Positions 1 through 38,228 of a stretch of 38,228 nt of DNA are shown here, one piece after another. The notes beneath the pieces were generated by a model, which saw only the letters and a program-made list of their open reading frames with translations, was not told the origin of the DNA and did no database searches. Source of the stretch: Filifactor alocis (GTDB taxonomy: Bacteria; Bacillota; Clostridia; Peptostreptococcales; Filifactoraceae); the NCBI GenBank assembly GCA_030529565.1, contig JAUMWQ010000003.1, forward strand, positions 1 to 38,228. The letters run 5' to 3'. Position 1 is the stretch's first letter. Each line of letters opens with the position of its first letter. Position numbers and translations under genes: made by a program.

Positions 1-16
1 AGGGGAGGTCGTGAGG

Positions 17-1003
17 ATGAAATTCAATACACTGCCGTTGTTGACATGGAGGCAGGCGAAGGTGAACTATGCGGAGTTCGAATTGCCGGACTTTGTAAGG
101 GACTTCCTCTCTATGACGGGACGTAGTTTGGAGGAGGATGGTATCGGAGGGGAGGGCTCTACCGATCAGGAAGTCGTGGAAGCGCCCGAGGGAGATCTCC
201 TCCCGGGCAGGAAGATCAGCCGTGTTTCAAGCAGGGAGAAGAGGGTGTTGATCGATCACGACCTCATCCTTGCACGGAAGAACAGCAAGATCTTTCTTAT
301 CCTGGACTATGAAAACGACTTCGGTGGGGAAGAGAGTTTTAGAAGAACTTCGATAAGGGTCGTGGCGGAGGAAGGCTCAGAGGTTAAGGTTTGCTACCTG
401 TCACGCAACGATGAGCATCATTTCGCGATGGTATCGTTGAAGGCCGATGTACACAAGGATGCGAAGTTTCAACTGATACAGGCGGAGGTAGGAGCGCAGA
501 AGTCCTTCTTCGGGTGCGAAGTCGATCTTTTGGAGGAGGGCGCCGAGGTCGAGATCGACAGTATCTACTTCGTCGACGGGAGCCGTGAGCTCGATCTGTT
601 CTACAATATCAACCACATTGCAAAAAAGACCGGGAGTCGGATTCGCGTAAACGGGGCCTTGAAGGATGAGGCGAAGAAGACCTTCAAGGGAACGATTGAC
701 TTTAGGAAGGGTTCTTCCGAGTCGAAGGGAAGCGAGGAGGAGTATGCGACCCTGCTCGATGACAGTGTAAGAAACATCGCCGTGCCCGTCCTGCTCTGTC
801 AGGAGGACGATGTGGAAGGAGTGCACGCCGCAAGTGCGGGTAAGATCGACGAAGATCTTCTCTTCTACATTATGAGCAGGGGATTGAACCTGTCGCAGGC
901 GAAGAGGATCATTGTAGAGTCCAAGCTGACCCCGACCTTGGACCTGATCTTAGATGAGGAGTTGAAGAAGAAGGTTTGGGAGCGGATCGAAGGAGCTATG
1001 TAA
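17..1003 (+). CDS. sufD: SufB/SufD-family Fe-S cluster assembly protein (SufD position)
   Basis: This 328-residue protein belongs to the SufBD beta-helix family, which forms the SufBC2D scaffold that assembles iron-sulfur clusters in the cytosol. The assignment rests on overall sequence character (C-terminal segment rich in acidic residues, with AASAGKIDEDLLFYIMSRG-like text typical of SufB/SufD C-termini) and on sufS and sufU directly downstream. It is shorter than many SufD proteins (about 400 residues), which is common in Clostridia. A GTG at 11 is possible, but ATG 17 lies 8 nt after AGGGGAGG (1-8) and is preferred. sufC and sufB are presumably just upstream, outside the window. The TAA stop is followed at once by a repeat element (A1). 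The family is secure; SufD rather than SufB is inferred from length and position. Confidence 0.85.
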   Translation: MKFNTLPLLTWRQAKVNYAEFELPDFVRDFLSMTGRSLEEDGIGGEGSTDQEVVEAPEGDLLPGRKISRVSSREKRVLIDHDLILARKNSKIFLILDYENDFGGEESFRRTSIRVVAEEGSEVKVCYLSRNDEHHFAMVSLKADVHKDAKFQLIQAEVGAQKSFFGCEVDLLEEGAEVEIDSIYFVDGSRELDLFYNINHIAKKTGSRIRVNGALKDEAKKTFKGTIDFRKGSSESKGSEEEYATLLDDSVRNIAVPVLLCQEDDVEGVHAASAGKIDEDLLFYIMSRGLNLSQAKRIIVESKLTPTLDLILDEELKKKVWERIEGAM

Positions 1004-1110
1004 TACTATTCTTTGAGCTATGGATAGAAATGTTGTGGAACTCATAGAAGATAAAACGGGTTTTGGTGTTGACAGAATAAATATATCCATACCTCTATTG
1101 GAGAATCGTA
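1004..1110 (+). repeat. Element A, copy 1
   Basis: A 107-bp copy that begins with TACTATTC right after the sufD stop and ends with TTGGAGAATCGTA. Its right half (AATAAATATATCCATAC then CTCTATTGGAGAAT) closely matches the copies at 16410-16510 and 27906-28017. It lies inside the suf operon, between sufD and sufS, so it is probably transcribed. The stretch after it (1111-1243) has C-like text (TTTTGTACAGAGGAT) and a degraded A/B end (TAGAGAATGATAT), and no gene. Confidence 0.75.
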
Positions 1111-1259
1111 TAAATTTGATTTTGTACAGAGGATTAAACTGTTGAAGGGGTTGAACCTACAGGCTTTTGTTTCTTATGAACTTACAAAAAATCAGGAAGT
1201 CTCTTTCGAGCGTTTTTTCCATAGTATAAATAGAGAATGATATAAGGGAGGTTTTGCGG

Positions 1260-2495
1260 ATGGAACGATTTGAGGTGGAGAGATTTCGCCGGGACTTTGC
1301 CTACCTTGATGAAGGCGGGGTCGGCAGGAAGATCCTGTACTTGGATAACGCTGCGACCACACAGAAACCGAAACCTGTGATCGAAGCACTGAAGAACTAC
1401 TATTCCTACGAAAATGCCAACCCTCATCGAGGGGCGCACTATCTCGGAATACGAGCAACACAGTTGTACGAAACTGCACGAGAGAGGGTGGGGAGGTTCT
1501 TGAATTCGGCATCTTGCGAGGAGATCATCTTTGTGAGAAACGCTACGGAGGCTCTGAACCTGATCGCCACCTCCTACGCGTTGCAACATCTGAAGGAGGG
1601 CGATGAGATCCTGATTTCGGTGATGGAACATCACAGCAATTTGGTAACTTGGCAGTTTGTTGCACAGAAGACAGGGGCAGTCCTGAACTATGTCTACCTC
1701 GATGAAGGCTTGAATTTGGATATGGAGGATTTTCGAAGGAAACTTGGTCCAAAGACGAAGCTCTTGTCGATCACGGGTGCATCCAATGTAATCGCGACCA
1801 TGCCTGACCTTGCAGAACTTGTGCGTGAGGCAAAGGAGGTGGGAGCGGTTACTGTCGTCGATGCAGCACAGTTGATCCCCCACCAAAGACTTGACGTTCA
1901 GGAACTCGGCTGTGATTTTGCGGTGTTCTCGGGACATAAGATCTATGCACCGATGGGGATCGGCGTTCTGTATGCGAGGAGGGAGGTTTTGGAGAAGATG
2001 TCGCCCTACCAGTACGGAGGGGATATGATCGAGTATGTATATGAGCAAGAGACGAGCTTTGCGCCTGTTCCTGCACGCTTTGAGGCGGGGACCCAGAACG
2101 TCGGTGGGGCCGTTGCCCTTCACAGGGCGATCGACTATGTTGAGGAGATCGGCTTGGAGGAGATCCGCCGACATGGGAAGGAGTTGGCGAACTATGCCTG
2201 CCTGAGACTGAAGGGATTGGGTTTTGTGGACATCTATCGCAGTACTTCCGAGCGTTGTTCTCCCCTTGTCGCCTTCAATGTCAGGGATGTGCACTCTCAT
2301 GATGTTTCGAGCATCCTCGACACCTACGGCATCGCCATCCGTACGGGGCATCACTGTACCATGCCCCTGCACAAATATCTGGGACTCAATTCGACTTGCA
2401 GGGTGAGTTTTGCCTTGTACAATACCTTTGAGGAAGTCGATCTCTTTGCGGAGAAACTCAAGGAGGTAAGGAGGGTCATGGGTTATGGAACTTAA
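1260..2495 (+). CDS. sufS: Cysteine desulfurase SufS
   Basis: A 411-residue PLP enzyme of the group II cysteine desulfurases. It takes sulfur from cysteine as a persulfide and hands it to SufU for iron-sulfur cluster assembly. The PLP lysine is K227 in SGHKIYAP and the catalytic cysteine is C366 in RTGHHCTMP, where most SufS proteins read RAGHHCAQP. The N-terminal YLDNAATTQKP segment is typical of the family. A TTG at 1254 is possible, but ATG 1260 has AGGGAGG at a normal distance. The last 11 bases overlap sufU, so the two are probably translationally coupled. A repeat element separates it from sufD, yet no terminator is seen between them, so one operon is likely. Confidence 0.95.
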   Translation: MERFEVERFRRDFAYLDEGGVGRKILYLDNAATTQKPKPVIEALKNYYSYENANPHRGAHYLGIRATQLYETARERVGRFLNSASCEEIIFVRNATEALNLIATSYALQHLKEGDEILISVMEHHSNLVTWQFVAQKTGAVLNYVYLDEGLNLDMEDFRRKLGPKTKLLSITGASNVIATMPDLAELVREAKEVGAVTVVDAAQLIPHQRLDVQELGCDFAVFSGHKIYAPMGIGVLYARREVLEKMSPYQYGGDMIEYVYEQETSFAPVPARFEAGTQNVGGAVALHRAIDYVEEIGLEEIRRHGKELANYACLRLKGLGFVDIYRSTSERCSPLVAFNVRDVHSHDVSSILDTYGIAIRTGHHCTMPLHKYLGLNSTCRVSFALYNTFEEVDLFAEKLKEVRRVMGYGT

Positions 2496-2934
2496 GGACA
2501 TCTATACGCAGTTGATCTTGGAAGAAAGTCGAAATACGCAGAACCGAAGGGAACTTGCACACTGTACTCACAAGGAGGCGGGCCACAATCCGAGTTGTGG
2601 GGATGAGATCGTCCTCCAATTGGAGGTGGAAGAAGATCTGATCCGAGATGCGAGCTTTGTCGGGGAGGGCTGTGCCATCTCTCAAGCCTCCACCTCCATG
2701 ATGATCGATCTGATCAAGGGAAGGAGCCTTCGAGAGGCCGAAGAGATCGTGGACAGGTTCTTGGCCCTGATCAGGAAGGATATCGAGCCGGACGAGGAAT
2801 TGGAAGAGATGCTCGGAGATGCGATCGCCTTGCAAAACATCTCGAATATGCCGGCGAGGGTCAAGTGTGCCGTCCTGGCCTGGCATACCCTCCGGGTTAT
2901 CATCGAGAAGATGGAGGAAGGCAAAAAAGTCTAG
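2485..2934 (+). CDS. sufU: SufU, zinc-dependent sulfurtransferase of the SUF system
   Basis: A 149-residue IscU-like protein. In Gram-positive SUF systems SufU accepts the persulfide sulfur from SufS through a zinc-bound cysteine site. The expected ligands are present: C38 with D40 in NPSCGDEI, C63 in GEGCAIS, and C128 in RVKCAVLAW. The spacing of about 65 residues between the second and third cysteines includes the insert that separates SufU from IscU. It overlaps sufS by 11 bp, and an AAGGAGG-type site lies inside the end of sufS. It is the last gene of the operon, with an intrinsic terminator just after it. Confidence 0.95.
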   Translation: MELKDIYTQLILEESRNTQNRRELAHCTHKEAGHNPSCGDEIVLQLEVEEDLIRDASFVGEGCAISQASTSMMIDLIKGRSLREAEEIVDRFLALIRKDIEPDEELEEMLGDAIALQNISNMPARVKCAVLAWHTLRVIIEKMEEGKKV

Positions 2935-2960
2935 TAGAACAAATTGGCAGCAGTGCGGAA

Positions 2961-2995
2961 AAAACACTCCCCCGTATAGTTAGGAGGAGTGTTTT
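2961..2995 (+). terminator. Intrinsic terminator of the suf operon
   Basis: Perfect 10-bp stem AAAACACTCC / GGAGTGTTTT, loop of 15 nt, T-rich downstream side. It begins 27 bp after the sufU stop. Confidence 0.85.
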
Positions 2996-3020
2996 GTTGT
3001 CTGCAGGTCGTTTGCCTTTA

Positions 3021-3133
3021 TACTGTTCTCCGATAGAAGTGAGGTTACATCTGTTTTTTTGACTATGAAAAATTGTTTTATCTTCTATGGGATCATAGAT
3101 CGTTTATATTCACAATTCAAAGGAAAAACGGTA
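3021..3133 (-). repeat. Element A, copy 2 (tandem partner)
   Basis: Starts TACTGTTCTCCGATAGAAG and ends near ACAATTCAAAGGAAAAACGGTA. It is inverted relative to copy 1 and almost identical to the next copy, which starts 3 bp later. Confidence 0.85.
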
Positions 3134-3136
3134 TTA

Positions 3137-3251
3137 TACTATTCTCCCGATAGAAGTGAGGATTATATCTGTTTTTTTGACTATGAAAAATTGTTTTATC
3201 TTCTATGGGATCATAGATCGTTTATATTCACAATTCAAACGAATAATAGTA
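3137..3251 (-). repeat. Element A, copy 3 (tandem partner)
   Basis: Starts TACTATTCTCCCGATAGAAG and ends GAATAATAGTA. It differs from copy 2 at only a handful of positions, so the duplication or second insertion is recent. The reading frame across both copies encodes a repeated peptide and is not a gene. The pair fills the gap between the suf terminator and the 3' end of the ATPase gene. Confidence 0.85.
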
Positions 3252-3285
3252 TTAGAACCGAGAGTACGGGCAGGCGACTTTGAGA

Positions 3286-5169
3286 TCAAAGACTGTGTAC
3301 CCTCAGAGCGCGGATGGCATTGAGGATGGCAAGGACCATAACTCCCACATCGGCGAAGATGGCAAACCACATGTTGGCGATCCCGAAGGCTCCCAATGCA
3401 AGGCAGGCAAATTTGACGACTAAGGCAAAGACGATGTTTTGGTAGACGATGCCGATACACTTGCGGGAGATCTTGATGGCTTTGGCGATCTTCAAGGGAT
3501 CATCGTCCATAAGAACGACATCGGCAGCCTCGATCGCGGCATCCGAGCCCATGGCACCCATAGCGATACCGATATCGGCCCGGGTAAGCACGGGGGCGTC
3601 GTTGATCCCATCTCCGACAAAGGCGAGTTTGCCTGAAGGGTTGTCCATAAGGAGCTTTTCTACTTCGTTGACCTTGTCGGTGGGGAGGAGTTCACTTCGG
3701 ACCTCATCGATGCCTAAGTCGGCGGCGACCTTGTCCGCAACCTTGCGGATATCGCCCGTCAGCATCACCGTTTTTTTGACTCCTGCCTGCTTGAGCTCTA
3801 AGACGGCCTGTCGGGAGGATGGTTTTTCGACGTCGGAAACGACGATGTGGCCGGCATAGTCACCTTCGATGGCGACGTGGATGATGGTGCCGGGGCTTCT
3901 GCAATCGATGAAGTCTGCACCTATCTTTTGCATCAGCTTACGGTTTCCCACGGCGATGGACATCGCGTCCACCTTTGCTATGATACCCTGACCTCCGACC
4001 TCTTCCATCTCACTGACTCTGCTTCGATCCAAGGCTTTGCCGTAGGCCTTTTTTAGACTTTTGCTAATGGGGTGGGAAGAGGCGTACTCCGCCAGAGAGG
4101 CAAGCTCCAGAAGCTTGGGCTTGTCGAGTTCGTTGTGATGCACATCGCTGACCTCGAAGATCCCTTGAGTCAGGGTCCCGGTCTTGTCGAAGACGACGGT
4201 TTTGGTCTGCGAAAGAGTTTCGAGGTAGTTCGAACCCTTGACGAGGATGCCCTCCTTGCTCGCTCCTCCTATGCCGGCGAAGAAACTGAGGGGAACGCTG
4301 ATGACAAGGGCACAGGGACAGCTGATAACGAGGAAGGTCAGGGCGCGGTAGATCCAAATATTCCAATCCGCCTCCGCGTTCATCACAAAGGAACGGACAA
4401 GGGGAGGAAACAGGGCCAGAGCCAAGGCTCCGTAACAGACGGCGGGGGTGTAGACCCGAGCGAACTTCGCGATAAAGGTCTCGGACTTCGATTTTCGCGA
4501 ACTTGAATGTTCCACAAGCTCCAAGATCTTGGAAACGGTGGAATCTCCGAATTCTTTCGAGGTCTTGACCTTGATCACTCCCGTCATATTGATGCAGCCG
4601 CTGATGATCTCGTCACCTTCTCCGATATCACGGGGCAGGCTTTCGCCGGTCAGGGAGCTCGTGTTCAGGGTCGATGTGCCCGAGAGTACAATACCGTCGA
4701 TCGGGACCTTCTCCCCGGGTTGAACGACGATGACGGAGCCGACTTGGACTTCCTCCGGATCGACCTGTATAAGCTCTCCGTCTTCCTCGATGTTTGCATA
4801 GTCGGGGCGGATGTCCATAAGCTCGTTGATGTTCTTGCGGCTCTTGCCGACCGCGTAGCTTTGGAAGAGCTCTCCGATCTGGTAGAAGAGCATGACCGCT
4901 ATGGCCTCGTCATAGTCTCCGCTATCCGTGTAGATCGCAAGGGCGAAGGCTCCTATCGTCGCTGCCGCCATCAGGAAGTTTTCGCTGAAGATTTGGCGGT
5001 TGAGGATACCGTGAAGGGCCTTTTTGAGAACATCGTAGCCGATGATCAGGTAGGTTATCAGGTACAGCGACAGCTTGACGCTCGCGGACGGGGTGACAAG
5101 GTGGAGAACTGCGAGTATAAGTATGGTAAAGACGATGCGTACAAGCATTTTCTTCTGTTTTTTATTCAT
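3286..5169 (-). CDS. Heavy-metal-translocating P1B-type ATPase (Zn/Cd-type)
   Basis: A 627-residue membrane pump that uses ATP to export a soft metal ion. Visible motifs are the phosphorylation site D328 in DKTGTLTQG, the transmembrane metal site C284-P-C286, the TGES actuator loop, the HP motif in SSHPISKSL and GDGINDAP in the P domain. The CPC motif with the long hydrophobic N-terminus and no N-terminal HMA domain fits ZntA/CadA-like P1B-2 pumps better than copper pumps, but the metal is inferred. ATG 5169 lies 6 nt from GAGGA; the upstream ATG at 5175 abuts that site and is unlikely. The metal-binding HMA domain usually fused to such pumps is encoded separately just upstream. An ArsR-type gene lies divergently. 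Confidence 0.92.
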   Translation of the reverse strand: MNKKQKKMLVRIVFTILILAVLHLVTPSASVKLSLYLITYLIIGYDVLKKALHGILNRQIFSENFLMAAATIGAFALAIYTDSGDYDEAIAVMLFYQIGELFQSYAVGKSRKNINELMDIRPDYANIEEDGELIQVDPEEVQVGSVIVVQPGEKVPIDGIVLSGTSTLNTSSLTGESLPRDIGEGDEIISGCINMTGVIKVKTSKEFGDSTVSKILELVEHSSSRKSKSETFIAKFARVYTPAVCYGALALALFPPLVRSFVMNAEADWNIWIYRALTFLVISCPCALVISVPLSFFAGIGGASKEGILVKGSNYLETLSQTKTVVFDKTGTLTQGIFEVSDVHHNELDKPKLLELASLAEYASSHPISKSLKKAYGKALDRSRVSEMEEVGGQGIIAKVDAMSIAVGNRKLMQKIGADFIDCRSPGTIIHVAIEGDYAGHIVVSDVEKPSSRQAVLELKQAGVKKTVMLTGDIRKVADKVAADLGIDEVRSELLPTDKVNEVEKLLMDNPSGKLAFVGDGINDAPVLTRADIGIAMGAMGSDAAIEAADVVLMDDDPLKIAKAIKISRKCIGIVYQNIVFALVVKFACLALGAFGIANMWFAIFADVGVMVLAILNAIRALRVHSL

Positions 5170-5451
5170 GATCATTCCTCTTTTCTGTTAATGCTGTAGG
5201 TCGCTCCTGTATCTTTGAAACAGCGAGAATACCTGTGTGTTTTGTCGATGAAGGCCAAATTGTGTAAATGAGACACCATTGGCGTCGGTATACTTCTCGA
5301 CTTGGTTTTCGGCTCCTAAAACATAGTGTTCGTTTCGGCTGTACTTTTTTTATCAAAAACTGTAGTTTACAATTACACACTATACAACTCAATGTTTTAA
5401 TTAGGCTTCAGTATCGGCTACGATCCGGTCCCGAAGCGGAGATATGATATC
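5170..5451. other. Non-coding gap between ATPase and HMA genes
   Basis: About 280 AT-rich bases with no convincing ORF. Because a terminator follows the HMA gene, the ATPase probably has its own promoter here. A weak candidate on the minus strand is TTGAGT with TAAACT 17 bp away (around 5360-5392). I see no repeat element in this gap. Confidence 0.4.
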
Positions 5452-5488
5452 AAAGACCCTCCTACACACTCGGGCTTGGAGGGTCTTT
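5452..5488 (-). terminator. Terminator after the HMA gene
   Basis: 11-bp perfect stem AAAGACCCTCC / GGAGGGTCTTT with a 15-nt loop, starting right after the HMA stop codon on the minus strand. It is symmetric enough to work on either strand. Confidence 0.85.
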
Positions 5489-5494
5489 CGGGAT

Positions 5495-5713
5495 CTAGAG
5501 TTCGATCTCGCAGTCGGGTTCGATCTTCTTGCAGGCCTTCAGAACGTTTTTCATCACGACCTCTTCATCTTCGCCGTCTTCAAATTCGACTCTCATCTTT
5601 TGGGTCATAAAGCTTATGGTTGCAGACTTGACTCCCTTGGTCTTGCGAGCCTCTTCCTCCATCAGGTTTGCACAGTTCGCACAGTCCACTTCGATCTTAT
5701 AGGTCTTTTTCAT
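5495..5713 (-). CDS. Small HMA-domain metal-binding protein
   Basis: A 72-residue protein consisting of a single heavy-metal-associated domain (beta-alpha-beta-beta-alpha-beta fold). The metal-binding loop is C11-A-N-C14 in VDCANCANL. That loop text resembles the HMA domains fused to CadA/ZntA pumps rather than CopZ (MxCxxC). The ATG at 5713 has AAAGGAGAG at the right distance; the longer open frame upstream has no ribosome site. It is followed by a strong terminator and then by the pump gene that lacks its own HMA domain. The likely role is metal delivery to, or regulation of, that pump (inferred). Confidence 0.88.
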   Translation of the reverse strand: MKKTYKIEVDCANCANLMEEEARKTKGVKSATISFMTQKMRVEFEDGEDEEVVMKNVLKACKKIEPDCEIEL

Positions 5714-5900
5714 TCCAGATCTCTCCTTTCCTATTCTGTAAGGAAACCGTCTTATACTTACATAGAGTTTCATACTACTGCTGTTGTATGAGATGATCCT
5801 ATGTGTTCGGATGGGGTTCGACAAGTACTTGTTTTATGTCTTTGTCGCTTCCGGCGGATAGTACGGTACCTTATTTTGGATCTGTATTGCGTTGCTAACG

Positions 5901-5938
5901 ATTAAGCGCTTGTTTAATTGTTGTAAGTATAGTATAAT
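5901..5938 (+). promoter_or_regulatory. Promoter and possible operator of the ArsR-type gene
   Basis: TTGTTT (5910-5915), 17-bp spacer, TATAAT (5933-5938). A short dyad ATTAA...TTAAT (5901-5918) overlaps the -35 box and could be the metalloregulator's operator, but it is weak. Confidence 0.55.
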
Positions 5939-6026
5939 AGCAGCCAAACAGGAAGTCAACGCTTGGAGAACTGTCCCTTCCGAAAGGGACAAAAAGGTTT
6001 CCGAACGGACTAAATCGGAGGAAATT

Positions 6027-6392
6027 ATGAAAAAAGAGAGGTTGCCCCATCAGCACGGGGATGAGAAGGAGATCCTTCGCTTGAGAGAGGAGTTGGAGGA
6101 GGTCGAGGTTTTCAGGGAGACCTCGGAGCTGTTCAAACAGCTTGGAGATATGACGAGACTCCGGGTTTTTTGGATCCTGTGCCACTGCGAAGAATGTGTG
6201 ATCAATCTGTCGGCGATGCTTGAGATGTCCAGCCCGGCGGTCTCGCATCATCTTCGGGCCTTGAAACAGAGGGGGCTGATTATAAGCAACAGAAGGGGAA
6301 AGGAAGTGTATTACCGGATCTCGGACACGGATAGAAGCAGGCTCCTGCATGAGATGGCCGACAGGTTGATGAGTATCGGATGTTTGAAGTAG
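6027..6392 (+). CDS. ArsR/SmtB-family metal-responsive repressor
   Basis: A 121-residue winged-helix repressor. Family members leave the operator when metal binds and so switch on efflux pumps. The recognition helix is in SSPAVSHHLRALKQRGLI. Likely metal ligands are the cysteines C52, C54 and C57 in ILCHCEECV, at the place of the CadC ELCVCD motif, together with the N-terminal HQH segment. ATG 6027 follows CGGAGG; the longer upstream frame is not supported. It is divergent from the HMA and pump genes, which it probably controls, and is followed 15 bp later by an AraC-type gene. Which metal it senses cannot be told. Confidence 0.9.
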   Translation: MKKERLPHQHGDEKEILRLREELEEVEVFRETSELFKQLGDMTRLRVFWILCHCEECVINLSAMLEMSSPAVSHHLRALKQRGLIISNRRGKEVYYRISDTDRSRLLHEMADRLMSIGCLK

Positions 6393-6407
6393 GAAGGAGG
6401 GGTCGAG

Positions 6408-7295
6408 ATGAAGCAAACGAAGGAGATGGGCTTTGAAGACGGGAGGAGGATCGTTCTTTATCCCGGGGTAGAGCTTTCTTTTCTCTGTCTTCAGAGCAAT
6501 AGGATCGAGTCGCACCATCGGGCGGTGGACAATGCGATCGAGATCAATTACTGTAAGGAAGGACGTATCGGCTGGAAGATGCAGAACGGGAACAGCATTT
6601 ATCTGGGCCAGGGAGATTTTTCGCTGCATACGATGAAGTCCTGTGCGAGTGCCGAGATCATCATACCCAACGAATTCTATCGGGGGATGAGTGTCTTTAT
6701 CGACTTGGCGGCCTTTGAGAAGGAACCGCCGGAATTGCTGAGGGGGACTCCCGTTACTGCAAGGAGTCTGTATGAAAAGTTTTGCAAAAACGAGGGCGTT
6801 GCCTCCTTTATAGGAAATCAGATGACGCAGAAGATCTTCGAAGGTTTTTATGATCAGGACGAAGCTCTTCGATATACTTACTACCGCTTGAAGACAGTTG
6901 AACTGTTGTTGTTCATCTTTCAGCAGGAGAAGGAGGGGATAAGTCCTCTTACGGAGTACCGTGCCGATCAGGTGGAAGCGGTGCGTGAGATCCACGATTG
7001 GTTGGTGTCAAATATGAGCCGGAGGTTTACGATAGAGGAGCTCTCCAGAAAGTACCTCCTGAATGCCACTACCTTGAAGACGGTGTTCAAAGCGGTGTAT
7101 GGAACTTCGATTGCAGCTCATATCAAGACACACCGAATGCAGGAGGCGGGCGAGTTGATGAAGACGAGTTCCCTGACGATAGCCGAGATCGCTCACAGGG
7201 TGGGCTATGAGAGTCAGAGCAAGTTCACCGCTGCTTTTAAGGAGTATTTTCACATCCTTCCCAAAGAGTATCGGAAGAAGAATATCGACAAATAA
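6408..7295 (+). CDS. AraC-family transcriptional regulator
   Basis: A 295-residue protein with two C-terminal helix-turn-helix motifs typical of AraC/XylS proteins (from about residue 195; the second includes IAHRVGYESQSKFTAAFKEY). The N-terminal part, with INYCKEGRIGW and LGQGDFSLH, resembles the beta-strand sensor region of clostridial AraC regulators. GAAGGAGGGG precedes ATG 6408. It lies 15 bp after the ArsR gene, so it is probably co-transcribed and metal-inducible. Its target is unknown. AraC regulators with this N-terminus often control siderophore or efflux genes, but nothing in the window identifies such a target. Confidence 0.88.
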   Translation: MKQTKEMGFEDGRRIVLYPGVELSFLCLQSNRIESHHRAVDNAIEINYCKEGRIGWKMQNGNSIYLGQGDFSLHTMKSCASAEIIIPNEFYRGMSVFIDLAAFEKEPPELLRGTPVTARSLYEKFCKNEGVASFIGNQMTQKIFEGFYDQDEALRYTYYRLKTVELLLFIFQQEKEGISPLTEYRADQVEAVREIHDWLVSNMSRRFTIEELSRKYLLNATTLKTVFKAVYGTSIAAHIKTHRMQEAGELMKTSSLTIAEIAHRVGYESQSKFTAAFKEYFHILPKEYRKKNIDK

Positions 7296-7342
7296 AAAGA
7301 GGTCGTTGCCAGATGAGGATAATTGTAGCAACGACCTCTTTT
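7295..7342. terminator. Bidirectional terminator between convergent genes
   Basis: 15-bp perfect stem AAAAGAGGTCGTTGC / GCAACGACCTCTTTT with an 18-nt loop. It overlaps the last base of the AraC gene and serves the plus strand. It may also terminate the minus-strand nhaC transcript (stop at 7405). Confidence 0.9.
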
Positions 7343-7404
7343 GAAGAGTGTAATAGATGGGCATGTTAAGGGTAGAACAGGGACATTTCCGGTGTCCCGT
7401 CGTT

Positions 7405-8988
7405 CTAACGATGATCTTGAGTCATCGAAAGCGCATAGTCGCTAGGGATATTGTACTTCTTGAGGAAGTATCGGTGTAGGATATGCTGAGCGATGATCAA
7501 AAGCACGACTCCTATAGGAAGCAGAACTAAGGGGCTTATTCCTGTAAAACCGAAAACAAGATACAGGACTGCGATAACGGCAGCCACGGTGCCCGCATAG
7601 GGTAGCTGAGTACTTACGTGGTCGATGTGATCCGCGCCCGAGAAGATCGAAGCCATAACGGTCGTATCGGATACCGGAGAAGAGTGGTCTCCGAAGATTG
7701 CGCCCGAAAGTACGGCTCCACTCATTCCTACGGTGAAGTTAAGATCTTTGGTGATCGTGTAAGCAAGAGGAATGACCAAGGGGGTCATGATTGCCATGGT
7801 TCCCCAAGAGGTTCCTGTTGCAAAGGCGATGATGATCGAGAGAATAAATACGATCAGAGGCAGGATCCCGACAGGGATGTTATCTCCCACGGCTTGAACG
7901 ACGAACTGCGCCAGACCCATCTCCTTGGTCACGGAACTTAGCGACCATGCCATTACGAGGATGGCTCCTGTCAAGGACATCAGTTTAAAACCGTCCACAA
8001 CGGTCGACATTGTCTCTTCAAAACTCATGATCTTTGTGGTGAGAGCAAGAACGACTCCCGTAGAGGCCATTACAAACGAACCCCAGAGAAGAGCAGCTTG
8101 AGCGTCGCAGTTTTCGAGCACGGTCATGATCCCTTCGGATGCAAATTCTCTTCCGGTATAGAGGATGCCGGCGATGATCGTAATAAAGGCCAGGGCGATC
8201 GGCAGAACGAAGGATCGGATCATCGGTCTCGTCGTCTTGGGTTCTCCCAATTCGTTTCCTACATCGAGCATCGGGCTTGCACCGGGTCGGGTAAACTCTC
8301 CCGTCTTCATGCATCGGACCTCCGCCTTGAGCATGGGACCGTAGTCTTTTCCGGTATACATAAGGATGCCGACAAAGATAAGGGTCAGGATGGAATACAT
8401 ATTAAAAGGAATACTCTTGATGTAGGCGGCAACGGGCTGAACCTCTTTGATCCCTGCGATCTCAAGACCCTGTCCGATCATTCCTATCTGATAGGCGATC
8501 CAGTCGGAGAGGAAGATCGCTGCGGAGGGGGCCGCCGTCGCATCCAAAACGTAGGAAAACTTTTCGGAAGAAATTCGATAGTCCTTACAGATATCTCGAA
8601 AAACGTTTCCGTCAACTGCGGCGACGAGGCAGTCATTGATGGATGTTGCCATCCCGAGTCCCCAAGTTCCAAGGCAGACGGAGCGTCTTTTTTTGAAACG
8701 TTTCTTTGCGGCATCGGCGAGGGCGAAACTTCCTCCAAGTCTCCAGATGAAGGCGATACCGACACCCATGAACAGGGTAAACACCAAAAGTGTAACGTTG
8801 TCCGCCATATTGACGACGATCTCATCCAAGGCCTTCATGACCCCCAGGATCGGGTTGTATCCGCTGACGATCAAAGAACCTGCGAACAGCCCGGCAAAGA
8901 GGGAGATGAGGACCTGTTTTGTAGCAAAACACAGTCCGATCGCCACGATCGGCGGAATAAGTGCCAGAATACCGTATGTAGTTTCCAT
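7405..8988 (-). CDS. NhaC-family Na+/H+ antiporter-type carrier (first copy)
   Basis: A 527-residue polytopic membrane protein of the NhaC/ion-transporter superfamily with about 11-13 hydrophobic segments. Recognisable text includes GTSWGTMAIMTPLVIPLAY and SGAIFGDHSSPVSDTTVMAS, the signature region of this family. Members exchange Na+ and H+ or carry amino acids with Na+. Here the second role is more likely, because the gene has a -24/-12 promoter and sits beside a sigma-54 activator and amino-acid enzymes (inferred). ATG 8988 is preceded by GAGGTATT. It is transcribed alone, with a leader of about 200 nt. The substrate cannot be read from the sequence. Confidence 0.88.
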   Translation of the reverse strand: METTYGILALIPPIVAIGLCFATKQVLISLFAGLFAGSLIVSGYNPILGVMKALDEIVVNMADNVTLLVFTLFMGVGIAFIWRLGGSFALADAAKKRFKKRRSVCLGTWGLGMATSINDCLVAAVDGNVFRDICKDYRISSEKFSYVLDATAAPSAAIFLSDWIAYQIGMIGQGLEIAGIKEVQPVAAYIKSIPFNMYSILTLIFVGILMYTGKDYGPMLKAEVRCMKTGEFTRPGASPMLDVGNELGEPKTTRPMIRSFVLPIALAFITIIAGILYTGREFASEGIMTVLENCDAQAALLWGSFVMASTGVVLALTTKIMSFEETMSTVVDGFKLMSLTGAILVMAWSLSSVTKEMGLAQFVVQAVGDNIPVGILPLIVFILSIIIAFATGTSWGTMAIMTPLVIPLAYTITKDLNFTVGMSGAVLSGAIFGDHSSPVSDTTVMASIFSGADHIDHVSTQLPYAGTVAAVIAVLYLVFGFTGISPLVLLPIGVVLLIIAQHILHRYFLKKYNIPSDYALSMTQDHR

Positions 8989-9206
8989 AGATAATACCTC
9001 CTTGGGTGTGTAAACGGCGGTGTAGGAGCGATATAAAAACCCGATTTTGTAACAGCATTACACCACCTTGAGTATTAGGGAAGTCCTCATAGAACAAAAA
9101 CGACAGTTTTTCATCCCTGTGGCGGATGAAAGGGCCCTCTGTTGAGAGACGGTCTGTGCAGTTATAGTTACACTTCGAGACTTCCACGGGTCTTGCCCTA
9201 TACAAG

Positions 9207-9223
9207 AGCAAGTTGTATGCCAA
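9207..9223 (-). promoter_or_regulatory. Sigma-54 (-24/-12) promoter of nhaC
   Basis: On the minus strand the sequence is TTGGCATACAACTTGCT, matching TTGGCACGNNNNTTGCW with the exact 12-bp GG-to-GC spacing. It points to nhaC and would give a leader of about 200 nt. That leader contains a hairpin TTTCATCC / GGATGAAA (around 9107-9131). I could not assign the leader to a known riboswitch; GGTGGTGTA near 9060 is only superficially T-box-like. Confidence 0.78.
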
Positions 9224-9362
9224 AATGTAGAAGACCTTTGTGAAAGAGCTCTGAAACGGTGATAAAGGATCGATGGGTTTTTTGAGGAATTTTCTACAAC
9301 CATCTGTTGCAACAGGTCGCAGTATAGACAGGACTGCGTAGGAGATATTCTACGCACGCTCA

Positions 9363-9475
9363 TACTACCATCCGTTAAAATCGACAGGTTGAACTCTTTG
9401 AATCATCGTCCTCCAAACTGTTTTTTCCGCAAGGATAGATGATTCATACCCGGCATTTCAAACGGAGAATGGTAT
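9363..9475 (+). repeat. Element B, copy 1
   Basis: Begins TACTACCATCCGTTAAAAT and ends CATTTCAAACGGAGAATGGTA. It is close to the copy at 16514-16625. It separates the nhaC promoter from the upstream operator cluster at 9506-9545. Confidence 0.75.
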
Positions 9476-9505
9476 CAAAGGGGGAGGGAGGAAAAAGAGG
9501 ATAAA

Positions 9506-9545
9506 TTGACAGATATTTTGACAATTGTCAAAGAATAGTTGTCAA
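9506..9545. promoter_or_regulatory. Palindromic operator cluster, probable activator binding site for nhaC
   Basis: Contains TTGACA, then the perfect 16-bp palindrome TTTGACAATTGTCAAA (9517-9532), then TTGTCAA. The whole 40-bp block is roughly symmetric about the palindrome. It lies about 300 bp upstream of the nhaC -24/-12 promoter, a usual distance for an enhancer site of a sigma-54 activator. Similar half-sites occur on the other side of the activator gene at 11688-11732. Confidence 0.55.
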
Positions 9546-9553
9546 AATATTTA

Positions 9554-9591
9554 AAAATAAAAAAACAGAACGGCCATAAGAACCGTTCTGT
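9554..9591 (-). terminator. Terminator of the sigma-54 activator gene
   Basis: Stem ACAGAACGG / CCGTTCTGT (9565-9573 / 9583-9591), followed on the minus strand by a T-run (9554-9564 read in reverse). It lies 290 bp after the activator's stop codon, with elements C and D filling the space. Confidence 0.8.
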
Positions 9592-9635
9592 CCGTGTTTG
9601 AGGAGATATCGACGATCTGCCGTTATATCAGATCC

Positions 9636-9775
9636 ATACCGCACAAACTATGAAACCTTGATTTGTCTACAAATTTGCAAGAAATAAAGTCTTGTTAAAT
9701 CGACATTTTCGAGAAGTTCCGTATTCATATACAGTGATTTTACGATGATTTTTTGAATTATGCGGTGTCTTCCTG
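9636..9775 (-). repeat. Element C, copy 1
   Basis: Minus-oriented copy. The right end GAATTATGCGGTGTCTTCC is the inverse of the left end of the copy at 36169. The left part CCGCACAAACTATGAAACC is more diverged. It is directly joined to element D copy 1. Confidence 0.7.
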
Positions 9776-9883
9776 GTATACTGACATATTGATATTTAGC
9801 ATTATTTCTCATCTCGGTTATAAAGCAAATGAATTAACATCAAAGTCTGAATTACCGTGAATTTCAACGTGTCAACACACTAG
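9773..9883 (+). mobile_element. Element D (MITE-like), copy 1
   Basis: About 110 bp with inverted ends (left CTGGTATACTGACA, right TGTCAACACACTAG). The internal text TTTCTCATCTCGGTTATAA is shared with the other two copies. The right end reaches into the sigma-54 activator gene: the activator's TAG stop is part of the element's CTAG end. Confidence 0.8.
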
Positions 9884-11589
9884 GAGGGTTTGGACTTGTT
9901 GAGCTTGCGGTACAGGGTGCGCAGGCTGATGCCCAGAAGGTTGGCGACCTGTTTCTTGCCTTCGAGGGTGTAGCCGTAGCGGTCCAGGAGCTCGTCGATC
10001 TGCTCCTTCTCGCTCTTTTCGTCCTCGTAGTTGCGGGAGCGCGCGTTGCCGACTTTGCTGACGACATACTCCGGAAGATCCTTCAAGGTCATGGTTTCGT
10101 CATAGCAGAGGTTGGCGGCATATTCGACCACGTTTTGAAGTTCTCGCACATTGCCCGGCCAATCGTAGGTCAGGAAGAAGTCCTCCACGTCTTTTCCGAT
10201 GTATTTCAGAGGGGTATCGAGCTTTTCTTTCAAGGTCTCGATATAGTTCAAACTGATCGGCAGGATGTCCTCCTTCCTCTTTCTCAAGGGGGGAAGCTCC
10301 ATTTGAATGACGCCGATCCGATAGAAGAGGTCTTCGCGGAAACTTCCTTTTTGGATCATATCACGCAGGTTTTGGTTGGTGGCGGCGATGATCCGTATAT
10401 CGAGCTGGATCTTCTTTGTCGAGCCGACCCTCTCGAGCTCGTATTCTTGAAGAACTCTAAGAAGTTTGGGTTGCATGGATAGAGGCATTTCTCCAAGTTC
10501 GTCGAGGAAGAGGGTACCTCCCTGAGCCATCTCGAACTTCCCGGGTTTTCCGCCCTTTTTCGCTCCGGTAAAGGAGCCTTCTTCGTAACCGAAGAGCTCG
10601 CTTTCGAAGAGATTTTCGGGGATACCCGAACAGTTGATGGCAACGAAGGGGTACTTCTTCCTCTTGCTCTGTTCGTGGATGGATCTTGCTACAAGCTCCT
10701 TGCCCGTACCGGTCTCTCCCGTGATCAGGATGGGAGTGGGACTGTTGGCGAGCTTGGAGATCAGTTTCTGAACCGTTTCGATGTCACTGCTCTCTCCGAT
10801 GATGGGGTGGACGGTGGCCGAAGGCCCCGTCTGTTCATAGATCTCGTCCGAGAAACGGATCAGAATGCCTGAAAGCCTGTTGTTGCTGAATACGGGTTTT
10901 GTAGAGATCTTTGCCTTGAAGGTCGAAAGCGAAACATTTTTTTCAAAAAAGGTATTGCCCTTCAATATGCTCTTGACCACCGACTCGGGAAACAGCTGCC
11001 ACAGAGAAGAGGGAATGGTCCCACAGAGACTGAGGATGCGGTTGGCAAGCTGGTTGCAACGTACGATGGCTCCATGGGAATCGGCGAGAATCACGGCGTT
11101 TCCGGACAGTTCCAGACTCTCCTGAAGGAGGTTGTGTATGTCGATATAGTCGTGGTTTCCGCTCTTGTTGAGCAGAAATTCCCCTATCATGGCGGAGAGT
11201 TCCGTGATTGTATTGAGGTAGAGGGGTGTGTTTTCGTTGATCCGCCTCTGGCCTTCCTTTGTAAAGGATGTAAAATCGACAACTCCTACCACCGAGGTAC
11301 CTGCACGGATACAACAGAGAACCTCAACGGTCGAAGGGCAGTGATCTTTGAATCTGCAACCGATACAGGAAGACATCTCCCCGGGTGTGTTGACCAGGAT
11401 GCTTCCGTTGTTGAGAACGTCTTCGATAAAGGGTGCGTGCACGGCACGGCCCTTCTTCTTCAAGTAGGTAGGAGTGCAGAAGAAGAGTTGACTTTCGCTG
11501 TTGAAGATGGCAATTTCCAGCTTTAAAGAATTGGAAATCGCCAGAACCAAGCGTTCGATAAGGGGGCGAACATCTTCCAAATTATACAT
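9880..11589 (-). CDS. Sigma-54-dependent transcriptional activator with Cys-rich sensor region
   Basis: A 569-residue enhancer-binding protein. It would remodel sigma-54 polymerase at -24/-12 promoters using ATP. In order: an N-terminal region with a cysteine cluster C75-x2-C78-x5-C84 and C92-C93, a probable PAS region (about 150-250, VILADSHGAIVRCNQLANRIL), and an AAA+ domain with Walker A GETGTGKE (291-298), GSFTGA (338-343; the sigma-54 contact loop, usually GAFTGA) and GGTLFLDELGE. A Fis-type helix-turn-helix (about 540-562, QVANLLGISLRTLYRKL) ends the protein. ATG 11589 has AGGAG 7 nt upstream; ATG 11607 does not. Two -24/-12 promoters flank it, so nhaC and the SDR/gcvP-like operon are the likely targets. 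The cysteines suggest metal or redox sensing (inferred). Confidence 0.93.
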   Translation of the reverse strand: MYNLEDVRPLIERLVLAISNSLKLEIAIFNSESQLFFCTPTYLKKKGRAVHAPFIEDVLNNGSILVNTPGEMSSCIGCRFKDHCPSTVEVLCCIRAGTSVVGVVDFTSFTKEGQRRINENTPLYLNTITELSAMIGEFLLNKSGNHDYIDIHNLLQESLELSGNAVILADSHGAIVRCNQLANRILSLCGTIPSSLWQLFPESVVKSILKGNTFFEKNVSLSTFKAKISTKPVFSNNRLSGILIRFSDEIYEQTGPSATVHPIIGESSDIETVQKLISKLANSPTPILITGETGTGKELVARSIHEQSKRKKYPFVAINCSGIPENLFESELFGYEEGSFTGAKKGGKPGKFEMAQGGTLFLDELGEMPLSMQPKLLRVLQEYELERVGSTKKIQLDIRIIAATNQNLRDMIQKGSFREDLFYRIGVIQMELPPLRKRKEDILPISLNYIETLKEKLDTPLKYIGKDVEDFFLTYDWPGNVRELQNVVEYAANLCYDETMTLKDLPEYVVSKVGNARSRNYEDEKSEKEQIDELLDRYGYTLEGKKQVANLLGISLRTLYRKLNKSKPS

Positions 11590-11663
11590 AGTGATTCTCC
11601 TGTTCATTTAAATAAACGTTTTTCTAAAGAAGGATACCCGGATCGTTTACCTTATATGATCTA

Positions 11664-11693
11664 AGTATATCACAGTTGGAGAGGATGTGACAA
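11664..11693 (-). promoter_or_regulatory. Sigma-A-type promoter of the sigma-54 activator
   Basis: On the minus strand TTGTCA (11688-11693), 18-bp spacer, TATACT (11664-11669). The -35 box is itself one of the TGACAA half-sites, so the activator could regulate its own gene. Confidence 0.6.
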
Positions 11694-11732
11694 GTTTTTG
11701 ATATGAGCTGTCAATGATTTGGCAAATGACAA
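11688..11732. promoter_or_regulatory. TGACAA half-site cluster, probable activator site for the SDR/gcvP-like operon
   Basis: TGACAA (11688-11693), TGTCA (11709-11713) and TGACAA (11727-11732). The half-sites match the core of the palindrome at 9517-9532 and lie about 240 bp upstream of the -24/-12 promoter at 11951. Confidence 0.45.
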
Positions 11733-11950
11733 ACTCCAAGGAGGATCTTGTCGCCTTTCCCGAAAGAAGAGGGTCGCGGGATTTTGTTTGAAAGAGAAGA
11801 AGGACGAGTTGTAGATTTGTTTTTTTGAAGATGAAAGAACGAAAAAATCAAGTTTTTTGGTAGAAATGAGGAATTTTGAGGGTATCAAGGTAAGAAGGTG
11901 CATGGCCTGTCATGTTTTGATCACATAATTTAAGCGCTTTCTTCATAAAG

Positions 11951-11967
11951 TTGGTATGAATATTGCT
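11951..11967 (+). promoter_or_regulatory. Sigma-54 (-24/-12) promoter of the SDR-gcvP-like operon
   Basis: TTGGTATGAATATTGCT matches TTGGYAYGNNNNTTGCW with correct 12-bp spacing. It gives a leader of about 150 nt before the SDR gene. Confidence 0.78.
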
Positions 11968-11989
11968 TATTAATAAGGCGAGTAAAGGG

Positions 11990-12035
11990 ACATTGCTTTT
12001 TGGTCGATCGCTCATGCGGGTCGGGCAATGTTTTT
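11990..12035 (+). terminator. Possible attenuator hairpin in the SDR operon leader
   Basis: ACATTGC (11990-11996) pairs with GCAATGT (12025-12031), followed by TTTT. It begins just after the expected sigma-54 start site. It could be an early terminator or part of a regulatory leader. No known riboswitch was recognised. Confidence 0.4.
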
Positions 12036-12128
12036 CGAAGACGGTCTTTCCACAGGTCGGGAGGAGTGTTCTTCATCTGCGGTATAGGGTAACATTCAAA
12101 GTTTACATAAGAACAGGAGGAAGAAACT

Positions 12129-12926
12129 ATGTTACAGAAAAAAGATGTGTTGAATCTCAGTGGGAAGGTTGCCGTGATCACGGGAGCGAGCTCAGGGATC
12201 GGACTCGGGGTCGCTCAGCTCTTATCGGCCTACGGGGCAAGTGTGGTCATCCTCGATGTGAGCGAAAAGGGAGAAGAGTCTGCCGCCGAGATCAGGGCAG
12301 CGGGACGCGAGGCTTCGTTCTACAAGTGTGATGTAACCGATGAGGAACAGGTCAAGCAGACGGTGGATGCCATCGTTGATAAGTACGGACATATCGACAT
12401 CCTCCACAACAATGCGGGGGTTACTGTCCGAAAGACGATGCCCGAACTCAGCGAGAAGGAGTGGGACTTTGTTCTCGATGTAGGTCTCAAGGGGCTCTTC
12501 CTCTGCTCCAAGTATATCATCCCCGTGATGAAGAAAAATGGCGGAGGAAGTATTATCAATACAGGTTCCGGTTGGGGACTTAAGGGAGGAGATCAGGCGG
12601 TCGCTTACTGTGCGGTCAAAGGGGGCATCGTCAATGTCACCAGGGCGATGGCGATCGACCACGGAAAAGACAATATCCGAGTCAACAGCGTGAATCCCGG
12701 AGATACCGATACGGCAATGCTCCGAGATGAGGGAAGACAGACGGGAGTCGTCAAGGAAGACAATGCCGATATGGAAGACTACCTCAAGGATTGCGGAGTC
12801 GGTAGACCTCTGGCGAGGATCGGTATGCCGGAAGACATCGCTAATGCCGTGCTGTTTTTGGCGAGCGATCTGTCAAGTTGGGTAACAGGGGCCGCCCTTG
12901 TTGTAGATGGCGGCGGAATTGCATAA
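12129..12926 (+). CDS. Short-chain dehydrogenase/reductase (SDR), substrate unknown
   Basis: A 265-residue classical SDR, the family of NAD(P)-dependent oxidoreductases acting on alcohols, hydroxy acids or ketones. The cofactor motif is TGASSGIG (18-25), NNAG is present, and the catalytic pair is Y160-x3-K164 in YCAVK, with the NTGSGWG region upstream supplying the serine. The C-terminal SSWVTGAALVVDGGG is typical. AGGAGG lies 8 nt before ATG 12129. It is the first gene of a sigma-54-driven operon with two glycine-dehydrogenase-like subunits, so it probably acts on a hydroxy- or keto-acid derived from the same amino acid. That is inference; the sequence does not fix the substrate. Confidence 0.9.
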   Translation: MLQKKDVLNLSGKVAVITGASSGIGLGVAQLLSAYGASVVILDVSEKGEESAAEIRAAGREASFYKCDVTDEEQVKQTVDAIVDKYGHIDILHNNAGVTVRKTMPELSEKEWDFVLDVGLKGLFLCSKYIIPVMKKNGGGSIINTGSGWGLKGGDQAVAYCAVKGGIVNVTRAMAIDHGKDNIRVNSVNPGDTDTAMLRDEGRQTGVVKEDNADMEDYLKDCGVGRPLARIGMPEDIANAVLFLASDLSSWVTGAALVVDGGGIA

Positions 12927-12957
12927 ATTAAAGGAGTTTAAAGGAGGAAATGTTAAG

Positions 12958-14349
12958 ATGAGAGGATTTGAAAGTCATCCGTATATACCGAATTCGGTTC
13001 CGGAGATCCAGGAAGAAATGCTCAAGGAAATAGGGATGAGCTCTTTGGAGGAGCTGCACAAAAATGTTCCCGAGATACTGAAGTTGAAGGAGACGATGAA
13101 GCTGCCCAAGGCCTTCGGCTCGGAGTATGAGCTCAGGAGACATGTCGAGGGTCTGCTCAAGAAGGACGTGGATTGCAAGGACAACTTGAACTTCCTGGGA
13201 GGAGGTTGCTGGCAACACTATGTACCTGCGATCTGCGATGAGATCAACGGCAAGGGCGAGTTTATGACCGCTTACGGCGGAGAGCCCTACAACGATGAGG
13301 GACGCTTCCAGTCGCTGTTTGAATACGCGAGTATGGTGGCGGAGCTCGTGGATATGGACGTTGTGAACGTTCCCACGATGGATTGGTCTCAGGCGGCTGC
13401 CACGACGGTAAGGATGGCACAGAGGATCACGGATCGTCCGGAAGTGATCATTCCCGAGATCCTGAATCCCGAGAAACGCCTGGTCATGAAGAACTATGCG
13501 GACTGCTGCATCGACTTCGTGAGCGTAAAGTGCAACGAAAGAGGAGAGATCGACTTGGATGATCTCAAGTCGAAACTCAGCGATAAGACGGCGGGGGTCT
13601 ATTTTGAGAATCCGAACTACCTCGGCGTGATCGAGCCCAACGGACAGAAGATCTCGGATATGGTTCACGAAGTTGGAGGTTTGAGCCTGGTGGGGATCGA
13701 TCCTATTTCTCTGGGCGTGCTTGCAACACCTCCGAGCTACGGAGCGGACATCGTCTGCGGAGATCTGCAACCCCTGGGCATCCATATGAACTACGGAGGA
13801 GGACAGTCCGGCTTTATGGCGACCCGAGATGAAGAAAAGTTTGTAATGGAGTTTCCCTCGAGACTCTTCGGTATTGTTCCGACGAGTGAGAAAGGAGAAT
13901 ACGGTTTTGCCGATGTCGCTTACGACAGAACTTCCTTCGGACATCACAGGGAGCACGGAAAAGAATATGTAGGGACCCAGACGGCACTGTGGGGGATCAC
14001 GGCGGGGGTCTATCTTGCAACGATGGGACCGCAGGGAATGTTCGAGGTCGGACAGACCATCATGCACAATGCGCAGTATGCGGTTAAGAAGCTGAATGAG
14101 GTGCCCGGAGTGGTCGCCAACAAGCTTCAGGGAGCCTTCTTCAAAGAGTTTGTCGTAGACTTCTCGAAGACGGGCAAGAAGGTGGAGGAGATCAACCGAA
14201 GATTGTTGGAAGAAGGGATCTTCGGAGGAAGAGATCTTAGCGGAATGTTCCCGCAGTTTAAGGAGAGCGCTCTGTTCTGCGTGACCGAGATCCATACAAA
14301 AGAAGATATCGATCGTTTGGCAACTGCTCTTGCAAAGATCGTCCAATAG
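12958..14349 (+). CDS. Divergent glycine dehydrogenase subunit 1-like protein (GcvPA-like)
   Basis: A 463-residue protein related to the N-terminal half of the glycine cleavage P-protein (PLP fold type I). Family traits kept are FLGGGCWQHYVP (canonical FLGAG.YDHYIP), EFMTAY, ELVDMDVVN (ELTGMDVAN) and the NPNYLGVIE segment. Two canonical blocks are replaced: TPYQPEISQG reads GGEPYNDEGR, and the MYDGATA region reads TMDWSQAAA. This suggests a different substrate from glycine, or a changed reaction. ATG 12958 follows AAAGGAGG; the frame open from 12907 overlaps the SDR gene and is less likely. No gcvT, gcvH or lpd gene is in the window, so a normal glycine cleavage role is doubtful. Automatic annotation would call it gcvPA. 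Confidence 0.85.
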   Translation: MRGFESHPYIPNSVPEIQEEMLKEIGMSSLEELHKNVPEILKLKETMKLPKAFGSEYELRRHVEGLLKKDVDCKDNLNFLGGGCWQHYVPAICDEINGKGEFMTAYGGEPYNDEGRFQSLFEYASMVAELVDMDVVNVPTMDWSQAAATTVRMAQRITDRPEVIIPEILNPEKRLVMKNYADCCIDFVSVKCNERGEIDLDDLKSKLSDKTAGVYFENPNYLGVIEPNGQKISDMVHEVGGLSLVGIDPISLGVLATPPSYGADIVCGDLQPLGIHMNYGGGQSGFMATRDEEKFVMEFPSRLFGIVPTSEKGEYGFADVAYDRTSFGHHREHGKEYVGTQTALWGITAGVYLATMGPQGMFEVGQTIMHNAQYAVKKLNEVPGVVANKLQGAFFKEFVVDFSKTGKKVEEINRRLLEEGIFGGRDLSGMFPQFKESALFCVTEIHTKEDIDRLATALAKIVQ

Positions 14350-14373
14350 TTTAGTTCGGAAAGGAAGGATAGC

Positions 14374-15936
14374 GTGAAAAGAATAGATAGAAGTGAACAA
14401 GTCAGAACCAAGTTTCATCAAGCAAAATGGGATGAACCGATCATATATGAACTGAGCACCGAAGGCGAAAGAGGGATCCTCGTAGCAGGTGCAAACGAAG
14501 AAGTGGTAGCTGAGGTGGGGGATCCCTTCGCCCTCCTGCCCGAGGGAATGAAGAGAAACACGAAACTCAACCTTCCCGAAATGTCTCAGAGCAGGGTGCT
14601 TCGACACTATGCGCGACTTGCTCAGCAGACCTTGGGAGCGGATGTCAACATCGAAATCGGCCAGGGGACTTGTACGGTCAAGTACAGCCCTAAGGTAAAC
14701 GACCAGTTGGCAGGCTTGATCCGCAACTACCATCCGGCACAACCGGAGGAGACCGTTCAGGGAATGCTTCAGATCTTCTACGAAACAGACAGATATATGT
14801 GCGAGATCTCCGGCATGGATCGTTTCACCTTCCAACCGGGGGGTGGATCTCAGGGAGCCTTGGCGATGGCATCGGTGATGCACTCGTACTTCAAGGACAG
14901 AGGAGAAGACAGGGATGAGATTATCACGACCCTGTATTCCCACCCGTCGGATGCGGCGGCACCTGCGACCAAGGGCTTCAAGATCGTATATCTCCAACCC
15001 GATCCGATCACGGGACTGCCCGATCTGGAGCAGTTGAAGGCGGTAGCATCCGAAAAGACGGCGGGCTACATCGTTGCAAACCCCGAGGATACGGGAGTAT
15101 ACAATGGAAGAGTTAAGGAGTTTGTCGATTACATCCACTCCATAGGAGGGCTTTGCGGTTACGACCAGGCAAATGCGAACGGACTTCTGGGAGTTACAAG
15201 AGCGAGGGATGCGGGCTTCGATATGTGTTTCTTCAACCTGCATAAGACCTTCTCCACCCCTCACGGTTGTGGAGGCCCGGCCTGCGGAGCTACGGGAGTG
15301 AAGGCGGAGTTGGTACAGTACCTGCCGGCACCTGTAGTGGACTACGACGGAGAAAAATACTTCCTCAACTATGAGATCTGCTCCAACCCCAACAGCGTGG
15401 GCAAGGTCCGAGAGTGGATGGGAGTGGCTCCAGTCATCCTCAAGTCCTACTGCTGGATCAGAAGTTTGGGCGGAGAAGGACTGTATCAGGTGGCGAAGAC
15501 GGCGGTGCTCAACAACAACTACCTATTCAAGAAGCTGATGGAACTGCCCGAGGTCACGGCATACTATGAGGACGGAAACAATCAGAGGATTGAGCAGACG
15601 AGATACTCGGTGGAGAATCTCACGAAGGAAACGGGGATCGGTACCTTGGATATCCAAAGAAGGATGATGGACTTCGGTATGCACTACTGGACCTCTCACC
15701 ATCCCTTCTACCTGCCTGAGCCTGCCACCTTGGAGCCCACGGAGACTCCTTCGAAGAAGGACCTCGATGAATATGTTGCGACCTTGAAGCACATCTTTAA
15801 GGAAGCACGGGAAAACCCCGAGATCATAAAGACTGCACCTCACCGAAGCGTGACCCATCAGGTCGACGAGTCGGGAGTGGACGATCCCGAGCAATGGGCG
15901 ACCACTTGGAAGGTATATCTGAGAAAATACAAATAA
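14374..15936 (+). CDS. Divergent glycine dehydrogenase subunit 2-like protein (GcvPB-like)
   Basis: A 520-residue partner of the preceding protein, related to the PLP-binding C-terminal half of the P-protein. The PLP lysine is K291 in NLHKTFSTPHGCGGP, and HPAQPEETVQG is well conserved. GTCTVKYSPK corresponds to canonical GSCTMKYNPK. In contrast, the active-site block usually reading SAHGTNPASA is SHPSDAAAPA, and LQPAAGAHGE reads FQPGGGSQGA. The start is GTG 14374 with GGAAAGGAAGG upstream. It is 24 bp after the first subunit and surely in the same operon. It is probably a PLP-dependent decarboxylase or lyase acting on an amino acid other than glycine; this is inferred from the altered motifs. 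The stop is followed after 2 bases by element C. Confidence 0.87.
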   Translation: MKRIDRSEQVRTKFHQAKWDEPIIYELSTEGERGILVAGANEEVVAEVGDPFALLPEGMKRNTKLNLPEMSQSRVLRHYARLAQQTLGADVNIEIGQGTCTVKYSPKVNDQLAGLIRNYHPAQPEETVQGMLQIFYETDRYMCEISGMDRFTFQPGGGSQGALAMASVMHSYFKDRGEDRDEIITTLYSHPSDAAAPATKGFKIVYLQPDPITGLPDLEQLKAVASEKTAGYIVANPEDTGVYNGRVKEFVDYIHSIGGLCGYDQANANGLLGVTRARDAGFDMCFFNLHKTFSTPHGCGGPACGATGVKAELVQYLPAPVVDYDGEKYFLNYEICSNPNSVGKVREWMGVAPVILKSYCWIRSLGGEGLYQVAKTAVLNNNYLFKKLMELPEVTAYYEDGNNQRIEQTRYSVENLTKETGIGTLDIQRRMMDFGMHYWTSHHPFYLPEPATLEPTETPSKKDLDEYVATLKHIFKEARENPEIIKTAPHRSVTHQVDESGVDDPEQWATTWKVYLRKYK

Positions 15937-15938
15937 GT

Positions 15939-16087
15939 TAGGGCGATATCGTATAATTCAAAAATTTGGTATAAAGTCGATGTTATACAAAGGATGAAAT
16001 TCTTGGAAACATTGATATGAAAAACTTTTGTGTTCTATTGAAACCAAAGAAAAATCACAAGTTTGCCTTTGTGCGGTGTTTCCTTAG
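15939..16087 (+). repeat. Element C, copy 2
   Basis: About 149 bp. It is nearly identical in layout to the copy at 36169-36317 (shared segments include AAAGGATGAAATTCTT, ACATTGATATGA, CTTTTGTGTTCTAT and GCGGTGTTTCCTTAG). It starts 2 bp after the gcvPB-like stop and lies before the operon terminator. Confidence 0.85.
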
Positions 16088-16162
16088 ATTTGTTGTGCGA
16101 TCATCCGTTTGGATCAACAGGTCGGATGCTTGGAAACGTATCACAAGTTGTCTTGCGATAAT

Positions 16163-16192
16163 GATATATAATATCTCAAACGGAGAATAGTA
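16163..16192 (+). repeat. Element B end fragment
   Basis: CTCAAACGGAGAATAGTA is the right end of element B without the rest. It may be a remnant. Confidence 0.5.
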
Positions 16193-16202
16193 CTAAATAG
16201 GA

Positions 16203-16240
16203 GATCAAGGCTGTTTTATTCGAGCGGCCTTGATCTTTTT
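16203..16240 (+). terminator. Terminator of the SDR-gcvP-like operon
   Basis: Stem GATCAAGGC / GCCTTGATC, then TTTTT. It sits 267 bp after the gcvPB-like stop because repeat elements intervene. Confidence 0.85.
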
Positions 16241-16296
16241 CAAAGTCGGTATAGAACAACAGTGCTATTTGATCCTAATACTATTATCTGGTTATA

Positions 16297-16406
16297 CTAG
16301 TGTAGTGGCACGTTGATATTTACTGTAATTCGGACTTTGATGTTAATTCTTTTGGTTTATAACCGAGATAAGAAATAAAGATAAAATCAATATGTCAGTA
16401 CACTAG
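16297..16406 (-). mobile_element. Element D (MITE-like), copy 2
   Basis: 110 bp bounded by CTAGTGTAGTGGCAC and TGTCAGTACACTAG. The inner sequence TTATAACCGAGATAAGAAA is the reverse complement of that in copies 1 and 3. A TGGCACG string in its end mimics a -24 box by chance; no -12 box follows. Confidence 0.82.
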
Positions 16407-16409
16407 CAT

Positions 16410-16510
16410 TCCTTTGAATTGCGGATATAAACGATTGTGAGCAATAGAAGATAGAACATTTTTTCGTAGTCAAAAAATAAATATATCCATACTTCTATTG
16501 GAGAATAGTA
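16410..16510 (+). repeat. Element A, copy 4
   Basis: Starts near CCTTTGAATTGCGGATATAAACG and ends CTTCTATTGGAGAATAGTA. It is directly joined to element D on its left and element B on its right. Confidence 0.8.
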
Positions 16511-16513
16511 TAA

Positions 16514-16625
16514 TACTATTATCTGTTAAAATTGACGGGTCGAACGTTTCAGATAGTATAGTCGTTCACATCGTTTTTCGGTAAAGATAATTCTGTATAT
16601 CTGACATTTCAAACGGGGAACAGTA
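16514..16625 (+). repeat. Element B, copy 2
   Basis: Starts TACTATTATCTGTTAAAATTG and ends ATTTCAAACGGGGAACAGTA. It stops 30 bp before the start codon of the NAD kinase-family gene, so it is part of that gene's upstream region. Confidence 0.78.
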
Positions 16626-16654
16626 TAAGAGGATCGTTCAGAAGGAGGAGAGTT

Positions 16655-17764
16655 TTGAAAAAACTGGGACTGATCGTCAATCCCATCGCCGGGATGGGAG
16701 GAAGTGTGGGTCTGAAGGGAACAGACAGTTGCCTGGAGGAGGCTCGAAGAAGGGGAGCCCTTCCCAAGGCGAACAAAAGAGCGAAGAAGGCTCTGGAAGA
16801 ATTGGAACCCATCAGGGAGGAACTCCTCGTCTACACCGCAGGAGGAGAGATGGGGGGCAGAGCGGCGCAGGAACTGGGGTTTCGGAGCGTGATCCTCAGA
16901 GATGAAGGGTCCGATACGACGCAGGAGGACACCTTGGAGCTTGCACGGGCCCTGAAGGAAGAAGGGGTCGATCTCATCCTATTTGCAGGAGGGGACGGAA
17001 CGGCAAGAAACATTTATCAGGCAGTAGGTACCGATGTTACCGTGTTGGGTATTCCTTCGGGAGTCAAGATCCACTCGCCCGTCTATGCAATCTCTCCGAA
17101 GATGGCGGGAAGGCTGGCACTGTTATTTCTTAAAGGAGAGATCAGGGCGACAAAGGATGAGGAGGTCCTGGACATCGACGAGGAAGAGTACCGAAGAGGG
17201 AGGATATACACCAAACTCTACGGCTACCTCAAGCTCCCCGTGGAAAAACGCTATACGCAGAACCGAAAGGCCCCCTCTCTCCAATCGGAGTTGGCGAACA
17301 TAGATGCCATCGCTCACCAGATCATCGAAGATATGGAGGAGGATACCTACTACCTCATAGGAGCGGGGACGACGACAGCGGGGATCATGCACTATCTGGG
17401 GATCCAAAACACTCTGATCGGAGTGGATCTTGTCTATGATCGCAGGCTAGTGGAAAACGACGTCTACGACAAGAAGATCCTGGAGAGGATCAGGGGCGGA
17501 AAGACCAAACTCATCGTTACCGTTACGGGAGGGCAGGGTTTCTTGTTCGGAAGGGGCAACCAACAGCTTACTCCCGAGGTACTTCGGGAGGTGGGAAGGG
17601 AGAACATCGTCATCGTAGCGACCAAGATGAAACTTGCCGAACTTCAGGGAGCTCCCTTGAGGATCGATACGGACGATGAGGAACTGAACAGAGAGCTGAG
17701 CGGATACTACAAGGCGGTCGTGGGCTATCGTGAATATACGGCCTGCAAGGTAAGTGCGGACTAA
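16655..17764 (+). CDS. ATP-NAD kinase family protein (AcoX-like)
   Basis: A 369-residue protein of the ATP-NAD kinase/AcoX group. Bona fide NAD kinases phosphorylate NAD to NADP; the physiological substrate of this longer subgroup is not established. The nucleotide-binding signature is GGDGT at 112-116 in FAGGDGTARNI, and the N-terminus LIVNPIAGMGG is typical. The start is TTG 16655 after AAGGAGGAGAG. It stands alone, downstream of the amino-acid operon and separated from it by a terminator and several repeat elements. In amino-acid-fermenting Clostridia such genes often lie near glycine/betaine reductase or related clusters, so a link to the gcvP-like operon is possible but not shown. Confidence 0.85.
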   Translation: MKKLGLIVNPIAGMGGSVGLKGTDSCLEEARRRGALPKANKRAKKALEELEPIREELLVYTAGGEMGGRAAQELGFRSVILRDEGSDTTQEDTLELARALKEEGVDLILFAGGDGTARNIYQAVGTDVTVLGIPSGVKIHSPVYAISPKMAGRLALLFLKGEIRATKDEEVLDIDEEEYRRGRIYTKLYGYLKLPVEKRYTQNRKAPSLQSELANIDAIAHQIIEDMEEDTYYLIGAGTTTAGIMHYLGIQNTLIGVDLVYDRRLVENDVYDKKILERIRGGKTKLIVTVTGGQGFLFGRGNQQLTPEVLREVGRENIVIVATKMKLAELQGAPLRIDTDDEELNRELSGYYKAVVGYREYTACKVSAD

Positions 17765-17870
17765 GAGAGATCGCTTATTTTTGATTACAATAATGAAGAG
17801 TGAAGGCGCTGCAAGGTAGGTGGGGACTGAGAGAGGTAGCTTGTCTATACGATAAGCTCGGCCGTTCTCC

Positions 17871-18095
17871 ATCTCAAAAACGGAAAATAGTACAGGGCGA
17901 TATCACATCGTTCGAACAATCCGCATAAAATCAATTTTGTACAAAGGGTGAAATTTCTGAGGATATTGATATGGAAAAGCTTCGTATTTTATAAGATCAA
18001 AGCCTTGCTCAGCTACAATCTTTTATTATACTAATGCAATAATCCTTCGTATTCTATAAAGTCGAAGGTCTGCCCTTGCACAGTGTTTTTGCAGA
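17871..18095 (+). repeat. Element B end fragment plus element C, copy 3 (long variant)
   Basis: A B-type right end (CTCAAAAACGGAAAATAGTA, up to 17892) is joined to a C copy that starts GGGCGATATCACATCG and has the usual CCGCATAA, TTTTGTACAAAGG and ATTGATATGGAAAAGCTTCG segments. The copy is longer than others because a segment around CTTCGTATT is repeated inside it. It lies between the NAD kinase-family gene and the groE promoter. Confidence 0.65.
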
Positions 18096-18150
18096 ACCTG
18101 TGAATAGTAACTTTCAAATCGAGAGGGAGAAAAAATATACAAAAAAATAC

Positions 18151-18216
18151 TTGCAATCCTCCAAAATTTTCGGTATGATAGGAATAGAGTTAGCACTCAA
18201 CAAGAATGAGTGCTAA
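18151..18216 (+). promoter_or_regulatory. groESL promoter with CIRCE operator
   Basis: TTGCAA (18151-18156), 17-bp spacer, TATGAT (18174-18179). A perfect CIRCE element follows: TTAGCACTC (18190-18198), 9-nt spacer, GAGTGCTAA (18208-18216). CIRCE is the binding site of the heat-shock repressor HrcA, so groESL is under HrcA control. hrcA itself is not in the window. Confidence 0.95.
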
Positions 18217-18360
18217 TATTTTGGAGAAGATGACCAAAATCGTTAAATATGGAGCTCTCAGTTGCTCGAGGACGAACGGGCTTTGATAAAGTCCGATCGC
18301 TATAGAGCAGGTTGGAGGGCTTATCACAGTATAACTTAGTGTTAAAGGAGGATATTATCT

Positions 18361-18645
18361 ATGAAGATCAGACCATTGGCTGACAGAGTTGTAATCCAAA
18401 TGCTTGAAGCGGAAGAAAAGACAAAGAGCGGAATCATCCTTACAGGTTCGGCGAAGGAGCAACCTCAGATCGCGGAAGTCGTTGAAGTGGGACCCGGAGG
18501 AGTTGTGGACGGCAAGGAAGTTAAGATGGAAGTTGTAAAAGGCAACAAGGTACTGTTCTCAAAATACGCGGGAACCGAAGTCAAGGTGGATGGAGAAGAA
18601 TACATCATCTTGAGACAGAGTGATATTTTGGCTATTGTTGAGTAA
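18361..18645 (+). CDS. groES: Co-chaperonin GroES
   Basis: A 94-residue GroES (Hsp10), the heptameric lid that closes the GroEL folding chamber. The sequence has the standard start [11 protein letters not shown], the mobile-loop region [17 protein letters not shown] and the C-terminal [14 protein letters not shown]. The length is that of the family. AAAGGAGG precedes ATG 18361. It is 15 bp upstream of groEL in one CIRCE-controlled operon, with a leader of about 170 nt. Confidence 0.98.
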
Positions 18646-18648
18646 TAG

Positions 18649-20283
<1,635 letters not shown>

Positions 20284-20353
20284 GTTTTTTTGTGAACAAG
20301 ACGGAAAAAACTTGAAACCTGTATAAAAAACGAGTAATATAAGAGAGATGGAA

Positions 20354-20380
20354 GAGGGAGACCTTGTTCCGTCTCTTTTT
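20354..20380 (+). terminator. Terminator of groESL
   Basis: GGGAGAC / GTCTCTT stem with an 8-nt loop and a run of five T's, about 70 bp after the groEL stop. Confidence 0.7.
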
Positions 20381-20387
20381 ATGTTTG

Positions 20388-20575
20388 GGGGGGTATCGCA
20401 TAATTCAAACAAGGGTGTGGCATGGTTCTTTGCTCGAAATGCCGATGGACCTTATGTGGCGGAAGATGTTTCAAGCGGTCGAACAAGAGGAACGGTAGCC
20501 ATACAGAAGGACTATACTGTAAAGTCGATCTCGGATAAAAAATCTCCCCGATAGTATTCTTCGCTTCAAATGCCC
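20388..20575. other. Gap with an element C end remnant
   Basis: GGTATCGCATAATTCAAAC (20392-20410) matches the left end of element C, but the rest does not clearly continue. No gene is supported; the short open frame here has no ribosome site. TGGCAT...TTGCT near 20423 resembles a -24/-12 promoter but has a 13-bp spacing. Confidence 0.4.
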
Positions 20576-20592
20576 TTGGGGCAAGCCGTGCA
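20576..20592 (+). promoter_or_regulatory. Candidate sigma-54 promoter of the lysO-like pair
   Basis: TTGGGGCAAGCCGTGCA has GG and GC at the required 12-bp spacing but only partial agreement elsewhere. It is weaker than the other three candidates. It lies about 115 bp before the first lysO-like gene. Confidence 0.4.
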
Positions 20593-20705
20593 AAGGACGA
20601 AGAAGTCCAAGCGGATACGGGGCTTGAAAACGGGTTATTGTATAAGGTGAGGAGATATAGTTGTGTTATTTTTTTGAAGAGCAGGGATCAAGGAAGGAGA
20701 GAAGG

Positions 20706-20999
20706 ATGGGATTTAAAATTTTGATGTATATCGGTATTATGGCGGTGGGGGTTCTCTTTGCCCGGAGCGGAAAAATACATAAGAAGATCTTTGAGGAGAT
20801 GGAGAAGATCCAACTCGTCTGTCTCCTGTTTCTGCTCTTTGTTATGGGCTGCAGCGTAGGAGCAAACAAGGAAGTTATGAGATCCTTCCCGAGCCTCGGA
20901 TTGAAGTCGATCGCGGTATCGGTGTTTACGATCAGTTTCAGTATTTTGTTTGTCTTTGTGTTCAATCGTTTGTTTCAGCTTGGAAAGTCGGAAAGGTAG
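20706..20999 (+). CDS. LysO-type lysine exporter, N-terminal part (DUF340)
   Basis: A 97-residue membrane protein with three hydrophobic segments (residues about 3-18, 36-54 and 65-85). It matches the N-terminal part of the LysO/YbjE exporter family, which expels L-lysine. In many Bacillota LysO is encoded as two adjacent genes, and the next gene supplies the rest. ATG 20706 follows AAGGAGAGAAGG; the longer frame from 20661 is not supported by a ribosome site. Only 8 bp separate it from its partner. The call is mainly by context and hydrophobic pattern. Confidence 0.75.
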   Translation: MGFKILMYIGIMAVGVLFARSGKIHKKIFEEMEKIQLVCLLFLLFVMGCSVGANKEVMRSFPSLGLKSIAVSVFTISFSILFVFVFNRLFQLGKSER

Positions 21000-21007
21000 G
21001 AAGTAGC

Positions 21008-21598
21008 ATGACGATAAAAATTATGATCGCAGTGATATCGGGACTTATGGCGGGAGCCTTCTTTTTGGAGGGCGAGCCTGCGTTCTTGGGCTCTGCCTTG
21101 GACTTGGGGCTGTGTCTCCTGCTCTTCTTCGTCGGTATCGATATCGGAAAAAACAAGGATGTGGGAAGGCAGATGAAGGAGATCGGACTTAAGGCGATCA
21201 CAACTCCCCTTCTCGTAGCGACGGGAACCATAGCGGGCTCCATCATATTCGGAAAGCTGTTCGGATACTCTGCGAAGGATGCCTCGTTGCTCGGAGCGGG
21301 TTTCGGCTGGTATACCCTTTCGCCGATCATCATAGCGCCGTATTCGGCGGAGCTCAGTGCCCTGTCCTTTCTTGCAAATGTTACAAGGGAGGTGCTTGCC
21401 ATCATCTCCATTCCTCTCGTGGCCAAGTACATCGGCTATACCGAGGCGGTTGCGCCTGCGGGAGCTACCGCAATGGATACCACCCTGCCCATTGTGGCGG
21501 GAGCAACGGATGCGCAGACGGCGATCGTCTCGTTCGTGACGGGTTTGGTACTGTCCTTATCGGTGCCGGTCATCATTCCGATCTTTATCGGCCTTTAG
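21008..21598 (+). CDS. lysO: LysO-type lysine exporter, C-terminal part
   Basis: A 196-residue polytopic membrane protein. The segments LLLFFVGIDIGKNKD, GAGFGWYTLSPIIIAPYS and LANVTREVLAII are characteristic of LysO (YbjE) lysine exporters; the E of TREV is in a conserved polar position. ATG 21008 lies 8 bp after the stop of the companion N-terminal part, with AGGAAG upstream. The pair would make one functional exporter. It stands next to a lysine 6-dehydrogenase-like gene and a sigma-54 activator, which supports a lysine role for the whole block. Confidence 0.85.
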   Translation: MTIKIMIAVISGLMAGAFFLEGEPAFLGSALDLGLCLLLFFVGIDIGKNKDVGRQMKEIGLKAITTPLLVATGTIAGSIIFGKLFGYSAKDASLLGAGFGWYTLSPIIIAPYSAELSALSFLANVTREVLAIISIPLVAKYIGYTEAVAPAGATAMDTTLPIVAGATDAQTAIVSFVTGLVLSLSVPVIIPIFIGL

Positions 21599-21669
21599 AC
21601 GCGGTCTGCTTCTATTCTTTTTCTGATCGAAGGCGGAAACTGAGATCTGAGGAAGAACGAAAGACGGAT

Positions 21670-21782
21670 TTGACAACAAGGACCTGCATTTGATATAATC
21701 TAGAAACAGAAAGAGGGTGTCCCGCTACCCGTAAAAGTGGAAGGTGGAAAACAGGCGGAGAGGAGAGTCCTCTTCGCTTTTT
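21670..21782 (+). ncRNA. Putative small RNA with own promoter and terminator
   Basis: TTGACA (21670-21675), 18-bp spacer, TATAAT (21694-21699) would start an RNA at about 21706. It ends at a strong terminator, stem GCGGAGAGGA / TCCTCTTCGC (21755-21764 / 21768-21777) and TTTTT. The RNA would be about 75 nt and contains a possible stem CTACC / GGTGG. There is no ORF and no Rfam family that I recognise. It may instead be the promoter and attenuated leader of the activator gene 550 bp downstream. Confidence 0.45.
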
Positions 21783-21899
21783 GCATAAAAGGCAGGTCGC
21801 ATATCCGTCGAAGGGTGTTTTGATATCGATCTTTGATCGACGTGTTACGGATCACAACGGATCGTCTCGGTAGCTATGATTTGCAGATCATCGATATCA

Positions 21900-22025
21900 T
21901 ACTGTTATTCATACTATTTTATGTTTGAAATTTCGAGTATGTAGAGCATATAACTGACGAAACACAGCTTGAATGATCCTATGTTTCAAAGTGTCCGATC
22001 TGTCAATTTTAAATAGAGAATGGTA
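21900..22025 (-). repeat. Element B, copy 3
   Basis: Starts TACTGTTATTC (with a second TACTATTTT inside) and shares ATGATCCTATGTTT.CAAAG with the copy at 35334. It ends AAATAGAGAATGGTA. Confidence 0.75.
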
Positions 22026-22056
22026 TCAGATGCCCTTTGTTCTAAGAGTGATGTGA

Positions 22057-22160
22057 TACCGTTCTCCAACAGAAGGATGGATATATCTATGTTTTGACTA
22101 CGAAAAATTGTTTTACCTTTTATGGGTCATTATATCCAAAGCTCAAAGGAAGAAGAATAT
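22057..22160 (-). repeat. Element A, copy 5
   Basis: Starts TACCGTTCTCCAACAGAAGG, with TTTTGACTACGAAAAATTG as in copies 2 and 3. The right end is degraded (GGAAGAAGAATATA). The remaining bases to 22334 hold no recognisable feature other than the ribosome site of the next gene. Confidence 0.75.
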
Positions 22161-22334
22161 AACACAATTTTTTGTGATTGTGAGTATCGATGTAACGACA
22201 CTTCCATTGGAGCAGGGTATCGAATCATGGGAGTAAAGTGAGTTTTTGCAGTTGCAAGATCGATATGACGATCCTTCGATCAGGTAAACAAGAGAAACAG
22301 ATTCCGGGAACGGAACAGAGGAAGGAGGTCGATC

Positions 22335-23768
22335 ATGGTGGAGAAGGAGTTTAGAGAGCATTCGTTTTTGAGGGCCTACGCCACCGAACTTCTCGATATC
22401 ATCGTGAACAATACGGAGCAGGGGATAGCCGTTATCAGCACCGAGGGTCGTTTCATCTACTACAATCGGGTCATGGGCGAGATCGAAGGGTTGCAAAGCC
22501 ATGAAATGCTCGGAAAGCATATCTTCGATATCTTCCCCTCCTTCAATATGAGCAACAGCACTATATTCAAGTGTATCCGCACGGGAGAAGCGATCTACAA
22601 CAACCTTCAGACCTATATCAACTTCAAGGGGAAGAAGATAACGTCAATCGTTACCGATATACCGATCCTTGTAGAAGGGGAGGTCAAGGGAGTTGTCGAG
22701 GTCGTAAGGGATATTGAGAGGTTGAAGAAGAGGTACGAGTCCGTTCACAGCATAGTCAAGAACGAAGTCGCCTTAAACAGCAGGCTGTCCAAGCAGAAGG
22801 AGAGTGCCTATTATTCCTTCGAGGATTTTATCACGGAGGATGCAGCGACCTTGGTTTTGATCGAGAGATCGAAGAAGATGGCAAGTTTCGGCTTAAATGC
22901 CTTGATCTACGGAGAGACCGGCACGGGCAAGGAGATCTTGGCTCAGAGCATCCACAACTTCGGCAGAAGAGCCTCCGAGCCTTTTATTGCTCAAAACTGT
23001 GCAGCCATTCCCGAGAACCTGATGGAGTCCATCCTGTTCGGGACGGAAAGGGGAAGCTTTACAGGAGCGACCAATATGCCGGGTCTGTTTGAGCAGGCGG
23101 ACAAGGGGACCCTTCTCCTGGATGAGTTGAATTCGTTGCCGACGGCTTTGCAGGCGAAACTGTTGAGGGCTCTTCAGGAAAAAAGGGTCAAGAGGATAGG
23201 AAGTCTTACAGAGAAGTACATCGATGTTCAAGTGATCGTGACCATGAATGAAGATCCGAAAAAGCTGATCGAAGAGGGGAGGTTAAGAGAAGACCTCTAC
23301 TATCGATTGAGCACCATGAGCATCCGGATCCCGCCCTTGAGGGAAAGGGTCTGTGATATTGTACTGCTTATCGAATACTATAAGGAGAGATTCTCTGAAA
23401 AGTTCGGTCTTTCTCCGGGAGAGTTTTCCGCTCAAGTAAGGGAGTTTCTTGAGAATTACTCGTGGCCGGGCAATGTCCGAGAGCTCAGCAATGTGATGGA
23501 GTACATCTTCGTCAATTCCAAGGACGAACAGGATATCCTGCCGGAAAACCTGCCCTACTATCTTCAGGAGCAAAAACGGCAGACGATTTCCGGTTCTGCT
23601 TCAAAGTCGTGCTACTTCGACGTGATCGACGACCACGAGAGGACTTTGATCAAGAATGCCTTGGAAAAAAACAATTGGAATGTTGCCCAAACTGCGAGGG
23701 ACTTGAATATAAAGAGGCAGACCTTACATAACAAGATAAAGAAGTTAAGCTTGGAACGCCCGAGATAA
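22335..23768 (+). CDS. Sigma-54-dependent activator, PAS-AAA-Fis (RocR-like)
   Basis: A 477-residue enhancer-binding protein. An N-terminal PAS domain (about 20-130, NTEQGIAVISTEGRFIYYN) would sense a metabolite. The AAA+ core has Walker A GETGTGKE (193-200), GSFTGA (240-245) and Walker B GTLLLDELN. A Fis-type helix-turn-helix (about 445-468, NVAQTARDLNIKRQTLHNKIKK) binds DNA. This architecture resembles RocR and similar amino-acid catabolism activators. ATG 22335 follows GAAGGAGG. A good -24/-12 promoter lies just downstream before the lysine 6-dehydrogenase-like gene, so that gene is the likely target, with lysine or a derivative as the likely signal (inferred). Confidence 0.93.
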   Translation: MVEKEFREHSFLRAYATELLDIIVNNTEQGIAVISTEGRFIYYNRVMGEIEGLQSHEMLGKHIFDIFPSFNMSNSTIFKCIRTGEAIYNNLQTYINFKGKKITSIVTDIPILVEGEVKGVVEVVRDIERLKKRYESVHSIVKNEVALNSRLSKQKESAYYSFEDFITEDAATLVLIERSKKMASFGLNALIYGETGTGKEILAQSIHNFGRRASEPFIAQNCAAIPENLMESILFGTERGSFTGATNMPGLFEQADKGTLLLDELNSLPTALQAKLLRALQEKRVKRIGSLTEKYIDVQVIVTMNEDPKKLIEEGRLREDLYYRLSTMSIRIPPLRERVCDIVLLIEYYKERFSEKFGLSPGEFSAQVREFLENYSWPGNVRELSNVMEYIFVNSKDEQDILPENLPYYLQEQKRQTISGSASKSCYFDVIDDHERTLIKNALEKNNWNVAQTARDLNIKRQTLHNKIKKLSLERPR

Positions 23769-23770
23769 GC

Positions 23771-23827
23771 AAAACGCCCAAATTAGAGCACTGACCGATC
23801 ACGATGCCCTAATACGGGCGTTTTTTT
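23771..23827 (+). terminator. Terminator of the RocR-like gene
   Basis: AAAACGCCC / GGGCGTTTT perfect 9-bp stem with a long 36-nt loop, then a T-run. Confidence 0.75.
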
Positions 23828-23900
23828 GAAGAAAGAAGGAGGAAACGCGCAGGTGGCTGGAGGTTTGACGTAAGAAGAGACTTGTGATTATAAGGGATTG

Positions 23901-23932
23901 AGAGGAGGATGAAAAAAATCTTCCTCTTTTTT
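23901..23932 (+). terminator. Insulating terminator upstream of the lysine gene promoter
   Basis: AGAGGAGGAT / ATCTTCCTCT (10 bp, one G-U pair), loop GAAAAAA, then TTTTTT. It ends 5 bp before the -24 box. Confidence 0.8.
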
Positions 23933-23936
23933 CGTT

Positions 23937-23953
23937 TTGGCACAGTACCTGCA
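23937..23953 (+). promoter_or_regulatory. Sigma-54 (-24/-12) promoter of the lysine 6-dehydrogenase-like gene
   Basis: TTGGCACAGTACCTGCA has a perfect -24 half and correct spacing; the -12 half is CTGCA instead of TTGCA. It lies 70 bp upstream of the start codon and 169 bp after the RocR-like gene. Confidence 0.78.
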
Positions 23954-24006
23954 TTGATAAGAAGTGAAAACAGGTAGAAGTTCTAGGTAGGAAAAGGAGG
24001 TAACTT

Positions 24007-25164
24007 ATGAAGTATTTAGTTTTGGGAAGCGGATTGCAAGGTAGAGTTGTCGCCTACGACATCATCAAGTTTGAGGAGGATGCGACGGTCGTGATTGCCG
24101 ACATAGACAAGGAAAATCTGAAGTTGGCGAAGAGTTTGATCAAGGAGGATAGGCTCTCCGTGGAGGAGTTTGATATCACAGATTCGGGGTCTACCGTTGA
24201 GCTGATGAATAAGGCCGATGTGATCGTAAATTCTCTTCCCCACACCTGGGATATCACGGAGAAGGTATATGGGGCTCTATCGAAGACAAAGGGAAAGAAG
24301 GCTGTTTTTACCGACTATTGGATGTGGGAGAAGCACTATGATTTCGATGAGGACTTGAAGAAGGCGGACTGCCTCGTGGTTCCGGGCCTCGGCATCGTGC
24401 CCGGTTTCGGAAATATCTGCTCGGGTCAGCTTGCCTATGAGTTTGATCAGTTGGAGGAAACTTCGATCTATTGCGGAGGGCTTCCCACAAAGCTGGGAGT
24501 AGCGCCCTTGGACTATATGATCTTATTCAATGTCGAAGCCTTGTTGGATCTCTATTTGACTCCGCCCACGGTGATCCGTGACGGAAAATTGGAGGTGGAG
24601 GATGCTCTGGACAACCTTGAATCTTACCTGATCCCGGGCTACGGAAGTGTAGATGCGCTCAAGACCGACGGGCTCTACAGTTTGAATAAGACCCTGCTCG
24701 AGAAGGGAGTAAAGAGAGCCTCCGAATACACCCTTAGATATCCGGGCCACTATCAGTTTATGCAGGAACTCGACGAGATGGGATTCTTTTCCAAGGAGGT
24801 TATCGAAGTTCGAGGACAGAAGGTCGTTCCGAGAGACTTCTCTGAAGAAGTTCTCAATACGCTGATGAAGAAGATGCCTGGAGTAAGGGATTTCACCTAT
24901 CTGAAGGTAAACGGCAAAGGACTAAAGGACGGCAAATACGTCCAAAAAGCATATGAACTTCTCGCTTACAGCGATGAGGAGGAAGGGATCACATCGATGG
25001 AGATCACCACGGCCTATCCCGCCTCGATCGCGGCTATGATCATTGCTAAGGATGACGGGGGAATGAGAGGTGTTGTGGAACCCGAGAACATCTTCGTCGG
25101 GGAACGGTTCCAAAAAATGGTCTCCGAACTCGCGAAACGGGGAGTAGTGGTATATGAAGTGTAG
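24007..25164 (+). CDS. Lysine 6-dehydrogenase-like (saccharopine dehydrogenase family) enzyme
   Basis: A 385-residue NAD(P)-binding oxidoreductase. The Rossmann motif is GSGLQG (7-12). The body follows the layout of lysine 6-dehydrogenase from Geobacillus: VVPGLGIVPGFGNICSG, GGLPTKLGVAPLDYMILFNVE, TLRYPGH and a C-terminal TTAYPASIAAMI. The length equals that of the family. It would oxidise the epsilon-amino group of lysine to allysine (cyclising to piperideine-6-carboxylate); related enzymes act on saccharopine or 3,5-diaminohexanoate, so the exact substrate is inferred. AAAGGAGG precedes ATG 24007. It is driven by a -24/-12 promoter and sits next to a RocR-like activator, a LysO exporter and an NhaC carrier. 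Confidence 0.85.
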   Translation: MKYLVLGSGLQGRVVAYDIIKFEEDATVVIADIDKENLKLAKSLIKEDRLSVEEFDITDSGSTVELMNKADVIVNSLPHTWDITEKVYGALSKTKGKKAVFTDYWMWEKHYDFDEDLKKADCLVVPGLGIVPGFGNICSGQLAYEFDQLEETSIYCGGLPTKLGVAPLDYMILFNVEALLDLYLTPPTVIRDGKLEVEDALDNLESYLIPGYGSVDALKTDGLYSLNKTLLEKGVKRASEYTLRYPGHYQFMQELDEMGFFSKEVIEVRGQKVVPRDFSEEVLNTLMKKMPGVRDFTYLKVNGKGLKDGKYVQKAYELLAYSDEEEGITSMEITTAYPASIAAMIIAKDDGGMRGVVEPENIFVGERFQKMVSELAKRGVVVYEV

Positions 25165-25416
25165 GAGGTATCGCATCGTGAATAAGATCCCGCCTCTTCG
25201 GGAAGAGAGTGTCCCGGTGGCTGTAGGATGCAAACTATAAGGGGACGGATAACGAGGGGGTGTCCTATATCGGATTGTCATAACTTCGTTTTTATACGGA
25301 AAAGGGATCGGTGATATGGAGGCTCGATGGAACTGATGAATACCGAGACAAAAGTCATATAGCACGGTAGTTCGATAGGAAGGATTGTTCTGTGTGATAG
25401 TTGTATAGATAAACGG

Positions 25417-25473
25417 AGGAGCCGGTTTTTATTTCCGATACAGGTTTATGTGGAGATAAGGCAGGCTCCTTTT
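25417..25473 (+). terminator. Possible attenuator in the leader of the second nhaC
   Basis: AGGAGCC (25417-25423) pairs with GGCTCCT (25464-25470), followed by TTT. The enclosed 40 nt begin with GGTTTTTAT. It lies 55 bp before the nhaC start inside a 360-bp gap (25165-25527) that has no gene and no repeat element that I can see. It could be a terminator of the dehydrogenase gene or a regulated leader. Confidence 0.45.
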
Positions 25474-25527
25474 GTACAAAGGAAAGATACGTCCATTGTG
25501 GGCGGTGTCGAAGGGAGGAGCGAAACC

Positions 25528-27057
25528 ATGGCAGAAAACATGTATTCGATCAAAAAGAGTAGGATACCGGGCAAGTTTGAGGCATTGCTACCCATCGTGG
25601 TCCTACTGGTTATTTTGATACCTAACTATATCTTTCATTGGGGAATAGACCCCCATATCCCCATCGTTATTGCAGCTGCAGTAGGAATGATTGTGGGGAG
25701 ACTTTGCGGATACAGCTACAATGCGATGCTGGCGGGGATGCTGAACACCATTAACAGAACTATGGAGGCAATGTTGATACTGATGCTGGTTGGTTGTTTG
25801 ACAGCATCTTGGATCCTGTCGGGAACGATACCGGCCATCGTCTATTATGGGCTCAACTTTCTCTCTCCTGAAATTTTTCTTCCTGTAGGACTGATCCTGT
25901 GCGTTACCATCGGACTCGCCTGCGGTTCGGCATGGACCACTACGGCGACCCTTGGGGTTGCCTTTATGTCGATGGGGGCCGGGTTGGGTATAAATCCGGC
26001 GATCACGGCAGGAATGTGTATCTCGGGAGCGGCGATGGGAGATAAGTTGTCGCCTCTGTCGGATTCTACCAACTTGGCGGCAGGAGTTTCGGAAACGAAT
26101 TTATTTGATCATATCAATGCGATGATCACGACCACCGTACCCAGTTTCTTCATAGCCCTGTTTATTTACGGTGGCATCAGTTTCTTGATGAGTTCAAAAA
26201 ACTATGATGATCAGATTGCGTTGGAGCTCCAACGGACTCTGAATCAACATTTTGAGCTTTCTCCCATACTGTTGATACCGGCATTGGTCATTATCTTGGT
26301 AGCAGTCTTTCGGATTCCTGCGATACCGGGGATTTTCATCTCCTCCATAACAGGATTTATCTTTGCTTTGATCTTTCAAAAATCTGGTGTGATAGATTGT
26401 ATCATCTCGGCACACTACGGTTATTCTGCAAATACAGAAAACGAGTTGGCCGATGCTCTCTTAAACCGAGGAGGAATGAATGCGATGATGTGGACGATAA
26501 ATCTTGCGATCGTCGCGATAGGCTTCGGAGGGTTGATGGAAAAGATTGGAATCGTGGAATCCCTATTGGGAAAGCTCGTGCACAGAATAAAAGGAGTATG
26601 CTCTTTGATTCTGATAACGATGGTGACTTCTCTGTTCTGCAACCTGTCCATGTGTGATCAGTACCTCGCCTTGATCATTCCGGCGTCGATGTATAAGGAT
26701 CTGTATGACAAGCACGGTTTGGCTCGTAATCTGCTCTCTAGGACATTGGAAGACATGGGTACTCTCTGGTCGCCGATGATACCCTGGACTTCCTGTGGAG
26801 CCCATCACACCGCAATGCTGGGAGTTTCACCTGTTCAATACTTTCCATTTGCCTTTATTCCGCTCGTAACCCCTGTTGTCGCTTTGGTTGCGGCCTACTT
26901 CGGGAGATTGATCTTCTATGCGGACGGTACACAGACAGGATTGTTCTCCAAGAAGTTGAAGAAGAGAACTCCTGCTTTTGCTCCGGACTATTCCCTTGAG
27001 GTCAGTCTGGCGGCCCTCAAAAAAATAAGAGGTGAGGAAGATGAAGAGGAGAAATAA
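25528..27057 (+). CDS. NhaC-family carrier (second copy)
   Basis: A 509-residue polytopic membrane protein of the NhaC family. The hallmark CGSAWTTTATLGVAFM and GAAMGDKLSPLSDSTNLAAG segments are present, as is the later TLEDMGTLWSPMIPWTSCGAHH. Family members are Na+/H+ antiporters or Na+-coupled amino-acid carriers (tyrosine, lysine and others). In this block a lysine or lysine-product carrier is plausible (inferred). ATG 25528 has GGGAGGAG upstream; the open frame from 25450 includes the leader hairpin and is unlikely. It is not closely similar to the NhaC at 7405. The stop overlaps the next gene by 17 bp. Confidence 0.9.
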   Translation: MAENMYSIKKSRIPGKFEALLPIVVLLVILIPNYIFHWGIDPHIPIVIAAAVGMIVGRLCGYSYNAMLAGMLNTINRTMEAMLILMLVGCLTASWILSGTIPAIVYYGLNFLSPEIFLPVGLILCVTIGLACGSAWTTTATLGVAFMSMGAGLGINPAITAGMCISGAAMGDKLSPLSDSTNLAAGVSETNLFDHINAMITTTVPSFFIALFIYGGISFLMSSKNYDDQIALELQRTLNQHFELSPILLIPALVIILVAVFRIPAIPGIFISSITGFIFALIFQKSGVIDCIISAHYGYSANTENELADALLNRGGMNAMMWTINLAIVAIGFGGLMEKIGIVESLLGKLVHRIKGVCSLILITMVTSLFCNLSMCDQYLALIIPASMYKDLYDKHGLARNLLSRTLEDMGTLWSPMIPWTSCGAHHTAMLGVSPVQYFPFAFIPLVTPVVALVAAYFGRLIFYADGTQTGLFSKKLKKRTPAFAPDYSLEVSLAALKKIRGEEDEEEK

Positions 27058-27493
27058 GAGCGGATATATCGAAGGTAGGAAGAGGAGCTTTGTTACAAGG
27101 GCGGGGGAAAAATCTTTTCCGGTAAAGATAGGAGGCGTTATTGCCGGAGTTCTCATGTGTTGGTATTCTCTTCGAGAGATCCATATTATAGGGACGGTCC
27201 TTGGAGTCCTCCTCATTATGGCTTCCTTTCTGAAAAAGACGCACATCATCAATGAAGAAGGGGTGATCGTCGAATACGATATGGGATTTTCCACCTACAG
27301 AGATGTGTGGAAGTGGGAAGAGATCACTTCCGTACTTTGGGAGGCAAGCTCCTTGGGAGGACTTACTCTCTATGTCGGAAGAGGAGAATTTGCTCGAATC
27401 TTTCGCTACAGTCTGCAAGAGAAAGAAGGGATCGTAGGACTCGCACTACACAGAAATCCAAAGATCCGAGTCGGTAAATTTGAAAAGAGGTGA
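27041..27493 (+). CDS. Small membrane protein of unknown function
   Basis: A 150-residue protein with a basic N-terminus (MKRRNKSGYIEGRKR), two hydrophobic segments close together (about 29-45 and 49-64) and a C-terminal cytoplasmic part rich in beta-strand text (EEGVIVEYDMGFSTYRD, WKWEEITSVLW). The layout resembles small PH-like membrane proteins. I do not recognise a family. It starts inside the end of the nhaC gene (17-bp overlap), so translation is probably coupled and the protein may assist or modulate that carrier. GTG 27032 is an alternative start. Confidence 0.75.
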   Translation: MKRRNKSGYIEGRKRSFVTRAGEKSFPVKIGGVIAGVLMCWYSLREIHIIGTVLGVLLIMASFLKKTHIINEEGVIVEYDMGFSTYRDVWKWEEITSVLWEASSLGGLTLYVGRGEFARIFRYSLQEKEGIVGLALHRNPKIRVGKFEKR

Positions 27494-27580
27494 TGGGATA
27501 ATAGCAGTGCAACTGTGTTTGGTTGTGAAACTCCGGGTCTTGAATATAGATCGTCTATTTAAAGTATTGGAGAAGAAATG

Positions 27581-27618
27581 AGCACTTTCAGGGATTCTTG
27601 CGAGAGAGTGCTTTTTTC
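27581..27618 (+). terminator. Terminator after the nhaC/membrane protein pair
   Basis: AGCACTTTC / GAGAGTGCT stem (one wobble pair) and TTTTTT, about 90 bp after the stop. Confidence 0.8.
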
Positions 27619-27639
27619 TATGAGTATCTGTTTGATTAA

Positions 27640-27836
27640 AAAGTTGCAGGGATACTGTATTTTTGCCATTGTTCTACAGAGGGTTGAGAGTTTGGGAAAT
27701 GCCGTACAAAGAAAATTTCATAATGTTCCTTTGAGTTTGCAAACAATGAACGTTTGTAAGATAAATGCTTCTGAGAGATCCAGTATTCATATACAGTGGT
27801 TTTATGATGTTTTTTGAATTATACAGTGTTTTCCTT
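27640..27836 (-). repeat. Element C, copy 4 (long variant)
   Basis: The right end TTTTTTGAATTATACAGTG then TTTTCCTTG is the inverse of the C left end. CAGTATTCATATACAGTGGTTTTATGATG matches the copy at 9636-9775. No coding gene is supported in this stretch. Confidence 0.65.
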
Positions 27837-27905
27837 GTAATATCAAATATTCAAAACACCTTGCTTTTCATGCAACACCGAGACTGAGGTGTTTTTTTAC
27901 TTGTG

Positions 27906-28017
27906 ATACGATTCTTCCTTTGAGTTGTGGATATAAACGATCTATGACCCATAGAAGATAAAACGAATTTTCGTAGTCGCAGAATAAATATATCCATCCT
28001 TCTATTGGAGAATAGTA
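27906..28017 (+). repeat. Element A, copy 6
   Basis: Starts TACGATTCTTCCTTTGAGTTG and ends CCTTCTATTGGAGAATAGTA. It shares CATAGAAGATAAAACGAATTT and CAGAATAAATATATCCATC with copies 1 and 4. Confidence 0.8.
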
Positions 28018-28175
28018 TGAGGTGTTGTCCTCTTTTTCTACCGATCGCAATCCACACAGCTTGTTGAGGATACGATTTTATTTTTTCTGACAATTACCCT
28101 TGGTGTTCGGGTTTATTTTTTCAATTAATTCGGTATTTTTGTCAAGCAAACGTTTCCCAATTTTTGAAAAAGGGG

Positions 28176-28181
28176 TATAAT
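28176..28181 (+). promoter_or_regulatory. -10 box of the alarmone synthetase gene
   Basis: TATAAT 36 bp before the start codon. No good -35 box stands at 17 bp. Confidence 0.4.
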
Positions 28182-28216
28182 AATAAAAAGATGAGATAGG
28201 GGAGGCGAAGGTACAT

Positions 28217-28927
28217 ATGTATGATTATGAGTTAAACAGTACGGTGTTTAATACGCTGCCGATGCCCAAGGATATCGGAGAGTTTTACAAGCAGGCTCGT
28301 GAGTACAAGGAATCGATCCTGAAGTATCAGTGTGTCATCAAGGAGATCAAGGCAAAGCTCGAGATCCTCAATGATGAGATGTCTTTACATAGTGACAGAA
28401 ACCCCATTAAGATGATAAAAACCAGGGTAAAAGACCCGTTGAGCACGATTGAAAAACTGCGAAGGAGAAATTGGCCCGTATCGGTGGAGTCGATGGAGAA
28501 GAACCTCAACGATGTTGCAGGGGTACGTATCATCTGTTCTTTCATTGACGATATCTATGATTTGGCAGAGATGATGAGAAGCCAGGACGATGTTACCGTT
28601 TTGGAGATAAAGGATTATATCAAAAATCCGAAACCAAACGGGTATCGAAGCTACCATATGATCGTAGAGGTTCCGATCTATTTTTCGTGTCATAAGGAGC
28701 GTGTGCGTGCAGAACTTCAGATAAGGACGATCGCGATGGATTTTTGGGCGAGTTTGGAACATCATCTAAGGTATAAGAAGGAGATCAAAAACTCGGAAGA
28801 GATCAAGGAACAGTTGCGGGAATGTGCGAATATTATTGCAAATACGGACGAGCGTATGCAGAATATCCTCTATCAGATCATGGAGCAGGACAAGGAAGAA
28901 GTTGCGGAAGCAGGGGTGCAGGACTGA
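28217..28927 (+). CDS. Small alarmone synthetase (RelQ/RelP-type (p)ppGpp synthetase)
   Basis: A 236-residue protein made of a single RelA/SpoT synthetase domain without hydrolase or regulatory domains. It would make the stress alarmone (p)ppGpp (or pGpp) from GTP/GDP and ATP. Conserved parts are DVAGVRIICSF, PKPNGYRSYHMIVEV (substrate G-loop) and ELQIRTIAMDFWASLEH, followed by a helical C-terminal tail as in YjbM (RelQ) used for tetramer formation. GGGGAGGCG precedes ATG 28217. It stands alone between repeat elements. It is somewhat longer than B. subtilis YjbM (211 residues); RelP versus RelQ cannot be decided. Confidence 0.92.
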   Translation: MYDYELNSTVFNTLPMPKDIGEFYKQAREYKESILKYQCVIKEIKAKLEILNDEMSLHSDRNPIKMIKTRVKDPLSTIEKLRRRNWPVSVESMEKNLNDVAGVRIICSFIDDIYDLAEMMRSQDDVTVLEIKDYIKNPKPNGYRSYHMIVEVPIYFSCHKERVRAELQIRTIAMDFWASLEHHLRYKKEIKNSEEIKEQLRECANIIANTDERMQNILYQIMEQDKEEVAEAGVQD

Positions 28928-28988
28928 TAGTGAAGATGAAACGATGCATTTTTGTTTCTTCGGCAAATGCGAAAGGACGGGCGATGCT

Positions 28989-29090
28989 ATTATTCGTTTG
29001 AACGACGGATAGGCTGTATTCTATGAGCGGTACAATGGATCTTTGTGTTTTCGGGTGTTGAGATAAGCATACTTCTGTTGGAGAATAGTA
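28989..29090 (+). repeat. Element A, copy 7
   Basis: A diverged copy starting TATTATTCGTTTGAACG and ending ACTTCTGTTGGAGAATAGTA. It lies between the synthetase stop and its terminator. Confidence 0.65.
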
Positions 29091-29139
29091 TAAGACGAGG
29101 GTTTTCATAAACGTTGTTCTTCCTGCGAAACGGACTCTG

Positions 29140-29320
29140 CTCTAAGGTTTTGAATTATGTGGTTTTTCTTTCGTTATTAAGACACACCGCACAAAGGCAA
29201 ACTTTCGATTTTCCTTCGATGTTATAAAATACAAAGGCTTTTATATCAATACTTTTAAGGATTTTATTCTTTTTACAAAATAGGTTTTATGCCGATTTTT
29301 CACATTGTTCGGTATCTCCA
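29140..29320 (-). repeat. Element C, copy 5 (rearranged)
   Basis: GGTTTTGAATTATGTGG (a C end) is followed by ACACACCGCACAAAGGCAAAC (the other C end) and then CAATACTTTTAAGGATTTT, which matches inner C text. It may be two overlapping or nested copies. Confidence 0.55.
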
Positions 29321-29392
29321 TAATAGTATAGAGCGATCAGCTACGTGATGTTGTGGATCAGAAAAAAGAAAGTAGAGAAAGAAGTGATGACA

Positions 29393-29426
29393 AAAAAACT
29401 CTCCCAAATATTCAGGAGAGTTTTTT
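29393..29426. terminator. Bidirectional terminator between synthetase and vanW-like genes
   Basis: AAAAAACTCTCC / GGAGAGTTTTTT perfect 12-bp stem with a 10-nt loop. It ends 14 bp from the stop of the minus-strand gene and serves both convergent genes. Confidence 0.9.
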
Positions 29427-29439
29427 ATTTAAGCAAAAA

Positions 29440-30501
29440 CTACTGTTGTAAACGTTCACGATAGATGGAACGGAACGAATCTTTCTTGATGATCTTGTTG
29501 TTTTCTTTGACGGTTCTACTCAACAAGTAGGAATTATTTCCGTTTTTGGTACGGGTAAGCGAGACGACACGTTTGGGAGTCTCCTGCATAGCGACCAGGT
29601 CGATTGTGATCGTGCTGTTATTGGCAGTGGCTTTGATCTTAACAGGAACTTTATACGTGTTCTTAAGTTTAAGGTTCAGATGTCCGTAACTTACAGCAGC
29701 ATCGTATCCGGCGGGAAGATAAGAAATTTTTAAGGAGTGGTTTCTTCTGTCCGGAACATCAATACCGCTTTGAAGAGCAGCGTTAAACAAGGTAGAGGAT
29801 ACTTGACAGATACCCCCGCCATAACCGTCTACGAAGTCGCCGTCCAAAATGACCTTGGCGTTTCTATAGCCGGACGATTTATCTGCGGGACCGATAACAC
29901 GGTTAAAATCAAAAACCTCTCCGGGTTTGATGACTCTTCCGTTCAAAACTCCTGCCGCTTTTTTGATGTTGTATTTTCGATTAGCTGAAGAATCCGAATA
30001 TTTCGAAATTCCACGTCCCAATTGGATAGGCTCGTTCTTTTTGGGTGGCGCTTCGGGAGTGGGAGCAGGGTTGTAATAATCCTGATCCAAACTGTCGATA
30101 ACGATGAGCTCTGTCGGGGTAATTTGTATGTCGCTTAGTTCAGAATTATTTGGTTGTACCCCGTTCGGATCATTTGTCAATTCATCTTCCTCTTTGAGAT
30201 CGCCGGTGTTTTGGTCGAGAACTTTGGAGTCTGAGATTTCTTCCTTCGCAATTGCCTCCGGATCATTTCCGAATGATTCCGGATTGGGAAGATTGCCCTT
30301 CGAAGCATCCTTTGAAGGTTTAGGCTGAGCGGACGAGTTTGTCGTTTGCGCAGCAGAGACTGATTTGGTCCGGTCTTGCAATGTAGGTGGTCTGGGCGTT
30401 GTTTTGTTACTGTTCGTTTTATTTGCAAATGCAGTCAGACCTGAAGAAGATACGAGCAGTACGGTTGATAAAATAAGTGCGGTGAATCTAAAGCGTTTCA
30501 A
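29440..30501 (-). CDS. Secreted VanW-family protein
   Basis: A 353-residue exported protein. A signal peptide is clear (MKRFRFTALILSTVLLVSS...AFA, cleavage near residue 26). Residues about 27-165 are low-complexity, rich in Asn, Ser, Pro, Thr and acidic residues, like a wall-spanning linker. The VanW domain follows (about 170-290) with ISKYSDSS, VIKPGEVFDFN, GYGGGICQVSSTLFNAAL and NHSLKISYLPAGYDAAVSYG. The last part resembles a G5-like domain. VanW proteins are named after vancomycin clusters but are common wall-associated proteins whose function is not settled; no van genes are nearby. ATG 30501 follows GGAGGTATTTTT. Confidence 0.9.
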   Translation of the reverse strand: MKRFRFTALILSTVLLVSSSGLTAFANKTNSNKTTPRPPTLQDRTKSVSAAQTTNSSAQPKPSKDASKGNLPNPESFGNDPEAIAKEEISDSKVLDQNTGDLKEEDELTNDPNGVQPNNSELSDIQITPTELIVIDSLDQDYYNPAPTPEAPPKKNEPIQLGRGISKYSDSSANRKYNIKKAAGVLNGRVIKPGEVFDFNRVIGPADKSSGYRNAKVILDGDFVDGYGGGICQVSSTLFNAALQSGIDVPDRRNHSLKISYLPAGYDAAVSYGHLNLKLKNTYKVPVKIKATANNSTITIDLVAMQETPKRVVSLTRTKNGNNSYLLSRTVKENNKIIKKDSFRSIYRERLQQ

Positions 30502-30689
30502 TAAAAATACCTCCTAGTACATAAAACTACTATAAATAAGCGGAACGTGGTTCCGAGGTTGAAATATTATATAACAAACAGCCACTACCACAAGAGGAAT
30601 CGACGACAACCCCTCTCTTTCATTATATCATGGTTTCAAAAAAATAGAAATCTTGATCAAACATTTGTATCGGTATTGTCATAATATTA

Positions 30690-30845
30690 TTGGTCTAGGG
30701 CAATAACGTTCAAAGGAAAGTTTCTTGTTTTTCTTTATAGTTATAAAATGTGCAAGATTGTTAAATCAACACTTTTAATAATTTCATCCTGCATATAACG
30801 TTGATTTTATACAACTCTTTTGAATTATGCGATATTGGCTTGATG
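30690..30845 (-). repeat. Element C, copy 6
   Basis: The right end CTTTTGAATTATGCGATATTG and inner text AATTTCATCCTGCATATAACG, ATTTTATACAAC and TTAAATCAACAC match other C copies inversely. It lies 40 bp from the stop of the ABC gene. The rest of the gap (30502-30689) shows no gene. Confidence 0.7.
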
Positions 30846-30884
30846 GTATGCTTACATCGATCCGAATTTCAAGTTATGAGTTTG

Positions 30885-32669
30885 CTAGGCTTGGTTTTCG
30901 CTATCGAACTGGCTGTTATAGAGGTTGGCATACAGGCCTCTTCTTCGTATCAATTCGTTATGGCTCCCGGTCTCCTTGATATCTCCGTCCTCCATATAGA
31001 CGATGATGTCCGCATCCTTAATGGTGGAAAGACGGTGAGCGATGATGAAGCTCGTTCTACCCTTCATCAGACTGGCCATTGCGTGTTGGATCAGCACCTC
31101 CGTCCTTGTATCGACAGAACTGGTCGCTTCATCCAAGATCATAACGGGGCTGTCGGAGAGGATGGCACGTGCTATGGTCAAAAGCTGTCGTTCGCCTTGG
31201 GCTAGGTTTGCGCCGTTTTCCTGAAGCTGGAAGTCATATCCTCCGGGGAGCGTATTGATAAAGGAGTCGGCGCGTGCCGCTTTCGCAGCTGCAACCACTT
31301 CCTCATCTGTGGCATCCAGGCGACCGTAACGAAGGTTGTCCATAATGCTTCCTGTAAACAGCCAGGTATCTTGGAGGACCATGCCGAAGATAGAACGAAG
31401 GTCGGAGCGTTTCATCTCCCGGATATCGATCCCTCCGATCTTGATCGAACCCTTCTCCACATCGTAGAAACGCAGAAGAAGGTTGACCAGGGTGGTTTTG
31501 CCCGCGCCGGTAGGGCCTACGATGGCAACCTTGCGACCGACATCTACCTTGAGGTTGACATCGTGCATAAGAGTATTTTCGCTTGAATAGCCGAAACGTA
31601 CATGCTCAAACTCAATAAAGGCATTCTCCTTGTCAGGCGATCTCGCCGGATAGGGATCGGGCAATTCCTCTTCTTCATCCAGGAAGTCAAAAACTCGAGA
31701 TGCTGCAGCTGCAGCGGATTGAAGAACATTTGCGATTTGAACCGTCTGGATGATCGGTTGAGAAAACTGTCTCAAATATTGGATGAAGGATTGGATCATC
31801 CCTATGCTCATTCTGCCGTTGATCACCAGCCAACCGCTGACGACGGCAACAGCTACATAACCGAGGTTGCTCATCCCTTGAGTAATCGGCATAAGAGTGC
31901 TGGAGAGAAATTGGGACTTCCAAGCACTTTGATACAGGTCGTCGTTTTGTTTCTCGAAGGAAGAGATGACTTCCTGTTGCGTATTAAAGGCGCTTACAAT
32001 GTTGTGGCCGGTGTAAACTTCTTCGACATAACCATTCAAAGCACCGAGTTTTTCCTGCTGCTCTGAAAAGTGTTTCTGGGAGGATTTTACGATCGTCATC
32101 GATACGACCATCGACAGAGGGATGGTAAGCACGCCGATCAAGGTCAGGATCGGATCGATCCACAACATCATGGCTAAGATACAGATCACGGTTACGATGG
32201 AAGTGATAAACTGTTCCAAACTCTGTTGAAGGCTGTTGGAAACGATATCGACATCATTGGTGATCCTGCTCAAAACATCTCCGTAGGTATTGGTGTCAAA
32301 ATAGTTTAGAGGAAGTTTTTTTAACTTGGCATCCACTTGGGAGCGTAGATCAAAGATCGTCTTCTGGGAGACCCGGACTAAGATCTTCGAACTCAGAAAT
32401 TTCAGTGCGGCATAGAGAAGATAGACTCCTGCAAAGAGGCAGAGCATCGTAATAAAGTAGGAGACTCCGGCCTTTGACGTTTCTCCCGCAACCCTTAGAC
32501 CAAGCAAGGCATCCGTGGCATGTCCTAAGATAAAAGGGCCAAGGCTGCTGAAGAAAGCTGCAAGAACCGCCAAAACGATCGAAAGAATAAGAGGGTTCCG
32601 GTAAGGTCTCATAAAGAGAAACAAACGTCTGAAAACTTGTGTAAAACGTATGGACGGTTTCTTCATCAT
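30885..32669 (-). CDS. ABC exporter half-transporter, subunit B (canonical ATP site)
   Basis: A 594-residue fusion of six transmembrane helices (about 20-310) and an ATPase domain. Walker A is GPTGAGKTTL, the signature is LAQGERQLL instead of LSGGQ, and Walker B is MILDEATSSVD with the catalytic glutamate. With the upstream partner it forms a heterodimeric exporter like BmrCD, LmrCD or EfrAB, which pump drugs, lipids or peptides out. ATG 32669 overlaps the stop of the upstream gene as ATGA, after GGAGG; ATG 32666 is an equally good start. Substrate unknown. Confidence 0.92.
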   Translation of the reverse strand: MMKKPSIRFTQVFRRLFLFMRPYRNPLILSIVLAVLAAFFSSLGPFILGHATDALLGLRVAGETSKAGVSYFITMLCLFAGVYLLYAALKFLSSKILVRVSQKTIFDLRSQVDAKLKKLPLNYFDTNTYGDVLSRITNDVDIVSNSLQQSLEQFITSIVTVICILAMMLWIDPILTLIGVLTIPLSMVVSMTIVKSSQKHFSEQQEKLGALNGYVEEVYTGHNIVSAFNTQQEVISSFEKQNDDLYQSAWKSQFLSSTLMPITQGMSNLGYVAVAVVSGWLVINGRMSIGMIQSFIQYLRQFSQPIIQTVQIANVLQSAAAAASRVFDFLDEEEELPDPYPARSPDKENAFIEFEHVRFGYSSENTLMHDVNLKVDVGRKVAIVGPTGAGKTTLVNLLLRFYDVEKGSIKIGGIDIREMKRSDLRSIFGMVLQDTWLFTGSIMDNLRYGRLDATDEEVVAAAKAARADSFINTLPGGYDFQLQENGANLAQGERQLLTIARAILSDSPVMILDEATSSVDTRTEVLIQHAMASLMKGRTSFIIAHRLSTIKDADIIVYMEDGDIKETGSHNELIRRRGLYANLYNSQFDSENQA

Positions 32670-34396
32670 TGCACCTCCTCTTTGCTCAACTGTGAATATA
32701 CGATTTCCTGATAGACTTTGCAATGTTGGAGCAGGTCTTCGTGCTTACCTTTTCCCACGCAGTAGCCGTTTTCGAGAACCAGGATCTGATCAGCATCCTT
32801 GATGGTACTGACCCTCTGAGCTACGAGGATCACACCGGCATTTCGAGCTTCCTTCAGTAAGGCCTTACGAAGGGCGGCATCGGTCTTGAAGTCCAAGGCG
32901 GAAAAACTGTCATCAAAGATATAGAGGGAAGGTTTTTTTGATAAGGCTCGAGCGATGGCAAGCCGCTGTTTTTGTCCGCCTGATATGTTGGTTGCCCCCT
33001 GGGTGATAAGGGTCTCAGTTCCCTCCTCCTTCTCCATAACAAAGTCATAGGCCTGAGCGACTCGAAGAGCCTGTTCGATGTCTTCCTTGGTGCAGGCCTT
33101 GTTTCCGTAGGCCACATTTTGGGAGATGCTCCCTTTGAACAGAAAGGTTTTTTGAGGAACAAGGCCGATCTTGTTTCTGAGGGCGTGAAGATCCATCTCC
33201 TTAACGTTGATCCCGTCCACGAGGATCTCTCCACACTGAACATCGTAGAAGCGTGGGATGAGGTTGATCAGGGTCGACTTGCCTGAACCCGTCGAACCGA
33301 TGATGGCCGTAACCTCTCCCGGACGTGAATCGAAGGAGATGTCCTTGAGCACCGGAGATTTCGCATCAGGGAAGGTAAAACTGACATTGCGAAACGAGAC
33401 ATGGCCTTTCAAACTTGTCTGTGTGACGGGATTTTGGATATTGGAGATGAGCGGGTTGATGGTGAGAACCTCGTTGATCCGCCTGGAAGAGACTGCTGCC
33501 CTAGGATAGACCAAAAACACCATGGATATCATCAGTACGGACATCATGATCTGCATCACATATTGGACGATAGCGATGATGTCTCCCACGGGGAGAGAGG
33601 TTCCACCAAGAATCTGCGCTCCTCCGAATGCGAGCAGAACCAAGGTCGTTCCGTATAAGATCAGGTTGAGCCCGGGCATCAATACCGACATTAGGGTGTG
33701 AAGGCGGACGGATTTATGCATAAAGGTCTCGTTGACCCTCTCAAAGCGCTCTTCTTCGTAAAGTTCGGTGCCGAAGGTTCTGGCTACGCGGACACCTGTC
33801 AGTTTTTCGCGGATCACAAGGTTGATTTCATCGAGATATTCCTGCATCGATGCTGAAAGCGGCATGATCCTGCTTCCCATAACGAAGACAAAGGCGAGAA
33901 GTAGGGGCATGGAAACCAGAAGAACCATCGACAACTTTACGCTCTTTGCAAGAGACATCACGATCCCTCCGATCGCCATAAAGGGTGCCATCAGAGAAAT
34001 GCGCAGAAGAATGTTGAGGAAGGTCTGTACCTGCATCACATCGTTGGTGGTGCGCGTGATCAGGGAAGGAGTCGAGATCTTATCGAACTCCATTTCCGAA
34101 AACTCCTGGACTTTTTTGAACACCCTGTTTCTAAGGTTTTTTCCTATTCCTACGGAGACCTTGGCTGCGAAGTATCCCATGAGAGCGGAGCACAAGATCC
34201 CCGCAGGAACAAAGAGCAGCATAAGAGCGCCGACAGAAAGAACCGAGCCCATATCTGCACTTGGGATAGCACTGTTGATGATGCGCGACAGATACATGGG
34301 AAGTGCCAGGGTCGAAAGCACAGAGCCGACCGCTGATAGAAATACCAGGGCGATATAGCGTTTGAAGCCCAAAAACTCTTTTAACATCTCTTTCAT
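32666..34396 (-). CDS. ABC exporter half-transporter, subunit A (degenerate ATP site)
   Basis: A 576-residue fusion of a six-helix membrane domain and an ATPase domain. Walker A is GSTGSGKSTL and the signature is ISGGQKQR. Walker B reads YIFDDSFSALD, where the catalytic Glu is Asp. That change is the mark of the degenerate-site subunit of heterodimeric exporters (BmrC, TM287 types). ATG 34396 has AAGGAG upstream; the longer frame from 34423 does not. It overlaps the next gene by 4 bp, so the two are made together. No regulator gene is adjacent. Confidence 0.92.
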   Translation of the reverse strand: MKEMLKEFLGFKRYIALVFLSAVGSVLSTLALPMYLSRIINSAIPSADMGSVLSVGALMLLFVPAGILCSALMGYFAAKVSVGIGKNLRNRVFKKVQEFSEMEFDKISTPSLITRTTNDVMQVQTFLNILLRISLMAPFMAIGGIVMSLAKSVKLSMVLLVSMPLLLAFVFVMGSRIMPLSASMQEYLDEINLVIREKLTGVRVARTFGTELYEEERFERVNETFMHKSVRLHTLMSVLMPGLNLILYGTTLVLLAFGGAQILGGTSLPVGDIIAIVQYVMQIMMSVLMISMVFLVYPRAAVSSRRINEVLTINPLISNIQNPVTQTSLKGHVSFRNVSFTFPDAKSPVLKDISFDSRPGEVTAIIGSTGSGKSTLINLIPRFYDVQCGEILVDGINVKEMDLHALRNKIGLVPQKTFLFKGSISQNVAYGNKACTKEDIEQALRVAQAYDFVMEKEEGTETLITQGATNISGGQKQRLAIARALSKKPSLYIFDDSFSALDFKTDAALRKALLKEARNAGVILVAQRVSTIKDADQILVLENGYCVGKGKHEDLLQHCKVYQEIVYSQLSKEEVQ

Positions 34397-34731
34397 AAAA
34401 ATCTCCTTGTGGTATATGAACATACTGTTACAGTCTTAACATTAGGATAACACTGCACTCCTGATCCTCCTGTGAATTCAAAAAACACAAAAACCATCCA
34501 CACCGATGCTTGCGAAAGTTTTTCGCCGATGAAAAACCAAGTGTGCGTCGTTTTTTTGAAGTGCGTAATACTCTTAACTTTAGACAAAGAACCGTCCTTC
34601 TTTGCAAAAGAACATGTAATCATATATACCCCAAATATTATAGAAACTTCAAAAAAAGAAAAGAAGAAAGAGATATCTGTTATTTTGAAATTTTAGAAAG
34701 CCTTCTTCTGTATTTGAAAAACAGAATATGG
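34397..34731. other. Gap between the ABC operon and the rubrerythrin-like gene
   Basis: AT-rich divergent intergenic region of 390 bp. Short open frames on the plus strand lack ribosome sites. No element of families A-D is seen here. Confidence 0.5.
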
Positions 34732-34737
34732 TATAAT
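34729..34737 (+). promoter_or_regulatory. Extended -10 promoter of the rubrerythrin-like gene
   Basis: TGGTATAAT, an extended -10 box 50 bp before the start codon. No clear -35. Confidence 0.5.
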
Positions 34738-34787
34738 AAACACAGAAAGATTTTATTTGGATATGTAGTTGCAAAAAGGGGGACGCA

Positions 34788-35285
34788 ATGAAAACGAATA
34801 TTGAAATTTTGAAGTATGCGATGAATATGGAAAAAAGAGCACAGGAGTTCTACTCTCTGTATCGTGACAAGGTAAGCAATCCTACGATCAAGGCCTTGTT
34901 TGAAGAGTTGTCCGAGATGGAGATCGGGCATTACGAGATGCTTAAAAAGCAGGTGGAATCCTTGGAGCAAACAGGAGATCTTGCGGAGATCGACTTAGAG
35001 GCGGAAGAGGGCAACAGCATTATCAAAACCGGAAGTAAGGCTCTGGAAGGAGTATCCCTTGAGTATGATATGGCGGATCTTCCTATTTTGAGAATGGCTT
35101 ACAGTATGGAAGACGATTTTGCAAAGTACTATAAGGCAGCGGCTGAGAAGACGGAAGACGAGAAGGCGAAAAAATTACTAAAGGCTCTGTCTAATTGGGA
35201 AATTAAGCACAGAGATTCTTTTGCTGAGCAAGTTAAAAATGCACAGATGAACATCTGGTTCGATAACAGCTTCTCTCCGTTCTAA
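34788..35285 (+). CDS. Rubrerythrin/ferritin-like diiron protein
   Basis: A 165-residue four-helix ferritin-like protein without a C-terminal rubredoxin domain. Two ExxH motifs, E45-x2-H48 in EMEIGHYE and E138-x2-H141 in WEIKHRD, plus E15/E20 and the SMEDDFAKYY helix, supply the expected diiron ligands. Such proteins in anaerobes reduce peroxide or take part in iron and oxygen stress handling. AAAAGGGGGA precedes ATG 34788. It is a single gene; its terminator follows after a B element. The lack of rubredoxin means an external electron donor would be needed (inferred). Confidence 0.85.
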   Translation: MKTNIEILKYAMNMEKRAQEFYSLYRDKVSNPTIKALFEELSEMEIGHYEMLKKQVESLEQTGDLAEIDLEAEEGNSIIKTGSKALEGVSLEYDMADLPILRMAYSMEDDFAKYYKAAAEKTEDEKAKKLLKALSNWEIKHRDSFAEQVKNAQMNIWFDNSFSPF

Positions 35286-35333
35286 AAAGGGTGGATGAAC
35301 GGAAAAGGAAGGACATAAAGAGAGGTATTATAG

Positions 35334-35446
35334 TACTATTCTCCGTTTGAAATGTCGGGTATACAGAATATACAATTGCTGAAAATAATTTGGATGATCC
35401 TATGTTTTCAAAGCATTAAACTTGTCAATTCTAATAGATAATAGTA
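35334..35446 (-). repeat. Element B, copy 4
   Basis: Starts TACTATTCTCCGTTTGAAAT and ends TAATAGATAATAGTA. It shares GATGATCCTATGTTTTCAAAG with copy 3. It lies between the rubrerythrin-like stop and its terminator. Confidence 0.82.
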
Positions 35447-35460
35447 TAAAACAGATTAGG

Positions 35461-35498
35461 AAAAAAGGACTCGAAGGTTTAACACAGGGTCCTTTTTT
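35461..35498 (+). terminator. Terminator of the rubrerythrin-like gene
   Basis: AAAAAAGGAC / GTCCTTTTTT perfect 10-bp stem, about 175 bp after the stop. Confidence 0.85.
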
Positions 35499-35545
35499 AT
35501 GAGTTTACATTGAATATATAGAATCTTTTAGTTTCAACGGTTATA

Positions 35546-35854
35546 GTTTTGAACACCTATGAAATCACATCATTCTCAAACGCTTCGATGCGTGCGTCCT
35601 TGGCGAAAGAGGTTTTGATCACCTATGAAATTACATCATTCTCAAACTGATGTGAAGGAACTGCAACAAGTATTGAAGTTTTGATCACCTATGAAATTAC
35701 ATCATTCTCAAACCAATGTGTTCGTGTTTTGTGTCAAAAAAGTGTTTTGATCACCTATGAAATTACACGATATTGCCCCATTTTTGCAGCACCACCCTCG
35801 CCTTCTCGTCAAAAAAGTGCTTTGATCACCTATGAAATTACACCCTTGTGTCAA
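35546..35854 (-). CRISPR. CRISPR array 1, short and decayed
   Basis: Five repeat units at 35546, 35612, 35678, 35744 and 35819. The two central units (35612-35647 and 35678-35713) are identical 36-mers beginning GTTTTGATCACCTATG and ending CATTCTCAAAC on the plus strand; spacers are 30 bp. The first has two changes (GAACACC, AAATCACA). The last two keep only the first 24 bases and then diverge, with a longer 39-bp spacing. Read on the minus strand the repeat starts GTTTGAGAATGATG, the usual 5' form of type II crRNA repeats, so minus-strand transcription is likely. It uses the same repeat as array 2. No cas genes are in view. Confidence 0.9.
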
Positions 35855-35936
35855 GTGGTGGATGTTGTTTTTGAGATTTCTGGTCCGTTTTTTACTTCTA
35901 TATTTAACTGCATCACCGGATTTTTCAAAGCAAACC

Positions 35937-36047
35937 CTAGTGTATTGACACGTTGATATTTAGCTTTATTTCTTATCTCGGTTATAAACCAGAAGAATTC
36001 ATATCAAGGTTGGAATTACTGTGAATTTCATCATGTCAATACACTAG
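35937..36047 (+). mobile_element. Element D (MITE-like), copy 3
   Basis: 111 bp with the best preserved ends: CTAGTGTATTGACACG on the left and CATGTCAATACACTAG on the right. The inner text TTTCTTATCTCGGTTATAA is shared with copies 1 and 2. It sits 82 bp from the last repeat of CRISPR array 1. No transposase is encoded. Confidence 0.88.
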
Positions 36048-36124
36048 TCCTCTGACATAATCTGTAGATTATTCGAGCTGCTCGTTTACACTTTGTAGCA
36101 CCCTTCGGCTAAAGCTTGTAGCAG

Positions 36125-36160
36125 AAAAGCCCGTCACAGCCTTCAAAAACTGTGATGGGC
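36125..36160 (-). terminator. Terminator of the DUF4143 ATPase gene
   Basis: GCCCGTCACAG / CTGTGATGGGC 11-bp stem with one wobble pair; on the minus strand it is followed by TTTTC. It lies 154 bp after the ATPase stop, with element C between. Confidence 0.82.
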
Positions 36161-36168
36161 ATATTCTT

Positions 36169-36317
36169 TAGAGCGATACCGCATAATTCAAAAAATCAGC
36201 ATCAAACCGATGTTGTACAAAGGATGAAATTCTTAGAGACATTGATATGACAAACTTTTGTGTTCTATGAAACCAAAGAAAAAAACCAGAAGTTGCCTTT
36301 ATGCGGTGTTTCCTTAG
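36169..36317 (+). repeat. Element C, copy 7
   Basis: 149 bp, from AGAGCGATACCGCATAATTC to GCGGTGTTTCCTTAG. It is about as long as copy 2 and differs by scattered changes. Its right end overlaps the TAA stop of the ATPase gene, and its left end is 8 bp from the ATPase terminator. Confidence 0.87.
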
Positions 36318-37537
36318 TTCCACTCTTCCATCAGAAGGAAGTCCCGGATATTGCGGTGTTTAATACCGTTTCGACTCATATCAAACTCATCGAGAGATAC
36401 GACATACTTCGGAAAGTGATCTCGGATATTGTCATATGCTCTGAATTCACGATTAATAGTTTCTTCTGCTGCCAAAAGATAAGTAACCTGAATATAGAGT
36501 TTTTCACCGCGCTTATCGCAGACAAAGTCGATCTCCTTGTCTCCGCTTCTGCCAACTGTTACATCGTAGTCTCTGCGAAGAAGTTCCAAGTAGACTACAT
36601 TTTCAAGGATGAGGTTGATGTCTTTTGTGTTACCACCGAAAACCGCTTCGCGGATACCGTGATCTGCAATGTAGTATTTTTCGTTGGATGAGAGAATCTG
36701 TTTGCCTTGCAAGTCTTCCCGTTTCACCTGATAGAACAGATAAGCGTCACAGCAATATTTGATATAGTTTAGAATTGTCTCCGGTGCGACGGTACGCCGC
36801 TCACTCTTGAAGAACTTTGCAAGAGACGTTGCGGAGAAGGTCGTGCCGATATTCGCCATGACATAGGAGATGACACGCTCCAACAAGTCCACATCTCGGA
36901 TTTTGTTTCTCTTTACAATGTCCTTGAGCTGAACAGAGTTGAATAGATCGTGTAGATACTGCTTAGACGGTGCATCTGCATAACGCAGGTTTGCAAGGTA
37001 CGGCATACCGCCGGACAGAAGGTACTTCCGGAAACACTCTCGGATAGGCTCGTCAGGTGCAGTAGGTCGATACAGTTCCGTGAACTCTGCGAAGGAAAAG
37101 GGGTAGATTACAAACTCAACATAGCGTCCACCCAAATAGGTTGCAAGCTCGCCGGACAACAGATTCGCATTAGAACCGGTGATGTAGATGTCGCAGTTGA
37201 GTGTAACGCGCAAGGAGTTGATACATTTTTCCCAATCCTTAACTTCTTGAATCTCATCGAAGAAGAGATAAACCTTGTCATTAATCTCGGCAGCCCTTTT
37301 TGTGATCTCATCATGCAACGACTTGGCTGTTTGCAGATAGGTATAGCTCATATCTTCAAAGTTGATAGAGATAAACTGAGATGGACTGACACCGGACTCA
37401 GTGAGTTCCTGCCTGATAAGCTCTAACATGACCGACTTTCCGCAGCGTCGAATACCGGTCATCACTTTTATAAGCTCGGATCCGATGAATGGGCGGATGC
37501 GACTCATATACAATTCACGTTTAATCATAGAGATCAT
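36314..37537 (-). CDS. AAA-family ATPase with DUF4143 domain
   Basis: A 407-residue protein. The N-terminal AAA domain has Walker A GIRRCGKS (28-35), Walker B LFFDEIQ (91-97) and the ITGSNANLLSGELATYLGGR segment typical of this group. The middle and C-terminal part is DUF4143, ending in a PD-(D/E)xK-like text (VGRSGDKEIDFVCDKRGEKLYIQVTYLL). Such proteins are widespread in anaerobes and Bacteroidota, occur in variable copy number in accessory regions and have no settled function. ATG 37537 follows AAAGGGGGCT; ATG 37528 is an alternative. It lies alone between two CRISPR arrays that share one repeat, which suggests later insertion (inferred). Confidence 0.88.
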   Translation of the reverse strand: MISMIKRELYMSRIRPFIGSELIKVMTGIRRCGKSVMLELIRQELTESGVSPSQFISINFEDMSYTYLQTAKSLHDEITKRAAEINDKVYLFFDEIQEVKDWEKCINSLRVTLNCDIYITGSNANLLSGELATYLGGRYVEFVIYPFSFAEFTELYRPTAPDEPIRECFRKYLLSGGMPYLANLRYADAPSKQYLHDLFNSVQLKDIVKRNKIRDVDLLERVISYVMANIGTTFSATSLAKFFKSERRTVAPETILNYIKYCCDAYLFYQVKREDLQGKQILSSNEKYYIADHGIREAVFGGNTKDINLILENVVYLELLRRDYDVTVGRSGDKEIDFVCDKRGEKLYIQVTYLLAAEETINREFRAYDNIRDHFPKYVVSLDEFDMSRNGIKHRNIRDFLLMEEWN

Positions 37538-37612
37538 AGCCCCCTTTCTCGTAGTTGACCATAGCTTAGCACATTGACAGATGGATTACAATGAATAAAA
37601 CAAAAAATAAAA

Positions 37613-37660
37613 GTTATAACTGATAAAATATATAATAGAGAGCTGTTTAACAGTTATAAC
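37613..37660. promoter_or_regulatory. Perfect inverted repeat enclosing a TATAAT box
   Basis: GTTATAACTG (37613-37622) and CAGTTATAAC (37651-37660) are perfect 10-bp inverted arms 28 bp apart. TATAAT (37631-37636) lies between them. It is 76 bp upstream of the ATPase start and 39 bp from the first repeat of array 2. It could be an operator for the ATPase or part of a CRISPR flank. Confidence 0.5.
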
Positions 37661-37699
37661 CATATGAAATAGGAAGAGATCCCTACTAATTTTAATTGT

Positions 37700-38200
37700 G
37701 TTTTGATCACCTATGAAATTACATCATTCTCAAACACTAACGGACAATGACTTTAGAGAGTCCATGTTTTGATCACCTATGAAATTACATCATTCTCAAA
37801 CGCCTGTTCTTGTGATATATACATACGGATTGGTTTTGATCACCTATGAAATTACATCATTCTCAAACTGCGGTATAAACAAATTCCGCTCCGTCCTCGT
37901 TTTGATCACCTATGAAATTACATCATTCTCAAACAGGTGGGAAACATTGATTTAAAATATCTTAAGTTTTGATCACCTATGAAATTACATCATTCTCAAA
38001 CCGTAGCATTGACTTGAAATCTTTATTTGGTGTTTTGATCACCTATGAAATTACATCATTCTCAAACGGAGAGTAGACTGCACGTTTTAACGTCTTTGTT
38101 TTGATCACCTATGAAATTACATCATTCTCAAACTATCCGAACTCCCTGTTTGGGAAAACGATAAGTTTTGATAACATATGAAATTACATCATTCTCAAAC
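37700..38200 (-). CRISPR. CRISPR array 2, eight repeats visible
   Basis: Repeats of 36 bp start at 37700, 37766, 37833, 37899, 37966, 38032, 38098 and 38165. Seven are identical to each other and to the two intact central units of array 1. The eighth has two changes (GATAACATATG for GATCACCTATG). Seven spacers of 30-31 bp are all different. Only 28 bases follow to the window end, so the array may continue. The repeat read on the minus strand begins GTTTGAGA and ends GATCAAAAC, as in type II systems. The spacer length of 30 also fits type II. The cas genes, if present, would be beyond the right edge. Confidence 0.95.
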
Positions 38201-38228
38201 TGGTAAATACGAGATATTCAGAAGGCAA

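What the first reader, a model, noticed from the sequence alone, without database searches (positions are those of the whole stretch)
12129..15936. Glycine-dehydrogenase-like subunit pair with altered active-site blocks, in an operon with an SDR
Seen: both subunits keep the P-protein fold text (K291 in NLHKTFSTPHG, QPEETVQG) but replace the canonical TPYQPEISQG block with GGEPYNDEGR and SAHGTNPASA with SHPSDAAAPA. Known: those blocks are strongly conserved in glycine decarboxylase, which works with GcvH, GcvT and Lpd. None of these is in the window. Inference: the operon may encode a PLP-dependent decarboxylase or lyase for another amino acid, with the SDR acting on a linked hydroxy- or keto-acid. 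It could be an undescribed amino-acid fermentation route.
Basis: partly seen in the sequence, partly recalled or inferred. Interest (0 to 1): 0.72.

Follow-up and report, generated by a model that had tools for sequence, protein, structure and literature searches.

The report
Glycine-decarboxylase lookalike without its partners
Many unrelated microbes carry a two-part enzyme that gene annotation calls glycine decarboxylase, but its active site is rebuilt and it occurs even in microbes with no glycine cleavage system, so it probably breaks down a different, still unidentified amino compound.

Summary
Window 12129-15936 encodes an NAD-type SDR, then a split P-protein-like pair (here PA', PB') that keeps the PLP lysine but has replaced the canonical blocks. 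The same genome has a complete canonical gcvT-gcvH-gcvPA-gcvPB-lpd-lplA cluster elsewhere, so this is a second, divergent pair. It belongs to a separate clade (SH-aLRT 100) of at least 66 sequences from Clostridia, Paenibacillaceae, Aminicenantes/Acidobacteriota, Chloroflexota, Asgard archaea and Bathyarchaeota. The motif changes hold in every member. Six genomes with the pair, three of them named isolates plus 'Lutibacter sp. B2', have no detectable GcvH, GcvT or canonical GcvP; five more lack a GcvH match, two of these near-closed. So it is not a GcvH-dependent glycine decarboxylase, although NCBIfam names it GcvPA/GcvPB above cut-off. The operon is a conserved catabolic unit: a divergent sigma-54 activator with a -24/-12 site, the SDR, PA'PB', usually a COG3199/AcoX-like NAD-kinase-fold protein, and variable importers, glycosidases or amidohydrolases. 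Best reading: an H-protein-independent PLP C-C lyase/decarboxylase for a hydroxylated amino acid or amine that the SDR oxidises. The substrate is not identified. Hydroxylysine is a candidate with only circumstantial support.

The parts
9880..11607 (-). divergent sigma-54-dependent activator, PrdR-like, with N-terminal CIGCRFKDHC motif
   Evidence: Pfam Sigma54_activat E 1.5e-71, PrdR model 376 bits but below its cut-off; same gene divergent to the operon in about 20 clostridial loci
11952..11967 (+). putative sigma-54 -24/-12 promoter, TGGTATGAATATTGCT
   Evidence: Whole-window count of such sites is only modestly above shuffles (18 against 11.9), but a GG-N10-GC site matching TGGCAY...TGCW lies in the regulator-operon gap of 19 of 21 relatives tested
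12129..12926 (+). SDR oxidoreductase; Ser147-Tyr160-Lys164; Asp43 after beta-2 suggests NAD
   Evidence: D43, S147 and Y160 in 55/55 and K164 in 53/55 orthologues
12907..14349 (+). PA' subunit (GcvPA-like, non-canonical)
   Evidence: GDC-P Pfam 196 bits; 33% identical to own canonical GcvPA, 43-81% to the PA' clade
13276..13305 (+). GGEPYNDEGR block of PA' replacing TPYQPEISQG
14374..15936 (+). PB' subunit (GcvPB-like, non-canonical), carries the PLP lysine K291
   Evidence: NCBIfam GcvPB 518 bits; 37% identical to own canonical GcvPB; P-protein fold by Foldseek
14938..14967 (+). SHPSDAAAPA block of PB' replacing AHGTNPA
15244..15246 (+). codon of PLP lysine K291
   Evidence: invariant 62/62
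16655..17764 (+). COG3199/AcoX-like NAD-kinase-fold protein (GGDGTAR)
   Evidence: Pfam NAD_kinase and NAD_kinase_C; directly follows PB' in most anaerobe and archaeal loci; in all 6 PA'-bearing genomes of 391 in the class, 10 genomes in all
7405..8988 (-). NhaC-type antiporter-family transporter, possible substrate or product carrier
   Evidence: Pfam PF03553; same or related gene at 13 loci

Best explanation
PA'PB' is an H-protein-independent relative of the glycine decarboxylase P-protein. The two subunits form one PLP active site, with the lysine on PB'. It is induced by a sigma-54 activator as part of a catabolic operon. The NAD-dependent SDR oxidises a hydroxyl of the substrate, a hydroxylated amino acid or 1,2-amino alcohol that reaches the cell free or as a glycoside, dipeptide or N-acyl derivative depending on the organism. 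PA'PB' forms a Schiff base with the amino group and breaks the neighbouring C-C bond (decarboxylation or retro-Claisen-type cleavage). The PLP-stabilised carbanion is then protonated instead of being handed to lipoyl-GcvH. Shown: family separateness, kept PLP residues, rebuilt pocket blocks, operon and promoter conservation, occurrence without any glycine cleavage system. Inferred: reaction type, order of steps, substrate class, and the role of the NAD-kinase-fold protein.
For: Separate clade from 35 canonical GcvPA, SH-aLRT 100, one change; same for PB. Clade-wide motif replacement with kept His/Asp/Lys. The basic residue equivalent to human GLDC Arg373, modelled to salt-bridge H-protein in PMC7259800, is R in 35/35 canonical and mainly L, H, V or K in PA'; Tyr164, an active-site residue there, is deleted. 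No GcvH, GcvT or canonical GcvP in G001 Enterocloster hominis, G005, G006, G008, G022 Cohnella phaseoli, G036 Dorea sp. 5-2; no GcvH match in G438, G469, G612, G673, G1065. Conserved SDR-PA'-PB'-kinase order across bacteria and archaea. Sigma-54 promoter conserved. Importer plus intracellular LacZ/Ebg-type or MGH1-like glycosidase in Paenibacillaceae, dipeptide-type ABC plus M20-like hydrolase in Chloroflexota, Amidohydro_3 plus TRAP-like transporter in Enterocloster.
Against: No substrate, product or activity is shown. Most carriers also have GcvH, so use of a lipoyl carrier in those organisms is not excluded, nor is use of another lipoyl domain (for example an E2) where GcvH is missing. The SDR is not next to every PA'PB' paralogue (L063, L068-L071). 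H/T absence in draft genomes and MAGs could be incompleteness for G006 and G008.
Confidence: 0.5

Rival explanations
1. A second glycine decarboxylase isozyme that borrows the GcvH, GcvT and Lpd made from the canonical cluster.
For: Fold and PLP residues kept; NCBIfam GcvPA/GcvPB models hit above cut-off; own genome has GcvH, GcvT, Lpd.
Against: Six genomes with the pair have no detectable GcvH, GcvT or canonical P, and five more no GcvH match; substrate-loop and H-interface positions replaced across the clade; separate clade.
Confidence: 0.07
2. A PLP enzyme for a non-glycine amino acid that still hands its product to a lipoyl domain, of GcvH or of an E2 subunit.
For: Ancestral chemistry uses lipoyl; many carriers have GcvH, some several; weak GcvH-profile hits in G001, G006 and G008 are of the size expected for other lipoyl/biotinyl domains.
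Against: No dedicated H-like gene seen beside the pair in any locus examined; the Arg373-equivalent contact is lost.
Confidence: 0.18
3. Specific substrate: 5-hydroxylysine or its galactosyl/glucosylgalactosyl forms from collagen. The SDR makes the 5-keto compound and PA'PB' cleaves the aminomethyl ketone end, giving a glutamate skeleton plus a one-carbon amine.
For: Beta-galactosidase and/or MGH1-like glycosidase beside the pair in Paenibacillaceae, Chloroflexota and others; a gene closest to trans-3-hydroxyproline dehydratase, below that model's cut-off, beside the pair in Aminicenantes L033; LysO and a saccharopine/lysine-dehydrogenase-like gene in the window.
Against: M9 collagenase not enriched among carriers, 2/17 against 1/45, p 0.18; glycosidases absent in most clostridial and archaeal loci; no literature hit in the held library.
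Confidence: 0.12
4. Threonine-type or other beta-hydroxy amino acid catabolism: the SDR makes a beta-keto amino acid or amino ketone such as aminoacetone and PA'PB' processes it.
For: In L118 the operon is followed by a BioF/Kbl-family gene and a threonine-dehydrogenase-like gene; in L069 by a CoA-transferase and methylmalonyl-CoA mutase.
Against: Each association seen once; does not explain the glycosidases.
Confidence: 0.13

Closest known systems
Two-subunit glycine decarboxylase P-protein GcvPA/GcvPB (Thermus thermophilus 1WYT/1WYU)
   Same: Two homologous subunits, P-protein fold, PLP lysine, His and Asp kept, C-terminal GcvP2_C domain
   Different: 33-37% identity, separate clade, substrate-loop and H-interface positions replaced, occurs without GcvH/GcvT
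Threonine dehydrogenase plus Kbl (SDR plus PLP C-C cleaving pair)
   Same: General logic proposed here: dehydrogenase makes a keto compound that a PLP enzyme cleaves
   Different: Unrelated PLP subfamily; Kbl is CoA-dependent; reaction of PA'PB' unknown
AcoX / COG3199 NAD-kinase-fold proteins
   Same: Same Pfam NAD_kinase domains, GGDGT motif; assignment to AcoX/COG3199 is from general knowledge
   Different: Substrate unknown; no close solved structure, only weak matches to bacterial diacylglycerol kinases and sphingosine kinase; also found without PA'PB', for example beside a dihydroorotase-like gene

Membership tests
Canonical glycine decarboxylase P-protein (GcvPA/GcvPB) | P-protein fold with PLP lysine, His and Asp | tested here: met
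Canonical glycine decarboxylase P-protein (GcvPA/GcvPB) | TPYQPE(I/V)SQG and AHGTNPA blocks | tested here: not met
   absent from all 66 PA' and 62 PB'
Canonical glycine decarboxylase P-protein (GcvPA/GcvPB) | groups inside the canonical clade | tested here: not met
Canonical glycine decarboxylase P-protein (GcvPA/GcvPB) | carriers have GcvH | tested here: not met
   several carriers lack it
Canonical glycine decarboxylase P-protein (GcvPA/GcvPB) | decarboxylates glycine onto lipoyl-GcvH | not testable with these tools
   needs assay
Glycine cleavage system gene cluster | clustered with gcvT, gcvH, lpd | tested here: not met
   none beside the pair in the window or in the PA' loci examined; present around the canonical pair
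Threonine dehydrogenase/Kbl pathway | PLP partner of the BioF/Kbl family | tested here: not met
   PA'PB' score on the glycine dehydrogenase models, not on BioF/Kbl models
NAD kinase (16655-17764) | NAD kinase domains | tested here: met
NAD kinase (16655-17764) | phosphorylates NAD | not testable with these tools
   needs assay

The most novel reading that the evidence does not exclude
An undescribed, widely spread catabolic pathway in which an SDR and an H-protein-independent descendant of the glycine decarboxylase P-protein cleave a carbon-carbon bond of a hydroxylated amino compound; the enzyme class is currently misnamed glycine dehydrogenase in databases.
Probability: 0.5. Interest if true: 0.78.

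Novelty: new variant of a known kind. Interest (0 to 1): 0.62.

Why it matters
Annotation models call these proteins glycine dehydrogenase subunits, so metabolic reconstructions can credit organisms with a glycine cleavage system they do not have, including GCS-less gut Clostridia and soil Paenibacillaceae. If the reading is right, the P-protein fold has been turned into a stand-alone PLP enzyme with a new substrate, found in gut, soil and sediment microbes and in archaea, and the substrate is testable with one purified complex.

Tried and rejected
Kinase structure (AlphaFold 88 pLDDT) and Foldseek: only weak matches to diacylglycerol and sphingosine kinases, no function. AF2 of PB' alone was moderate (68.9 pLDDT); it confirmed the fold by Foldseek but cannot place pocket residues. 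An alignment of the fused Aminicenantes PA'-PB' protein (L058, 931 aa) with separate subunits was unusable because PA' and PB' align to each other. Collagen link tested through M9 collagenase co-occurrence: not significant. Idea that the kinase feeds NADP to the SDR: not favoured, since Asp43 after beta-2 in 55/55 SDRs points to NAD. Literature searches for paralogous GcvP, AcoX function and bacterial hydroxylysine catabolism found nothing relevant in the held library. Chance or sequencing error for the changed motifs rejected: clade-wide.
Full report
Observation. The first is a classical SDR with Ser147, Tyr160 and Lys164 and an Asp43 after the second strand, the usual mark of NAD use; D43, S147 and Y160 are in 55/55 orthologues and K164 in 53/55. 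The second and third match the GcvPA and GcvPB models of NCBIfam above their curated cut-offs (479 against 364 bits, 518 against 441 bits), so databases will name them glycine dehydrogenase. The changed blocks are real. In alignments of 66 PA' with 35 canonical GcvPA, and 62 PB' with 34 canonical GcvPB, the Tyr of TPY is missing in all PA', the Glu of QPE is Tyr or Trp in all, REQ becomes RTS or RCS, and AHG becomes SHP in all PB', whereas the PLP lysine with its preceding His, the His of the changed block and the Asp are invariant in PB'. The enzyme is therefore likely PLP-active with a rebuilt pocket.

Second pair, not the only one. The window's genome (a 2.15 Mb, 80% complete draft) carries a canonical gcvT-gcvH-gcvPA-gcvPB-lpd-lplA run on contig C16 with TPYQPEISQG and SAHGTNPA intact. 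The two pairs are 33% and 37% identical.

A family. A scan of GTDB genomes found 59 further loci, from Lachnospiraceae and other Clostridia, Paenibacillus and Cohnella, Heimdall-, Hod-, Baldr- and Bathyarchaeota, Aminicenantes, Chloroflexota, a Cytophagales MAG and Desulfobulbus, within about 43-80% identity. Maximum-likelihood trees separate all PA' from all canonical GcvPA, and all PB' from all GcvPB, by one branch each (support 100). The root is by midpoint, so this shows two sides of a branch. Profile scores in 391 genomes of the window's class are bimodal: six PA' above 735 bits, the next match at 405. The family is sparse: 6/391 in the class, 17/250 in the Paenibacillus family sample, 7/301 in the Chloroflexota sample, 8/297 in the phylum sample around Aminicenantes. 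Some genomes hold two or three divergent PA'PB' paralogues with different neighbours.

No GcvH needed. Of 36 carrier genomes searched, six have no credible GcvH, no GcvT and no canonical GcvP: Enterocloster hominis, 'Lutibacter sp. B2' (its PA' groups with Clostridia, so the name may be wrong), a Marinisporobacter MAG, a Thermoanaerobacterales MAG, Cohnella phaseoli and Dorea sp. 5-2. Among 34 more carriers, G438, G469, G612, G673 and G1065 have no GcvH match; the G438 and G612 loci lie on contigs of about the whole genome size. The same searches detect GcvH, GcvT and GcvP in most of the control genomes. This is the strongest evidence against a GcvH-dependent glycine decarboxylase. In line with it, the position of human GLDC Arg373, modelled in PMC7259800 to contact H-protein, is Arg in 35/35 canonical sequences and mainly Leu, His, Val or Lys in PA'. 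The neighbouring Lys376 position still has Lys in 35/66, so this part is suggestive only.

Operon. In Clostridia the order is [sigma-54 activator divergent] SDR-PA'-PB'-NAD-kinase-fold protein, often with NhaC-type transporters. A -24/-12 site is found in the gap in 19 of 21 loci tested; the window's copy is at 11952-11967. In the window the kinase-fold gene is 718 bp downstream of PB' and may be a separate transcript. The kinase-fold gene occurs in 10 of 391 class genomes, including all 6 PA' carriers (hypergeometric p 4e-11, not corrected for relatedness). In four other genomes it occurs without PA'PB', in three of them beside a dihydroorotase-like gene, so it is not exclusive. In Paenibacillaceae the kinase-fold gene is missing from the locus and the core follows a two-component system, a sugar-type ABC importer and a LacZ/Ebg-type beta-galactosidase, or in four loci goes with a MGH1-like glycosidase. 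Two Chloroflexota loci have dipeptide-type ABC genes and an M20-like hydrolase instead (identified by eye from sequence). Enterocloster paralogues have an Amidohydro_3 protein and TRAP-type transporter genes (the TRAP genes by eye).

Mechanism. Shown: PLP site kept, pocket changed, no need for GcvH, regulated catabolic operon with an NAD-type SDR. Inferred: the SDR oxidises a hydroxyl and PA'PB' cleaves the C-C bond next to the amine, with protonation of the carbanion in place of transfer to lipoate. The importers and hydrolases differ by lineage but all would deliver an amino compound from a glycoside, dipeptide or N-acyl form. Hydroxylysine fits the glycosidases and a nearby 3-hydroxyproline dehydratase-like gene, but collagenase co-occurrence gave no support (2/17 against 1/45). 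I do not claim it.

Novelty. By fold it is a variant of a known kind. By tested features it is not a canonical GcvP. I found no description in the held open-access library, which lacks most subscription journals, so prior description elsewhere cannot be excluded.

Noticed in passing
window 22335-27057: A second unit downstream: another PrdR-like sigma-54 activator, a saccharopine/lysine-dehydrogenase-like protein (closest solved chain PH1688, 3abi) and a NhaC/ArcD-type antiporter.
   Followed up: partly
window 20661-21598: Lysine exporter LysO family split over two adjacent ORFs of 112 and 196 aa.
   Followed up: no
L058 7950-10742: In an Aminicenantes MAG the PA' and PB' subunits are fused in one 931-aa chain, as in single-chain GcvP.
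   Followed up: partly
L183, L184, L185: The COG3199 NAD-kinase-fold protein sits directly after a dihydroorotase-like gene in three small clostridial genomes without PA'PB'.
   Followed up: partly
L016 (record named Lutibacter sp. B2): Record is named as a Flavobacteriaceae genome but its PA' locus groups firmly with Clostridia and has the clostridial gene order; possibly misnamed.
   Followed up: no
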